Of a stretch of DNA of 53,628 nucleotides, positions 1-53,628 are shown piece after piece; position 1 is the first letter of the stretch; each line of letters starts with the position of its first letter. Under the pieces are notes generated by a model, which had not been told where the DNA came from, made no database searches, and saw only the letters and a list, made by a program, of their open reading frames with translations. The stretch comes from Intestinibacillus massiliensis (GTDB lineage Bacteria; Bacillota; Clostridia; Oscillospirales; Butyricicoccaceae), in the NCBI RefSeq assembly GCF_900155735.1, contig NZ_LT707059.1, positions 1 through 53,628 of the forward strand, written 5' to 3'. The position numbers were made by a program, and so were the translations under genes.

Positions 1-142
1 TGTGTATAGAGCAACTTATCGCTTTCCCGCCATGCTATGGTCCCGCATCAGCTTTCGCCTATCGGTTAGGCGGGTCGTTTCCACTGTTATCTGAGTGGGT
101 AGTGCCTGATTCTACTTCTTACTACGCCCTATCTGGGCGCGC
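1..142 (-). mobile_element. Group II intron, 5' end (group IIA, Ll.LtrB-like)
   Basis: Read on the minus strand from 142 leftward, the sequence begins GCGCGCCCAGATAGGG and continues with the domain I landmarks of the Lactococcus Ll.LtrB intron: the CCTAACCGA...GCGAAAGCTGATGCGGGA segment, then a GGCGGGAAAGCGATAAGTT segment, in the same order and spacing. The first bases are GCGCG rather than the usual GTGCG (one substitution). The intron interrupts the virD4 gene in phase after codon 236, so splicing would be needed for a full protein. The rest of the ribozyme and any intron-encoded reverse transcriptase lie beyond the left edge. Identification rests on recalled similarity to Ll.LtrB, which is strong over about 140 bases; the exact boundary could move by a base or two. 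Confidence 0.88.
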
Positions 143-850
143 GCCCTTGGTGTTGCAGATCAGCGTGTTTACCAGCTTCAAAATGTCCTTTTCGGAATGG
201 ATGTAGCGAAACGGGTTGTAGCGCATACTCTTGGAAAAGTTAATGGTATTCAGCACTTTTACCCGGTAGCCGCACCGCACAAGGAGCTGGCCCACTTCGC
301 CAATCAGACTTCCTTTCGGGTCAGTAATCACGAATGAGGTCGGGTAGTCCTTGGACACGCACTGCATAAGGTTGGGCTTCACAAAGAACCGGGTCTTGCC
401 GCTGCCGGAACCGCCGATCACCAGCACATTTTTGTTCCGGGCGGTCTTGGGGTCTTTGGGCCGGTTGTTCATGGTGAGGCGTTCCGTCTGGGTCAGGAGG
501 ATGTTGTTGTCAAACACCGGGTCGATGTACGGGGCTATATCTTTGGGGCCGCCCCAACGGGCGCTGCCGTACTCGACGCCCCGGCGGTATTTCTTGGCGT
601 TCTTGCTTTTGCAGTACACCATCAGCCGCAGTGCCACCGCACCGGCCACGCCCACCGCCAGATCGAACAGGTGGAAGCTGGGGGCGGCGCTTTCAAAGGC
701 AAGGGAAAAGCCGTCCGCAAGGTGCAGCAGCTTTTCCGGCAAATCCGCCCCAGCCGCCAGCCGGTAGGTCTGTCCCAGCTTGCCGAACAGGTAAACAAAC
801 AACAGGTAGGGCAGGTTGGCGATTATCAGCTTTTTCATTTCCGGCTTCAT
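143..850 (-). CDS. VirD4/TraG-type conjugative coupling ATPase, 5' exon only
   Basis: Type IV coupling protein of a Firmicute conjugative element: it would carry the relaxase-DNA complex to the mating channel at the membrane. The visible 236 codons hold two N-terminal membrane segments (about 8-25 and 60-80) and a Walker A motif GGSGSGKT at 146-153, followed by the ITDPKGSL region. Family members are around 600 residues, so this is the N-terminal third. After NTKG (codon 236) the group II intron begins; unspliced, the frame adds six residues and stops at TAG 122-124. The ATG overlaps the stop of the upstream pcfB gene in an ATGA, so the two are translationally coupled. Whether the 3' exon is intact cannot be seen here. 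Confidence 0.85.
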
Positions 851-1323
851 CGTGACAGCCCCCTTTCCTTGATTTTCTCCTTGGCCTGCTGGCTGCTTCT
901 GGCCGCCGCCTTTTCTTTCAGGACGGCAAGGGTCTTTCGGATGGAGGGGCGTTCCTGCTGTTTGAGCTTCTTGGCCGTAAACTCCTTAAACGCCTGTTCC
1001 AGATTGTCCGCCTGCTTGGATTTGAAGATCACGATATACCGGGGCGGATGGGTAGTGCGGTCTTTCCGCAAGGTAAAATCAATGTCGTATTTCTTGGCGC
1101 AGGGCTTAAATAAGCCAATGTTGGCGTCGGTAATCTCAATGTTGGACAGGGCGGAACCGTCCTTTTTGAGCTGCCGCAAGCTCTGCTGGCCGTGATGGGC
1201 CTTGCCCGTCCCTTTCTGCCGGGCGGCCAGATATTTTCGGATGGCCGCTTGCAGCACTTGGGCGGTGAGCTTGCCCGTCTTAACCGCTAACGCTATGGTT
1301 TTCTGGTCTACTTCTTCCTGCAA
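847..1323 (-). CDS. PcfB family protein (DUF3801)
   Basis: 158-residue PcfB-type protein, found next to the coupling protein in Tn1549-like and pCF10-like conjugation modules; in pCF10 PcfB is an accessory relaxosome/mating protein. It has the family features: an N-terminal helical part, a central segment around residues 60-75 (SALSNIEITDANI), a beta-rich RYIVIFKSKQAD region, and a highly charged Lys/Arg-rich tail. The start is TTG, chosen because a GGAGGG ribosome site sits seven bases upstream. Its stop overlaps the virD4 ATG, which supports a shared operon. Its exact role in this element is inferred from the family. Confidence 0.82.
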   Translation of the reverse strand: MQEEVDQKTIALAVKTGKLTAQVLQAAIRKYLAARQKGTGKAHHGQQSLRQLKKDGSALSNIEITDANIGLFKPCAKKYDIDFTLRKDRTTHPPRYIVIFKSKQADNLEQAFKEFTAKKLKQQERPSIRKTLAVLKEKAAARSSQQAKEKIKERGLSR

Positions 1324-1365
1324 CTGCTATCCCTCCTTTGGAAAGTCAGCAGGCAGGCGGATGGC

Positions 1366-1578
1366 TTAAATCCGCACCCGCAGGCCGGAGAGGTCGTCGG
1401 CATGGATTCCCACCAGATACCAGTTCTCGGCCATTTCAATGCGGGTCGGCCTCCATCTGCCGCCCACCATCACATCAAAAGTTTCTCCGCAGTGCAGGCC
1501 GCCGTAATAGTCCGCAAGGTCAAAGCGGATGTCGTAGCGGTCTGTCTGCTCGTCAAAAATCAAAGCGCCCTGTTTCAT
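1366..1578 (-). CDS. DUF5348 small protein of conjugative elements
   Basis: 70-residue protein with start ATG at 1578 and a GGAGG site ten bases upstream; a longer upstream reading exists but has no ribosome site. It contains the DUF5348-like pattern: an N-terminal YDIRFDLADYYGGLHCGE segment, a GRWRPTRIE strand and a WYLVGI strand. Proteins of this kind sit between the replication-initiator gene and pcfB in many Firmicute ICEs. Function is unknown. The order here (RepA-like, DUF5348, PcfB, VirD4) matches that module, so it is most likely part of the transfer operon. Confidence 0.7.
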   Translation of the reverse strand: MKQGALIFDEQTDRYDIRFDLADYYGGLHCGETFDVMVGGRWRPTRIEMAENWYLVGIHADDLSGLRVRI

Positions 1579-1679
1579 AGGGCCGTCCTCCTTTCTCGTC
1601 GTCACAAGCTCCATATCGCTTGTTTCCACGCAAGCGTGAAAAGCTCGCTCATTTCGCTGTTTCTCCTCTCCCCACAAAA

Positions 1680-2810
1680 TCACCGATTTTGCGGGGTTCC
1701 CCAACTGCCTGTGTTCATGTCATGGGCCACCAGCGCCGTGTAATAGCCGTTGATGGTGCTTGGGGCGTTGAACAGAACCGCCAGCAGGTATTTTTTGATG
1801 TTCCGTATTTCCGTGGTGTTTTTGCTGATACAGTCAAAGACAAACTCAATGTGAGAGCTGTCCAGTTTCATCAGCTTGGATTTCACCAGCTCAGCGGGGT
1901 AATCGTCCCCGGCAATGCGGATGGTCTTTCGGGCGCTGCATACGGTTTCCACCAGCAAGTCCACGATCTCGTCCAGCATATCCCGGTCAATCCCCTTGGC
2001 ATACTGGCAAAGGTGTTCATACTCGATGTTGTCCTTGATGATCTCCCGATAAATCTCTACGGCGCTTTGTGATTTCGCTCCCGTTCCTTTCCGTTCCGGC
2101 GGCGCAGCCGCTTCTTCCCCCAAAGGAGAGGGAGGGGAAAGGATAGGAATGGAATCGGTATTTGATCCATCCGTAATTGATTTCTCTTTACTTGATCTAT
2201 CTTTATTTAATTGCGTTGGTTTTTCCTGCGTAGGCTTTTCCTGCGTTGGATTTTCCAATGTAGGTAAATCCGGCACAGGCTGGGGCTGTTCGTAAATGAT
2301 GTAATCCGCCCCGCGCAGGCGGCCTTGGCTGTCACGCTCACGGGAACGCACGATATAGCCCGCCTGTTCCAGCTCCTTAACCGCCGCCCGGATCGCGTCG
2401 ATCTGCTCCCGGTTGATACGGGACAAGCCTTTCAGCGTAAAATCCCAATCCTCCGGCAAGGACAGCATTTGCGACAGCAGGCCCTTGGCTTTCAGGGACA
2501 AGTCCTTGTTCCGCAGGTGGTGGTTGGACATCACTGTGTAGCCCCGGTTTTTCTCCACTCGAAAAACTGCCATCTCGTCGTCCACTCCTTTCACTTGAAA
2601 TTTCACCGCGCCGTCAAGGGCGGTGAGCTTGCCCGGCTGGTAGGGACATTCCTCATACACACAAAACTGGTACTTCCAGTGCGGGCGGTAGAAACGGCAG
2701 GTGCCGCAGTCCTCCGGCGCTCCGGCCTCGCCGCTGTCAAAATGATCTGCGCCCGGCCTCGTCTGCATGAGCTGTTCAAAGGCCCGGTCACTGCCGGAAG
2801 TAAAGTACAT
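1680..2810 (-). CDS. RepA-like replication initiator (DUF6017) with a cysteine-rich N-terminal extension
   Basis: 376 residues from ATG 2810, which has a GGAGG site nine bases upstream. Residues 1-79 form a cysteine-rich piece (C35, C38, C50, C56 in CGTC...FCVYEEC) resembling the small Cys-rich ICE proteins. Residues from M80 (MAVFRVEKNRGYTVMSNHHL) form a winged-helix replication-initiator N-terminus, followed by a low-complexity linker with PTQEK repeats (about 195-215) and a C-terminal DUF6017-like helical domain. Usually the second part is a gene of its own starting at MAVFRVEK. Here M80 (position 2573) has its own AAAGGAG site upstream, so either a genuine fusion is made, or two products come from one frame. 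The role in ICE replication is inferred from the family. Confidence 0.75.
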   Translation of the reverse strand: MYFTSGSDRAFEQLMQTRPGADHFDSGEAGAPEDCGTCRFYRPHWKYQFCVYEECPYQPGKLTALDGAVKFQVKGVDDEMAVFRVEKNRGYTVMSNHHLRNKDLSLKAKGLLSQMLSLPEDWDFTLKGLSRINREQIDAIRAAVKELEQAGYIVRSRERDSQGRLRGADYIIYEQPQPVPDLPTLENPTQEKPTQEKPTQLNKDRSSKEKSITDGSNTDSIPILSPPSPLGEEAAAPPERKGTGAKSQSAVEIYREIIKDNIEYEHLCQYAKGIDRDMLDEIVDLLVETVCSARKTIRIAGDDYPAELVKSKLMKLDSSHIEFVFDCISKNTTEIRNIKKYLLAVLFNAPSTINGYYTALVAHDMNTGSWGTPQNR

Positions 2811-3213
2811 AGGCGGTCGCCTCCTTTCTGGTTTTGGGCGCAAAAAAAGCGGCGTCCTGATCTCTCCAAAGGGGAAAAGAGAACGCCGCTGTCTGCGGTG
2901 TCGTATTCAATTTTCGATGTGTCACTATTTGGGTGGTGGGCTTCACGGGAGGCAGAAGCGTGTCAAAGCTCAATCCGAAAGTAGTAAATCGGTAGTAAAT
3001 TCAGTTCTTATATCCCGTGAAATGCCCGTATTCCCGGGCTTTTTGGAGATAATCAGAGTTGTTCTGTGAACAATTGCAGTATCCCCCGTCGCGGGGCAAA
3101 TAAAATGCCGACGGCCACGGGCACGCCGTATTTGGCATAATTATGAAGGCATTTGCATAATGGGCGCGTTTCGGACATTATACCATGCCGCGCTTTGGAG
3201 CGTCAAACAGGCT
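2811..3213. other. Non-coding junction between ICE end and chromosome
   Basis: About 400 bases without a convincing gene. It holds an imperfect hairpin with AGCGGCGT/AACGCCGCT arms near 2847-2900, the GTAGTAAAT direct repeats, and a small hairpin GCCCG/CGGGC followed by five T at 3024-3044 that could end a plus-strand transcript. After about 3050 the sequence turns more GC-rich like the chromosome to the right. The attachment site probably lies in this stretch but I cannot fix it. Confidence 0.4.
2981..3000. repeat. Direct repeat pair GTAGTAAAT near the element end
   Basis: GTAGTAAAT occurs at 2981-2989 and again at 2992-3000, eleven bases apart, i.e. on the same face of the helix. Paired short repeats near an ICE terminus are typical arm sites for the N-terminal domain of a tyrosine integrase. 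No integrase gene is in the window and the outer end of the element is not marked by a recognisable duplication, so the boundary is only placed roughly at 3000-3150. Confidence 0.4.
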
Positions 3214-3242
3214 TTGCAATGCGGGAAAAAGCGTTGTATAAT
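3214..3242 (+). promoter_or_regulatory. Promoter for the csaB-glycosyltransferase unit
   Basis: TTGCAA at 3214-3219, a 17-base spacer, and TATAAT at 3237-3242, giving a predicted start about 45 bases before the CsaB-fusion ATG. Perfect -10 and reasonable -35 for a vegetative sigma factor. Confidence 0.65.
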
Positions 3243-3295
3243 GATTCTATCTGGACGCCGGCGGCCTGCGCCGGTTTCCACAACTGGGAGGGACC

Positions 3296-5533
3296 ATGAA
3301 ACTGCTTCATATGATGGGCGGCGGCGACGTCGGCGGCGCCAAAACCCATATCATGTCTATTATAACCGCCCTGCGCGGCCGGGGGCACGAGGTGCACCTG
3401 GTCTCGTTCCGGGACGGCCCGTTCCCGCAGGAGGCGGCGGCGCGCGGCGTGCCGGTCACGGTGATCGAGCACATGAGCCCGTTCAAGTGCCGCCGCGAGC
3501 TGCTGCGCGTGGTCGACGCGTTCCAGCCGGACGTGATCCATTGCCACGGCGCGAAGGCCAACCTCATGGGGGCGATGGCGCGCGCCAAGCGCCAGATCCC
3601 GGTCATGACGACCGTGCACTCGGATTACCGGCTCGATTACCTCGGGTCGCCGTTCAAGCAGATGACGCGCGGCACGCTCAATGCGGTGGCGCTGCGTTTC
3701 CTGGATTTTTACCAGCCCGTGGCCGACCGGATGGCGCGCACGCTGATTGCGCGCGGCTTTGACCCGGAGCGCATGGTGACGATTTATAACGGCATGGATT
3801 TCGACGGCTCGGTCGAAGGGCTGGACCGCGCCGCCTATATCCGTGAAAAGTGGGGTGTGGAAATCGGGCCGGGCGACGTGCTCTGCGGCATCGCCGCGCG
3901 CCTGACCGCGGTGAAGGATATCGCGACCACGGTGCGCGCCTTCGCGAAGGCGCTGCAGGAAGCGCCGCAGCTCCGCCTGTTTATCGCGGGCGACGGCGAG
4001 GACGAGGACATGCTGCGCAAGCTTGCCAAGCAGCTCGGCGCGGACAGCCGCATCACCTTCTGCGGGTGGGTGACCGACGTGCCGCAGTATTTTGCGTGCA
4101 TGGATATCAACCTCCTGTCGTCGCTATCGGAAACCTTCCCGTACTCCATCCTGGAGGGCGTGCGGGAGCACTGCGCGACGATCTGCTCGGACGTCGGCGG
4201 CATGCCCGACCTGATCGACGCGGGCGAAAACGGCTTCATCTTCCAGCCGGGCGACGACGGCGCGCTCGCAAAATATATGGCGCGCCTGGCAAACGACCCG
4301 GAAATGCGCCGCCGCTTTGCCGGGCTGCTCTACGAAAAGGCGTCGCGCGAATTTTCGCTGCAGACCATGTGCGACACGCAGATCCACAATTATGAGCGTG
4401 TGCTCGAGTTGTTCCACCAGCCCAAGGCTCGCCGCGCCGGCGTGGTCATCTGCGGCGCGTATGGCAAGGGCAACGCGGGCGACGACGCGATCCTCAAAGC
4501 CATCGTGCAGGAGGTGCGCGAGATCGACCCGACGCGGCCGATCTGGGTCATGTCCCGCCGCCCGAAGGAGACGCGCGTCGTCTACCGTACCAACGCCATG
4601 TATACCTTTAATGTGCCCGCGGTGCTGCACCGTTTCCGTCGCTCGGCGCTCTATATCAACGGCGGCGGCAGCCTGATGCAGGACGTGACCTCGACCCGTT
4701 CGCTGCACTATTACCTGTACACCCTGCGTGCGGCCAAGTCCATGGGCTGCCGCGTCATGATGTACGGCTGCGGCATCGGCCCGATCAACCGCCCCGCAAA
4801 CCGCCGCGCGGCGGCCAAGGCGATCAACCGCGCGGTTGACCTGATCACGCTGCGCGACGACCTTTCGCGCGGCGAGCTGACGCGCATGGGCATCACGCGG
4901 CCGGACATCCGCCTGTCGGCGGACCCGACCATTATCCTGGAGCCCACGCCCCGCGAGACCGTCGACCTGACGCTCGAGGCGCTCGGCATCCCGCCGGAAG
5001 GGCGCTACATCGGCTTCGGCCTGCGCAACTGGAAGGGGCTGGACGGCGTGCTCGGCGAAATTGCCGAGGCCGCCGATTACGCCTACGAAAAGCATGGCCT
5101 GATCCCGCTTTTCGTGCCGATCGAGTTCCCGAGCGACCTTTACCCCGCCCAGCGCGTGGCCGAAAAGCTGCACTGCCCGCACTACACGATTGATACGCGC
5201 CAGCCCATCGAGATGACGATCGGCATCCTGTCGCGGATGCAGGCCGTGGTCGGCATCCGCCTGCATTCGCTGATGTTCTCCGCGGGGCACGGCGTGCCGG
5301 TCATCGGTATGTCGTACGATATCAAGGTGGACGGGTTCCTGAAATACATCGGCAGCCGCACCTGCATCCAGCTGACCGATGTGACCGCGGAGGCGATGAA
5401 GCCGCTGATCGACGAGTGCGTTTCGGGCGCGCTCGATGCCGAGGTGCAGCGCATGGCGGTGCTGCTGCGCCAGCGGGAGCATGAGAATACGGCGGGCGCG
5501 AAGCGGCTGCTCGATCTCGGCACCGTGAAGTAA
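3296..5533 (+). CDS. csaB: Fused GT4 glycosyltransferase - polysaccharide pyruvyl transferase (CsaB)
   Basis: 745 residues. Residues 1 to about 370 are a GT-B fold, family 4 glycosyltransferase: N-terminal MMGGGDVGGAKTHI loop, PDVIHCHG, and the C-terminal sugar-nucleotide site with FIAGDGED and SLSETFPYSILEG. Residues about 380-745 are CsaB, which adds pyruvate ketals to secondary cell-wall polymer so that SLH-domain surface proteins can bind: GAYGKGNAGDDAIL opens the domain, then YINGGGSLMQD, YGCGIGPI, and the C-terminal GIRLHSLMFSAGHG. CsaB alone is about 360 residues, so this is a true two-domain fusion without an internal frameshift. The start has a GGGAGGG site. It is followed 24 bases later by another glycosyltransferase, suggesting a small wall-polymer operon. 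Confidence 0.9.
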   Translation: MKLLHMMGGGDVGGAKTHIMSIITALRGRGHEVHLVSFRDGPFPQEAAARGVPVTVIEHMSPFKCRRELLRVVDAFQPDVIHCHGAKANLMGAMARAKRQIPVMTTVHSDYRLDYLGSPFKQMTRGTLNAVALRFLDFYQPVADRMARTLIARGFDPERMVTIYNGMDFDGSVEGLDRAAYIREKWGVEIGPGDVLCGIAARLTAVKDIATTVRAFAKALQEAPQLRLFIAGDGEDEDMLRKLAKQLGADSRITFCGWVTDVPQYFACMDINLLSSLSETFPYSILEGVREHCATICSDVGGMPDLIDAGENGFIFQPGDDGALAKYMARLANDPEMRRRFAGLLYEKASREFSLQTMCDTQIHNYERVLELFHQPKARRAGVVICGAYGKGNAGDDAILKAIVQEVREIDPTRPIWVMSRRPKETRVVYRTNAMYTFNVPAVLHRFRRSALYINGGGSLMQDVTSTRSLHYYLYTLRAAKSMGCRVMMYGCGIGPINRPANRRAAAKAINRAVDLITLRDDLSRGELTRMGITRPDIRLSADPTIILEPTPRETVDLTLEALGIPPEGRYIGFGLRNWKGLDGVLGEIAEAADYAYEKHGLIPLFVPIEFPSDLYPAQRVAEKLHCPHYTIDTRQPIEMTIGILSRMQAVVGIRLHSLMFSAGHGVPVIGMSYDIKVDGFLKYIGSRTCIQLTDVTAEAMKPLIDECVSGALDAEVQRMAVLLRQREHENTAGAKRLLDLGTVK

Positions 5534-5557
5534 AAAGAAACAAGAGGACTGGAAAAG

Positions 5558-6730
5558 ATGAAGAACCATATCGTGTGCCTGTCGACCACAAATTACCATC
5601 CGTTGCCCACGCGCAAGCAGAACGTCATGAACCGCCTGCGCAATGCAGAAATCCTGTATTTTGACCCGCCGGTATCGGTCATCGCGCCGCTCAAGGACAA
5701 GAAGTGCCGCGCGCGCCTGTCCATGCACAGGGCGCCGGGCGAAAAGGTGCAGGACAATATCACGGTCTACGCCCTGCCGCCGGTGCTCCCTTTTTTTAAT
5801 AAGTTCCGCTGGGTCAACCGGCTGAACCAGAAGCGCCAGGCGCGCTACGTGCGCCGCAAGATGGCGGAACACGGCTTCGGCAACGAGGCCGTCCTGTGGT
5901 GCTACTCGCCGTCCTCGGCGGATATCGTGGCGCATGTGCCGCACGGCAAGCTGGTGTACGACTGCGTCGACCGGCACTCGGCCTACAAGGGGCATATTAC
6001 CCCCGCGGTCGTAGACGGGATGGAGCGCGACCTTGCCACGGCGGCGGATCAGGTCTTTTCCACGGCGGTCGGACTGCATGAGACCCTGCAAAAGCTGAGC
6101 CCGGGCGCGCAGATGATCCCGAACGGCGCGGCGTATGAGATTTTTTCCAAGGTACAGGCGGAGCGCGGCAGCCTGCCGTGCCCGGAGCCGATGCGCGGCC
6201 TGAAGCACCCGGTATACGGCTTTGTTGGCATGCTGCAGGAGTGTATCGATTACAGCCTGGTGGAAAAGCTCGCCGCGGCACGCCCGGACGCAACGGTCTT
6301 TTTGATCGGCCGCACGCTGCCCGGCGTCAATCTCGACCATCTGAAAAAGTATCCGAACATCGTTTTCCACGGCCTGGTGCCGCAGCCGGAGCTGCCGGCC
6401 TATATCGCGCAGTTTGACGTCTGCCTCAACGTTTTCCGGGAGGGCGCGCTCAGCCGCGACGTGTCGCCGCTCAAATTTTACGAGTACCTGGCCACGGGCA
6501 AGCCGGTGGTGTCGACGCGGGAACCGCTCCAGGTGGAGGATTTTGCCGACGTGGTCTATATCGCGCGCGGCCCGGAAGAGTTTTTGTCCCTTTGCGATGC
6601 GGCCGCGTCCGAAAACGACCCCGAAAAGGTGCAAAAGCGCCTGCAGTACGGGGAACAGTGCTCCTGGACGGAGCGCGTGCGCCAGATGGAAGGCGTGCTG
6701 TACGCAAACGGCGTTTTGCAGCCGGAGTGA
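5558..6730 (+). CDS. Glycosyltransferase, GT4/TuaH-like
   Basis: 390-residue cytoplasmic glycosyltransferase. It lacks membrane segments and has the features of TuaH-like GT-B enzymes: an N-terminal LSTTNYHPLPTRKQNVM segment (where many members read HP..R.Q), VYDCVDRHSAYKG, a VFSTAVGLHETL...MIPNGA stretch, VYGFVGMLQE, and the donor-site region SPLKFYEYLATGKPVVST. The donor and acceptor sugars cannot be predicted. It lies just behind the CsaB fusion and shares its promoter, so a role in making or decorating the same secondary wall polymer is the likely reading. Confidence 0.78.
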   Translation: MKNHIVCLSTTNYHPLPTRKQNVMNRLRNAEILYFDPPVSVIAPLKDKKCRARLSMHRAPGEKVQDNITVYALPPVLPFFNKFRWVNRLNQKRQARYVRRKMAEHGFGNEAVLWCYSPSSADIVAHVPHGKLVYDCVDRHSAYKGHITPAVVDGMERDLATAADQVFSTAVGLHETLQKLSPGAQMIPNGAAYEIFSKVQAERGSLPCPEPMRGLKHPVYGFVGMLQECIDYSLVEKLAAARPDATVFLIGRTLPGVNLDHLKKYPNIVFHGLVPQPELPAYIAQFDVCLNVFREGALSRDVSPLKFYEYLATGKPVVSTREPLQVEDFADVVYIARGPEEFLSLCDAAASENDPEKVQKRLQYGEQCSWTERVRQMEGVLYANGVLQPE

Positions 6731-6850
6731 GCGGGCGCCCGTGCGGGAAAAGCGGCGCGGCGCCGGTTCGGCAAAAAGGCGACAAAAAGCCGGGTTTTCG
6801 GACAGCGGTTGAACAATTTAAACAATCTTTTGAAAAGAGTGCGTAAACCC

Positions 6851-6877
6851 TTGCAAGGGTGCCAAAGGTCATATAAA
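6851..6877 (+). promoter_or_regulatory. Promoter candidate ahead of the purE leader RNA
   Basis: TTGCAA at 6851-6856 and TATAAA at 6872-6877 with a slightly short 15-base spacer; an overlapping TATAAC follows at 6879. It lies just before the structured RNA described next. Confidence 0.4.
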
Positions 6878-6887
6878 ATATAACTGT

Positions 6888-7025
6888 ATTCCCCTCTGGG
6901 AAGCAACAACTGTGGGAAGGAAGTGGCGTTGTGGCGCTTTGTGTATTTTTTCTGGCCCCTTGGCAGAAGTGTACCCATGCGCGCCTGCGTAAGCGTCGCT
7001 CCAACTATGGCACAAGTATATAAAA
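6888..7025 (+). ncRNA. Long irregular hairpin RNA upstream of purE; 6S RNA candidate
   Basis: The transcript before purE folds into one rod. Arms 6909-6914/7011-7017 (ACTGTG with GCACAAGT, one bulge), 6922-6930/6991-7000 (AGTGGCGTT with AAGCGTCGCT), 6933-6937/6981-6985 (GGCGC/GCGCC), 6941-6945/6970-6974, and a terminal hairpin at 6950-6968 capped by CCTT. A long imperfect rod of this size directly before purE, closed by its own terminator, fits 6S RNA (SsrS), which I recall as commonly annotated at this place in Clostridia. I could not verify the conserved central bubble sequence; a cis-acting purine leader is the alternative. Confidence 0.42.
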
Positions 7026-7029
7026 AATC

Positions 7030-7070
7030 AAAGCAGGACGTTTGCAACCAAAATTACGTCCTGCTTTTTT
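7030..7070 (+). terminator. Terminator between the structured RNA and purE
   Basis: AAAGCAGGACG (7030-7040) pairs perfectly with CGTCCTGCTTT (7057-7067) around a 16-base loop, followed by a run of T. It ends the upstream RNA or acts as an attenuator for the purine operon; purE starts 56 bases later. Confidence 0.85.
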
Positions 7071-7125
7071 GTTTTCTAGCGCCCCGGATGGGCGGGCGCA
7101 CGACGGATGGAAGGAGAAAAATATT

Positions 7126-7617
7126 ATGAAGAAGGTATGTATCGTAATGGGTTCGGATTCCGACCTGGGCGTGATGGAGGGCTGCGCTAAGCGTCTTGAA
7201 AAGTTCGGCATCCCGTTTGAAGTGCGCGTCATTTCCGCGCACCGCACGCCCGCGGCGGCGGAGCAGCTTGCGAAAAACGCGGCGGCGGACGGCTTCGGCG
7301 TGATCATCGCGGCGGCCGGCAAGGCGGCGCACCTCGGCGGCGTACTCGCGGCCTACACGACGCTCCCGGTCATCGGCGTGCCGATCAAGACCTCGATGAT
7401 GGGCGGGCTGGATAGCCTGCTGTCCATGGTGCAGATGCCCAAGGGCATTCCGGTCGCTTGCGTCGCGGTCGACGGCGCGGACAACGCGGCGATCCTGGCG
7501 GCGCAGATGCTGGCGCTGTCCGACGCGGCGCTCGCGGACAAGCTGGCGCAGTTCAAGGCCGATATGGCGGGCGAGGTCGCGGCGAAGGACGAAAAGGTGC
7601 GCGCGCAATTCGCGTAA
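7126..7617 (+). CDS. purE: 5-(carboxyamino)imidazole ribonucleotide mutase (PurE)
   Basis: 163 residues, the normal PurE length. Acts in de novo IMP synthesis, making 4-carboxy-AIR. Diagnostic segments: [13 protein letters not shown] near the N-terminus, SAHRTP (catalytic His region), and [26 protein letters not shown]. No purK is in the cluster, so I cannot tell from context whether the enzyme uses N5-CAIR or AIR plus CO2. An upstream in-frame extension exists but the ATG at 7126 has an AAGGAG site and was chosen. First gene of the purine operon, behind the terminator at 7030-7070. Confidence 0.95.
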
Positions 7618-7681
7618 ACGGGACAGGCCCCAAAAGTTAAGTTTATATACAATTTTACGCTTTGGAAAAGGAGAAAATACC

Positions 7682-8392
7682 ATGGAGAAGAAAGAACAGC
7701 TTTATGAAGGCAAGGCCAAGAAGGTATTCGCGACCGACGACCCGGCGCTCGTGATCGTCGATTACAAGGACGACGCGACCGCATTCAACGGCCAGAAAAA
7801 GGGACAGATCGCGGGCAAGGGCGTTATCAACAACGTCATGTCCAACCACATGTTCCAGCTGCTGGAGAAGCAGGGCGTGCCGACCCACTTTGTCGAGCAG
7901 CTCTCCGAGCGCGAGACCGTGGTCAAGAAGGTGCAGATCGTACCGCTCGAGGTCATCATCCGCAACATTTCCGCCGGCTCCTTTGCCAAGCGCTACGGCG
8001 TAGAGGAAGGCATCGTGTTCGACACGCCGACCATCGAGTTTTCCTATAAGGACGACGACCTGGGCGACCCGCTGATTAACGACTATCATGCGCTCGCGCT
8101 GAAGCTCGCCACCCAGGAGGAGATCGACCTGATCAAGTCCATGGCGTTCAAGGTCAACGAGGTCATGAAGGCCTATTTCGACTCCCTCAACGTGATCCTG
8201 GTCGATTTCAAGCTGGAGTTCGGCAAGACTGCGGACGGCAAGATCGTCCTGGCGGATGAAATCTCCCCGGATACCTGCCGCCTGTGGGACAAGGATACCA
8301 AGGAGAAGCTGGATAAGGACCGTTTCCGTCGCGATATGGGCGGCGTAGAGGACGCTTACCAGGAAATTATGCGCCGCCTGATGGGCAACTAA
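7682..8392 (+). CDS. purC: SAICAR synthetase (PurC)
   Basis: 236 residues, typical for bacterial PurC. Joins aspartate to CAIR with ATP in IMP synthesis. Visible motifs: the N-terminal LYEGKAKKV signature, the [13 protein letters not shown] phosphate/substrate loop, and the C-terminal [14 protein letters not shown] segment. Start ATG at 7682 with a GGAGA site. Follows purE by 64 bases and precedes a hairpin before purF. Confidence 0.96.
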
Positions 8393-8424
8393 GCAGGACG
8401 GGCACAAAGAAAAGCAACAAGGGG

Positions 8425-8462
8425 AATGGACAATGCAAAACGTATTTCATTGTCCATTTTCT
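8425..8462 (+). terminator. Hairpin with T-rich tail between purC and purF
   Basis: AATGGACAATG (8425-8435) pairs with CATTGTCCATT (8448-8458) around a 12-base loop and is followed by TTCTTATT. It looks like an intrinsic terminator inside the operon and would reduce or regulate read-through into purF. Confidence 0.6.
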
Positions 8463-8489
8463 TATTCCTTACCCTGAACCGAGGTTAGC

Positions 8490-9959
8490 ATGAAATATCG
8501 TATCAAGAAATCCCCGCGTACCCCCTGGGACGCGGATGCCATCCATGAGGAATGCGGCGTTTTCGGCATTTCCCTCCCTGCCGGCTCGGAAGCCAGCCCC
8601 GCGCACGAGGCGTACGTCGCCCTGTTCGCCCTGCAGCACCGCGGCCAGGAGGCCGCCGGCATCGCGGTGAATAACAAGGGCGTGATCCACTGCCATAAGG
8701 ACGTCGGCCTGGTAAACGACGTGTTTAACCAGGAGACGCTGGACGCCATGCCGGGGCAGATGGCGGTCGGCCATGTCCGCTACTCGACAACCGGCAAGCA
8801 GAGCCGCGAAAACGCGCAGCCCATTGCGATCACCCACGTCAAGGGCAACCTGGCGGTGGCGCATAACGGCAACCTGGTCAACGCAGGCGAGCTGCGCCGC
8901 GAAATTGAGCTTGGAGGCGGCATTTTCCGTTCTTCGAACGATTCCGAGGTGCTCGTCTACACCATCGTGCGCGAACGCCTCAAGGTCGGCTCGATCGAGG
9001 AGGCGGTCGTGAACACCATGAAGGTGATCAAGGGGGCGTACTCCCTTGTCATCATGTCGCCCCGCAAGCTGCTCGCCGCGCGCGACCCGCACGGCTTCCG
9101 CCCGCTCTGCATCGGCAAATCGCCGGAGGGCGCCTATATTTTCGCATCCGAGACCTGCGCGCTCGACGCGCTCGGCGCGGCGTTTGTCCGCGACGTGGAA
9201 CCCGGCGAGGTCTGCGTGGTCGAGGACGGCAAGCTCAAGAGCCTGCACTGCGGCGTCGAGGCAAAGACCTCGGCCTGCGTATTCGAGTATATCTATTTCG
9301 CCCGCCCGGATTCGGTGATCGACGGCGCGAGCGTAGAGCTGGCGCGGCAGGAGGCGGGAAAGTACCTTTCCATCGAGCACCCGGTCGGCGCGGACGTCGT
9401 CATCGGCGTGCCGGATTCCGGCATCCCGGCGGCCATCGGCTACGCCAAGTGTTCGGGCATCCCATATGGCGTCGGCCTGATCAAAAACCGGTATATCGGC
9501 CGCACCTTCATCCAGCCCGGGCAGGAAAAGCGCGAACGCTCGGTGCGCCTCAAGCTCAACGCGCTGCGCGAGGCGGTCGCGGGCAAGCGCGTCATCATGG
9601 TGGACGACTCCATCGTACGCGGCACGACCTGCGCGCGCCTGGTTAAGCTCATCCGCGACGCGGGCGCGAAGGAAGTGCATATGCGTATTTCCGCGCCCCC
9701 CTTCCGGCACCCGTGCTTCTTTGGCACCGATATCCCCGAGCGCACGCAGCTCCTCGCGCACGGGCGGACGGTGGAGGAAATGCGCCAGATCATCGGCGTG
9801 GACAGCCTCGGCTTCCTGTCGCTCGAGGCGGCGCACAAGATCGCGCTGGGCGCGAAGGTCGGCTTCTGCGACGCATGTTTTTCCGGGAAATACCCGGTGG
9901 ACGTGCCCGAGCAGGCTGAAAAAAACATGTTTGAAAGTGAATTGCCCAGCCAGGGCTGA
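8490..9959 (+). CDS. purF: Amidophosphoribosyltransferase (PurF)
   Basis: 489 residues; commits PRPP and glutamine to purine synthesis. N-terminal nucleophile class II amidotransferase: Cys22 in EECGVFGI follows a 21-residue propeptide of the kind removed in the Bacillus-type enzyme, and ALQHRGQEAAGI follows. The PRPP-binding motif VIMVDDSIVRGTTC is near residues 367-380. Cysteines in CVFEYIYF, HPCFFG and CDACF match the four ligands of the [4Fe-4S] cluster of Bacillus-type PurF. It is immediately followed by a second, unusual PurF-like protein. Confidence 0.96.
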   Translation: MKYRIKKSPRTPWDADAIHEECGVFGISLPAGSEASPAHEAYVALFALQHRGQEAAGIAVNNKGVIHCHKDVGLVNDVFNQETLDAMPGQMAVGHVRYSTTGKQSRENAQPIAITHVKGNLAVAHNGNLVNAGELRREIELGGGIFRSSNDSEVLVYTIVRERLKVGSIEEAVVNTMKVIKGAYSLVIMSPRKLLAARDPHGFRPLCIGKSPEGAYIFASETCALDALGAAFVRDVEPGEVCVVEDGKLKSLHCGVEAKTSACVFEYIYFARPDSVIDGASVELARQEAGKYLSIEHPVGADVVIGVPDSGIPAAIGYAKCSGIPYGVGLIKNRYIGRTFIQPGQEKRERSVRLKLNALREAVAGKRVIMVDDSIVRGTTCARLVKLIRDAGAKEVHMRISAPPFRHPCFFGTDIPERTQLLAHGRTVEEMRQIIGVDSLGFLSLEAAHKIALGAKVGFCDACFSGKYPVDVPEQAEKNMFESELPSQG

Positions 9960-10000
9960 CCTGCCGGGCGGCACAAGTAAAAATTGGATAAGGAGAACTT

Positions 10001-11425
10001 ATGGGAGGATTTTTCGGCGTAGCCTCGCAACGGGACTGCGTGCTGGATATTTTCTTCGGCGTGGACTATCACTCGCACCTCGGCACGCGCCGCGGCGGTA
10101 TGCTCATGTACGACCGGGAGCACGGCTTCCAGCGTCAGATTCACAACATTGAAAACACCCCGTTCCGCACCAAGTTTGAAAAGGACTTGCCGGAATTCCA
10201 GGGATGCAGCGGCATCGGCTGCATCAGCGATACCGACCCGCAGCCGCTGCTCGTGCGCTCGCACCTGGGGCTGTACGCGCTGACGACGATCGGGATCATC
10301 AACAATGCGGAGGAGCTGGTCGGCCGGTATTTTTCCGACCATGGGCACCAGTTTATGGCCATGGGTTCGGGGAAGGTCAACCAGACCGAGCTCGTCGCCG
10401 CGCTCATCAACCAGAAGGACGACCTCGTTTCCGGCATCCTGCACGCGCAGGAGATGATCGACGGGTCGATGACCGTGCTGGTGCTGACGCAGGACGGCAT
10501 CATCGCTGCGCGCGACCGCCTTGGCCGCCTGCCGGTGCTGATCGGCAAAAGCGAGGACGGGTACTGCGTCTCATTCGAGTCCTTCGCCTACCGCAAGCTG
10601 GGGTACGAGGACGCGTACGAGCTTGGCCCGCGCGAGATCGTCAAGATGACGGCGGAGGGGTTTGAGACGCTGTCGCCCGCGGGCAAGGAGATGAAAATCT
10701 GCGCTTTCCTGTGGACGTATTACGGCTACCCGAACTCCAATTACGAGGGCGTCAACGTCGAGCTGATGCGATACCGCAACGGCCAGATCCTGGCGCGGGA
10801 GGACAAGGCGCGCGGCTTTGACAGCGAGCGGCTGGACTATATCGCGGGCGTGCCGGATTCCGGCGTGCCGCACGCGATCGGCTATGCCAACGCGGGCACC
10901 GTCCCGTTTGCCCGCCCGTTCATCAAATACACCCCGACCTGGCCGCGCTCCTTCATGCCGACGAACCAGAAGATCCGCAACGAGGTCGCCAAAATGAAGC
11001 AGATCCCCGTCCCCGAGCTGATCGAAGGCAAAAAGCTGCTGTTTGTGGACGATTCGATCGTCCGCGGCACGCAGCTCCACGAAACGGTCGACTTCCTGTA
11101 TGAGTCGGGCGCGGAGGAGGTCCATATGCGTTCGGCCTGCCCGCCGATCATGTACGGCTGCAAGTACTTAAATTTCTCCTCGAGCAATTCCGACATGGAG
11201 CTGCTCGCGCGCCGCACCGTGCAGGAGCTGGAGGGCGACGAGGGGCAGGAGCACCTGGACGAATATGCGGACGCGAACACCGAGCGCGGCCAGTGCATGC
11301 TCAAGACGATCTGCGAAAAGTTCGGCTTCAGCTCGCTCGGCTACCAGTCGCTGAACGGCCTGCTTGAGGCGATCGGCATGGACCGCGACAAGGTGTGCAC
11401 CTACTGCTGGAACGGCAAGGGCTGA
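10001..11425 (+). CDS. PurF-like paralogue lacking the catalytic N-terminal Cys
   Basis: 474 residues with the PurF architecture: an Ntn-type glutaminase domain (GIGCISDTDPQPLLV, SGKVNQTELVA) and a phosphoribosyltransferase domain with an intact PRPP loop LLFVDDSIVRGTQL near 346-359. The N-terminus reads MGGFFGVAS where active enzymes read MCG.FG, so the nucleophilic Cys is Gly and there is no propeptide. A CTYC pair near the C-terminus and other cysteines could be remnants of an iron-sulfur site. ATG 10001 has an AAGGAG site and no upstream start supplies a Cys. Databases usually call such proteins amidophosphoribosyltransferase; glutamine-dependent activity is doubtful. Its place between purF and purM points to a purine-linked role, perhaps ammonia-dependent or regulatory. 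Confidence 0.8.
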   Translation: MGGFFGVASQRDCVLDIFFGVDYHSHLGTRRGGMLMYDREHGFQRQIHNIENTPFRTKFEKDLPEFQGCSGIGCISDTDPQPLLVRSHLGLYALTTIGIINNAEELVGRYFSDHGHQFMAMGSGKVNQTELVAALINQKDDLVSGILHAQEMIDGSMTVLVLTQDGIIAARDRLGRLPVLIGKSEDGYCVSFESFAYRKLGYEDAYELGPREIVKMTAEGFETLSPAGKEMKICAFLWTYYGYPNSNYEGVNVELMRYRNGQILAREDKARGFDSERLDYIAGVPDSGVPHAIGYANAGTVPFARPFIKYTPTWPRSFMPTNQKIRNEVAKMKQIPVPELIEGKKLLFVDDSIVRGTQLHETVDFLYESGAEEVHMRSACPPIMYGCKYLNFSSSNSDMELLARRTVQELEGDEGQEHLDEYADANTERGQCMLKTICEKFGFSSLGYQSLNGLLEAIGMDRDKVCTYCWNGKG

Positions 11426-11541
11426 CCACCGCACGGCAGCTTCCCGATACGCATCCCACGCTGCGGGCTTTGCCCGCCTGATATAAACGCGGCCAGCCCC
11501 CTTGTGGGCAGCCGGATCCTTAGAAAGTGAGAGTTATAACT

Positions 11542-12579
11542 ATGAATGAAAGCCGTTCTGAAAGCTACAAGGCGGCAGGCGTAGACGTCACCGCCGGTTA
11601 CGAAGCCGTCAAGCTGATGAAGCCGATGGTCGAAAGCACCTTTACCAAGGGCGTAATGGGTACGCTCGGCGGCTTCGGCGGCCTGTTCCGTCCGGACTTC
11701 AAGGGCATGGAAGACCCCATCCTCGTGTCCGGCACCGACGGCGTGGGCACGAAGCTCAAGCTGGCGTTCCTAATGAACAAGCACGACACGGTCGGTATCG
11801 ACTGCGTGGCGATGTGCGTCAACGATATCGCCTGCTGCGGCGCGCAGCCGCTGTTCTTCCTCGACTATATTGCGGTCGGCAAGAACCACCCGGAAAAGGT
11901 CGCGTCCATGGTCGCGGGCATCGCGGAGGGCTGCCGCCAGGCGGGCTGCGCGCTGATCGGCGGCGAGACCGCGGAAATGCCGGGCTTTTACCCGGAGGAT
12001 GAGTACGATATGGCCGGTTTCTCCGTCGGCATCGTGGACAAGGCCAAGATGATCGACGCTTCCCGCCTCGCGGCGGACGACGTGCTGATCGGCGTCGCGT
12101 CCTCCGGCGTGCATTCCAACGGCTATTCCCTGGTGCGCAAGACGCTGGGCATCAACGAAAAGTCGGTCAAGCGCTATATCGACGAGTTCGGCAAGACGCT
12201 GGGCGAAGAGCTGCTGACCCCGACCAAGATTTACGTCAAGGCGATCCAGCATGTCGCGGCAAAGGCCGACGTCAAGGCGATCAGCCATATCACGGGCGGC
12301 GGCTTTTATGAAAACGTGCCGCGCATGCTGTGCGACGGCCTGCGCGCGGACATCGAAAAGGCCGCGATGCCGGTGCCGCCGATCTTCGGCCTCATCCAGC
12401 AGACCGGCAAAATCCCGGAGCGCGACATGTACAATACCTTCAACATGGGCGCGGGCCTCGTCATGGCGGTCGCGAAGGACGACGCGGACAAGGCGCTCGC
12501 GGCGATTGCGGAAGCGGGCGAAAAGGGCTATGTGATCGGCGCCTGCGTCGCAGGCGATAAGGGCGTAGAGCTGCGCTAA
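11542..12579 (+). CDS. purM: AIR synthetase, phosphoribosylformylglycinamidine cyclo-ligase (PurM)
   Basis: 345 residues, standard PurM length. ATP-dependent ring closure of FGAM to AIR. Motifs: [16 protein letters not shown] at the N-terminus, [10 protein letters not shown], the [15 protein letters not shown] loop, [29 protein letters not shown] and [13 protein letters not shown]. The ATG at 11542 is taken rather than an upstream GTG at 11527 because the homologous N-terminus starts there, though its ribosome site is weak. A small GCGGGC/GCCCGC hairpin lies in the gap before it (11463-11477). Confidence 0.95.
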
Positions 12580-12630
12580 AGGGTTTGGGCACGCACGGCG
12601 TGCAGGAGCAGAAAGCAAAGGAACATCATC

Positions 12631-13290
12631 ATGGTTAAAATTGCAGTCCTGGTTTCCGGCGGCGGCACCAATTTGCAGGCGCTGATTGACGCGGAAGCCG
12701 CGGGCAACATCAAAAACGGCGAAATTTGCGCCGTCGTCGCGTCCCGCCCCGACGCTTACGCGATCACGCGCGCGAAGCAGGCATTTATCCCCACATATGT
12801 GATGCGCCGCCGCGATTACGGCTCGGCGGAGGCGTACGGCGAGGCGCTCGGCGACCTGCTGGAACAGCTCGGCATCGGGCTGGTCGTGCTGGCGGGCTTT
12901 ATGACCGTCCTGTCGGACGCGTTCTGCCGCCGGTTCCAGAACCGCATCATCAACGTGCACCCGTCCCTGATCCCGTCCTTCTGCGGCGAGGGCTTCTACG
13001 GCCTGCGCGTGCATGAGGCGGCGCTGCAAAAAGGCGTCAAGGTGACCGGCGCAACCGTCCATTTCGTATCAGAGGTCGTGGACGGCGGCGAAATCATCGC
13101 ACAAAAGGCGGTCGCGGTGCAGCCGGGCGACACCCCAGAGGTTTTGCAGAAGCGCGTCATGCGCGAGGCGGAATGGGTGCTGCTGCCGCGGGCGGTCTCG
13201 CAGTTCTGCGAAGGCCGCATCACGGTGCAGGACGGCGTGGTCTATATCGCCGCTGCCGACGACGACGAAAACGAAGGAGAGAACCGATGA
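12631..13290 (+). CDS. purN: GAR transformylase, 10-formyl-THF dependent (PurN)
   Basis: 219 residues. Transfers formyl from 10-formyltetrahydrofolate to GAR. The PRPP-side loop VSGGGTNLQAL opens the protein; INVHPSLIPSF carries the catalytic Asn and His, and EVVDGGEII carries the catalytic Asp. The C-terminus has an acidic tail (AADDDENEGENR). Its TGA overlaps the ATG of the next gene in an ATGA, so translation of the IMP cyclohydrolase is coupled to it. Confidence 0.94.
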   Translation: MVKIAVLVSGGGTNLQALIDAEAAGNIKNGEICAVVASRPDAYAITRAKQAFIPTYVMRRRDYGSAEAYGEALGDLLEQLGIGLVVLAGFMTVLSDAFCRRFQNRIINVHPSLIPSFCGEGFYGLRVHEAALQKGVKVTGATVHFVSEVVDGGEIIAQKAVAVQPGDTPEVLQKRVMREAEWVLLPRAVSQFCEGRITVQDGVVYIAAADDDENEGENR

Positions 13291-13991
13291 AGATTTTAGA
13301 TATTACGGAAGAGCTGCGCGGCAACGCCTATCCCGGCCGGGGCATCGTGCTTGGCCGCACGGCGGACGACCGGTATGCGGTCGCCGCGTACTTCATTATG
13401 GGGCGTTCGGAAAACAGCCGCAACCGCATCTTCTCCGATACGGAGGACGGCATCCGCACCGAGGCGTTCGACCCCTCCAAGATGGTCGACCCGTCGCTCA
13501 TCATTTACCATCCGGTGCGCCTTTACGACGGCCGCCTGATCGTGACGAACGGCGACCAGACCGATACGGTCTGGGAGGGGATGAAGGCGGGCAAGGCGCC
13601 GGAAGAGGCGCTGCGCACGCGCGAGTTTGAGCCGGACGGCCCGAACTACACCCCCCGCATTTCCGGCGTGCTGGAAAAGGACGGCAGCTACCAGCTTTCC
13701 ATCCTCAAGAGCTTCGACGGCGACCCGTCCTGCTGCAAGCGCTTCTTCTTCGAGTACGACAAGCCGGTCGCGGGGCTTGGCCACTTTATCCACACCTACA
13801 TGGGAGACGGCGACCCGCTGCCGTCCTTCGAGGGCGAACCCAAGACCGTGCGCATCGAGGGCGATGTAAGCACGTTTGCACGCAGCCTGTGGGACAGCCT
13901 GAATGCGGACAATAAGGTTTCGCTCTATGTGTGCTATACCGAGCTTGCCACGGGCAGGCAGTCCAGGGTCGTCTGGAACAAGAACCACTAA
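13287..13991 (+). CDS. purO: IMP cyclohydrolase of the PurO/archaeal type
   Basis: 234 residues of the IMP_cyclohyd family (Pfam PF07826), first known from archaeal PurO: closes the ring of FAICAR to give IMP. Diagnostic stretches are YPGRGIVLGRT, AYFIMGRSENSRNR and the later DGPNYTPRISGV. In most bacteria this step is done by the N-terminal domain of bifunctional PurH; here the next gene lacks that domain, so PurO and that gene together replace PurH. Start overlaps the purN stop. Confidence 0.88.
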   Translation: MKILDITEELRGNAYPGRGIVLGRTADDRYAVAAYFIMGRSENSRNRIFSDTEDGIRTEAFDPSKMVDPSLIIYHPVRLYDGRLIVTNGDQTDTVWEGMKAGKAPEEALRTREFEPDGPNYTPRISGVLEKDGSYQLSILKSFDGDPSCCKRFFFEYDKPVAGLGHFIHTYMGDGDPLPSFEGEPKTVRIEGDVSTFARSLWDSLNADNKVSLYVCYTELATGRQSRVVWNKNH

Positions 13992-14010
13992 CGCCGAAAG
14001 GAGCCTTGTC

Positions 14011-15186
14011 ATGCAGGAATTAGAGTTAAAATACGGCTGTAACCCGAACCAGAAGCCCGCGCGCATTTTTATGAGCGAAGGCGAGCTGCCGATCGAAGTG
14101 CTGAACGGCCGTCCGGGCTACATCAACTTCTGCGACGCGTTTAACGCGTGGCAGCTTGTCAAAGCCCTGAAGAAGGCGACCGGCCTGCCGGCCGCAGCCT
14201 CCTTCAAGCATGTGTCCCCCGCGGGCGCGGCGCTGGGCAAGCCGCTGACCGATACGGAAAAGCAGATTTATTTCGTCGAGGACGGCCGCGAACTGTCGCC
14301 GATCGCCTGCGCGTATATCCGCGCGCGCGGCGCCGACCGCCTGTGCTCTTACGGCGACTGGGCGGCGCTTTCGGACGAGTGCGACGCGGATACCGCAAGA
14401 TACCTCGCGAGCGAGGTGTCCGACGGCATTATCGCCCCCTCCTACTCGGCGGAGGCGCTCGAAATCCTCAAAACAAAGCGCAAGGGCGGCTATAACGTCG
14501 TCAAGATCGACCCGGGCTATACCCCGAAGCCGATCGAGCAGCGCGACATTTTCGGCGTGACCTTCGAGCAGGGCTACAACGATTACGAGATTTCCGAAAG
14601 CCTGCTGCACAATATCGTGACCGAAAACAAGGAACTGCCCGAGGCCGCGCGCCACGATATGATCCTGGCGCTCATCACGCTCAAGTACACGCAGTCCAAC
14701 TCGGTCTGCTATGTCAAGGACGGCCAGACGATCGGCGTCGGCGCAGGCCAGCAGAGCCGTATCCACTGCACCCGCCTCGCGGGGCAGAAGGCGGACGGCT
14801 GGTTCCTGCGGCAGCATCCCAAGGTCCTGGCGCTGCAGTTTAAGGACGGCATCCGCCGCCCCGACCGCGACAACGCGATCGACGTCTACATCTCCGACGA
14901 GTACGAGGACGTGCTGGCCGAGGGCGTTTGGCAGAATACCTTCAAGGCCAAGCCGCCCGTGCTGACGCGCGAGGAGCGCCTCGACTGGATCAAGAAAAAC
15001 ACGGGCGTGACCGTCGGTTCGGATGCGTTTTTCCCGTTCGGCGACAATGTCGAGCGCGCGCGCAAGTCCGGCGTGCAGTACATCGTACAGCCGGGCGGAT
15101 CCATCCGCGACGACAACGTCATTGAAACGGCAAACAAGTACGGCATTGTAATGGCGTTTACCGGCATGCGCCTGTTCCACCATTGA
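14011..15186 (+). CDS. purH: Stand-alone AICAR transformylase (C-terminal half of PurH)
   Basis: 391 residues against about 510 for bifunctional PurH. It starts (ATG 14011, AAAGGAG site) directly in the transformylase domain: LKYGCNPNQKPA, SFKHVSPAGAA (catalytic Lys-His pair in the KH motif), YTQSNSVCYVKDGQTIGVGAGQQSRIHC, and near the end GSDAFFPFGDN and YIVQPGGSIRDD. The MGS-like IMP cyclohydrolase domain is absent, matching the PurO gene just upstream. Formylates AICAR using 10-formyl-THF. Confidence 0.93.
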   Translation: MQELELKYGCNPNQKPARIFMSEGELPIEVLNGRPGYINFCDAFNAWQLVKALKKATGLPAAASFKHVSPAGAALGKPLTDTEKQIYFVEDGRELSPIACAYIRARGADRLCSYGDWAALSDECDADTARYLASEVSDGIIAPSYSAEALEILKTKRKGGYNVVKIDPGYTPKPIEQRDIFGVTFEQGYNDYEISESLLHNIVTENKELPEAARHDMILALITLKYTQSNSVCYVKDGQTIGVGAGQQSRIHCTRLAGQKADGWFLRQHPKVLALQFKDGIRRPDRDNAIDVYISDEYEDVLAEGVWQNTFKAKPPVLTREERLDWIKKNTGVTVGSDAFFPFGDNVERARKSGVQYIVQPGGSIRDDNVIETANKYGIVMAFTGMRLFHH

Positions 15187-15214
15187 GCCGCGCCGCCGCG
15201 CGTACGGAAAAGCG

Positions 15215-15787
15215 ATGAAACAGGACAGGAAAGGTTCAGCCCGCGTGGGCAGGGCGATCCTGCTTCTGCTGGCCGGCACGCTGGTGCCCCTGGCGGGCAG
15301 CGCGCTGTCCTCGCTGTTTGCGCCCGCGGCCATCGGCGCGGTCTCGCTCGCGGGATACCTGCTGACGATCGCGGGCAGCGCGCTGCTGCTGCCGGACAGC
15401 CGGTGGTTTGCGGTGTCCATCATGTGCGCGATGTTCGGCGTGGTGGCGGACGGGCTGCCGCTGCTGTATGACGGCGTGTCGGGCATGATGCTCTATGTGC
15501 TGACCGCGCTGGCGATGGCGCTGTGCTACGCCGCGGTGTACGGCGGCGTGGACGGGCTGCTGGCAATGGCTGGCGCATCCGCCGGGGAGCGCCGGCTGGG
15601 GCTGTGGTGGATCGCCTGCTTTGCGGCGGGGGAAACGCTGATGTTCGTATGCCTCTATGTCCTGCCGCGCATGCCGTCTTCCGTCATGGCGCAGATGCTG
15701 GGCACAGTGGCCGCTTTTGCCTGCACGGTGTGCGCGCTCATCTATCAGGTGCGTTATCTGCTGATGGCGCGCAGGCGTTTGGGCTGA
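15215..15787 (+). CDS. Small integral membrane protein within the purine operon
   Basis: 190 residues with about five hydrophobic segments (roughly 14-35, 38-58, 65-85, 90-110, 128-150, 160-180) and positively charged ends. I do not recognise the family. It sits 28 bases after purH and 23 bases before purD in the same direction and so is very likely cotranscribed. A transport role for a purine-related compound is possible but nothing in the sequence shows it. Confidence 0.7.
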   Translation: MKQDRKGSARVGRAILLLLAGTLVPLAGSALSSLFAPAAIGAVSLAGYLLTIAGSALLLPDSRWFAVSIMCAMFGVVADGLPLLYDGVSGMMLYVLTALAMALCYAAVYGGVDGLLAMAGASAGERRLGLWWIACFAAGETLMFVCLYVLPRMPSSVMAQMLGTVAAFACTVCALIYQVRYLLMARRRLG

Positions 15788-15810
15788 AACGTAAGGAAGA
15801 GGGAATCGAA

Positions 15811-17061
15811 ATGAAAGTATTGGTAATCGGCGGCGGCGGGCGTGAACACGCGATCTGCCACACGCTGAAGAAGAGTCCCAAGGTGGACAAGCTGTGGTGC
15901 GCGCCGGGTAACGGCGGCATCGCGCAGGCCGCGGAGTGCGTCCCGATCAAGGCGACCGATATCGACGGCGTCCTGGCGTTCTGCCGCGAAAACGCGCCCG
16001 ACCTTGTCATGGTCGCGCCGGACGACCCGCTCGCGCTCGGCATGGTCGACGCGCTGGAGGAGGCGGGCTTCCGCGCCTTTGGCCCGCGCAAAAACGCGGC
16101 CGTAATTGAAGGCTCCAAATCCTTTGCCAAGGATTTGATGCAAAAATACAACATCCCGACAGCCGGGTATGCGGTGTTTGAAAGCTCCGACGAGGCGGTG
16201 GCCTATATCCGGGAGCAGGGCGCGCCGATCGTCGTCAAGGCGGACGGCCTGGCGCTCGGCAAGGGCGTGACCGTGGCCATGACCGTGGACGAGGCGGTCG
16301 CCGCGGTGCGCGACGCGATCGACGGCGGCGCGTTCGGCGGCGCGGGCGCGCGCGTGGTCATTGAGGAATACCTGACCGGCCCGGAGGTTTCGGTGCTCGC
16401 GTTCGTGGACGGCAAGACGCTCAAGACGATGCCGTCCGCGCAGGATCATAAGCGCGCCTACGACCACGACGAAGGCCCGAACACGGGCGGCATGGGCGCG
16501 TTTTCGCCTTCCCGTTTTTACACGGAAGAAATTGCGCAGCAGTGCATGGAGACGATCTTCAAGCCGACGGTCGCGGCCATGGCGCAGGAAGGCCGCCCCT
16601 TTAAGGGCGTGCTGTACTTCGGCCTGATGTTGACGCCCAAGGGTCCCCGCGTCATCGAATACAACGCGCGCTTCGGCGACCCGGAGACCCAGGCGGTGCT
16701 GTGCCGCCTCGAGACCGACCTGTTCGATATCTTTAACGCGGTCATCGACGGAAAGCTCGACGAGATCGAGGTCAAGTGGGCGGATAACGCGGCCTGCTGC
16801 GTGGTCATGGCGTCCGGCGGCTATCCCAAGGCCTATGAAAAGGGCAAGGAGATCACCGGGCTGGACACGGTGCAGGATGCGATCGTCTTCCATGCGGGTA
16901 CCGCCGCGCAGGGCGGCAAGCTCGTGACGGACGGCGGCCGCGTGCTCGGCGTGACGGCGACCGCGCCCACGCTGGACGAGGCGATCCGCAAGGCGTATGC
17001 CGACGTGCGGAAAATCCATTTCGACCAGGCGCATTTCCGCACCGACATCGGGGTAAAATAA
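15811..17061 (+). CDS. purD: GAR synthetase, phosphoribosylamine-glycine ligase (PurD)
   Basis: 416 residues, normal length, ATP-grasp enzyme joining phosphoribosylamine to glycine. Motifs: VLVIGGGGREHAI, PGNGG, VKADGLALGKGV, the EEYLTGPEVSVLAF strand, DHKRAYDHDEGPNTGGMGAFSPS and YNARFGDPETQAVL. ATG at 15811 has an AGAGGGAA site; a longer in-frame opening upstream overlaps the membrane protein gene and was rejected. PurD uses the unstable product of PurF, so their shared operon makes sense. Confidence 0.95.
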   Translation: MKVLVIGGGGREHAICHTLKKSPKVDKLWCAPGNGGIAQAAECVPIKATDIDGVLAFCRENAPDLVMVAPDDPLALGMVDALEEAGFRAFGPRKNAAVIEGSKSFAKDLMQKYNIPTAGYAVFESSDEAVAYIREQGAPIVVKADGLALGKGVTVAMTVDEAVAAVRDAIDGGAFGGAGARVVIEEYLTGPEVSVLAFVDGKTLKTMPSAQDHKRAYDHDEGPNTGGMGAFSPSRFYTEEIAQQCMETIFKPTVAAMAQEGRPFKGVLYFGLMLTPKGPRVIEYNARFGDPETQAVLCRLETDLFDIFNAVIDGKLDEIEVKWADNAACCVVMASGGYPKAYEKGKEITGLDTVQDAIVFHAGTAAQGGKLVTDGGRVLGVTATAPTLDEAIRKAYADVRKIHFDQAHFRTDIGVK

Positions 17062-17082
17062 GAATAAAAGGCAGGGAATACC

Positions 17083-17610
17083 GTGGAACAGGAAAAGCAG
17101 TTACAATTATTAGGCTGTATGGCCGACGTGCTCAAGGAAAACGGCTACCGGTCTGAAGTCGTGAAGTCGGACGACCCCGCGCACCCGTCCATCCTGCGGG
17201 TGGAGACCACGCGCAACGGCAAGGTTATGCAGGAGGTCATGGTCGAGATGTGCTTCATCCCGATCCCGCTGCCGGGCGAGGACGTGGCGCTGATGCAGTT
17301 TTACGCGACGCTGTTTACCGGCCTGCCGCAGGAGCAGGCGCGGGAAGTCAAGAAATGCTGCGAATATTGCAACGATTATTGCGCGCTCGGCGCGTTCGGG
17401 TATTTCGCACCGGCCGGCCAGCTTTACCTCAAGCACAACACGCTGCTGCGTGTGACGGACGAGCTGGAAAAGGCGGTCACCTTTATGGCGGACAACCTTT
17501 CGCTGGTGCTGGCAAGCGTCACCCGCTTCATTGATGCGTTCGCCGCCGTGGCGAACGGCGTCATGGATGTGGACGCGGCGGTTGAGCAGGAACTGCTGCC
17601 CAAAATGTAA
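17083..17610 (+). CDS. Hypothetical protein, YbjN-like
   Basis: 175 residues starting with GTG at 17083. Soluble alpha/beta protein; the start with LGCMADVLKENGYRSEVVK, a central VMVEMCFIPIPLP strand and a helical C-terminus with LNxx-type amphipathic pattern resemble YbjN/secretion-chaperone-like folds, but the match is weak. A CCEYCNDYC cluster (residues about 89-97) is notable. It is last in the purine operon, 21 bases after purD, ended by a strong terminator. Confidence 0.6.
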   Translation: MEQEKQLQLLGCMADVLKENGYRSEVVKSDDPAHPSILRVETTRNGKVMQEVMVEMCFIPIPLPGEDVALMQFYATLFTGLPQEQAREVKKCCEYCNDYCALGAFGYFAPAGQLYLKHNTLLRVTDELEKAVTFMADNLSLVLASVTRFIDAFAAVANGVMDVDAAVEQELLPKM

Positions 17611-17649
17611 AAAAAGGCCTTCCCCGGGAAACCGGGGAAGGCCTTTTTT
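17611..17649. terminator. Bidirectional terminator after the purine operon
   Basis: AAAAGGCCTTCCCCGG and its complement around a GAAA loop, with A-rich and T-rich flanks on both sides. It serves the purine operon on the plus strand and the small convergent gene on the minus strand. Confidence 0.9.
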
Positions 17650-17888
17650 CAGCGCTCTGTGTGGTTGTAGGGGTTAAAATCGCTTGCGTCGGCGAGGGAC
17701 TCGACCGCGTGCTCGATCCGGCTCTTGGCTTCCTCACCCGTGGGGGAGGAACGGATATAGTCGAGCAGCGCCTGCTGGCGGGCGCCGTCCATGGAGAAGA
17801 AACCGTCCATGGCGCGCGTGTTGTGCGCCATCTGCATCATCAGCCCGACCGGCATTTCCTCCATCGGGCGCCCGTTGTTTGTCGGCAT
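17649..17888 (-). CDS. Small conserved hypothetical protein
   Basis: 79 residues, ATG with an AAAGGAG site eight bases upstream, so it is well supported as a gene. The middle reads LMMQMAHNTRAMDGFFSMDGARQQALLDY, an amphipathic helical pattern seen in short clostridial proteins of unknown function. No signal peptide or membrane segment. Function unknown. It ends inside the bidirectional terminator. Confidence 0.65.
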   Translation of the reverse strand: MPTNNGRPMEEMPVGLMMQMAHNTRAMDGFFSMDGARQQALLDYIRSSPTGEEAKSRIEHAVESLADASDFNPYNHTER

Positions 17889-18032
17889 ATTTTTTGCTCC
17901 TTTCCAAATACATAGGCTGTCTATAGTATCGTCCGTCCTCGCCTATACAATACATGGTTTCCTTTGCGGGCGCAGTATGATATACTGTTAATAAACAACC
18001 GGGTTTCGGCCCTAAAGGGAGAGACGCTGTCC

Positions 18033-18866
18033 ATGAATCGCTGTAAAACCTGTTTCCTGACAATCGGCCTGCTGATGGCCATCCTGGTGGAAGGCTGTGC
18101 ACAGCCCAAAACGGAACAAGCGCTGGCGGATGTGCCGCAAAAGGCGCCCGAAGTGATTACGGAGGAGCCGGAAAAGCAGCCGGAAGCGGAAAAAGAGGGC
18201 GTGGAGCAGTTTGAGCTGAAGGACGATACGGACGGCGCGGTCCTGCTCCAGGTTGAGGTGCATAAGCCGCAGCTTGCGGAATATGTGGATAAGGGCGCGT
18301 ATTCCAACATCAAGAAATATTACGATAACCTTTATGCCAAGGAGCGGACCTGGTGGAAGGGCGAGTTGGCCTCGTTTGCGCAGGAGGACCGCGAGGCGAG
18401 GCAGCAGGACGGCGGCGGGTTTGAGCCATACCAAGTACGTGAGAACTACGAGGTCACCTGCAATAACGATGAATTCCTGTCCGTCCGGCGCACTTCGGAT
18501 ACGTATACCGGCGGCGCGCACGGCAACCAGACGGTCATGGGCGAGACCTTCCGCAAGGGGGACGGCAGCCAGGTGATGCTGGGCGACCTGTTTACGGGGG
18601 AAGGCTATCAGGAGACGCTGTTTGACATCGTGCGCGGGCAGATGGACGCGCGCGGGCCGTACAGCCAGACGGGCTATTATGAAAACGCGGACCAGCTCGT
18701 GGCCGATACGTTTGACCCGGCGGCGTTTTATGTCACCGGCGACCCTGCGCTTGTATTGGCCTACGCCACCTATACGCTCGCGCCGTATGCCGCGGGGCCG
18801 CAGGAGTTCACCATCCCGTTTTCCGAGCTGGCCGATATTTTAAAACCAGAATATATTGAAGGATAA
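18033..18866 (+). CDS. RsiV-like lipoprotein (DUF4163/DUF3298)
   Basis: 277 residues from ATG 18033 (AAAGGGAG site). Signal peptide with lipobox VEGC (Cys23), then a Glu/Lys/Pro-rich spacer (about 25-65). The folded part carries the DUF4163/DUF3298 pattern of RsiV-type proteins: RRTSDTYTGGAHGN, DLFTGEGYQETL and the closing FTIPFSELADILKPE. In Bacillus RsiV this outer domain binds lysozyme; here there is no cytoplasmic anti-sigma part and no sigma factor gene nearby, so only an extracytoplasmic binding function can be inferred. It overlaps in spacing with the methyltransferase that follows 4 bases later. Confidence 0.78.
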   Translation: MNRCKTCFLTIGLLMAILVEGCAQPKTEQALADVPQKAPEVITEEPEKQPEAEKEGVEQFELKDDTDGAVLLQVEVHKPQLAEYVDKGAYSNIKKYYDNLYAKERTWWKGELASFAQEDREARQQDGGGFEPYQVRENYEVTCNNDEFLSVRRTSDTYTGGAHGNQTVMGETFRKGDGSQVMLGDLFTGEGYQETLFDIVRGQMDARGPYSQTGYYENADQLVADTFDPAAFYVTGDPALVLAYATYTLAPYAAGPQEFTIPFSELADILKPEYIEG

Positions 18867-18870
18867 GCAG

Positions 18871-20229
18871 ATGGAATTAATTAAAAACAAGGTTTACCGG
18901 GCGGAACTGGTGGATTATACCGCGGATGGCGCGGCGGTTGCGCGGATCGGCGGGATCGCGGTGTTTGTGCCGGGCGGCGCGGTCGGCGATCAGTGCGATA
19001 TCCGGATCGTCAAGGTCAACCGCCGGATGGCGTTCGGCAGGATCGAGCAGGTCGTCGTGCGCTCCAAGAGCCGGGTCGAGCCGGCGTGCCCGCATGCGGG
19101 CGTGTGCGGCGGTTGCTGCTGGCAGCATATTTCGTATGAAGAGGAACTGCGCGCCAAGCGCAAAAAGGTGGAAGACGCGCTGCAGCGCATCGGCGGGCTG
19201 CAACTGAAAGCGGAAGCCGTCGTCGGCGCGCCTTCGGCCATGCATTACCGCAATAAGGCGCAATATCCGGTCGGCCAGGGGGAAAACGGCGCGGTTACCG
19301 GGTTTTACCGCGCGCGCAGCCATGAGATTGTCCCGATTACGCATTGCGGGATCCAATCGGAAAAGGCGGATCAGGCCGCCGCGCTCGTGCGGCGCTGGAT
19401 GGACGAAAACCATGTGCCCGCCTATGACGAGGCCTCCGGTAAAGGCGTTGTGCGCCACGTATATGTCCGTGTGGGCGACGCAAGCGGGCAGGCCCATGTC
19501 TGTATTGTCGCGGCGGCGGGCAAGCTGCCCGCACAGGCGGCGCTGGTGTCCCTGCTGACGGAGCAGATACCGTCGCTCGTCGGTATCGTCCTCAATATCA
19601 ACCGCAAGCCCGGCAACGCCATCTTGGGCAAAAAGACGGTTACCCTGTGGGGCGAACCCACGCTGGAGGATATCCTGTGCGGCAATGTATTCCGGCTATC
19701 CCCGCAGTCGTTTTATCAGGTCAACCACGCGCAGGCGGAGCGGCTCTATGCATGCGCGCTCGAGTATGCGGCGCTGGACGGTGCGCAGACCGTCGTCGAG
19801 CTTTACTGCGGCGCAGGCACCATCACGCTTGCGATGGCGCGCCGCGCCGCGCGGGTGATTGGCGTGGAGGTCGTCCCCGAAGCCGTGGAGAACGCGCGGG
19901 AAAACGCGGGGCGCAACGGCCTGGACAATGTGGAATTTATTTGCGCAGACGCCGGGCAGTCGGCCGGGATGCTCGCGCAGCAGGGGATCACACCGGATGT
20001 GGTGGTGGTCGACCCGCCGCGCAAGGGGCTGGACGATACGGCAATCGGGGCGATCGGCCTGCTGGCGGCGGCGCGCGTGGTTTATGTTTCCTGCGACCCG
20101 GCGACGCTTGCGCGCGACATCAAGCTTTTAGAGGCGCAGGGGTATACCGCGGCACGGTGCCGCGTGTTTGATTTGTTCCCGCGGACGGCGCATGTGGAGA
20201 CGGTCGCGCTGCTCACACGGAAAAAGTAA
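18871..20229 (+). CDS. 23S rRNA uracil-5 methyltransferase, RlmD/RumA family
   Basis: 452 residues. N-terminal TRAM domain (VDYTADGAAVARI...VFVPGGAVGD), then an iron-sulfur cysteine set CPHAGVCGGC with a fourth Cys in THCGIQ, and a SAM-dependent methyltransferase domain with VVELYCGAGTITLAMA. VVDPPRKGLD and YVSCDPATLARD carry the catalytic Cys of m5U methyltransferases. Whether it modifies U747, U1939 or both cannot be told from sequence. Start ATG 18871 with AAGGA, four bases after the lipoprotein stop. Confidence 0.9.
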   Translation: MELIKNKVYRAELVDYTADGAAVARIGGIAVFVPGGAVGDQCDIRIVKVNRRMAFGRIEQVVVRSKSRVEPACPHAGVCGGCCWQHISYEEELRAKRKKVEDALQRIGGLQLKAEAVVGAPSAMHYRNKAQYPVGQGENGAVTGFYRARSHEIVPITHCGIQSEKADQAAALVRRWMDENHVPAYDEASGKGVVRHVYVRVGDASGQAHVCIVAAAGKLPAQAALVSLLTEQIPSLVGIVLNINRKPGNAILGKKTVTLWGEPTLEDILCGNVFRLSPQSFYQVNHAQAERLYACALEYAALDGAQTVVELYCGAGTITLAMARRAARVIGVEVVPEAVENARENAGRNGLDNVEFICADAGQSAGMLAQQGITPDVVVVDPPRKGLDDTAIGAIGLLAAARVVYVSCDPATLARDIKLLEAQGYTAARCRVFDLFPRTAHVETVALLTRKK

Positions 20230-20400
20230 GAACGCGCCGGTTTTAACGGACGGAGGCGGGGAACCCCCGCGGGATGCCCGGTGTCTGCGCCGGCCGCGCA
20301 GATGGGACAAACCGCAAGGGGATTCCATCCCCGCGATCCATAGGAAAAGGGACGCCCTTTAAGGGCGTCCCTTTTCCTATTCAGTGACTGTGACCGTGTT
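20230..20400. terminator. Intergenic stretch with a perfect 19-bp inverted repeat (terminator)
   Basis: 20341-20359 and 20361-20379 are exact complements (TAGGAAAAGGGACGCCCTT and reverse) around a single centre base. The arms carry A-runs on the left and T-runs on the right, so it works as a terminator for the methyltransferase on the plus strand and the GIY-YIG gene on the minus strand. The preceding 110 bases are GC-rich and show no gene. Confidence 0.8.
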
Positions 20401-20745
20401 TTAATACTGCGGGTTTTCCTGCAGCTTTTCGCGCCAGCTTTCCAGCAGCGCGTCAATGTCGTCCTGGAACTCCCGGCCTGTTTGGGTCTCCTTCTTCTCC
20501 ATGGTATCCAGGATTTCAAAAGCGAAAGCCTGTGCGCCATATTGCTTCCAATCCTGCTGCAGCCTGTGCTCGATGCAGGAACCGGTCATTTGGGAGAAGT
20601 CAAACCGGTTTTTGCAGCCGTGCAAATCCGTAGCCGCCTGTAGCAGGATACGTCCGGTTATTGTGTTTTTGATGCAAAAGACCCCGCCCGTGACCGGGCG
20701 CGCCTTATAGGCGGCGATTTTATCGCGGCGGTCCTGTTTGTCCAA
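20401..20745 (-). CDS. Small GIY-YIG nuclease-family protein
   Basis: 114 residues. The N-terminal DKQDRRDKIAAYKARPVTGGVFCIKNTITGRI stretch is the degenerate GIY-YIG region (here GGVFCIKN) seen in short clostridial proteins, followed by a helical DFSQMTGSCIEHRLQQDW and AFAFEILD. Catalytic Arg/Glu positions of true nucleases are not clearly kept, so nuclease activity is uncertain. Start taken as TTG 20745 because AAGGAGGG lies seven bases upstream; a GTG further up would place that site inside the gene. Confidence 0.7.
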   Translation of the reverse strand: MDKQDRRDKIAAYKARPVTGGVFCIKNTITGRILLQAATDLHGCKNRFDFSQMTGSCIEHRLQQDWKQYGAQAFAFEILDTMEKKETQTGREFQDDIDALLESWREKLQENPQY

Positions 20746-20833
20746 GCGATATCCCTCCTTCACAAAATATTAGTAAATTAGTAATTTAGTAAATACAGTA
20801 TAACAAAAGGTGACGCGCGTGTCAAGAAAATGC

Positions 20834-20861
20834 TTGACAATATGCGCAGACACATGATAAA
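20834..20861 (+). promoter_or_regulatory. Promoter for the ABC-F leader
   Basis: TTGACA at 20834-20839 and GATAAA at 20856-20861 with a 16-base spacer, about 200 bases before the ABC-F start codon. Confidence 0.6.
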
Positions 20862-20864
20862 CTG

Positions 20865-21065
20865 CTCTCGTATTCTGAAGAAACGAGGGCTATGCAGGGA
20901 CATGCGCAATTAAAAAACCGAACGGAAAAACGTTGTTTAGGGCAAACCATAGGCTTGCTCTGTTCGGTTGCGTATTTTATCTGCATAGCGGCGGGTCAAT
21001 AGGACCCGTCTGTTTTGGTGCGGTAAAATCCCTTCCGGGCAGGGCTGTTCGGGAGGGATTTTTTT
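20865..21065 (+). promoter_or_regulatory. Attenuator-type leader of the ABC-F gene
   Basis: The 200-base leader has three hairpins: AACCGAAC/GTTCGGTT (about 20915-20980), CGGGTC/GACCCG (about 20992-21008), and a last one (about 21027-21058) whose arms are AATCCCT and AGGGATT followed by seven T that run straight into the ATG. The 3' arm GGGAGGGA is also the only good ribosome-binding site, so this hairpin both terminates transcription and hides the start. Together with the short reading frame inside it, this resembles ribosome-mediated attenuation of antibiotic-resistance ABC-F genes. Confidence 0.6.
20892..21002 (+). CDS. Possible leader peptide of the ABC-F gene
   Basis: 36-codon reading frame from ATG 20892 to TAG 21000, spanning the first hairpin and ending inside the second, as expected for a translated attenuator. 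It begins MQGHAQLKNR and ends AAGQ, with a hydrophobic segment in the middle. The GAGGG ribosome site is only two bases from the ATG, which is short, so translation is uncertain. Too short for any family assignment. Confidence 0.35.
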   Translation: MQGHAQLKNRTEKRCLGQTIGLLCSVAYFICIAAGQ

Positions 21066-22679
21066 ATGTTATTATTGGAAGCTGCCGGTTTGGCAAAGCG
21101 TTTCGGCATACAGGATGTATTTGAAATCGGCCACCTTGCGATCTCATCTGGCGACCGTATTGGGCTGGTCGGGATAAACGGGGCGGGCAAATCCACGCTG
21201 CTGCGCGTGCTGTCAGGTGAAAGCCCGGCGGATGCAGGCACGGTGCGCCGCTTTTGCCGCACCGCCGTAATCCGGCAGGATGGGGAGGCGGCGGACACGG
21301 GCAATGCGCAGATGCGCAGCTTGCTCGGGCTGCGCGCGAGCGCGGTCAAAAGCGGCGGCGAGCGCACGCGGCTGGCAATTGCTTCGGCGCTTTCGGCAGA
21401 CACGCCGTTGCTGTTTGCCGACGAGCCGACGACCAACCTGGACGTGAGCGGCATTGAAACGCTGCAAAAGCTGCTGCTCCGGCACCAGGGCGCGCTGGTG
21501 CTGGTTTCACACGACCGCGCGCTGCTTGACGCGGCCTGTACGCAAATTTGGGAGCTGGAGGATGGAAAACTGCGGATATTTCCCGGGACATATTCGGATT
21601 TTTTACAGCAAAAAGAGCGGGAGCGCGCGTTCGCGCAGTTTGAGTATGAGCAGTATACGGCGGAGAAAAAGCGGCTGACAGAGGAGATGTACCAGATCCG
21701 CGAGCAGGCGAAAAGCGTCGGCCGGCCGCCCCGCCGGATGAGTTCGAGCGAGTGGATGCTCTATAAGGATATTGGTTCCATCCAGCAGAAACATGTGCAA
21801 AGCCGCGCAAAGCATATGCAGAAGCGTGCCGAGCAGCTTGCCGTCAAGGAGCGGCCGCGCGATTTGCCGGAAATCTCGATGCCGCTGGGCGACCCGCAGC
21901 CGGTACGTGCCAAAATTGCGGCGCAGGTCGGCCATGTGACCGTGCGCTACGGGCGGAAAACCGTGCTGGAGGATGCGCAGCTGATCCTGCCGGCCGGCTC
22001 CCGCACGGTCATGCTGGGCGACAACGGCGCGGGCAAGACCACGCTGGTGCGCGCCCTGCTGGAGCAGGGGCGGTTTGCCGAGGGCGTGCGCGTGGGGTAC
22101 TTTTCACAGTCACACGAGACGCTGGACGGGGGCAAGACCGTGCTGGAGAATGCGCGGATGGATTCCGGCTTGCCGGAGCATGTGGTGCGTACCATCTTGG
22201 CAAACCTGTACCTCGGGGCGCGGGAGATCGGAAAACCCATTTCCGTCCTGTCCGGCGGCGAGCGCGCCAAGGTCATGCTCGCGCGGCTGCTGGCCGCCAA
22301 GGTGCACCTGCTTATCCTGGATGAACCCACCAACCATCTGGACGTGTATACGCTCGAGGCGCTCGAACGGCTCCTGCTGCGCTGGCAGGGGACGCTGCTG
22401 GTCGTGACGCACGACCGGACGCTTGCCGCCCACGTGGCCGACCGTCTCGTCTTTGTCAAAGGCGGGCATGCGGAGGCGTTTGACGGCGGTATGGCCGCAT
22501 GGGAAGAGGAGCGGCGGCGCCGCGCCCAGCCGCGTTCCAGCCGGGACACCCGCCGCACGGTGCTGGAGCTGCGGATCGCCGCGGTCAACGCCAGGATGTC
22601 CTGCCCGCAGAAGGGGGACGACCCGCTCGCACTTAAGGAGGAGTGGGAAGCGCTGCAGGCCGAATACCGGTCGCTCTGA
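21066..22679 (+). CDS. ABC-F ATPase, ribosomal-protection type
   Basis: 537 residues, two ABC ATPase domains, no membrane segments. Domain 1: Walker A GINGAGKS (36-43), a shortened signature SGGERTRL, LLFADEPTTNLD. Domain 2: GDNGAGKT near 318-325, LSGGERAKVMLARLL, LLILDEPTNHLD. The linker is long and basic with KSVGRPPRRMSSSEW, as in Vga/Lsa/CplR-type ribosomal protection proteins, which displace lincosamide, streptogramin A or pleuromutilin drugs. The C-terminus carries an Arg-rich tail. The attenuator leader and a MATE exporter just downstream support a drug-response role; a translation-factor role is the alternative. Confidence 0.82.
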   Translation: MLLLEAAGLAKRFGIQDVFEIGHLAISSGDRIGLVGINGAGKSTLLRVLSGESPADAGTVRRFCRTAVIRQDGEAADTGNAQMRSLLGLRASAVKSGGERTRLAIASALSADTPLLFADEPTTNLDVSGIETLQKLLLRHQGALVLVSHDRALLDAACTQIWELEDGKLRIFPGTYSDFLQQKERERAFAQFEYEQYTAEKKRLTEEMYQIREQAKSVGRPPRRMSSSEWMLYKDIGSIQQKHVQSRAKHMQKRAEQLAVKERPRDLPEISMPLGDPQPVRAKIAAQVGHVTVRYGRKTVLEDAQLILPAGSRTVMLGDNGAGKTTLVRALLEQGRFAEGVRVGYFSQSHETLDGGKTVLENARMDSGLPEHVVRTILANLYLGAREIGKPISVLSGGERAKVMLARLLAAKVHLLILDEPTNHLDVYTLEALERLLLRWQGTLLVVTHDRTLAAHVADRLVFVKGGHAEAFDGGMAAWEEERRRRAQPRSSRDTRRTVLELRIAAVNARMSCPQKGDDPLALKEEWEALQAEYRSL

Positions 22680-22682
22680 GCA

Positions 22683-22711
22683 TTGCCCCGCCCGGTACAA
22701 AGTGCTATACT
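22683..22711 (+). promoter_or_regulatory. Promoter for the MATE exporter
   Basis: TTGCCC at 22683-22688, 17-base spacer, TATACT at 22706-22711; start codon 40 bases downstream. It starts inside the intergenic gap, so the exporter can be expressed independently of the ABC-F gene. Confidence 0.55.
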
Positions 22712-22750
22712 GTAAACGGGTGTAAAGATTTTGTAAAGGGGAAATGGCAG

Positions 22751-24103
22751 ATGGAACAGGTAGCGGCGCCGCGCCGCATGTTTTCGGGCACGGATTTGCG
22801 GCGCCTGATTGTCCCGCTGGTGATCGAACAGGTGCTGGCGGTCACGGTCGGCATGGCGGACGTGATTATGGTCTCGTCGGTCGGGGAGGCTGCGGTTTCG
22901 GGCGTATCGCTGGTCGATATGGTGAACGTCCTGATCATCAACGTATTTGCCGCGCTGGCGACAGGCGGCGCGGTGGTGTCCGCGCAGCTCATCGGCGCGA
23001 AAGAGCGCGAGCGCGCCTGCCACTCGGCAAAGCAGCTGCTGCTGATCGTCAGCGTGATTTCAGCGGTGGTCATGGCGCTCTGCCTGCTGTTCCGCACGCC
23101 GCTGCTGCGGCTGCTGTTTGGGCAGATTGACCCGGACGTGATGCGGAACGCGAGGGTCTATTTCCTGCTTTCCGCCCTGTCCTACCCGTTCCTCGCCGTC
23201 TATAACGCGAGCGCCGCGCTGTTCCGTGCGCAGGGCAATTCCCGCATTTCCATGCAGGTTTCCATTGTGATCAACGTGCTGAACATCGGCGGCAATGCGC
23301 TGTTTATCTACGGCATGGCGATGGGTGCGGCCGGCGCGGCGCTTTCCTCGCTGATCTCCCGTGCGCTGGGCGCGGTGATTATGACGGCGCTTTTGCGCCG
23401 CCCAGGCAACTTGGTCTCCATCGGGCGCGGGGGCAGCTTCCGCCCGGACGGCGCGATGATCGGGCGCATCCTGAACATCGGCATCCCGAACGGGCTGGAA
23501 AACAGCATGTTCCAGCTCGGCAAGATCCTGGTCGTCGGTATTATTGCGGCGTTTGGCACGACGCAGATCGCCGCAAACGCGGTTGCAAATAACTTTGACG
23601 CGCTGGGCTGCCTGCCGGGGCAGGCGCTCAGCCTGGCGATCATCACGGTCGTTGGGCAATGCGTGGGCGCGCAGGATTATGAGCAGGCGCGGTACTACGC
23701 GAAAAAGCTGATGAAGCTCGCCTACCTGATTATGGCGGCGCTCAATATTGTGATCCTGGCCTCGCTGCCGCTTACCCTGCGGGCGTATAACCTGTCGCCG
23801 GACACTATGAAGCTTGCAATGATCCTTATTTTTATTCATGATGGCAGCGCCATCCTGCTGTGGCCGGCGGCGTTTACCCTGCCCAATGTATTGCGCGCGG
23901 CAAACGACGTACGTTTTGCAATGGCGGTTTCTATCTTTTCTATGTGGGTATTCCGGTGCGTATTCGGCTTTATCCTGGGTTCCTGGCTGGGCTGGGGCGC
24001 TATCGGCGTGTGGGTGGCTATGATCATGGACTGGATTTTCCGCGCGTCGCTCTTTGTCTGGCGGTATCTCAGCGGGCGGTGGACCCGGCACAAGATTGCA
24101 TAA
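22751..24103 (+). CDS. MATE family multidrug/sodium antiporter
   Basis: 450 residues with twelve predicted membrane helices, the standard MATE size. Family stretches: the first helix IVPLVIEQVLAVTVGMADVIMVS, ALATGGAVVSAQLIGAKE, the mid-protein GIPNGLENSMFQLGKILV and the second-half GQALSLAIITVVGQCVGAQD, which mirrors the first-half motif. It exports cationic drugs or metabolites against Na+ or H+; substrate not predictable. Start ATG 22751 with AAAGGGG; longer in-frame upstream frames cross the promoter and were rejected. Confidence 0.9.
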   Translation: MEQVAAPRRMFSGTDLRRLIVPLVIEQVLAVTVGMADVIMVSSVGEAAVSGVSLVDMVNVLIINVFAALATGGAVVSAQLIGAKERERACHSAKQLLLIVSVISAVVMALCLLFRTPLLRLLFGQIDPDVMRNARVYFLLSALSYPFLAVYNASAALFRAQGNSRISMQVSIVINVLNIGGNALFIYGMAMGAAGAALSSLISRALGAVIMTALLRRPGNLVSIGRGGSFRPDGAMIGRILNIGIPNGLENSMFQLGKILVVGIIAAFGTTQIAANAVANNFDALGCLPGQALSLAIITVVGQCVGAQDYEQARYYAKKLMKLAYLIMAALNIVILASLPLTLRAYNLSPDTMKLAMILIFIHDGSAILLWPAAFTLPNVLRAANDVRFAMAVSIFSMWVFRCVFGFILGSWLGWGAIGVWVAMIMDWIFRASLFVWRYLSGRWTRHKIA

Positions 24104-24109
24104 TTATTA

Positions 24110-24133
24110 GGCGGGGGCAATCCCCGCCTTTTT
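24110..24133 (+). terminator. Terminator after the MATE gene
   Basis: GGCGGGG (24110-24116) and CCCCGCC (24122-24128) around a five-base loop, followed by five T. Confidence 0.85.
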
Positions 24134-24212
24134 CCATCTCTGCAAGAAATAGAGGTGCAGGTGAAAAAGTTCATAAAATTTTAACCAAATTGTCGATTTT
24201 GTGCAGGATTTA

Positions 24213-24221
24213 TGGTATACT
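24213..24221 (+). promoter_or_regulatory. Extended -10 promoter for the sodium symporter
   Basis: TGGTATACT, an extended -10 (TGnTATACT). No good -35 at the right distance. The 90-base leader that follows contains CCGGCG (24249-24254) that can pair with CGCCGG (24281-24286), while the latter also lies in a 16-base palindrome at 24282-24297 just before the ribosome site. Confidence 0.45.
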
Positions 24222-24314
24222 ATTAGCACCTTTTTCGTATCAAAAAATCCGGCGGGGGTAGCCGGGAAAAGGGGACTATGCGCCGGAAGCTTCCGGCAAA
24301 ACGGAGGTAAAAAT

Positions 24315-25697
24315 ATGAAACAAGAGAGAAGCAGTTTCACAAACCGTGTGGGCTTTGTCCTTGCGGCGGCTGGATCTGCGGTAGGTCTAGGCAACCTATG
24401 GCGGTTCCCGTATTTGGCTGCCAAATACGGCGGCGGTATTTTCCTACTGGTTTACATTATCCTGGCCGTCACCTTTGGCTTCGCACTGATGATCACGGAG
24501 ATCGCGATCGGCCGTAAGACACGGCTATCGTGTATCGGCGCCTATAAGGCGCTGGATAAACGCTTTGGGTTCCTGGGCTGGCTTGCTTCGCTGGTGCCGG
24601 TCATTATCGTCCCGTACTACTGCGTCATCGGCGGCTGGGTCATCAAATATTTTGTTGAGTTCCTGAGCGGCCACGGCGCGGCCGTCGCAGGCGACGCCGA
24701 CAATTTCTTCAGCACCTTTATCAGCGCGTCGGGGGGCGGCGTCCTGGCAAGCCCGGTGCCGTGGTTCATCCTCTTTGTGCTCGTCACCGCGCTGGTCGTC
24801 CTGTTTGGCGTCGAGAAGGGCATTGAGAAGGTCAGCCGCATCCTGATGCCGGTGCTGGTCATCCTGTCGATCTTCGTGGCAATTTTCTCCCTGACCATGC
24901 CCGGCGCGATGGAAGGCCTCAAGTATTACCTGCTGCCGGACTTCAGCAAGTTCTCCACGACGACCGTACTGGGCGCGATGGGGCAGCTCTTCTACTCGAT
25001 GTCCCTTGCAATGGGTATTATGATCACTTACGGCTCTTATATGCCGAAGGAAAGCTATCTGGAACACTCGGTTGCCCAGATCGAGATCTTCGACACCGGC
25101 ATCGCGCTGATTGCAGGCCTGATGATTATCCCGGCCGTTGTCGCATTTAACGGCGGCGACCCGAGCGCGATCAACGCGGGCCCCGGCCTGATGTTCGTCA
25201 CGCTGCCGCGCGTATTTGAGCAGATGGCGTTCGGTGGCATCATCGGCACGGCATTCTTCCTGCTTGTGCTGTTTGCCGCGCTGACTTCCTCGATCTCCCT
25301 GATGGAAACGGTGGTTTCCATCGTCCAGGATAAGCTGCACTGGCAGCGCCGCGCCAGCACCGTGGCGGTCACCGTCGTGGTCATCGCGCTCGGCATGCTG
25401 TCCTGCCTGGGCTACAGCGACGTGCTCGCCGCGATCAAGCCGCTCGGCCTCGAGTTCCTGGACTTCTTCGACTTCATCTCCAACTCGGTCCTGATGCCGA
25501 TCGTCGCCTTCCTGACCTGTATCCTGGTCGGGCATGTCGTCGGCACCAAGGTCATTGCGGACGAAGTCAAGGGTTTTGGCGGCCTTTTCCGCCGCGAGAA
25601 GCTGCACCGCGTCATGGTGCGCTGGGTTGCGCCCGTGCTGCTGCTGGTCATCCTGGCTGGCGAGCTGCTCAAGTATTTCGGCGTAATTTCCATCTAA
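24315..25697 (+). CDS. Neurotransmitter:sodium symporter family (NSS/SNF) transporter
   Basis: 460 residues with about eleven to twelve helices; Na+-coupled amino-acid uptake, as for LeuT, MhsT and TnaT. The first helix carries the NSS signature FVLAAAGSAVGLGNLWRFPY, with GG in KYGGGIFLL next. Bacterial NSS proteins of about 450-510 residues fit. Substrate cannot be told. ATG 24315 has an ACGGAGG site; upstream in-frame starts lie before the promoter. Confidence 0.92.
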   Translation: MKQERSSFTNRVGFVLAAAGSAVGLGNLWRFPYLAAKYGGGIFLLVYIILAVTFGFALMITEIAIGRKTRLSCIGAYKALDKRFGFLGWLASLVPVIIVPYYCVIGGWVIKYFVEFLSGHGAAVAGDADNFFSTFISASGGGVLASPVPWFILFVLVTALVVLFGVEKGIEKVSRILMPVLVILSIFVAIFSLTMPGAMEGLKYYLLPDFSKFSTTTVLGAMGQLFYSMSLAMGIMITYGSYMPKESYLEHSVAQIEIFDTGIALIAGLMIIPAVVAFNGGDPSAINAGPGLMFVTLPRVFEQMAFGGIIGTAFFLLVLFAALTSSISLMETVVSIVQDKLHWQRRASTVAVTVVVIALGMLSCLGYSDVLAAIKPLGLEFLDFFDFISNSVLMPIVAFLTCILVGHVVGTKVIADEVKGFGGLFRREKLHRVMVRWVAPVLLLVILAGELLKYFGVISI

Positions 25698-25705
25698 AAA
25701 GCAGG

Positions 25706-25737
25706 AGCCCCCGTCCGGAACCGGACGGGGGCTTTTT
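25706..25737 (+). terminator. Terminator after the sodium symporter
   Basis: AGCCCCCGTCCGG and CCGGACGGGGGCT around a two-base centre, followed by T-run. Confidence 0.9.
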
Positions 25738-25745
25738 ATGGGCGG

Positions 25746-25775
25746 AAAAATCCCCGTGGCATAATCGCCACGGGG
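25746..25775 (-). terminator. Terminator of the dapF-pyrG-dapL operon
   Basis: On the minus strand CCCCGTGGC and GCCACGGGG pair around a six-base loop and are followed by ATTTTT. It faces the symporter terminator back to back. Confidence 0.85.
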
Positions 25776-25786
25776 GTTTTGTAGGT

Positions 25787-26968
25787 TTAGCCAAGCAGCT
25801 TTTTCAGGCGGACGACCGCTTCGCGGGTTGCGGCCTTGTCGCCGAAGGCGGTCAGGCGGAAGAAGTTCGCGCCGTTTTTGCCAAAGCCTGCGCCGGGGGT
25901 GCCGACCAGGTTGGCGTTCTCCAGCAGGTGGTCGAAAAACGCCCAGCTTTCCATACCGTCCGGGCACTTGAGCCACAGGTACGGGGAGTTTTTGCCGCCG
26001 GTGTACCAGATGCCCAGCTCGTCGAGCGCATCGCTCAGCACCTTGGCGTTTTCCTTGTAATAGGACAGGTTCTGCTGGGTCTGCTGCATGCCCTCCGGGC
26101 TGAATACGGCGGCCGCGCCTTTCTGCACGATATAGGGCACGCCGTTGAACTTCGTGGTCTGGCGGCGCAGCCACATCTTGTTCAGCGACGCGCCTTCGCG
26201 CTCCAGCGCCAGCGGGACGATCGTCCAGCCGCAGCGCGTGCCGGTAAAGCCCGCCATCTTGGAGAAGGAGCAGAACTCAATTGCACAGCGCTCCGCGCCC
26301 TCGATCTCAAAGATCGAGCGGGGCAGGGCGGGATCCTCGATAAAGCATTCATAGGCCGCGTCGAACAGGATGACCGCGTCGTTTGCAAGCGCGTAGTCGA
26401 CCCACGCCTTGAGACCGTCACGGGAATAGGCCGCGCCGGTCGGGTTGTTCGGGGAGCACAGGTAAATGACGTCCGCCTTGACGGACGCGTCGGGCAGCGG
26501 CAGGAAGCCGTTCCCCTCGTTGGCGTCCATGAACAGGATCTTGCGCCCCGCCATGGTGTTGGTATCTACATAGGCCGGATAAACCGGGTCGGGCACGAGC
26601 ACGGTGTTATCGACCGAAAACAGGTCGAGGATATTGCCGAGGTCGCTCTTTGCGCCGTCAGAAATAAAGATTTCATCGGCCTTGAGCGCGATGCCGCGCA
26701 CGCCGTAATAATTGTGGATTGCTTCCTTGAGGAACAGGTAGCCCTGCTCCGGGCCGTAGCCTTTGAAGCTCTTCTGTACGCTCATTTCACACAGCGCCTG
26801 CTGCATGGCCTCAATGACGGCCGGCGCAAGCGGCAGCGTGACGTCGCCGATGCCCAGGCGGATGATGGGCGCGCCCGGATGGGATTCGCCGTACTCCGCT
26901 ACTTTGCGGGCGATGGTGGAAAACAGGTAGCTGTCTGCGATGTTCTGGAAGTTGCGATTGACCTTCAT
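25787..26968 (-). CDS. dapL: LL-diaminopimelate aminotransferase (DapL)
   Basis: 393 residues; fold-type I PLP aminotransferase making LL-DAP directly from tetrahydrodipicolinate, the one-step lysine/peptidoglycan route found in Clostridia. Features: [42 protein letters not shown], the PLP lysine K237 in [16 protein letters not shown], and the DapL-typical [14 protein letters not shown]. Start overlaps the pyrG stop in ATGA, so translation is coupled. It is the last gene of a three-gene unit also holding dapF. Confidence 0.93.
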
Positions 26969-28572
26969 GCGTTTTGACTCCTTTTAATTGCCGCGCCGAT
27001 AAACGCCTTGAACAGCGGATGGGCGCGGTTCGGGCGGGACTTGAATTCCGGATGGAACTGCACGCCCACATAAAAATCATTGCCGGGGATTTCGACGGTC
27101 TCTACCAGTTCGCCGGAGGGCGAAGTGCCCGAAATGGCCATGCCGGCGGCCTCGATCTCCTCACGGAACGTGTTGTTGAATTCGTAGCGGTGGCGGTGGC
27201 GTTCGGAGATCAGCTCCTCGCCGTACGCCGCGGCCATCTGCGTGCCCGGACGGATCTTGCAGGGGTAAGCGCCCAGGCGCATGGTGCCGCCCTTCTTGGA
27301 TACGCCCTGCTGGCTCTCCATCAGGTCGATGACCGAATGCTCGCCGTTCGGATCAAATTCGCTGGAATTTGCATCCGCATAGCCCAGTACGTTGCGGGCA
27401 AAGCTCATGACGGCGATCTGCATGCCGAGGCAGATGCCGAAATAGGGGATATGGTGGACGCGGGCGTAATTCGCCGCGCAGATCATGCCTTCAATGCCGC
27501 GTTCGCCAAAGCCGCCGGGGACGATGATACCGTCGCAGTCGGACAGCAGCTTGTCTGCGGTCGAGTCGCCCAGTTCCTCGGAATCGACCCAGTCGATGTC
27601 GACGAACACGCCGTTTTCATAGCCGCCGTGCTGCAGCGCTTCCGCAACGGAAAGGTAGGCGTCGTGCAGCTTGACGTATTTGCCGACAAGCGCAACCTTT
27701 ACGCGGCCCTTGCGCGATGCGATGCGGTCGAGCATTTCGTACCAGCCGGACATATCGCCCTTGGGCGCGCCGATGGCAAGCTCGCGGCACACGATGTCGG
27801 ACAGGTGGCTCTCCTCGAGCATCAGCGGCGCCTGGTACAGCACCGGCAGGGTGCGGTTTTCAATGACGCAGTCCGGCGCGACGTTGCAGAACAGGGAGAT
27901 TTTGGCCTTGATGGACTCGTCCAGCGGCCGGTCGACGCGCGCGATGATGATGTCCGGCTGGATGCCGAGTCCGCGCAGTTCCTTGACGGAATGCTGGGTC
28001 GGCTTGGACTTGGGTTCGTCCGAACCGGAGATAAAGGGGACAAGCGTCACGTGCAGGAACAGGCAGTTGCGGCGGCCGACCTCGGCCGCGACCTGGCGGA
28101 TCGCCTCCAGGAAGGGCTGGGACTCGATGTCGCCGGTTGTGCCGCCGATTTCGGTGATGACGATATCCGCCTTGGTCTTCTGGCCGACGGAATAGATAAA
28201 CGACTTGATTTCGTTCGTGATGTGCGGGATCACCTGCACGGTCTCGCCCAGGTACTCGCCGGCGCGCTCCTTGTTGAGCACGTTCCAGTAGACCTTGCCG
28301 GTCGTCAGGTTGGAATATTTGTTGAGATCCTCGTCAATAAAGCGCTCGTAGTGGCCGAGGTCGAGGTCGGTCTCCGCGCCGTCGTCGGTGACGAACACCT
28401 CGCCGTGCTGGAACGGGCTCATCGTGCCCGGGTCGACGTTAATATATGGGTCGAGCTTCTGGGCGGCGACCTTGAGGCCGCGGCTCTTGAGCAGGCGGCC
28501 GAGCGACGCCGCGGTGATGCCCTTGCCAAGACCGGAGACTACGCCGCCGGTTACGAAAATATACTTTGTCAT
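26965..28572 (-). CDS. pyrG: CTP synthase (PyrG)
   Basis: 535 residues, standard size. Makes CTP from UTP with glutamine. Synthase domain: [14 protein letters not shown] at the N-terminus, [15 protein letters not shown], and [11 protein letters not shown]. The class I glutaminase domain has the nucleophile in FGICLGMQ, the GGFGERG loop, and the catalytic His-Glu in QFHPEFKS. Both ends overlap neighbouring genes by four bases. A nucleotide gene between two diaminopimelate genes has no obvious pathway logic. Confidence 0.96.
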
Positions 28573-29414
28573 ATCTCTATAACTCCCTCAAAAACTTTTG
28601 TCGCAGCGCCGGTCATGAACACGGTCTCGTCCGTGTAGTTGACCGTCAGGTCGCCGCCGCGCAGATGGATCGTGATGTCGCGCCCCTTTTCGCACAGGCC
28701 GTTGAGGCATGCCGCCACGCCGGATGCGCACGAACCCGTGCCGCACGCCCAGGTTTCGCCGCTGCCGCGTTCCCAAACGCGCATCTTGAGCTCGCCGTTG
28801 CCCAGGACGTTGATGAACTCGGTGTTGATGCGTTCTGGGAAAAGCGGGTTGTGCTCAAACTTGGGGCCCAGGTGTGCGAGGTCGAGCTGGTCGACGTCTT
28901 CCTTGCAGAAGATGACGCAGTGCGGGTTGCCCATGGAGATACAGGTGATGTGGTAGACGCGCTCGTCCACCACCAGGGGCACGCCCACAATGCGGTTGCC
29001 GTCCAGATAGGCCGGGATTTCCTGCGGGGACAGGGCTGCGGGGCCCATGTCCACGCGGACCGTCTGCACCAAATTGTTTTGTGGGAACAGGGTGAGGTTC
29101 TTGATACCGCTCAGGGTGTCTACCGTGATCTGCTCGCGGCCGCCCACCATACCGTTGTCATAGAGGTATTTGCCGACGCAGCGGATGCCGTTCCCGCACA
29201 TTTTCGCCTCGCTGCCGTCCGCGTTAAAAATCCGCATTTTGGCGTCTGCGGTTTCGGATGGGCAGATCAGGATAATGCCGTCGCCGCCGATGCCGAAATG
29301 GTGGTCGGACAGCTTTACGCTGAGCGCCTCCGGTTCCGGGACCTCGTGCTCGAAGCAGTTAAAATAAATGTAGTCATTGCCGCAGCCGTGCATCTTGGTA
29401 AAGGGCAGCTTCAA
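28569..29414 (-). CDS. dapF: Diaminopimelate epimerase (DapF)
   Basis: About 281 residues. Converts LL-DAP to meso-DAP for lysine and peptidoglycan. The two catalytic cysteines are in MCGNGIRC and WACGTGSC, and the N-terminus reads [14 protein letters not shown]. Start chosen as TTG 29414 because GAGGAG lies eight bases upstream; a GTG at 29423 would sit on that site. Its TGA overlaps the pyrG ATG. First gene of the dapF-pyrG-dapL unit, so both DAP enzymes flank pyrG. Confidence 0.92.
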
Positions 29415-29738
29415 CCAAATCACTCCTCGTTCTCTTTATCTTTAGCGCAAAACAAAATGGCGCATGGCCGCCGCCTTCCCGCGGACAAACCAATACACCA
29501 TAAGTATAACATATTCCTTCGGGTTGTTTCCACGGAATTTTGAAAAGTTAAAGAGAAATTCGGGACGTAAAAGCGCCGCTATTTGTCGGGGTTGCGAAAA
29601 TGCCGCCGGGGGGCTTCCTTTGCCATGCCTGGGGAGGGGAAGGCGCAGCCGCGCGCAATCCCCATAAAAAGCCGCGGCTGCTGCCCGCATCCGGCGGCCT
29701 GCGCGCGCCTTTTCAGGGGGCACAGGCTTCCCGGCAAG
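29415..29738. promoter_or_regulatory. Intergenic region with minus-strand promoter for dapF
   Basis: On the minus strand an extended -10, TGTTATACT (29503-29511), gives a start about 85 bases before dapF; no good -35. The rest (29520-29738) is GC-rich downstream sequence of the ANTAR gene. I see no gene, and no clear terminator for the glutamate synthase operon that ends at 29739. Confidence 0.45.
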
Positions 29739-30308
29739 TCAGACGCCGCCTTCCAGGATGGACTGCGCCACCGCGCGCTTGGACAGGCGGCGGTCCATCG
29801 CCTGCTTTTCAATATAGGCGTGCGCCTCCGGCTCGGCCATGCCGCAGCACTCGATCAGGATGCATTTCGCGCGGTCTACCAGGCGGATATCCTCGATTTT
29901 CCGCTGCAGGCGCTGGTTTTCCGAGCGCAGGCCGGTCAGCCGGCGGCGCGTCGCGGAGAGCAGCCGCAGCGCCTGGAAAACCAGCGCGCGGTTTAAAGGC
30001 TTGGACACGACCAGCACGCCGTCCGGCTCGGCCTTTTCCGCGACCTGGTCGGCGACCTCGGCTTTGGCGAGCAGCAGCACGCCGGCCGTGGTCTCCTGCG
30101 CGGCGAGGCTGGCCAGTTCATGGCCGAATTCGTCCGGGAGCGGCGCGTTGACGATGACAAGCCCGTATTCACTTTCCAGCAGCATGCGGCGCGCCTCGGC
30201 GCCGCTCAGCGCTGTCGCGACCGCTTCCGGACGGTCAAACGTGTCGAGAAGCTGCGCCAGCGCGGCGCCGCTCTTGGCGGAAGCGGAAGCGATGAGCACA
30301 CGATCCAT
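29739..30308 (-). CDS. ANTAR-domain RNA-binding regulator with degenerate receiver
   Basis: 189 residues. Residues 1-115 are a receiver-like fold, but the phospho-acceptor position reads VIVNAPLP (Asn54 for Asp) and the N-terminal acidic pair is missing; the C-terminal SKP Lys is kept. Residues about 115-185 are an ANTAR domain preceded by a coiled coil (RLTGLRSENQRLQRKIEDIRLVDR is too long to be anything else): AKCILIECCGMAEPEAH and IEKQAMDRRLSKRAVA. ANTAR proteins (AmiR, NasR, EutV) bind hexaloop hairpins and prevent termination. It is the last gene behind glutamine synthetase and glutamate synthase subunits. Three nearby leaders carry fitting hairpins. Confidence 0.86.
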   Translation of the reverse strand: MDRVLIASASAKSGAALAQLLDTFDRPEAVATALSGAEARRMLLESEYGLVIVNAPLPDEFGHELASLAAQETTAGVLLLAKAEVADQVAEKAEPDGVLVVSKPLNRALVFQALRLLSATRRRLTGLRSENQRLQRKIEDIRLVDRAKCILIECCGMAEPEAHAYIEKQAMDRRLSKRAVAQSILEGGV

Positions 30309-30341
30309 AGGGCCTCACTCCTCCCTGTTGTCGGGACCTTC

Positions 30342-31661
30342 TCAGTACCGTTCAAAATACATGCCGGTTTCGGCGGCCAGCTTGTCGTCCGCACCGGAAA
30401 AACGGTCCCACTCCGCCTGCTTGGCGGACAGGTAGCTCTCCACAATGCGCGCGGGCAGCACGCGCGATACGAATTCGCTGCCCCTGGCGAGCGCGATGGC
30501 CTCCTGGAGCGTTTCCGGCAGGCTGGCGTATTGGCGCAGCACGTCGCGCGGCGCGGCAAACAGGTTCTCGTTGCAGGGGGCGGGCAGGGCAAGCCCCTGC
30601 TCCACGCCGTCCAGCCCAGCATGGATAAGCAGGGTGAAGGCGAGATAGGGGTTCAGGGCGCTGTCCGGGGAGCGCAGCTCCATGCGGGACAGCTCGCCGG
30701 TCGCGGCCGGGATGCGGATGAGCGGAGACCGGTTCTGGTGCGACCAGGTGATGTACTTCGGCGCTTCAAACTCCCCGAAGCGGGTATAGGAATTGGTGAG
30801 GGGGTTGAGGAAGACGGTCAGCTCGGCGGCGCGCTGCAGGATACCGGCGATAAAGCTTTCGCAGGTCTGGTTGTGGCGCACCGGCGTGGTTTCAAACATG
30901 TTGCGGCCGTTTTGGAACAGGGAAAGGTTGATGTGCAGGCCGCTGCCCGACTTGCCCGGCAGCGGCTTGGGCAGGAAGGAGGCGAACAGGCCGTTGGCGG
31001 CCGCCATGGTCTTGACGGCGGCCTTGAAGGTGATAAAATTGTCCGCCGCCTCAAGCGCGTGGGAATACTTGAAATCGATCTCGTTTTGCCCAGGGCCGTT
31101 TTCGTGGTGGGAGCTTTCGGGCTGGATGCCCATCTCCTCGAGCGTCAGGCAGATCTGGCGGCGCACGTTTTCCCCCTTGTCGAGCGGGGCGATGTCGAAA
31201 TACCCCGCGTGGTCATGCGGGATGGCGGTCGGCGCGCCGTTTTCATCCCGCTCAAAGAGGTAAAACTCGCATTCGGTACCGAAGGTGCAGGAAAGCTCCC
31301 GCAGGCGTGCGCGCGCGACCGCCTGGCCGAGGATGTGCCGCCCGTCGCCCTCAAAGGGTTTGCCGCCCGGGTATTTGATGTCGCAGTAAAAACGTACGAC
31401 CCTGCCCTGCGAGGGGCGCCAGGGCAGCACGGACAGCGTGGCCGGGTCGGGGAAGAGCAGCAGGTCGGAATCATTGACGTTGGCGAACCCCTGGAAGGCC
31501 GAGGCGTCAAAGCAGATGCCGGTGTCAAAGGCGCGCGCAAGCTCGCCCGGCATGATAGATATGTTCTTTTGCGTGCCGAAAATATCGCAGAAAGCAAGGC
31601 GGATAAATTTGACGTCGTTTTCCTCGATAAACTGTACGACCTCGTTCATCGTGTAATTCAT
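30342..31661 (-). CDS. glnA: Glutamine synthetase type I (GlnA)
   Basis: 439 residues, GSI-alpha size. ATP-dependent amidation of glutamate. Metal and substrate motifs: FGTECEFYLF, the NEIDFKYSHAL segment, LPKPLPGKSGSGLHINLS, NPLTNSYTR and a RMELRSPDSALNPYLAFTLL block. No clear adenylylation signature. Start is ATG 31661 with GGAGGT ten bases upstream; the upstream GTG overlaps that site. It lies between the glutamate synthase subunits and the ANTAR regulator, completing a GS-GOGAT operon. A second, type III, enzyme is encoded divergently. Confidence 0.93.
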   Translation of the reverse strand: MNYTMNEVVQFIEENDVKFIRLAFCDIFGTQKNISIMPGELARAFDTGICFDASAFQGFANVNDSDLLLFPDPATLSVLPWRPSQGRVVRFYCDIKYPGGKPFEGDGRHILGQAVARARLRELSCTFGTECEFYLFERDENGAPTAIPHDHAGYFDIAPLDKGENVRRQICLTLEEMGIQPESSHHENGPGQNEIDFKYSHALEAADNFITFKAAVKTMAAANGLFASFLPKPLPGKSGSGLHINLSLFQNGRNMFETTPVRHNQTCESFIAGILQRAAELTVFLNPLTNSYTRFGEFEAPKYITWSHQNRSPLIRIPAATGELSRMELRSPDSALNPYLAFTLLIHAGLDGVEQGLALPAPCNENLFAAPRDVLRQYASLPETLQEAIALARGSEFVSRVLPARIVESYLSAKQAEWDRFSGADDKLAAETGMYFERY

Positions 31662-31688
31662 AGGGTGCCGCACCTCCGTTTGCGTATT

Positions 31689-32411
31689 TTAATTAAAGGT
31701 ATAGAGCTGTTTGTAGCCGGCCTCCGGGTTGGGGGTCAGGACGAAATACCGTTCCGCCGCGAGCGCCTGCGCGTCGCCGCCAAACCGGCGGCAGTAGGCC
31801 TCGAGATGGGGCAGGAGCTCCGCCCGGTCGGCCGCCGTCGCCTCGGATACGAGCACCTGGCGCGGCAGCCCCTGCGGCGCTTCGTCGCAGCGCAGCACGA
31901 TCTTGCCGCCGTGCATGCCCGTCCCGCAGAAATAGCTGACCGGGGGAAGGCCGCCCACGCCGCGGCCGAGCACAATGATGAGGCCGCCCGCCAGGTATTC
32001 GCCGAGGAAGGAGCCCGCCTGCCCGCCGATGACCAGCACGGGCAATTGCCCCTCATAGGCCTTCATGTGGATGCCGCCGCGGTAGCCGCAATCGCCCTCC
32101 ACCAGGATCCGTCCGCCGCGCATGCCGTAGCCGGTCGCGTCGCCGCAGCTCCCGTGGATGATGATTTCGCCGCTGTTCATCGTGTCGCCGGTCGCGTCCT
32201 GCGCATTGCCGAAGACCTCGATGGTGCAGCCGTCCAGGTACGCGCCGAGCGCGTTGCCGGGCGTGCCGTGGACCGTGATGCGCCGGCCGGACATGCCGCT
32301 TGCGATATAGCGCTGCCCGGTGCAGCAGCCGACCGTAATGTCGGCGTCCGGACAGGCGCGGATTTGTTCGTTCAGGGTTTTAAAATGGGTCAGGTTTGCT
32401 TGGATGACCAT
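31689..32411 (-). CDS. Glutamate synthase GXGXG-domain subunit (GltB C-terminal part)
   Basis: 240 residues forming the right-handed beta-helix GXGXG domain that lies at the C-terminus of large GltB. Repeated motifs ASGMSGRRITVHG, GDTMNSGEIIIHG, GYGMRGGRILVEGD, GYRGGIHMKAY and GGLIIVLGRG are visible. It is one of three separate proteins that together replace GltB. Positioned just upstream of glnA. The alternative, formylmethanofuran dehydrogenase subunit C, is excluded by the neighbours. Confidence 0.88.
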   Translation of the reverse strand: MVIQANLTHFKTLNEQIRACPDADITVGCCTGQRYIASGMSGRRITVHGTPGNALGAYLDGCTIEVFGNAQDATGDTMNSGEIIIHGSCGDATGYGMRGGRILVEGDCGYRGGIHMKAYEGQLPVLVIGGQAGSFLGEYLAGGLIIVLGRGVGGLPPVSYFCGTGMHGGKIVLRCDEAPQGLPRQVLVSEATAADRAELLPHLEAYCRRFGGDAQALAAERYFVLTPNPEAGYKQLYTFN

Positions 32412-32513
32412 GGCTGTACGCCTCCTAACTTGGGTTGGGATGGGTACGCGCCAAGGGGGCGGTTTCTTATAGTATACCCCTTTGCCGGCGCGTGGGAAAG
32501 TAAAAGTACAAGG

Positions 32514-34019
32514 TTATTCGCCCGCATGCTTGATGCCGAGGATATCAAGCTCTTTCTGGGTCAGGCCAAGCCCGCGCAGCATCAGGCGGTTGCCGCGCAG
32601 CGCCTCGATCGAATTGATGCCCATGCCGCCCATCATCTCTTTCAGCTCGTGGTCCCAGGCCGTGACGAGGTTGACCAGGCGCTGATAGCCGGTTTCCGGG
32701 TCGAGGCGCTCCACAAGGTCGGGGCGCTGCGTGGCGATGCCCCAGTTGCACTTGCCGGCCTGGCAGGTGCGGCACAGGTGGCAGCCGAGTGCGAGCAGGG
32801 CGGCGGTCGCAATATAGCAGGCGTCCGCGCCGAGGGCGATGGCCTTTAAAAGGTCGGCGGAGTTGCGGATCGAACCGCCCGCCACGATGGAGACCTGCCC
32901 GCGGATGCCCTCGTCGCGCAGGCGCTGGTCGACCGCCGCGAGCGCAAGCTCGACCGGGATGCCGACGTTGTCGCGGATGCGGGTGGGCGCCGCGCCCGTC
33001 CCGCCGCGGTAGCCGTCGATGCAGATCACGTCCGCACCCGAGCGCGCCACGCCGGATGCGATGGCGGCGACATTGTGCACGGCGGCAATCTTGACGAACA
33101 CGGGCTTTTGGTAGCCGGTGGCCTCCTTGAGCGAATACACGAGCTGCCGGAGGTCCTCAATCGAGTAAATATCGTGGTGCGGGGCGGGGGAAATCGCGTC
33201 GGTGCCCTCGGGGATCATACGGGTCTTTGAAATGTCCGGGCCGACCTTCAGCCCGGGCAGGTGGCCGCCGATGCCGGGCTTTGCGCCCTGCCCCATCTTG
33301 ATTTCGATGGCCGCGCCCGCCTCCAGGTATTCCTTGTAAACGCCGAAGCGGCCGGAAGCCACCTGCACGATGGTGTGCGGGCCGTATCCGTAGAAATCCT
33401 TGTGCAGGCCGCCTTCGCCGGTATTGTAATAGGTGCCGAGCGCGGCGGCGGCGCGGGCAAGGGCGGCGTGCGAATTGTAGGAGATCGAGCCGTAGCTCAT
33501 CGCGGAAAACATGACCGGTACGTCCAGCGCGAGCTGCGGGGAAAGGTTCGGGACGATGTTGCCCTGCGCGTCGCGCTCGATATGGCCGGGCTTTTTGCCA
33601 AGGAAGGTCCGCGTTTCCATCGGTTCGCGCAGCGGGTCGATCGGGGGGTTCGTCACCTGGGAGGCGTTGATCAGGATTTTGTCCCAGTAAATCGGCTGCG
33701 GCTCCGGGTTCCCCATGGAGGAGAGCAGCATCCCGCCCGTGCCCGCCTGGCGGTAGATTTCGGTGATCGCCTTGCCCGTCCAGTTGGCGTTTTCCTTGAA
33801 GGCGTGGTCGGTTTTGACGATTTTGAGGGCGCGCGTCGGGCAGAGCGACACGCAGCGGTGGCAGCATACACACTTGGATTCGTCCGCCGTCATTTTCTTC
33901 GTCTTATCGTCAAAAAGGTGAACCCCGTTGGCGCATTGCCGCTCACAGATGCGGCAGGAGATACAGCGGCCGGGATTGCGGATGACCTCGTATTCCGGAT
34001 ATAAAAAATCAATAGGCAT
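32514..34019 (-). CDS. Glutamate synthase FMN-binding subunit with ferredoxin domain
   Basis: 501 residues. Residues 1-75 hold two 4Fe-4S motifs, CISCRICERQC and CVCCHRCVSLC. The rest is the FMN-containing synthase domain: MSYGSISYNSHAALARAA, the PGIGGHLPG loop, ISPAPHHDIYSIEDL, VKIAAVHNVA, DGYRGGTGAAPTR and the cysteine set CHLCRTCQAGKCNWG for the 3Fe-4S cluster. This is the archaeal-type split GOGAT; no NAD(P)H-oxidising GltD gene is in the operon, so reduced ferredoxin or another donor is likely. Four bases separate it from the glutaminase subunit. Confidence 0.92.
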   Translation of the reverse strand: MPIDFLYPEYEVIRNPGRCISCRICERQCANGVHLFDDKTKKMTADESKCVCCHRCVSLCPTRALKIVKTDHAFKENANWTGKAITEIYRQAGTGGMLLSSMGNPEPQPIYWDKILINASQVTNPPIDPLREPMETRTFLGKKPGHIERDAQGNIVPNLSPQLALDVPVMFSAMSYGSISYNSHAALARAAAALGTYYNTGEGGLHKDFYGYGPHTIVQVASGRFGVYKEYLEAGAAIEIKMGQGAKPGIGGHLPGLKVGPDISKTRMIPEGTDAISPAPHHDIYSIEDLRQLVYSLKEATGYQKPVFVKIAAVHNVAAIASGVARSGADVICIDGYRGGTGAAPTRIRDNVGIPVELALAAVDQRLRDEGIRGQVSIVAGGSIRNSADLLKAIALGADACYIATAALLALGCHLCRTCQAGKCNWGIATQRPDLVERLDPETGYQRLVNLVTAWDHELKEMMGGMGINSIEALRGNRLMLRGLGLTQKELDILGIKHAGE

Positions 34020-34022
34020 CGT

Positions 34023-35114
34023 TTACTTTCCTCCTTTGTCCAGGGTGACGATCACCGGTTCGCCGCCGCGGGGCGCCCAGATCCGGTCGAGCGACGGCTC
34101 AATGACGCGGATGGCGCATTCCTCCGAGGCGATATAGACGGTGTCGCCCTTTTCACCGACAACCATGCTGCGCAGCTTGAGGCGGTCGTTCAGCGCCATC
34201 AGGCCGCCGTCAAAACCGACCAGGATGGAAAACGGGCCGGTGACGAGCAGGGGGGCGAACGCGTTGCGCAGATAGGTCAGGCGCGCGCGCTCCTCGGCGG
34301 GGCGGCTTTCGATCGTCGACCAGAAGGGCGCCGCGATGACCTGCGCGATTTCCGGCAGCGTCAGCCCCTGCCGCCGGCCGAGGTAGTCGATGATATAGGT
34401 GATGGCTTCGGTATCGGTCAGCAGGTTGCACTTATAGCCGAACATCTCGATGAAGCGGCGGTTGGCGTCGTAGGAGGAAATCTCGCCGTTATGCACAACG
34501 CTCCAGTCGAGCAGCGCGAACGGGTGCGCGCCGCCCCACCAGCCGGGCGTATTGGTCGGATAGCGGCCGTGGCACGTCCAGGAATAGGCGCTGTACTCCT
34601 CCAGCCGGTAGTATGCGCCGACGTCCTCCGGGTAGCCGGAGGCCTTGAACACGCCCATGTTTTTGCCGGAGGAGAAGATGTACGCGCCCTCCAGCTGGTC
34701 GTTGACGCGGATGACGCAGCGGGCGACGTATTCGCGCTCGTCGAGCTGGCTTGCCTCAAGCTTTACATGCAGCGGGTTGACGAAATAGCGCCAGATCATC
34801 GGTTCGTCGGTGATGCGCGGGTGGCGGCGGGTGGGGATCTTCGACAGGTTCACAATGTCGAAATGCGCTTCCAGGAAGTCCTCGCAGGCGTCCCTTGCCG
34901 CCTGGGTGTCATAAAACACATGGAACGCGTAAAAATCCGCGTACTCCGGGTAGATGCCGTAACCGGCGAAGCCGCCGCCCAGGCCGTTCGAGCGGTCGTG
35001 CATGGTGGAAATGGATTTTATGATGGCTTCGCCGCTCGTGCGCGCGCCGCTTCTGGAAAAGATGCCGGAGATTGCACATCCGGCAGGGATACGGACCTGG
35101 CCTTCTTTTAGCAT
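34023..35114 (-). CDS. Glutamate synthase glutaminase subunit (class II)
   Basis: 363 residues: the glutaminase domain of GltB as its own protein. The Ntn nucleophile is probably Cys13 in IPAGCAISGIFS, after a short propeptide; later stretches HGRYPTNTPGW, WSVVHNGEISSYDANR and LLTDTEAI are typical of class II glutaminases. It would release ammonia from glutamine and channel it to the FMN subunit. First gene of the operon, behind the ANTAR-type leader; ATG 35114 with GGAGG ten bases away. Confidence 0.9.
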   Translation of the reverse strand: MLKEGQVRIPAGCAISGIFSRSGARTSGEAIIKSISTMHDRSNGLGGGFAGYGIYPEYADFYAFHVFYDTQAARDACEDFLEAHFDIVNLSKIPTRRHPRITDEPMIWRYFVNPLHVKLEASQLDEREYVARCVIRVNDQLEGAYIFSSGKNMGVFKASGYPEDVGAYYRLEEYSAYSWTCHGRYPTNTPGWWGGAHPFALLDWSVVHNGEISSYDANRRFIEMFGYKCNLLTDTEAITYIIDYLGRRQGLTLPEIAQVIAAPFWSTIESRPAEERARLTYLRNAFAPLLVTGPFSILVGFDGGLMALNDRLKLRSMVVGEKGDTVYIASEECAIRVIEPSLDRIWAPRGGEPVIVTLDKGGK

Positions 35115-35224
35115 GGTGGGGTGCCCTCCTTACTCTGGCAGTGCCTTAAAATGTACCGCGCCCGCCCCGCGTGAAGGGCGCCGCCTTCCTTTGGAAAGGG
35201 GAAGGCGGGCGGGACATTACAAAA

Positions 35225-35295
35225 TAAAAAAGACGTCCGCCACCAAGGCTCCCTGCATCGCGGCAAGGCCTTGTGTGGCGGACGTCTTTGTCCGC
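35225..35295 (-). promoter_or_regulatory. ANTAR-type antiterminator/terminator leader of the glutamate synthase operon
   Basis: On the minus strand: hairpin GCGGAC-AAAGAC-GTCCGC (35295-35278), six-base loop with A1 and G4, the ANTAR recognition pattern. Its 3' arm is reused by a 14-bp terminator, AAGACGTCCGCCAC pairing with its complement at 35243-35230, followed by TTTTTT. A second hairpin inside the terminator loop, CCTTGC-CGCGAT-GCAGGG (35268-35251), has a six-base loop with G4 but C at position 1. The two outer structures are mutually exclusive. An additional GCCTTCC/GGAAGGC hairpin lies further downstream before the gene. Confidence 0.72.
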
Positions 35296-35300
35296 TTTCC

Positions 35301-35329
35301 ATTCTAAAGCATACAAAAATAAAGGTCAA
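35301..35329 (-). promoter_or_regulatory. Promoter of the glutamate synthase operon
   Basis: On the minus strand TTGACC (35329-35324), 17-base spacer, TAGAAT (35306-35301). Predicted transcription start falls right at the first base of the hexaloop hairpin. Confidence 0.65.
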
Positions 35330-35452
35330 GCGCGGATTCATAAAAGAAATTAAATTCTTACAGATTGCATAGAAAGCGGGGCAAAGCACCGGGATAAACT
35401 TAGTATTATGCGATAAATCTTTGCCGGACGGTGAAAATGTCTGGTTTGCGCC

Positions 35453-35481
35453 TTGACAAAGGGGGCGGCGGCCGATATAAT
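35453..35481 (+). promoter_or_regulatory. glnN: Promoter of glnN
   Basis: Perfect consensus: TTGACA (35453-35458), 17-base spacer, TATAAT (35476-35481). The two divergent nitrogen operons thus start about 190 bases apart. Confidence 0.85.
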
Positions 35482-35492
35482 TTACGTTGTAA

Positions 35493-35537
35493 ACAGCAAG
35501 GGCGCTGTGGGCATATTGCCCGCAGTGCCATTTTTTA
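35493..35537 (+). promoter_or_regulatory. ANTAR-type antiterminator/terminator leader of glnN
   Basis: Hairpin ACAGC-AAGGGC-GCTGT (35493-35508), six-base loop with A1 and G4, starts about five bases after the predicted transcript start. Its 3' arm overlaps the 5' arm of a 12-bp terminator GGCGCTGTGGGC / GCCCGCAGTGCC (35501-35529) followed by ATTTTTT. glnN begins about 55 bases later. No second six-base loop is visible; the terminator loop is ATATT. Confidence 0.7.
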
Positions 35538-35591
35538 TATCCTTAACATTTGTCAGGTGAAAATTTCAATATATTAATGGAGGCGTGCAGT

Positions 35592-37694
<2,103 letters not shown>

Positions 37695-37740
37695 ACAGCG
37701 CGCCGGGGCCGTAGAACTTTATAACGCGTGAAAATATTCA

Positions 37741-37810
37741 CATACACAATGGCGTGTATGCCGTTCCCGGGGGACATCCCCGGGGCAGCGTACACGCCAT
37801 TACTATTTTA
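37741..37810 (+). promoter_or_regulatory. ANTAR-type antiterminator/terminator leader of amt
   Basis: Hairpin CATACAC-AATGGC-GTGTATG (37741-37760) with a six-base loop carrying A1 and G4. The loop and 3' arm AATGGCGTGTA (37748-37758) also pair with TACACGCCATT (37791-37801) to form a terminator with a weak ACTATTTT tail. Between them is a CCCGGGG hairpin with a five-base loop. Same layout as the gltB and glnN leaders. No clear promoter precedes it, so it may act on read-through from glnN. Confidence 0.7.
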
Positions 37811-37824
37811 AGGGGGAATCAAGT

Positions 37825-39534
37825 ATGGAATTTTCTGCAGTCAACACAATCTGGGTGCTGCTGGGCGCGGCGCTCGTGTTCTTCATGCAGGCGGGGTTTG
37901 CAATGGTGGAGACCGGCTTTACCCGTGCGAAGAACGCAGGCAACATTATCATGAAGAACCTGATGGACTTCTGCCTCGGCACGCCAATTTACTGGCTGCT
38001 GGGCTTCGGGATCATGTTTGGCGGCTCGTCTGCAGTGTTCGGCACGTTTGACCCGATGATCCGCGGGGACTATGCCGCGGTGCTGCCGTCGGGCGTCCCG
38101 CTTTGGGCGTTCGTCGTCTTCCAGACGGTGTTCTGCGCCACGGCGGCCACCATCGTCTCGGGCGCGATGGCGGAACGCACCAAGTTCTCGGCCTACTGCA
38201 TCTATTCCATGGTCATTTCGGCGGTCATCTATCCGGTTTCCGGCCATTGGATTTGGGGCGGCGGCTGGCTGAGCCAGCTCGGCTTCCATGATTTCGCAGG
38301 CTCCACGGCGGTACATATGGTCGGCGGCGTCGCGGCCTTTGTCGGCGCGCTGATCCTGGGGCCGCGTATTGGCAAGTACACGAAGGAGGGCAAGCCGCGC
38401 GCCATCCCCGGGCACTCCCTGACGCTGGGCGCGCTGGGCGTATTCATCCTTTGGTTCTGCTGGTTCGGGTTTAACGGCGCGTCCACCGTGTCGATGGAGG
38501 GCGAGGCGATCGTTTCCGCAGGCCGCATCTTCATGACCACGAACCTGGCGGCGGCCGTGGCGACGGTTACCGTCATGTGTATCACCTGGGTGCGCTACAA
38601 GAAGCCGGACGTGTCCATGACGCTGAACGGCTCTCTGGCCGGCCTGGTCGCCATTACCGCGGGCTGCGATATGGTCAGCCCGTTTGGCGCGGCGGTCATC
38701 GGTTTCCTTGCGGGCTTTGTGGTGGTATTTGGGATCGAGTTCGTGGATAAGAAGGCCAAGGTGGACGACCCGGTCGGCGCGGTCGGCGTGCACGGCATGT
38801 GCGGCGCGATGGGCACCCTGCTGACCGGCCTGCTTGCCACGGACGGCGGCCTGTTTTACGGCGGCGGCGCGCATTTCTTCCTGGTACAGCTTCTCGGCGT
38901 TGCGTGTGTTATCGCCTGGGTGGCCATTACCATGACAGCCGTATTCCAGATCATCAAGCACACCATCGGCCTGCGTGTTTCGCGGGAGGAGGAAATCCAG
39001 GGCCTCGACATGAAGGAACACGGCCTGGCCTCCGCCTACGCGGATTTCATGCCGATCCCGGCGGTGCTGGGCACCAAGGCGGGCGAGGCTGCCGCAAAGG
39101 CGGAACTTGGCGAAACGGCAAGCATGGACGCGGCGGTCCCGGTAACGGTGCGGACGGACGCGCCCGCGGAGGGCGGTCACGCCATCTCCAAGATTGTCAT
39201 CGTGACCAAGCAGTCCAAGTTTGAGGAACTGAAGAACGCGATGAACGCGATCGGCATTGCGGGCATGACGGTAGCAAATGTCGTGGGCTGCGGCCTGCAG
39301 AAGGGTGCGACGGAATACTACCGCGGCGCCGAGGTCGACATGACCCTGCTGCCCAAGATCAAAATGGAGATCGTCGTATCCAAGGTGCCGGTTGAGCTGG
39401 TTATCGAAACCGCGAAGCGGGTGCTCTATACCGGACACATCGGGGACGGCAAGATTTTCGTCTACCATGTCGAAAACGTCGTCAAGGTGCGTACCGGCGA
39501 AGAGGGGTACGACGCGCTGCAGGATGTGGAGTGA
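37825..39534 (+). CDS. amt: Ammonium transporter fused to a PII (GlnK) domain
   Basis: 569 residues. Residues 1 to about 400 are an Amt/Mep/Rh channel with eleven helices: QAGFAMVETGFTRAKN, ATIVSGAMAERTKF, the two pore histidines in STAVHMVGG and VGVHGMCGAMG, and WFGFNGAS. After a linker (about 405-450) residues about 453-569 form a PII domain: ISKIVIVTKQSKFEELKNAM is the first strand-helix, the T-loop reads YYRGAEVDMTLLPK, and HIGDGKIFVYHVENVVKVRTGE the C-terminal part (broken here only for length). Normally GlnK is a separate trimeric protein that plugs Amt; here the plug is tethered. The GGGGGA site precedes ATG 37825. Confidence 0.93.
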   Translation: MEFSAVNTIWVLLGAALVFFMQAGFAMVETGFTRAKNAGNIIMKNLMDFCLGTPIYWLLGFGIMFGGSSAVFGTFDPMIRGDYAAVLPSGVPLWAFVVFQTVFCATAATIVSGAMAERTKFSAYCIYSMVISAVIYPVSGHWIWGGGWLSQLGFHDFAGSTAVHMVGGVAAFVGALILGPRIGKYTKEGKPRAIPGHSLTLGALGVFILWFCWFGFNGASTVSMEGEAIVSAGRIFMTTNLAAAVATVTVMCITWVRYKKPDVSMTLNGSLAGLVAITAGCDMVSPFGAAVIGFLAGFVVVFGIEFVDKKAKVDDPVGAVGVHGMCGAMGTLLTGLLATDGGLFYGGGAHFFLVQLLGVACVIAWVAITMTAVFQIIKHTIGLRVSREEEIQGLDMKEHGLASAYADFMPIPAVLGTKAGEAAAKAELGETASMDAAVPVTVRTDAPAEGGHAISKIVIVTKQSKFEELKNAMNAIGIAGMTVANVVGCGLQKGATEYYRGAEVDMTLLPKIKMEIVVSKVPVELVIETAKRVLYTGHIGDGKIFVYHVENVVKVRTGEEGYDALQDVE

Positions 39535-39569
39535 CAGCAAGCGTACCGTATGCGGATAAGCGGTAAAAA

Positions 39570-39609
39570 ACAGGGGGAGGGGACGGCCTGGGCCGTCCCC
39601 TCCCCCTGT
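39570..39609. terminator. Perfect 19-bp inverted repeat after amt
   Basis: 39570-39588 and 39591-39609 are exact complements with a two-base centre (ACAGGGGGAGGGGACGGCC and reverse). On the plus strand no T-run follows; on the minus strand it is followed by TTTTTT. It may still stop the amt transcript by its stability, but its polarity fits a minus-strand transcript better, for which I see no gene. Confidence 0.6.
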
Positions 39610-39716
39610 CCCGGTTAAGGCGGCGCCGCATCCCCTGCCTGCGGGCGGCGTACCAGGCCAGTACGGTATGGAAACCCGCGCCGCAGGGTTTTTGTGTGAC
39701 GGGCGCGATCTTGAAC

Positions 39717-39745
39717 TTGCATCTATGGGGTGGATGCGCTAGAAT
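39717..39745 (+). promoter_or_regulatory. Promoter of the HPt / GGDEF unit
   Basis: TTGCAT at 39717-39722, 17-base spacer, TAGAAT at 39740-39745. Confidence 0.6.
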
Positions 39746-39751
39746 ATGCTT

Positions 39752-40020
39752 AGGATACATGGCAATAACGCTTGTTTCCGCGTTTGCGCATTTTTAAAGA
39801 TGGGAAAGCGGAGGCTAAGCGCCCTTGCGGTGTGCCATTTGGATCAATTTGTCAAAATAGAGAAGCGCGGGCCCGGGCGACAGGCTGGGGATGCCCCGCG
39901 GAAGACGCCGCCCTGCCTGCGGATCTTGGTACAGGAAAGGGCGGCCATATTATATCACCGGCAGCCATGGCTGCACGGGTTTTACCGTCCGGCAGCGTCC
40001 GGACGGACGGGGGAGAATAT
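39752..40020 (+). other. Long untranslated leader before the HPt gene
   Basis: About 270 bases between promoter and start codon. It is open in two frames, but no start has a ribosome site. A GGGG-ATG-CCCC hairpin (about 39887-39897) and GTCCGG/CCGGAC (about 39990-40004) are the clearest structures. I searched by eye for the c-di-GMP-I riboswitch core and did not find it. Confidence 0.4.
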
Positions 40021-40377
40021 ATGACAATCAATGAATGTTACGCCTGCATGGGCGCGGATTATGGGGATGTGCTGCGGCGGATGGGCAAGGCCGAACGGGT
40101 GGCGAAGTTCCTCGCCATGTTCCCGGATGAGCCAAGCTACGGGCTCCTTTGCAGCGCGCTGGCGCAGGGCAACGCACAGGAGGCCTTCCGCGCCGCGCAT
40201 TCGCTCAAGGGCGTGTGCATGAACCTGGGGCTGTCGTCGCTCGGCGACGCCGCCAGTAAAATGACGGAAGCCCTGCGCGGCGGCCTGCTTCCAGCCGACG
40301 TCGGCGCGCTGCTGGACGAGGTGGACGGCAGGTACCGCGAAACCGTTTCCTGTATCCGGGCGTTTATGCAGGGCTAA
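40021..40377 (+). CDS. Histidine phosphotransfer (HPt) domain protein
   Basis: 118 residues, single HPt domain. The phosphorylatable His60 is in AAHSLKGVCMNLGL, the canonical HSLKG motif, with a LGDAASKMTEALR helix after it. Soluble. HPt proteins relay phosphate from hybrid kinases to receivers; the response regulator encoded 23 bases later is the obvious partner, but no kinase gene is in the window. ATG 40021 with GGGGGAG; longer upstream open frame has no ribosome site. Confidence 0.85.
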   Translation: MTINECYACMGADYGDVLRRMGKAERVAKFLAMFPDEPSYGLLCSALAQGNAQEAFRAAHSLKGVCMNLGLSSLGDAASKMTEALRGGLLPADVGALLDEVDGRYRETVSCIRAFMQG

Positions 40378-40400
40378 AGCACGAAGAAAGGATGACGGCC

Positions 40401-42443
40401 ATGAAGAAGGGTACGGTCTTAATTGTAGACGATACGGAGATGAACCGTTCCATGCTGGCGGACATGCTGTCGGAGGAGTATGACATCCTCGAGGCGTCCA
40501 CCGGGGCGGAGGCGGCCAAGGTGCTGCAAAAACGGAACGATGATATCTCCCTCGTCCTGCTGGATATCGTCATGCCCGAAATGGATGGGTTTGAGGTCCT
40601 GGAGCTGATGGAGCGGAATGGATGGCTCAACCGGATCCCTGTGATCACCATCTCTTCGGAGACCGCATCCGCCTATATCGACCATGCCTACGACCTGGGC
40701 GCGAGCGATTATATCAACCGCCCCTTTGATGAAAAAACGGTGCAAAGGCGTGTGCGCAACACCATTATGCTCTATTCCAAGCAGAAGGCGCTGGAGGGCA
40801 TGGTAGCGGAGCAGATGGTCGAAAAAGAGCGGAACAATTTCCTCATGGTCGAAATCCTCTCCAATATCGTAGAGTTTAGGAACGGGGAAAGCGGCCTGCA
40901 TGTGCTGCATATCCGCACCTTGACGGAGATTTTCCTGCGCAAGTTGCAGGAAATTACGGATAAATACCCGTTGCCCGCCGCGCGCATGGCGCTGATCATC
41001 AACGCCTCCGCCCTGCATGACGTCGGCAAAATCTCCATCCCGGAGGAAATCCTCAACAAGCCCGGCCGCCTGACGGACGAGGAATTTGCGGTGATGAAGA
41101 CGCACAGCATGCAGGGCGCCAGCATCATGCAGGACGCGCTGCAGCGCCACGAGGAGGAGCTCATCCAGATCGCCTACAACATCTGCCGCTGGCACCACGA
41201 GCGGTGGGACGGGCGCGGCTACCCGGACGGGCTGCGGGGGGACGATATCCCGATCGAGGCGCAGGTGGTCGCGCTGGCGGACGTTTACGATGCGCTGACG
41301 AGCGAGCGCGTCTACAAACCGGCCTATCCGCATGAAGAGGCGCTGCGCATGATCCTGCGCGGCGAATGCGGCGCGTTCAACCCGCTGCTGATGCAGTGCC
41401 TGCAGGAGGCGGGCCCCCACCTTGAGGAGGAGCTCCGCCTGCGTTCGCTGAGCGACGTGTCGGAGGCCAACATCCGGGCGCTGTCCAGCCAGGTGATCGC
41501 GGGGGGCAAGGTGTCCAGCAGGACGCTGACGCTGCTCGAACAGGAGCGCATCAAGTACCAGTTCTTCGCGTCCATGTCCAACGAAATCCAGTTTGAGTAT
41601 AACTACCAATCCGACATGCTGACCATTTCCGAATGGGGCGGCGTGCGCCTCGGCCTGAGCACGCTGATCGAGCACCCGGAGGGCAACGGGGAACTGCACA
41701 GGGTATTCTCCCTGGAGGACTTCCTCGACCTGAAGCACCGGCTCAACTGTGCAACCCCGGAAAAACCGATCGCCGGGGGGATGTACTGCCTCAATGTCAA
41801 GGGCGAAAAACGCTGGTACAAGGCGGTCGCGCGCCCCATCTGGCAGGCCGACGCCCCGGATGAGGTCACGGGCATCATCGGCAAATTTGTGGACGATCAT
41901 GAAGAGCAGCTCCGGCTGGAGCAGCTCCGGCGCATGGCGGAGCAGGATTCCCTCACCGGGCTGAGCAACCATGCGTCCGCCCGCAGCTGGATCCGGCGGG
42001 CGCTGACGGCGGAGGGCAAGCAGTACGCCATGCTGCTGCTCGACCTGGATAACTTCAAGGCGGCAAACGATGCGTACGGGCATATGTTTGGGGACCAGGT
42101 GCTGCAGCATGTTGCGCATATGGTGAAAAACAGCGTGCGCGGCGGCGATATCGCGGCGCGCATCGGCGGGGACGAATTCCTGCTGTTTATCGAATACAAG
42201 GGCGATATCAAAGCCCTGGCGCGCCGCATTTTCGACGCCCTGCACGGCAACTATAAATCCTTCCCGATACGGGTCAGCATGGGCATCGCCCTCGCGCCGC
42301 AGGATGGCAACGCGTATGAAACGCTGTTCCATGCCGCCGACCGGGCGCTTTACGCGGCGAAAAAGCGCGGGAGGGACCGTTACTGCTTCTATGACAGCTC
42401 CATGCAGGATTTGCTGAGCGTGTTGTCCTCGATGGACAACTGA
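40401..42443 (+). CDS. Response regulator with REC, HD-GYP, PAS and GGDEF domains
   Basis: 680 residues. REC (about 5-120) with Asp55 in LLDIVMPEMDG; HD-GYP phosphodiesterase (about 140-330) with H206-D207 in ALHDVGKI, and G273-Y274-P275 in RWDGRGYPDG; a PAS domain (about 375-510); and GGDEF cyclase with intact GGDEF at 589-593. Both a c-di-GMP synthase and a c-di-GMP hydrolase motif are complete, which is unusual in that most two-headed proteins pair GGDEF with EAL. An RxxD product-inhibition site is not evident in front of GGDEF. No membrane segment. Likely phosphorylated via the HPt protein. ATG 40401 chosen for spacing to GAAAGG. Confidence 0.92.
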   Translation: MKKGTVLIVDDTEMNRSMLADMLSEEYDILEASTGAEAAKVLQKRNDDISLVLLDIVMPEMDGFEVLELMERNGWLNRIPVITISSETASAYIDHAYDLGASDYINRPFDEKTVQRRVRNTIMLYSKQKALEGMVAEQMVEKERNNFLMVEILSNIVEFRNGESGLHVLHIRTLTEIFLRKLQEITDKYPLPAARMALIINASALHDVGKISIPEEILNKPGRLTDEEFAVMKTHSMQGASIMQDALQRHEEELIQIAYNICRWHHERWDGRGYPDGLRGDDIPIEAQVVALADVYDALTSERVYKPAYPHEEALRMILRGECGAFNPLLMQCLQEAGPHLEEELRLRSLSDVSEANIRALSSQVIAGGKVSSRTLTLLEQERIKYQFFASMSNEIQFEYNYQSDMLTISEWGGVRLGLSTLIEHPEGNGELHRVFSLEDFLDLKHRLNCATPEKPIAGGMYCLNVKGEKRWYKAVARPIWQADAPDEVTGIIGKFVDDHEEQLRLEQLRRMAEQDSLTGLSNHASARSWIRRALTAEGKQYAMLLLDLDNFKAANDAYGHMFGDQVLQHVAHMVKNSVRGGDIAARIGGDEFLLFIEYKGDIKALARRIFDALHGNYKSFPIRVSMGIALAPQDGNAYETLFHAADRALYAAKKRGRDRYCFYDSSMQDLLSVLSSMDN

Positions 42444-42482
42444 AACGGCGCGCCGCACCGGCCGCCGGGACAAAATCACCCC

Positions 42483-42513
42483 AAAGCCCCGGAAAACTGT
42501 CCGGGGCTTTTCC
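42483..42513 (+). terminator. Terminator after the GGDEF regulator
   Basis: AAAGCCCCGG and CCGGGGCTTT around an eight-base loop, T-rich tail. Confidence 0.8.
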
Positions 42514-42542
42514 TTGCGTTTCGATGCGTTTTGTATTATACT
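42514..42542 (+). promoter_or_regulatory. Promoter of the apbE unit
   Basis: TTGCGT (42514-42519), 17-base spacer, TATACT (42537-42542), start codon 39 bases further. Confidence 0.6.
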
Positions 42543-42580
42543 GAAAAACGGCTATAAACCCCGTGGATTGGAGCAAAATA

Positions 42581-43621
42581 ATGAACAAAATACGGTTGGC
42601 TGCGATCTGCCTGCTGCTGGGCCTGGTTTCCGGCTGCGGCGTGCAAAAGGCGGAATCGCAGTTTTTCGCTATGAATACGGTTATGGGCATCCAGGCGGAA
42701 GGCGCGGACGCCAAGCAGGCCGTGGTGCAGGCGGAGCAATACATCAACAAGCTGGACAGGATGCTGTCCCGTACCCGCCCGGAGAGTGAAATATACGCGC
42801 TCAACCATGCGGGCGGCGACTGGGTCACGGTATCTTATGAAACGTACCATTTAATTGACCAGGCAAAGGGGCTCGCGATGGATACGGATGGGGCGTACGA
42901 CCCGACGGTCGCGCCGCTGACCGACCTTTGGGGCATCGGCACGGAGGGGGCGCACGTGCCGCAGCAAAGCGAGATTGACGCTGCGCTCACGCATGTCGAC
43001 TACCGCAACATCGAGCTTGAGCCGGCGGCGGACGCCAGTGCAGGCGGGCGCGTCCGCCTGCTAAACGGCGCGGAGGTCGACCTCGGCGGCATCGCCAAGG
43101 GCTTCGCCGGCGCGTGGGCATTGACCTCTGAAGACGCGACGGCGGCGCTGCTGCAGCTTGGCGGCAATGTTTCCGCTTTTGAACTGGACGGGCAGGCGAA
43201 GCCGGTGAAGATCGGCATCGGCGACCCGGACAACGTGGCGGAATACCTCGCAACCGTCGAGGTGCGCGACGGCTGCGTCGTCACGACGGGGGACTACGAA
43301 CGGTATTTTGAGCAGGACGGCGTGCGTTACCACCATGTTTTCGACCCCAAGACCGGGTATCCCGCGCAAAGCGGGCTGCGCAGCGTGACTGTGCTCCAGC
43401 CCTACGAGGAGGGTGCGGCGGCAGACGGCTACTCGACGGCGCTTTTTGTCATGGGGCTGGAACGCGGGCTGGATTTTTGCAACCGCAACGGCATCCCCGC
43501 CCTTTTTATCACGCAGGATAAGCGCATGGTGCCGTCCGACGCGCTCAAACACAGCAGCGGGACGCAATTTGCGTTCGGGGAGTTCCTGGGCGCGGACAAG
43601 GGGTATACCTATGAAGGATAG
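42581..43621 (+). CDS. apbE: FAD:protein FMN transferase lipoprotein (ApbE/FmnB-like)
   Basis: 346 residues from ATG 42581 (TTGGAGC site). Lipoprotein signal peptide with lipobox VSGC. Family motifs: AMNTVMGIQA, YDPTVAPLTDLWGIG, the EVDLGGIAKGFAGAWA block and HHVFDPKTGYPAQSGLRSVTV, followed by the metal/FAD region AAADGYSTALFVMG. ApbE enzymes flavinylate Thr residues of exported or membrane proteins (Rnf/Nqr subunits, PplA, extracellular reductases). No target with a clear flavinylation motif is in the window. It overlaps the next gene by eleven bases. Confidence 0.92.
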   Translation: MNKIRLAAICLLLGLVSGCGVQKAESQFFAMNTVMGIQAEGADAKQAVVQAEQYINKLDRMLSRTRPESEIYALNHAGGDWVTVSYETYHLIDQAKGLAMDTDGAYDPTVAPLTDLWGIGTEGAHVPQQSEIDAALTHVDYRNIELEPAADASAGGRVRLLNGAEVDLGGIAKGFAGAWALTSEDATAALLQLGGNVSAFELDGQAKPVKIGIGDPDNVAEYLATVEVRDGCVVTTGDYERYFEQDGVRYHHVFDPKTGYPAQSGLRSVTVLQPYEEGAAADGYSTALFVMGLERGLDFCNRNGIPALFITQDKRMVPSDALKHSSGTQFAFGEFLGADKGYTYEG

Positions 43622-44006
43622 GCTGCGCACCTTCCGCCCGGGCGACTTCGCCGTGTGCGTATTGGTGCTCCTGCTGGCGGCGGCGGTTGCCGCGCCGTTC
43701 TTCTTTGTCCCGCAGGGCGCGCTGTACCTGGAGGTGCGGCAGGACCAGCAGCTTGTGCGGCGCGTGCGCCTGGCGGACGGCGTGCAGGAAACCTTTACGG
43801 TCGAAGGCCGGGCGGGTGGGCACAATACGATTGAAATAGACGGTCGCCGCGTGCGCATCCGCGAAGCGGACTGCCACGACCAGGTCTGCGTGCGCACGGG
43901 CTGGCTGACGCGCGCCGGCCAGTCCGCGGTTTGCCTGCCGAACCGGCTGGTCGTCAAGCTGACCGGGCAGAAGGCCAGCGGCGACGTCGACGCAATTGTG
44001 CGGTAA
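43611..44006 (+). CDS. NusG domain II membrane protein (EetA-like)
   Basis: 131 residues, one N-terminal membrane helix (about 12-32), then an extracytoplasmic NusG_II domain (Pfam PF07009): GALYLEVRQDQQLVRRV, NTIEIDGRRVRI, the DCHDQVCVRTGW block with its cysteine pair, and VCLPNRLVVKL. Proteins of this family stand beside Gx transporters and ApbE in many Firmicutes; the EetA protein of Listeria and Lactiplantibacillus extracellular electron transfer loci belongs here, as I recall. Start ATG 43611 lies inside the apbE end, so the two are translationally coupled. Confidence 0.82.
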   Translation: MKDRLRTFRPGDFAVCVLVLLLAAAVAAPFFFVPQGALYLEVRQDQQLVRRVRLADGVQETFTVEGRAGGHNTIEIDGRRVRIREADCHDQVCVRTGWLTRAGQSAVCLPNRLVVKLTGQKASGDVDAIVR

Positions 44007-44016
44007 GGGGGAAGCG

Positions 44017-44529
44017 ATGCGGATTAAACGGATTGCCCTATGCGGGCTGTTTACCTCGCTGGCGCTGATCCTGTCGCTGGTGGAGCGCATGGTTCCCCTG
44101 AACTTGGTGGTGCCGGTGCCTGGCATCAAGCTGGGGCTTGCAAACGTTGTGACGCTGTTCGCGCTCACGGCGATGCGCAAACGGGAGGCTTCGGCCATCC
44201 TGCTGTGCCGTGTGACGCTGGCGTCCATTTTCGCGGGGAGCGTGACCTCTTTCCTGTTCAGCCTGTTCGGCGGCTTCCTGGCGCTCGGTGTGATGGCGCT
44301 GCTGCTGCGGCGCGAAGGGCGGTGGTTCAGCCTGTTTGGCATAAGCGTCGCGGGCGCGGCGGCGCACAATATCGGGCAGGTCTGTGCGGCGATGCTCGTG
44401 CTCGGCACCGCCGACGTGCTGGGGTATTTGCCGCTGCTGCTACTCACTTCCATCCCGATGGGGCTGCTGACCGGGCTGGTGTGCCGGACGGTGCTGAACC
44501 ATCTGAAAAAAATTGATATTTTTGCGTAA
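44017..44529 (+). CDS. Gx transporter family membrane protein (EetB-like)
   Basis: 170 residues with about five membrane helices. The family pattern of Gx transporter proteins (also annotated heptaprenyl diphosphate synthase component I) is visible: ALCGLFTSLALILSLVERM, a VPGIKLGLANVVTLFAL block, FLFSLFGGFLALGVM and AGAAAHNIGQVCAAM. Start ATG 44017 with AGGGGGAAG. With ApbE and NusG-II it forms the trio seen in extracellular electron transfer loci, probably supplying flavin or quinone-precursor transport; substrate unproven. Confidence 0.8.
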   Translation: MRIKRIALCGLFTSLALILSLVERMVPLNLVVPVPGIKLGLANVVTLFALTAMRKREASAILLCRVTLASIFAGSVTSFLFSLFGGFLALGVMALLLRREGRWFSLFGISVAGAAAHNIGQVCAAMLVLGTADVLGYLPLLLLTSIPMGLLTGLVCRTVLNHLKKIDIFA

Positions 44530-44594
44530 AAACCCAGCATAAAAGCCGGGAATCCTCCTCATACTAAGCATAAATTTCAAGGAGGTATAACGCA

Positions 44595-44972
44595 ATGAAG
44601 AAACTGATGGCTCTGGCGCTGGCGCTCACCCTGTCGCTGTCCCTGCTGGCCGGTTGCGGTAAGACGACCGACACGAAGGACCCCAATACCACGGACAACA
44701 GCGCGACCGATAACAACACCAACACGCCTGCGGACAACAACGGGAACAAGGAAGGCGCGGCGAACGCCAACGACGGCGTGGATACCGGCCTGATGGGCGA
44801 CGATGCCACAGGCAGCGGCGACCCGACGAACGGCGCGGGCGGCCCCGGCACAGCGGGCGGCGCAGTCACGCCGAACGCGACGGACGACGGCATCCTGGGC
44901 AACGATACCGCGGGCGTACCGGACGGCACGGTACCGGGCAGCAACAGCGCTGCGCCCAACACGGCGAAGTAA
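44595..44972 (+). CDS. Small lipoprotein, Asn/Thr/Asp/Gly-rich
   Basis: 125 residues. Clear lipoprotein signal peptide (lipobox LLAGC, Cys21) and then about 100 residues of low complexity rich in Asn, Thr, Asp, Gly and Ala, without a recognisable folded domain. Strong AAGGAGG site. It follows the Gx transporter by 65 bases, so could be read through with it. Function unknown; a surface spacer or spore/cell-envelope lipoprotein is possible. Confidence 0.75.
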   Translation: MKKLMALALALTLSLSLLAGCGKTTDTKDPNTTDNSATDNNTNTPADNNGNKEGAANANDGVDTGLMGDDATGSGDPTNGAGGPGTAGGAVTPNATDDGILGNDTAGVPDGTVPGSNSAAPNTAK

Positions 44973-44982
44973 ATACCCGAAA

Positions 44983-45013
44983 AAAAGCCGCAATCGGTCA
45001 GATTGCGGCTTTT
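44983..45013. terminator. Terminator after the small lipoprotein
   Basis: AAAAGCCGCAATC and GATTGCGGCTTTT around a five-base loop, usable from both strands: it also ends the minus-strand gene at 45058. Confidence 0.85.
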
Positions 45014-45057
45014 CTATTGCAAAAAACGGGGGGCGGATAAACCGTCCCCCGTTCCCG

Positions 45058-45459
45058 TTATTCTTCTTCGTCTTCCACGTCTTCGTAATATAGGTCTTCG
45101 TACATTTTTTCCAAGAGCGACAGCGCTTGGCGGTTGGTCTCCTCTCGGGCGCAGACGATGGCGGAAACCGCCTCCGCGCGCGCCTGCCCGGCGTCCGGTT
45201 CGCCCGCCGGCGGGCAGGGGATTTTTTCAATCGTCATAAACGCGCTGTGCAGATGGGAGACGTCGTTCAGGATATGGTCGATGCGCTGCAGGATTTCCTG
45301 CGCAGTCAGTTCAGACATCCGTATCTCTCCTTGTTCCGGCGGCGGGCACAGGATCCATAATGTGTTTTCATCCAGGAACCGTGCCCGCCCGTTTTTCACC
45401 AGCCCCTTGGCCCGGCGCGGATAGGTCGGCGCCAGGACGTTGCCGGTTCCATCGATCAC
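45058..45459 (-). CDS. Conserved hypothetical protein (RRAKGLVKNGRARF N-terminus)
   Basis: 133 residues starting with GTG. The N-terminal half has the pattern GTGNVLAPTYPRRAKGLVKNG-RARFLDENTLWIL seen in a clostridial protein family of unknown function; the second half is a helical region (MSELTAQEILQRIDHIL) with an acidic tail of Glu/Asp/Tyr. No signal peptide. Ribosome site is weak (AAAGAA). A promoter lies about 95 bases upstream. Confidence 0.65.
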   Translation of the reverse strand: MIDGTGNVLAPTYPRRAKGLVKNGRARFLDENTLWILCPPPEQGEIRMSELTAQEILQRIDHILNDVSHLHSAFMTIEKIPCPPAGEPDAGQARAEAVSAIVCAREETNRQALSLLEKMYEDLYYEDVEDEEE

Positions 45460-45470
45460 GGTTATATTCT

Positions 45471-45539
45471 TTGTAATGGGTGCCGTCCCCTTTCGCGTGC
45501 ATGCATACCGCCTGTTTTTTGTGATGGGTGCCGTCCCCT
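45471..45539. repeat. Two copies of a 21-base direct repeat
   Basis: TTGTRATGGGTGCCGTCCCCT occurs at 45471-45491 and 45519-45539 (one mismatch), 48 bases apart, within the 5' untranslated region of the minus-strand gene at 45058. Likely a dispersed genomic repeat or a tandem binding site. Confidence 0.7.
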
Positions 45540-45551
45540 GTATGCGCCTTT

Positions 45552-45581
45552 AGTATACCACAATCCGGCGGCGGCAGGCAA
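45552..45581 (-). promoter_or_regulatory. Promoter of the gene at 45058-45459
   Basis: On the minus strand TTGCCT (45581-45576), 18-base spacer, TATACT (45557-45552). The transcript would start just before the two direct repeats, so both lie in its leader. Confidence 0.55.
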
Positions 45582-45800
45582 AAAACACCATTGTAATTCT
45601 GCACAAAATTCACACCGTGTTTTATGCGTGACCCACACAAGAAGCTAGGGATGGGAAAAAAGGAAGGCGTTGTAAACCGTCTAAAATAGCAGCAATTGCG
45701 GAAACGCCCCATCTGAAACAGGCCGACGGCATTCGCAAGGCGCGGCCGTCATCGCGTCCATGCCGCGATAGCATGGACGCGCCGCTGGATGGACGGGTAC
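45582..45800. other. Intergenic, no gene seen
   Basis: Mixed-composition stretch between the promoter at 45552-45581 and the carD terminator. Short open frames have no ribosome sites. A near-palindrome CGCGTCCATGCCGCGATAGCATGGACGCG-type fold (45755-45785) with arms GCGTCCATG/CATGGACGC is the one clear structure. Confidence 0.4.
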
Positions 45801-45804
45801 AAAA

Positions 45805-45836
45805 AAGGGAGCCGGCAGCTGGCTGCCGGCTCCCTT
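45805..45836 (-). terminator. Terminator of the carD gene
   Basis: AAGGGAGCCGGCAGC and GCTGCCGGCTCCCTT with a two-base centre; T-run follows on the minus strand. Confidence 0.85.
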
Positions 45837-45841
45837 TGCGC

Positions 45842-46369
45842 TTATGCCTCTTTTTGCTGCAGGCAAAGCATGCTTTCCATCGTATCTTTGATAAAAGGCT
45901 GTACGTTGTCGCGCGCGATGCCGAGCGCGATGGCAAATTCGCCGTACAGCAGGTCTTCGGCGCGCTTTAAGAAATACTGGTCGACCTGGCCGGGGACGCG
46001 CTTGCGCTCCATCGCGGACTGGTTTTTGAGATAGACCGTCTTGATCAGCTGCACGAGGTCGCGGCAGTCGTGCGAGCGCAGCGAGGCCTGATAGCGGTTC
46101 ATCACCTGCTTACGGTCGCGCGGGTCGGTGCTGTCCTCCTCAATCTGGGGGATTTGGGAAATCAGGTCGAGGGCTTCCTGGCGCGTCAGCACCGGGCGCA
46201 TAAAGACCTTGGTATCCACCGGCGCGTAGATAACCTCGGTGGTATAAAGCGGGTTCAAGGTGTAATAGCGCTTCTTTTCGCTGTCCCGCAGCCCTTCCGG
46301 ATAGCCGATATCCGTGATTTTACATACGCCGTTGCTGCCGTACACGATGAGGTCTTCAATATGGAACAT
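45842..46369 (-). CDS. CarD family transcriptional regulator
   Basis: 175 residues. N-terminal CarD/TRCF RNA-polymerase-interacting domain (FHIEDLIVYGSNGVCKITDIGYP, then YYTLNPLYTTEVIYAPVD), followed by a helical DNA-binding region with RSHDCRDLVQLIKTVYLKNQ and ALGIARDNVQPFI. These proteins bind the RNA polymerase beta lobe and stabilise open complexes. Start ATG 46369 with AAGGAAAG; a GTG two codons upstream overlaps the site. A long upstream region (to 46992) precedes it. Confidence 0.88.
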   Translation of the reverse strand: MFHIEDLIVYGSNGVCKITDIGYPEGLRDSEKKRYYTLNPLYTTEVIYAPVDTKVFMRPVLTRQEALDLISQIPQIEEDSTDPRDRKQVMNRYQASLRSHDCRDLVQLIKTVYLKNQSAMERKRVPGQVDQYFLKRAEDLLYGEFAIALGIARDNVQPFIKDTMESMLCLQQKEA

Positions 46370-46991
46370 AAACACTTTCCTTTTCCGATTGCGGTATCCG
46401 CATGGGTTTCCGGGCGTGCGGTCTGGGGACGCTGCCCGTTCATCTATTTGTGCGCAAAATGCGCCTGTGTCCCCTCGTTAGGGCCGGCTGGCCGCAAGCA
46501 GGCGTTTGCCCCTGCCGCGGTGTGCGCCCAGTTGCGCAGGGGGATGCAGCCATGGGCAGCGCCCTTGCCCCACGGGGGCGGGGCAGTCCGGATGCTGCTT
46601 TGCAGCGTGTGGATGACGCGTCGATGCCATTGCTGACCTCCTTCGTGCCGGCATAATAGGTCCTATGGTAAAAGGGCGGCGCCGGGTGCGCCGCGAAAAA
46701 GAAAAACGCATGGTTTTGACAACTGGACTTACGTTTATCAAAACCACACGTTGTACTTATATTTTAGCACAAATTAGAGAAGAAATGTAAGAAATTTTTT
46801 ATTTATACATAGAAAAAATTCGAAGGCGTTCCAGGGGCGGGATTTGCGCGGATTTCCCACGCCACATCCTGGGCATCCGGGCGCGGCAAAATGGACGCCG
46901 CGGGACGGATAGGCGACGGCGGGACGCGGTAGAATAAAGGGTGTCCCGTGGGAGCTGTGCCCCGATAACAAGGGATGGGGAGGGCGCGCAC
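46370..46991. other. 620-base stretch without a convincing gene, upstream of carD
   Basis: The carD-proximal half is very GC-rich. An interrupted inverted repeat, GGTTTTGA (46713-46720) and TCAAAACC (46739-46746), lies beside AT-rich sequence with TAAAAT/TATAAG matches on the minus strand (about 46754-46770), so the carD promoter and an operator may be here, giving a 350-base leader. A small minus-strand frame with a strong ribosome site is listed separately. Nothing else recognised. Confidence 0.4.
46478..46630 (-). CDS. Possible 50-residue small protein in the carD leader
   Basis: ATG 46630 follows an excellent GAAGGAGG site at six bases, which is the main argument. The product is His/Pro/Arg/Gly-rich with two Cys and looks unlike a normal globular protein; it has no recognised relatives. 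It could be a regulatory leader frame for carD or chance. Confidence 0.25.
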   Translation of the reverse strand: MASTRHPHAAKQHPDCPAPVGQGRCPWLHPPAQLGAHRGRGKRLLAASRP

Positions 46992-47192
46992 ATGTATCCT
47001 TACCACAACGCGATCAAACGGCGTATCCGCGCGGGGGAACTGACCGGGTATGCGTTTGTGACGGACTACCCGGGGATTGGGGAAGCGTTGGTGCTCTATT
47101 TTTCCACCTGCCCGCCGCTGCGCCCAATCCGCCCGCACCGTTACGCGGAATATCTGCCGCTGCTGGAGGCGTGGGAGGCGGGCAAACCGTAA
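46992..47192 (+). CDS. Small conserved clostridial protein
   Basis: 66 residues, ATG 46992. The sequence begins MYPYHNAIKRRIRAGELTG and holds ALVLYFSTCPPLRPIRPHRY, a pattern I recognise from short uncharacterised proteins in Clostridia. No signal peptide or membrane segment. Converges with ywbE, one base apart. Function unknown. Confidence 0.65.
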   Translation: MYPYHNAIKRRIRAGELTGYAFVTDYPGIGEALVLYFSTCPPLRPIRPHRYAEYLPLLEAWEAGKP

Positions 47193-47193
47193 C

Positions 47194-47400
47194 TCAAGGC
47201 GTATCTTCTTCGATGATGCGCTGTACCCGGCCGACGCGGCCGTCTTCCAGCATCACCTTGATGCCGTGCGGGTGCGTGGCGCTGTTCGTCAGGATACGGC
47301 TGACCACGCCGCGCGTCAGCCGGCCGGTGCGCTGGTCGGCCTTTAAAACGATATCGGCCGTCTGGCCGGCATGGATATTGGCACGTTTTTTCCCGTCCAA
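47194..47400 (-). CDS. YwbE family protein
   Basis: 68 residues, matching the small YwbE family (DUF2196): VDIVLK-type opening here as TADIVLKADQRTGRLTRG, then ILTNSATHPHGIKVMLEDGRVGRVQ. Function unknown, possibly nucleic-acid binding by its small beta-barrel-like sequence. Start is TTG 47400, seven bases after GGAGG. Confidence 0.85.
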   Translation of the reverse strand: MDGKKRANIHAGQTADIVLKADQRTGRLTRGVVSRILTNSATHPHGIKVMLEDGRVGRVQRIIEEDTP

Positions 47401-47546
47401 TGGGATCCCTCCTTATACATATGTCGTGATGCTGCTACCTATGATTCGCCTGCGGGGCGGCCTCGGCCGGTTTTTCCCAGGGGGGGATACTACAGATTCT
47501 GCCCAGGTTTCGCATAAAATACCCGCATACCCCACCGGGACAAAGA

Positions 47547-47585
47547 AAAGCCCTGTCCTGCGAACCTTTCGCCGGACAGGGCTTT
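47547..47585 (-). terminator. Terminator after tRNA-Ser
   Basis: On the minus strand AAAGCCCTGTCC pairs with GGACAGGGCTTT around a 15-base loop, followed by TTCTTT. Confidence 0.8.
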
Positions 47586-47590
47586 GGGAA

Positions 47591-47681
47591 TGGCGGAGCG
47601 GGTGGGATTCGAACCCACGTGCCGTTTCACCGGCAACTCGATTTCGAGTCGAGCTCGTTATGACCACTTCGATACCGCTCC
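47591..47681 (-). tRNA. tRNA-Ser(CGA)
   Basis: Complete 91-base tRNA with encoded CCA. Acceptor stem GGAGCGG/CCGCTCC, anticodon arm CTCGA-CTCGAAA-TCGAG with anticodon CGA, long variable arm TTGCCGGTGAAACGGCA typical of serine, and T-arm GTGGGTTCGAATCCCAC. Reads UCG codons, which are common in this GC-rich genome. Confidence 0.97.
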
Positions 47682-47752
47682 GTATTCGGTTGTGACCAAA
47701 AATAAGGATACCAGAAATAGCGCCCGGATGCAAGGGGAATTTGCAAAAAGTT

Positions 47753-48124
47753 TTAGCCTTCGCCGTCCAGCACGGCGCGCATGCGCGAAAGCGTTTCCGG
47801 GCTGATGACGTGTTCGATCCGGCAGGCGTCCTGCTCGGCAATGACAGGGTCAAGCTCCAGCGTTTCCACGAGGAAACGGGTGATGAGCAGATGGCGGCGA
47901 TAGACTTCCGTCGCGCGTGCGCGCCCGGCCTCCGTCAGTTGGATGTTGCCGTACGCCTCTTGCTCGATAAGGCCGGCTTTTTTCAGTACGCCCATGGCGC
48001 GGCTGACGCTGGGCTTGGAAAAGCCGAGCTCGTTGGCGATATCGATGGAGCGCACAACGCCGTTCCTGCGCTCAAGGGTTAGGATGGTTTCCAGATAATT
48101 TTCGCCGGATTCCTGTATTTTCAT
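47753..48124 (-). CDS. DtxR/MntR-type metal-dependent repressor
   Basis: 123 residues. N-terminal winged helix (SGENYLETILTLERRNGVVRSIDIANELG and FSKPSVSRAMGVLKKAGLI) followed by the metal-binding/dimerisation helices: Glu/His residues in RHLLITRFL, DACRIEHVIS fit the MntR-like set. It lacks the C-terminal SH3-like domain of DtxR, so it belongs to the short MntR/TroR-like group. Probably senses Mn2+ or Fe2+. No transporter gene adjacent. ATG 48124 with GAGGT. Confidence 0.88.
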   Translation of the reverse strand: MKIQESGENYLETILTLERRNGVVRSIDIANELGFSKPSVSRAMGVLKKAGLIEQEAYGNIQLTEAGRARATEVYRRHLLITRFLVETLELDPVIAEQDACRIEHVISPETLSRMRAVLDGEG

Positions 48125-48316
48125 GCTTACCTCACGCCCGCAGTAAAATGATACTATTACAGTTTATCATATTTACAGGGCCGCTGCAAGCGCGTTTTGT
48201 CCCGCCAGCGTCCGCACCGTGGGATGAAGCCTGCGAAAATGGGACACAATTTTGAAGGGATAAGCTGGAAGCATTGTGTGCGAACTGCAGAAATATACAA
48301 TTTGAGGCCTGGGAAC

Positions 48317-48345
48317 TTGCGAATACAGCCGCTGTATGATAAGAT
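48317..48345 (+). promoter_or_regulatory. Promoter of the gltX-glnS unit
   Basis: TTGCGA (48317-48322), 17-base spacer, TAAGAT (48340-48345). No T-box features between it and the gene; a CCGGGGG/CCCCCCGG hairpin lies at 48362-48389 just before the ribosome site. Confidence 0.6.
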
Positions 48346-48404
48346 AATGCAGTGAATATAGCCGGGGGAGGCCGGAAGCAGCCCCCCGGAATGGAGTGGA
48401 AAAC

Positions 48405-50057
48405 ATGGATTATAACCATTTGGCGGAACTCTTGTTCCCGCATATCCGGCAGACGCCGGAGGAAGTCGAAGCGCGCTACCCGAAGCGCGCGCTGCCGGAA
48501 GGCGCGAAGGTCACCCGCATGGGGCCCAGCCCGACGGGCTTTATGCATCTCGGCAACCTGTTTGGCGCGCTGGTGGACGAGCGCCTGGCGCACCAGTCGG
48601 GCGGCGTGTTTTACCTGCGCATCGAGGATACCGATAAAAAGCGCGAGGTGGAGGGCGGCGTGGAGACCATCCTGAAGGCATTCGCCTCCTTTGGCCTGCA
48701 CTTTGACGAGGGCGCTACGTTGCAAGGCGATTCCGGCGCATACGGCCCTTACCGCCAGAGCCGCCGCGCGGAAATCTACCAGGCTTTTGTAAAGTCCCTG
48801 GTACAGCGGGGCATGGCGTACCCCTGCTTCTGCACCGAAGAGGAGCTGGCGCAGGCGCATGCGCAGCAGGAGGCGGCCAAGGAGAACTTCGGCTATTACG
48901 GCAAGTACGCCGTATGGCGCGACCGTCCGATGGAGGACATTGAAGCGGAGCTGCAAAAGGGCACGCCCTACGTCATCCGTTTCCGTTCCGAGGGCAGCAT
49001 CGAAAACAAGGTGCGCCACGAGGATTTGGTAAAGGGCAAAATGGAGGTCACGGAGAACGACCAGGACGTCGTCATCCTGAAGTCCGACGGCATCCCGACC
49101 TATCACTTTGCGCATGTGGTGGACGACCACCTGATGGGCACGACGGTCGTCGTGCGCGGCGAGGAGTGGCTCGCCACGCTGCCCGTGCACCTGCAGCTTT
49201 TCCGTGCGATGGGCTGGAAGGCGCCCAAGTATGCGCACACCGCGCAGCTCATGAAGATCGACCCGGAGACCGGCGGCAAGCGCAAGCTTTCCAAACGCAA
49301 GGATCCGGAGCTGGCGCTGGACTTTTACTATCGGGAAGGCTACCCGGTGCCCGCGGTGCTGGAATACCTGATGACGCTGCTCAATTCCAATTTCGAGGAG
49401 TGGCGGCGAGCGAACCCCGACGCGCCGATGGACGATTTCCCGTTCTCCACCAAGAAGATGAGCGGTTCCGGCGCGCTGTTTGACATTGAAAAGCTGCGCG
49501 ACGTGTCCAAAAACGTCATTTCGCGGATGCCGGCCGGCACGGCCTACGACTATATCGCGCAGTGGAGCGCGGACAACGACCCGGATTTCCACAAGCTGTT
49601 TACGCGCGACCCGGCCTTTTCCAAGGCCTACCTCGCCATCGGCCGCGGTGGGAAAAAGCCGCGCAAGGACCTTGCGCTGTGGTCGGACGCAAAGCCCTAC
49701 ATGGACTTTATGTTCGACGAGCTGTTCCAGCCGGATTATACCCTGCCGCAGAACGTGTCCGCGGACGACGCAAAGGCGATCCTTGCCGACTTTGCAGGGG
49801 TGTTTGACGAAAACGACACGCCGGAGGGCTTCTTTGACAAAATGAAGGCCATCGCGGCGGCGCACGGCTTTGCCGCGGATACCAAGGCGTTTAAGCAGGA
49901 TCCGGGGCAGTACAAGGGCGCGGTGGGCGACGTGTCCATGGTGGTGCGCATCGCGGTCGCAGGCCGCCAGAACGCGCCCGACCTCCAGACCGTGATGGGG
50001 ATCCTGGGACGCGCGCGCGTCCTGGAACGCCTGCGCCGCGCGGAAGCGGCGCTTTAA
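48405..50057 (+). CDS. gltX: Glutamyl-tRNA synthetase (GltX)
   Basis: 550 residues; class I synthetase charging tRNA-Glu. HIGH-equivalent in GPSPTGFMHLGNLFGAL, YLRIEDTDKKREV, the YRQSRRAEIYQAF block, and the KMSKS equivalent KLSKRKD after GGKRK. Longer than typical 480-residue GluRS, with a C-terminal anticodon domain ending in VMGILGRARVLERL. Start ATG 48405, eight bases after GGAG. Followed 25 bases later by glutaminyl-tRNA synthetase. Discrimination against tRNA-Gln cannot be judged by eye. Confidence 0.93.
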   Translation: MDYNHLAELLFPHIRQTPEEVEARYPKRALPEGAKVTRMGPSPTGFMHLGNLFGALVDERLAHQSGGVFYLRIEDTDKKREVEGGVETILKAFASFGLHFDEGATLQGDSGAYGPYRQSRRAEIYQAFVKSLVQRGMAYPCFCTEEELAQAHAQQEAAKENFGYYGKYAVWRDRPMEDIEAELQKGTPYVIRFRSEGSIENKVRHEDLVKGKMEVTENDQDVVILKSDGIPTYHFAHVVDDHLMGTTVVVRGEEWLATLPVHLQLFRAMGWKAPKYAHTAQLMKIDPETGGKRKLSKRKDPELALDFYYREGYPVPAVLEYLMTLLNSNFEEWRRANPDAPMDDFPFSTKKMSGSGALFDIEKLRDVSKNVISRMPAGTAYDYIAQWSADNDPDFHKLFTRDPAFSKAYLAIGRGGKKPRKDLALWSDAKPYMDFMFDELFQPDYTLPQNVSADDAKAILADFAGVFDENDTPEGFFDKMKAIAAAHGFAADTKAFKQDPGQYKGAVGDVSMVVRIAVAGRQNAPDLQTVMGILGRARVLERLRRAEAAL

Positions 50058-50082
50058 TCCATAAAAAGAGGGTAACTAGAAT

Positions 50083-51744
50083 ATGATGGAAGATGTATCT
50101 AATTTCCTGACGGAGATTATTGACGAAGATATCGCGGCGGGCCTTGCCGAGCAGATCCACACGCGTTTCCCGCCGGAGCCGAACGGCTACCTGCATATCG
50201 GCAGCGCCAAGGCGATCTATATCAACTGGTCGATCGCTAAGAAATATGGCGGCAAATTCAACCTGCGCTACGACGATACCAACCCGGTCAAGGAAGACAC
50301 CGAGTATGTCGATTCCATCTGGGAAGACATCAAGTGGCTGACCGGCGAGGAGCCGAACGGCGGGGTCTACTACGGCTCGGATTATTTTGAAAAGTGCTAC
50401 GAATGCGCGGTCGCCCTCATCCAGGCGGGCAAGGCCTATGTCTGCGACCTGACGCAGGAGGAGATGCGCGCCTACCGCGGCACGCTGACCGAGCCGGGCA
50501 AGGACAGCCCGTGCCGCAGCCGCCCCGTGGAGGAAAACCTGCGCCTGTTCCAGGAGATGCGCGAGGGCAAGTACCCGGACGGCTCCATGACGCTGCGCGC
50601 CAAGATCGATATGGCAAGCCCCAACATGAACCTGCGCGACCCCGCGATTTACCGTATCGTGCGTGCGCACCACCACCGCCAGGGCGACAAGTGGTGCATA
50701 TACCCGCTGTACGATTTCGCACACCCCATCCAGGACGCGCTGGAGGGCATTACGCACTCCCTGTGCTCCATCGAGTTTGAAAACCACCGCCCGCTGTATG
50801 AGTGGGTCGTGGAAAACTGCCCGCTGCCGCACCGCCCCAAGCAGCGAGAGTTCGCGCGGCTCAACGTGACCAATACGGTCATGTCCAAGCGCTATTTGCG
50901 CGAGCTTGTGGAGACGGGACGTGTCGAGGGCTGGGACGACCCGCGCATGCCCACCCTGTGCGCGCTGCGCCGCCGCGGCTATACGCCGGCCGCCATCCTG
51001 GAATTTGTGCGCCGCGCAGGCATCGCGAAGGCTAACAGCCTGGTGGACATCCGCCTGCTGGAACACTGCATCCGCGAGGAGCTGAACGAAACCGCGCTGC
51101 GCCGCATGGCGGTCACAGAGCCGCTCAAAATGGTCATCACGAATTACCCCGCGCACCTGGAGGAGACCTTTGAGGTGCCGAACAACCCGCGCGACGAGGC
51201 CGCTGGCGTGCGCCAGGTGCCGTTTACCCGCGAGCTGTATATCGAAAAGAGCGACTTTGCCGTCGTGCCGCCCCCGAAGTTCCAGCGCCTGAAGCCGGAT
51301 GGCGAGGTGCGCCTGATGGGTTCCTACATCGTCAAGTGCAACGAGGTGGTGACGGATGCAAACGGGGAAGTGGCCGAGGTGCGCTGCACGGCCGACCTGG
51401 ACACCGGCAACGGCATGCCGAAGGACGGGCGCAAGGTCAAGGGCACCATCCACTGGGTCTCCGCCGCGCATGCGGTCGACGCCGACCTGTATCTGTACGA
51501 CAACCTGTTCACCCTGGAAAACACGAACGACGTGCCGGAGGGCACGAATTACCTGGATTACCTCAACCCGGATTCCCTCAAGCACCTGACCGGCTGCAAG
51601 CTGGAGCCGTCGGTCGCGGACGTGCCGGAGGGCACCCGCATGCAGTTCGTCCGCATGGGCTACTATATCAAGGACCGTGAGCCGGGGCGGTATAACCGCA
51701 TCGTCACGCTCAAGGACGGCTTTGCCAAGACGCTGCAAAAATAA
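50083..51744 (+). CDS. glnS: Glutaminyl-tRNA synthetase (GlnS)
   Basis: 553 residues, full-length GlnRS. Motifs: RFPPEPNGYLHIGSAKAI (HIGH variant), RYDDTNPVKEDTEYVDSI, the catalytic-domain IYPLYDFAHPIQDALEGITHSLCS and NVTNTVMSKRYL (KMSKS variant), then the two beta-barrel anticodon domains with RLMGSYIVKC and LNPDSLKHLTG. Many Firmicutes instead make Gln-tRNA by amidation (GatCAB); a GlnRS gene beside GluRS is a clade-level trait worth noting. Double ATG at 50083. Confidence 0.95.
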   Translation: MMEDVSNFLTEIIDEDIAAGLAEQIHTRFPPEPNGYLHIGSAKAIYINWSIAKKYGGKFNLRYDDTNPVKEDTEYVDSIWEDIKWLTGEEPNGGVYYGSDYFEKCYECAVALIQAGKAYVCDLTQEEMRAYRGTLTEPGKDSPCRSRPVEENLRLFQEMREGKYPDGSMTLRAKIDMASPNMNLRDPAIYRIVRAHHHRQGDKWCIYPLYDFAHPIQDALEGITHSLCSIEFENHRPLYEWVVENCPLPHRPKQREFARLNVTNTVMSKRYLRELVETGRVEGWDDPRMPTLCALRRRGYTPAAILEFVRRAGIAKANSLVDIRLLEHCIREELNETALRRMAVTEPLKMVITNYPAHLEETFEVPNNPRDEAAGVRQVPFTRELYIEKSDFAVVPPPKFQRLKPDGEVRLMGSYIVKCNEVVTDANGEVAEVRCTADLDTGNGMPKDGRKVKGTIHWVSAAHAVDADLYLYDNLFTLENTNDVPEGTNYLDYLNPDSLKHLTGCKLEPSVADVPEGTRMQFVRMGYYIKDREPGRYNRIVTLKDGFAKTLQK

Positions 51745-51753
51745 CAAAACCCC

Positions 51754-51785
51754 AAAAGGGCGGATGCAAGGGCATCCGTCCTTTT
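51754..51785 (+). terminator. Terminator after glnS
   Basis: AAAAGGGCGGATGC and GCATCCGTCCTTTT around a four-base loop, one G-T pair; T-rich tail. Confidence 0.85.
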
Positions 51786-51805
51786 GCTGTGGAGGACGAC
51801 AACGA

Positions 51806-53050
51806 ATGGAACGCAAAATCTGCGACCCGGCGACCGGCCGGCGGCTGTTCTGGCTGTGCTGGGTGACCTATATGATTTCCTGCCTGGGGCGTTTTAACTA
51901 CGCGGCGGCGATGGCCGAACTGATTACCGCGGAGGGGTTCTCCAAGGCGGGGGCGGGGCTGGTGGGTACCGCGCTCTTCGCGGTCTACGGGGCGTGTCAG
52001 ATCGCGACCGGGCTGCTGGGTGACCGGGTCAGCCCGCGTCGGATGGTGGCGTTCGGCCTGATCGGCTCGTCCGCGGCCAACCTAGCCATGGGGTGCGCGT
52101 CGGCGCAGCCGGCCATGCTGGTGCTTTGGATGGCAAACGGGGTCTTTCAGGCCTGCATGTGGTCGCCGGTGGCGCGCATCTTTGCCGAGATGCTGCCGGA
52201 GCCTGCGCGCAAGCAGGCCTGCAGCGACGCGGCGGCGACGATCCCGGTATCCAACATCCTGATCTACCTGATGGCGGCCGGTTCCATCCGCTTTTTCAGC
52301 TGGCGGCTGGTGTTTTGGCTTCCCGCCGTGCTGATGCTGGCGGCGGCGCTTTTCTGGCTGCCCGCCATGGCGGCCATTGAGCGGCGCGTACAGGCCTGCG
52401 GCATACCGGAAGCCGTGCCCGAGGCCGCCCGCAAGCAGGGCAACCTGTGGCACATCCTCGCGGCGTCGGGCGCGCTGGCCATTGCATTGGCCGCGCTGTC
52501 CCATGGGCTGCTGAAGGATGGGATCCAGTCGTGGATGCCGACCTTCCTGACGGAGCAGTTCCAGATGACGACCTATGCCTCCGCTGCGGTCTCACTGATC
52601 CTGCCGGTATTCAATATCGGCGGCGTGCTGCTGACGCGGTGGCTGGCGGCGCGGTATATCCGGAACGAGCTGGCGGGCGCGGGCGCGTTTTTCGGCGCGG
52701 CGCTGGCGAGCCTCGGCGTGCTCGCCATATGCGGCACCGGAAACGGCCTGCTGTCGCTTTCGATGCTGACCGTGGCGAGCACGGCGATGATCGGCGCCAA
52801 CATCCTGCTGATCAACCTCATCCCCATGCGGTTCGGCGTGATCGGCCGCGCTTCGACGATGACCGGTGTGCTCAATTGCAGCGCTTACGCCGGGAGCGCG
52901 CTTTCGTCCTTCGGCGTGGGCGCGGCGGTCGGGCGGTTCGGCTGGGGCGCGGCGATCGGCATCTGGCTGGCGTTTGCCGCGCTTGCCTGCGCGGCTGCAG
53001 CGATCGGGCGGCGCAGGTGGTCTGCCTACGACGCAAGCCTGGAAAACTGA
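51806..53050 (+). CDS. MFS transporter
   Basis: 414 residues with twelve helices. First-half loop GDRVSPRRMVAFG between helices 2 and 3 is the MFS motif A; the sequence WVTYMISCLGRFNYAAAMAEL at helix 1 resembles organophosphate (OPA/GlpT-like) carriers. Substrate not predictable. ATG 51806 follows GGAGG by eleven bases; longer in-frame starts lie inside the preceding terminator. Flanked on both sides by terminators, so a single-gene unit. Confidence 0.88.
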   Translation: MERKICDPATGRRLFWLCWVTYMISCLGRFNYAAAMAELITAEGFSKAGAGLVGTALFAVYGACQIATGLLGDRVSPRRMVAFGLIGSSAANLAMGCASAQPAMLVLWMANGVFQACMWSPVARIFAEMLPEPARKQACSDAAATIPVSNILIYLMAAGSIRFFSWRLVFWLPAVLMLAAALFWLPAMAAIERRVQACGIPEAVPEAARKQGNLWHILAASGALAIALAALSHGLLKDGIQSWMPTFLTEQFQMTTYASAAVSLILPVFNIGGVLLTRWLAARYIRNELAGAGAFFGAALASLGVLAICGTGNGLLSLSMLTVASTAMIGANILLINLIPMRFGVIGRASTMTGVLNCSAYAGSALSSFGVGAAVGRFGWGAAIGIWLAFAALACAAAAIGRRRWSAYDASLEN

Positions 53051-53052
53051 GG

Positions 53053-53089
53053 AAAGCCCTCCCTGACGTGTTGCAGGGAGGGCTTTTTT
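53053..53089 (+). terminator. Terminator after the MFS gene
   Basis: AAAGCCCTCCCTG and CAGGGAGGGCTTT around an eight-base loop, six T follow. Confidence 0.9.
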
Positions 53090-53197
53090 GCCGGGGAAGC
53101 GGGATCACACGCATGCCGTCCCCACGCCGCACGCGCGGGCAGGCATAATGCAGGGCATGCCCCGCATAGCCTGTACCAAGCGGACAAGGAGGGCGTT

Positions 53198-53628
53198 ATG
53201 AAAAAGCGGATCAATTTCTTTTCGATCGGCGTGGTCTGGGGCACGCCGGCATTTTTATTCCTGATCGCACTGTTCCTTTGCGGGGTGATCGCCGGCGGGT
53301 TCACCGGCCTGATGGACGGCGCGCAGGGCAGCGTGACGAGGCTGGCGGACTACATGGTCGCAGGGGCGGGGGCGGAAGCCGTATCCTCCGGGGCACAGGC
53401 GCTGGGGGCGCTGTGCGGCACGCTTGTGTGGCTGGCGCTCTGCCTCTTGGCTGGCGCGCTGACGCCATACAGCCTGTTCCTCGCCGCCGTGGTAGCGGCG
53501 CGCGGGTTCATGCTGTCGTTTACGGTGGCGGCCTCGGTCGGCGGGCTGGGGATGCGGGGCGTATGGCTGTCCCTGGCGACGGCGGGGGTGCCCGCGCTCG
53601 TCACGGGGCCCTGCACCTGTCTCTTTTT
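53198..53628 (+). CDS. Membrane protein, possibly SpoIIM-like, cut by window end
   Basis: 143 codons visible with AAGGAGGG before ATG 53198. Hydrophobic segments at about 8-30, 68-88, 92-115 and 120-140. The pattern of a short N-terminal helix with a large loop, then ...AGALTPYSLFLAAVVAARGFMLSF... and a VPALVTGPC turn resembles stage II sporulation protein M and related clostridial proteins. The C-terminus is outside the window, so the assignment is tentative. Confidence 0.5.
   Translation, partial: MKKRINFFSIGVVWGTPAFLFLIALFLCGVIAGGFTGLMDGAQGSVTRLADYMVAGAGAEAVSSGAQALGALCGTLVWLALCLLAGALTPYSLFLAAVVAARGFMLSFTVAASVGGLGMRGVWLSLATAGVPALVTGPCTCLF

Follow-up and report, generated by a model that had tools for sequence, protein, structure and literature searches.

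The opening reaction of purine synthesis is usually presented as glutamine-dependent. The purine operon of Intestinibacillus massiliensis raises a question about this step, as a normal purF is followed there by a second PurF-like gene whose product lacks the catalytic cysteine. What could such a protein do, and from where would it take its nitrogen? Here, the name PurF-G, coined in the present analysis, is used for this cysteine-less PurF-like family. It is proposed that PurF-G probably makes phosphoribosylamine from PRPP and ammonia and can replace PurF, while in the operon described below it is kept beside PurF.

A Purine Operon with Two PurF-Like Genes

The DNA analyzed, called the window from here on, is a stretch of 53,628 nucleotides from I. 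massiliensis (assembly GCF_900155735.1, contig NZ_LT707059.1, positions 1 to 53,628, forward strand). Its purine genes, and the parts of PurF-G to which the text refers, are the following:

7682-8392, + strand: purC (SAICAR synthetase), by domain match
8490-9959, + strand: canonical purF with the cysteine nucleophile and the glutamine-site residues, by TIGR01134 (532 bits) and alignment
9990-9995, + strand: ribosome-binding-like AAGGAG ahead of the PurF-G ATG, by reading of the sequence
10001-11425, + strand: PurF-G, PurF-like, with a probably dead glutaminase domain; proposed ammonia-dependent phosphoribosylamine synthase
10001-10693, + strand: class-II glutamine-amidotransferase-like (Ntn fold) domain of PurF-G, residues 1-231, boundary approximate
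10694-11422, + strand: type I phosphoribosyltransferase-like domain of PurF-G, residues 232-474, boundary approximate, by a PF00156 match below cut-off, alignment and model
11045-11071, + strand: PRPP loop VDDSIVRGT, PurF-G residues 349-357, by sequence and alignment
11396-11407, + strand: C466-x-x-C469 of PurF-G (CTYC), by alignment
11527-12579, + strand: purM, by domain match
12631-13290, + strand: purN, formyltransferase domain PF00551, by domain match
13173-13991, + strand: IMP cyclohydrolase (PF07826), longest ORF, by domain match
13903-15186, + strand: AICAR formyltransferase part of purH (PF01808), by domain match
15523-17061, + strand: purD, longest ORF, by domain match

The longest ORF of the IMP cyclohydrolase overlaps purN, and the purD domain starts near residue 97 of its longest ORF; thus, both real starts are probably located later. 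The PF07826 and PF01808 proteins are encoded by separate, adjoining genes, without a fused purH, and PF07826 is presumably the PurO-type family, which was first recognized in archaea. Apart from one tRNA in the window, no RNA element, purine riboswitches included, was found at the gathering threshold in the window or in eight loci. Elsewhere in the window, a single ORF of 745 aa (3296-5533) fuses a glycosyltransferase region and a polysaccharide pyruvyl transferase region. A DUF6017 protein (1680-2843, - strand) and an incomplete match to a type IV secretion coupling protein (PF02534; 122-850, - strand) point to a mobile element, or to what is left of one, at the left end.

PurF-G is encoded by an intact ORF of 474 aa with an ATG start, and its N-terminus reads MGGFFG. 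The original observation of a preliminary description, namely a second PurF-like protein of the operon without the catalytic cysteine, is confirmed: glycine occupies the cysteine position, the gene lies directly 3′ of the normal purF, and purM is next downstream. PurF-G shares 28% identity with the adjoining canonical PurF (117/411 columns) and scores 173.4 bits on the TIGR01134 equivalog model, against a cut-off of 350 and the 532 bits of its neighbor. Among proteins of solved structure, chains of B. subtilis PurF are closest to it in sequence.

A missed upstream start that supplies a cysteine is rejected, because an in-frame stop lies four codons 5′ of the ATG and no cysteine codon is found in between. 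A decayed purF copy is rejected as well. By NG86, with dS at 0.5-1.3, 10 pairs from 5 loci give a dN/dS of 0.03-0.14 for PurF-G and of 0.02-0.16 for the canonical purF beside it. Thus, purifying selection acts on PurF-G about as strongly as on canonical purF, and many residues of PurF-G are strictly conserved, as described next.

Loss of the Glutamine Site

Whole-genome and collection searches provided 125 distinct PurF-G sequences, which were aligned with 24 canonical rows, among them E. coli PurF and a sequence nearly identical to the canonical PurF of the window; a further sequence (L135) lacks the anchor motif used by the script and was left out. The nucleophile position holds glycine in 117/125 and serine in the other 8. 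Cysteine, whose presence there in close relatives would have spoken against the observation, occurs in 0/125, versus 24/24 canonical rows. Similar MGGFFG proteins probably occur in Bacteroidota. In the record titled Evtepia gabavorous KLE1738 (L074), PurF-G starts with MGGFCG, the sole cysteine at residue 5 among the 125, and this cysteine is not N-terminal.

The loss is not confined to the nucleophile. The glutamine-binding roles of Arg73, Asn101, and Asp127 come from work on E. coli PurF, and these residues, together with Cys1 and Gly102, are kept in 24/24 canonical rows. By contrast, Arg73 and Tyr74 are deleted in 125/125 PurF-G sequences, the Asn101 column holds Val, Ile, or Thr in all of them, and Asp127 is lost in 124, the remaining sequence having an Asp in the column; Arg73, Asn101, and Asp127 are all missing from the window protein. 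With both Cys1 and the glutamine-site residues lost, it is very unlikely, judging from the alignment, that the N-terminal domain of PurF-G works as a PurF-type glutaminase. The serine found in eight sequences could in principle act as an N-terminal nucleophile; these eight also lack Arg73 and Asn101.

At the same time, the N-terminal domain is conserved in a manner of its own. It keeps 23 of the 57 canonical-invariant positions at 90% or more, while the stretch HSHLGT (residues 24-29: H24, S25, H26, L27, G28, T29), which aligns with the canonical LQHRGQ stretch, is invariant in 125/125, and C74 is present in 116/125. The domain might free ammonia from another donor, by new chemistry that involves H24, S25, T29, or C74, and it is the invariance of H24-T29 and the frequency of C74 that invite this reading. 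Nevertheless, C74 is replaced by Ser, Val, or Ile in the other nine sequences, and a stretch aligned with LQHRGQ may only reshape the domain interface, so that new chemistry at this site is considered quite unlikely. In the preferred reading, with free ammonia as the donor, the N-terminal domain would neither bind nor split glutamine and would be kept, in its remodeled form, as a structural or ammonia-handling part.

The Phosphoribosyltransferase Domain and the Predicted Fold

The PRPP loop, described earlier as intact in the window protein, is kept at 98-100% per position across the family. The same holds for K326, R332, F334, R342, and K349, which, like the loop itself (D366-T373), are given here in E. 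coli numbering. Overall, of the 55 positions in the C-terminal domain that are invariant in the canonical rows, 28 reach a conservation of at least 90%. Other invariants are altered (R261 to Y, N327 to T, Y329 to T, and D408 to F), and the flexible-loop region is rewritten, reading KYTPTWPRSF in PurF-G and KNRYIGRTF in the neighboring PurF. Because of these changes, the substrate or product of PurF-G could differ from that of PurF, a point that is taken up below.

The cysteines C234 and C387 are present in 125/125 sequences, and C466 and C469 of the C-terminal CxxC in 124/125, with one gap. All four match the cysteines common to Fe-S type PurF and are presumably Fe-S ligands, as in B. subtilis PurF.

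An AlphaFold2 model of PurF-G, built from a 67-row alignment, has a mean pLDDT of 88.8 and a pTM of 0.88, and is least confident at residues 312-318, in the flexible-loop region. Superposed on B. subtilis PurF (1ao0), it gives a Z of 38.2 and an rmsd of 2.7 over 426 residues; the alignment spans model residues 2-474, with model residue 2 opposite chain residue 1. Z values are 36-39 against the PurF chains of eight entries, with 424-429 residues aligned, and Foldseek matches the model to PurF with an E of 2.5e-35. As modeled, PurF-G is a complete two-domain PurF fold, with an Ntn glutamine amidotransferase domain followed by a type I phosphoribosyltransferase domain.

Gene Order and Family History

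Of the 80 named loci, 58 have purM at most 600 bases 3′ of PurF-G and no adjoining canonical purF; the next purine match upstream is purC in 33 of these 58, and in three of them (L047, L087, and L094), with under 900 upstream bases, the upstream gene is not settled. Canonical purF is found upstream of PurF-G in 3/80 loci and downstream in 3/80. In a further 15/80, 10 of them with Coriobacteriia names in their titles, purM is not the next match, and 1/80 is too short.

This gene order bears on another possible source of ammonia. PurF-G could make phosphoribosylamine with ammonia from a separate glutaminase docked on its N-terminal domain, and so be fed by glutamine in trans. Such a role would fit the retention of a dead N-terminal domain, and the strictly conserved H24, S25, L27, and T29 could form a surface for docking or transfer; but with purM so close downstream in the 58 loci, little room is left there for a partner gene. 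Glutamine supply in trans is thus regarded as unlikely, and the direct use of free ammonia is preferred.

In a tree of 95 PurF rows, 70 PurF-G rows form one side of a branch, with 25 canonical rows on the other and an SH-aLRT of 100. This tree is a quick one, with SH-aLRT as its sole support and long branches flagged, and its split leaves unsettled whether PurF-G arose within or outside canonical PurF. Along with the many strictly conserved residues, the branch supports, at the level of sequence, the earlier suggestion that PurF-G is a distinct conserved family and not a decayed copy.

Genomes with PurF-G and without Canonical PurF

Among 40 relatives, the window's own genome included, 20 carry PurF-G. 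Half of these carriers, the window genome among them, also have canonical PurF, and the other 10 do not (G002, G003, G004, G007, G014, G016, G017, G021, G035, and G038); purD and purM exceed their cut-offs in 10/10 of the latter. The non-carriers comprise 16 genomes with canonical PurF only, 2 with fragments (G024, G028), and 2 with neither protein (G020, G037). Beyond the relatives, canonical PurF is missing from 17 of 31 genomes reached via the named loci, which were hand-chosen from the 80 and whose assemblies come without stated completeness. Among the 17 are the genomes whose records bear the titles Evtepia gabavorous KLE1738 and Adlercreutzia equolifaciens DFI.6.87 (L053). These 31 genomes and 9 preselected as PurF-G-only made up a 40-genome test set. 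In the 26 PurF-G-only genomes that include the 9 preselected ones, purD is present in 25 and a PurL match in 25, of which 24 are over the cut-off.

The picture is different in a phylum-wide sample of 398 genomes with a completeness of at least 90%. PurF-G is present in 28 of them (E below 1e-200; next best 4e-67), and 26 of these carriers, G000 and G036 included, keep canonical PurF over the cut-off; the two exceptions are G430 and G376. Thus, genomes close to the window's own group often show replacement of PurF, while it is rare in the rest of the phylum and cannot be taken as the rule beyond the wider group of the window.

A missing gene may reflect a missing piece of assembly. Incomplete assemblies can hide a canonical PurF, and G007 and G035 are 84-85% complete, so dropout may lie behind single PurF-G-only cases. 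As a general cause, dropout is rejected, because PurF-G takes the position of purF, two genera show the PurF-G-only state in both of the members sampled (G004/G017 and G003/G016), and the profile of PurF-G, with which canonical PurF is also detected, matches all but 12 of the 398 genomes in the phylum sample. In a control genome, Bacteroides ihuae, TIGR01134 matched with an E of 0.001 and not at 1e-40, and purD was matched; this genome may have a divergent PurF, or none, or one that the assembly lacks.

One locus seems to preserve a trace of the loss. In L005, from a genome that is 90% complete (G014), an intact PurF-G is followed by a broken remnant of canonical purF (L005:2500-3107), with in-frame stops and its middle missing, and a search of that genome found no other canonical PurF. 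This is consistent with the loss of PurF where PurF-G is present. On the quick tree, the PurF-G-only state requires 15 changes, at least 9 of them forced by supported branches.

These distributions bear on the roles suggested in the preliminary description, of which the synthesis of phosphoribosylamine from ammonia is favored and a role solely as a modulator of PurF is disfavored. In favor of a non-catalytic role, as regulator or partner of canonical PurF, it could be said that both genes adjoin in the window and in 6/80 named loci, and that both proteins are found in 10/20 carriers among the relatives and 26/28 in the phylum sample. Nevertheless, many genomes with PurF-G and other purine genes have no canonical PurF to regulate, and a PRPP loop kept at 98-100% per position would not be expected of such a protein; hence, this role is highly improbable.

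The remaining suggestion was a different PRPP reaction. Phosphoribosylamine would then arise in another way, for example from ribose 5-phosphate and ammonia non-enzymatically or by a side activity of TrpD, and the available text of a study in Salmonella does describe PurF-independent routes to it (PMC3485032). The rewritten flexible loop would suit a changed reaction, and so would G376 (L156, L119; 92% complete), the sole exception among the 26 PurF-G-only genomes, which has PurF-G and no purD or PurL match; G376 may be either an incomplete assembly or a case of another PurF-G role. However, according to the same text, these routes feed thiamine, for which under 10 nM is needed, and strains without PurF require added purines (PMC3485032). 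PurF-independent formation leaves unexplained why a conserved gene occupies the position of purF in purine operons, and a different reaction is, in our judgment, very unlikely.

Proposed Function

The reading preferred here is supported by the lost nucleophile and glutamine site, the retained PRPP loop and predicted fold, the place in the operon, the carriers without PurF, and purifying selection. The phosphoribosyltransferase domain of PurF-G would stay active and bind PRPP under its flexible loop, the nitrogen would come from free ammonia instead of glutamine, and the product, 5-phosphoribosylamine, would pass to PurD. PurF-G would thereby stand in for glutamine-dependent PurF, which it has probably replaced in several gut lineages. 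In operons such as that of the window, where both genes are kept, we infer that one product is reached by two routes, one from glutamine and one from ammonia. As PurF-G is the sole copy in many gut-bacterial genomes, purine synthesis there probably begins with free ammonia.

If this is true, gut bacteria have shed the need for glutamine at the committed step of purine synthesis, which would be predicted to be insensitive to glutamine analogues. Moreover, the annotation of a protein as PurF could mask a different nitrogen source. Nothing usable on the purine need of the isolates was found in the open-access literature searched.

CarB without CarA beside Early-Branching PurF-G

A more distant PurF-G, with 53-58% identity, is found in 20 genomes from the phylum-wide sample. 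It branches early, in several lines, and sits away from purC and purM. At five loci from four of these genomes (L142-L145, L147), it lies about 30-95 bases 3′ of a complete carB without carA. G232 has two PurF-G copies (L142, L144), each behind its own CarA-less carB, and a carB with carA is present there too.

A tree of 36 CarB proteins contains a separate clade of 20, here CarB2, with a support of 100/100 (L142-L145, L147; L162-L167; L178, L180-L182, L186, L188-L191). In the upstream flanks examined, of 453-5,365 bases, no carA was found beside CarB2 in 20/20, while carA is beside 14/16 other CarB rows, E. coli included. CarB2 scores range from 1316 to 1366 bits, against at least 1385 for the rest; this range was set after the scores had been seen, and all 20 proteins within it then fell in the one clade.

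Among 55 genomes, hand-picked from the same families where possible, CarB2 occurs in 17/20 with distant PurF-G, 0/8 with PurF-G of the main clade, and 2/27 without PurF-G (Fisher p about 6e-8 for 17/20 versus 2/27, from counts that ignore shared ancestry). These counts leave out G011, G023, and G035, which also branch early in the PurF tree. Distant PurF-G is found without CarB2 in G060, G294, and G376, and CarB2 without PurF-G in G305 and G380. According to the accessible part of PMC6022934, an ATP-grasp enzyme may receive ammonia from outside or from a glutaminase domain, and CarB2 is possibly an ammonia-dependent carbamoyl phosphate synthase.

These observations lead to a broader, tentative view, which we hold to be slightly more doubtful than probable. 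PurF-G would be a naturally occurring way to start purine synthesis without glutamine, and would have displaced PurF repeatedly in Bacillota and Coriobacteriia of the gut; its early-branching members would belong, together with CarB2, to an ammonia-fed module, with which both purine and carbamoyl phosphate could be made from free ammonia.

Comparison with Known Systems

Canonical PurF (TIGR01134; 1ao0 and 1gph from B. subtilis, 1ecb from E. coli) resembles PurF-G in its full-length two-domain fold, its PRPP loop, and its position in the purine operon, and Fe-S type PurF also in its four cysteines. PurF-G differs from canonical PurF in its low identity to its neighbor, its sub-cut-off TIGR01134 score, the loss of Cys1, Arg73, Asn101, and Asp127, its rewritten flexible loop, and an insertion of about 27 residues before the C-terminal region.

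A works-like analogy is provided by mammalian carbamoyl phosphate synthetase I, an enzyme unrelated to PurF-G that has lost its glutaminase cysteine. In the accessible part of PMC6022934, it is described as the ammonia-only form of a usually glutamine-using enzyme. E. coli PurF proteins with Cys1 replaced by Ala or Ser, as summarized in the available portion of PMC3261824, lose glutamine use and keep ammonia use; they are laboratory mutants and not a natural family.

No account of a bacterial cysteine-less PurF family was found in the open-access literature searched, and the part of a review at hand (PMC10912719) treats PurF and how it is controlled, with no mention of a variant of this kind. 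The sole comparable protein found there is PurF′ of Crenarchaeota, a PurF paralogue without the N-terminal cysteine that is encoded near other purine genes, and for which ammonia-dependent activity is one possibility offered by its authors, as far as the available text of their study goes (PMC3261824). The likeness of PurF-G to PurF′ is drawn here from the published description of PurF′. In the Crenarchaeota genomes of that text, PurF′ accompanies one PurF per genome (PMC3261824), whereas PurF-G is often the sole copy; in this respect, the bacterial family goes further than PurF′, and the suggestion made for the archaeal protein becomes testable in cultured bacteria. PurF-G lies within the fold and the pathway of PurF, and PurF′ is the closest published idea.
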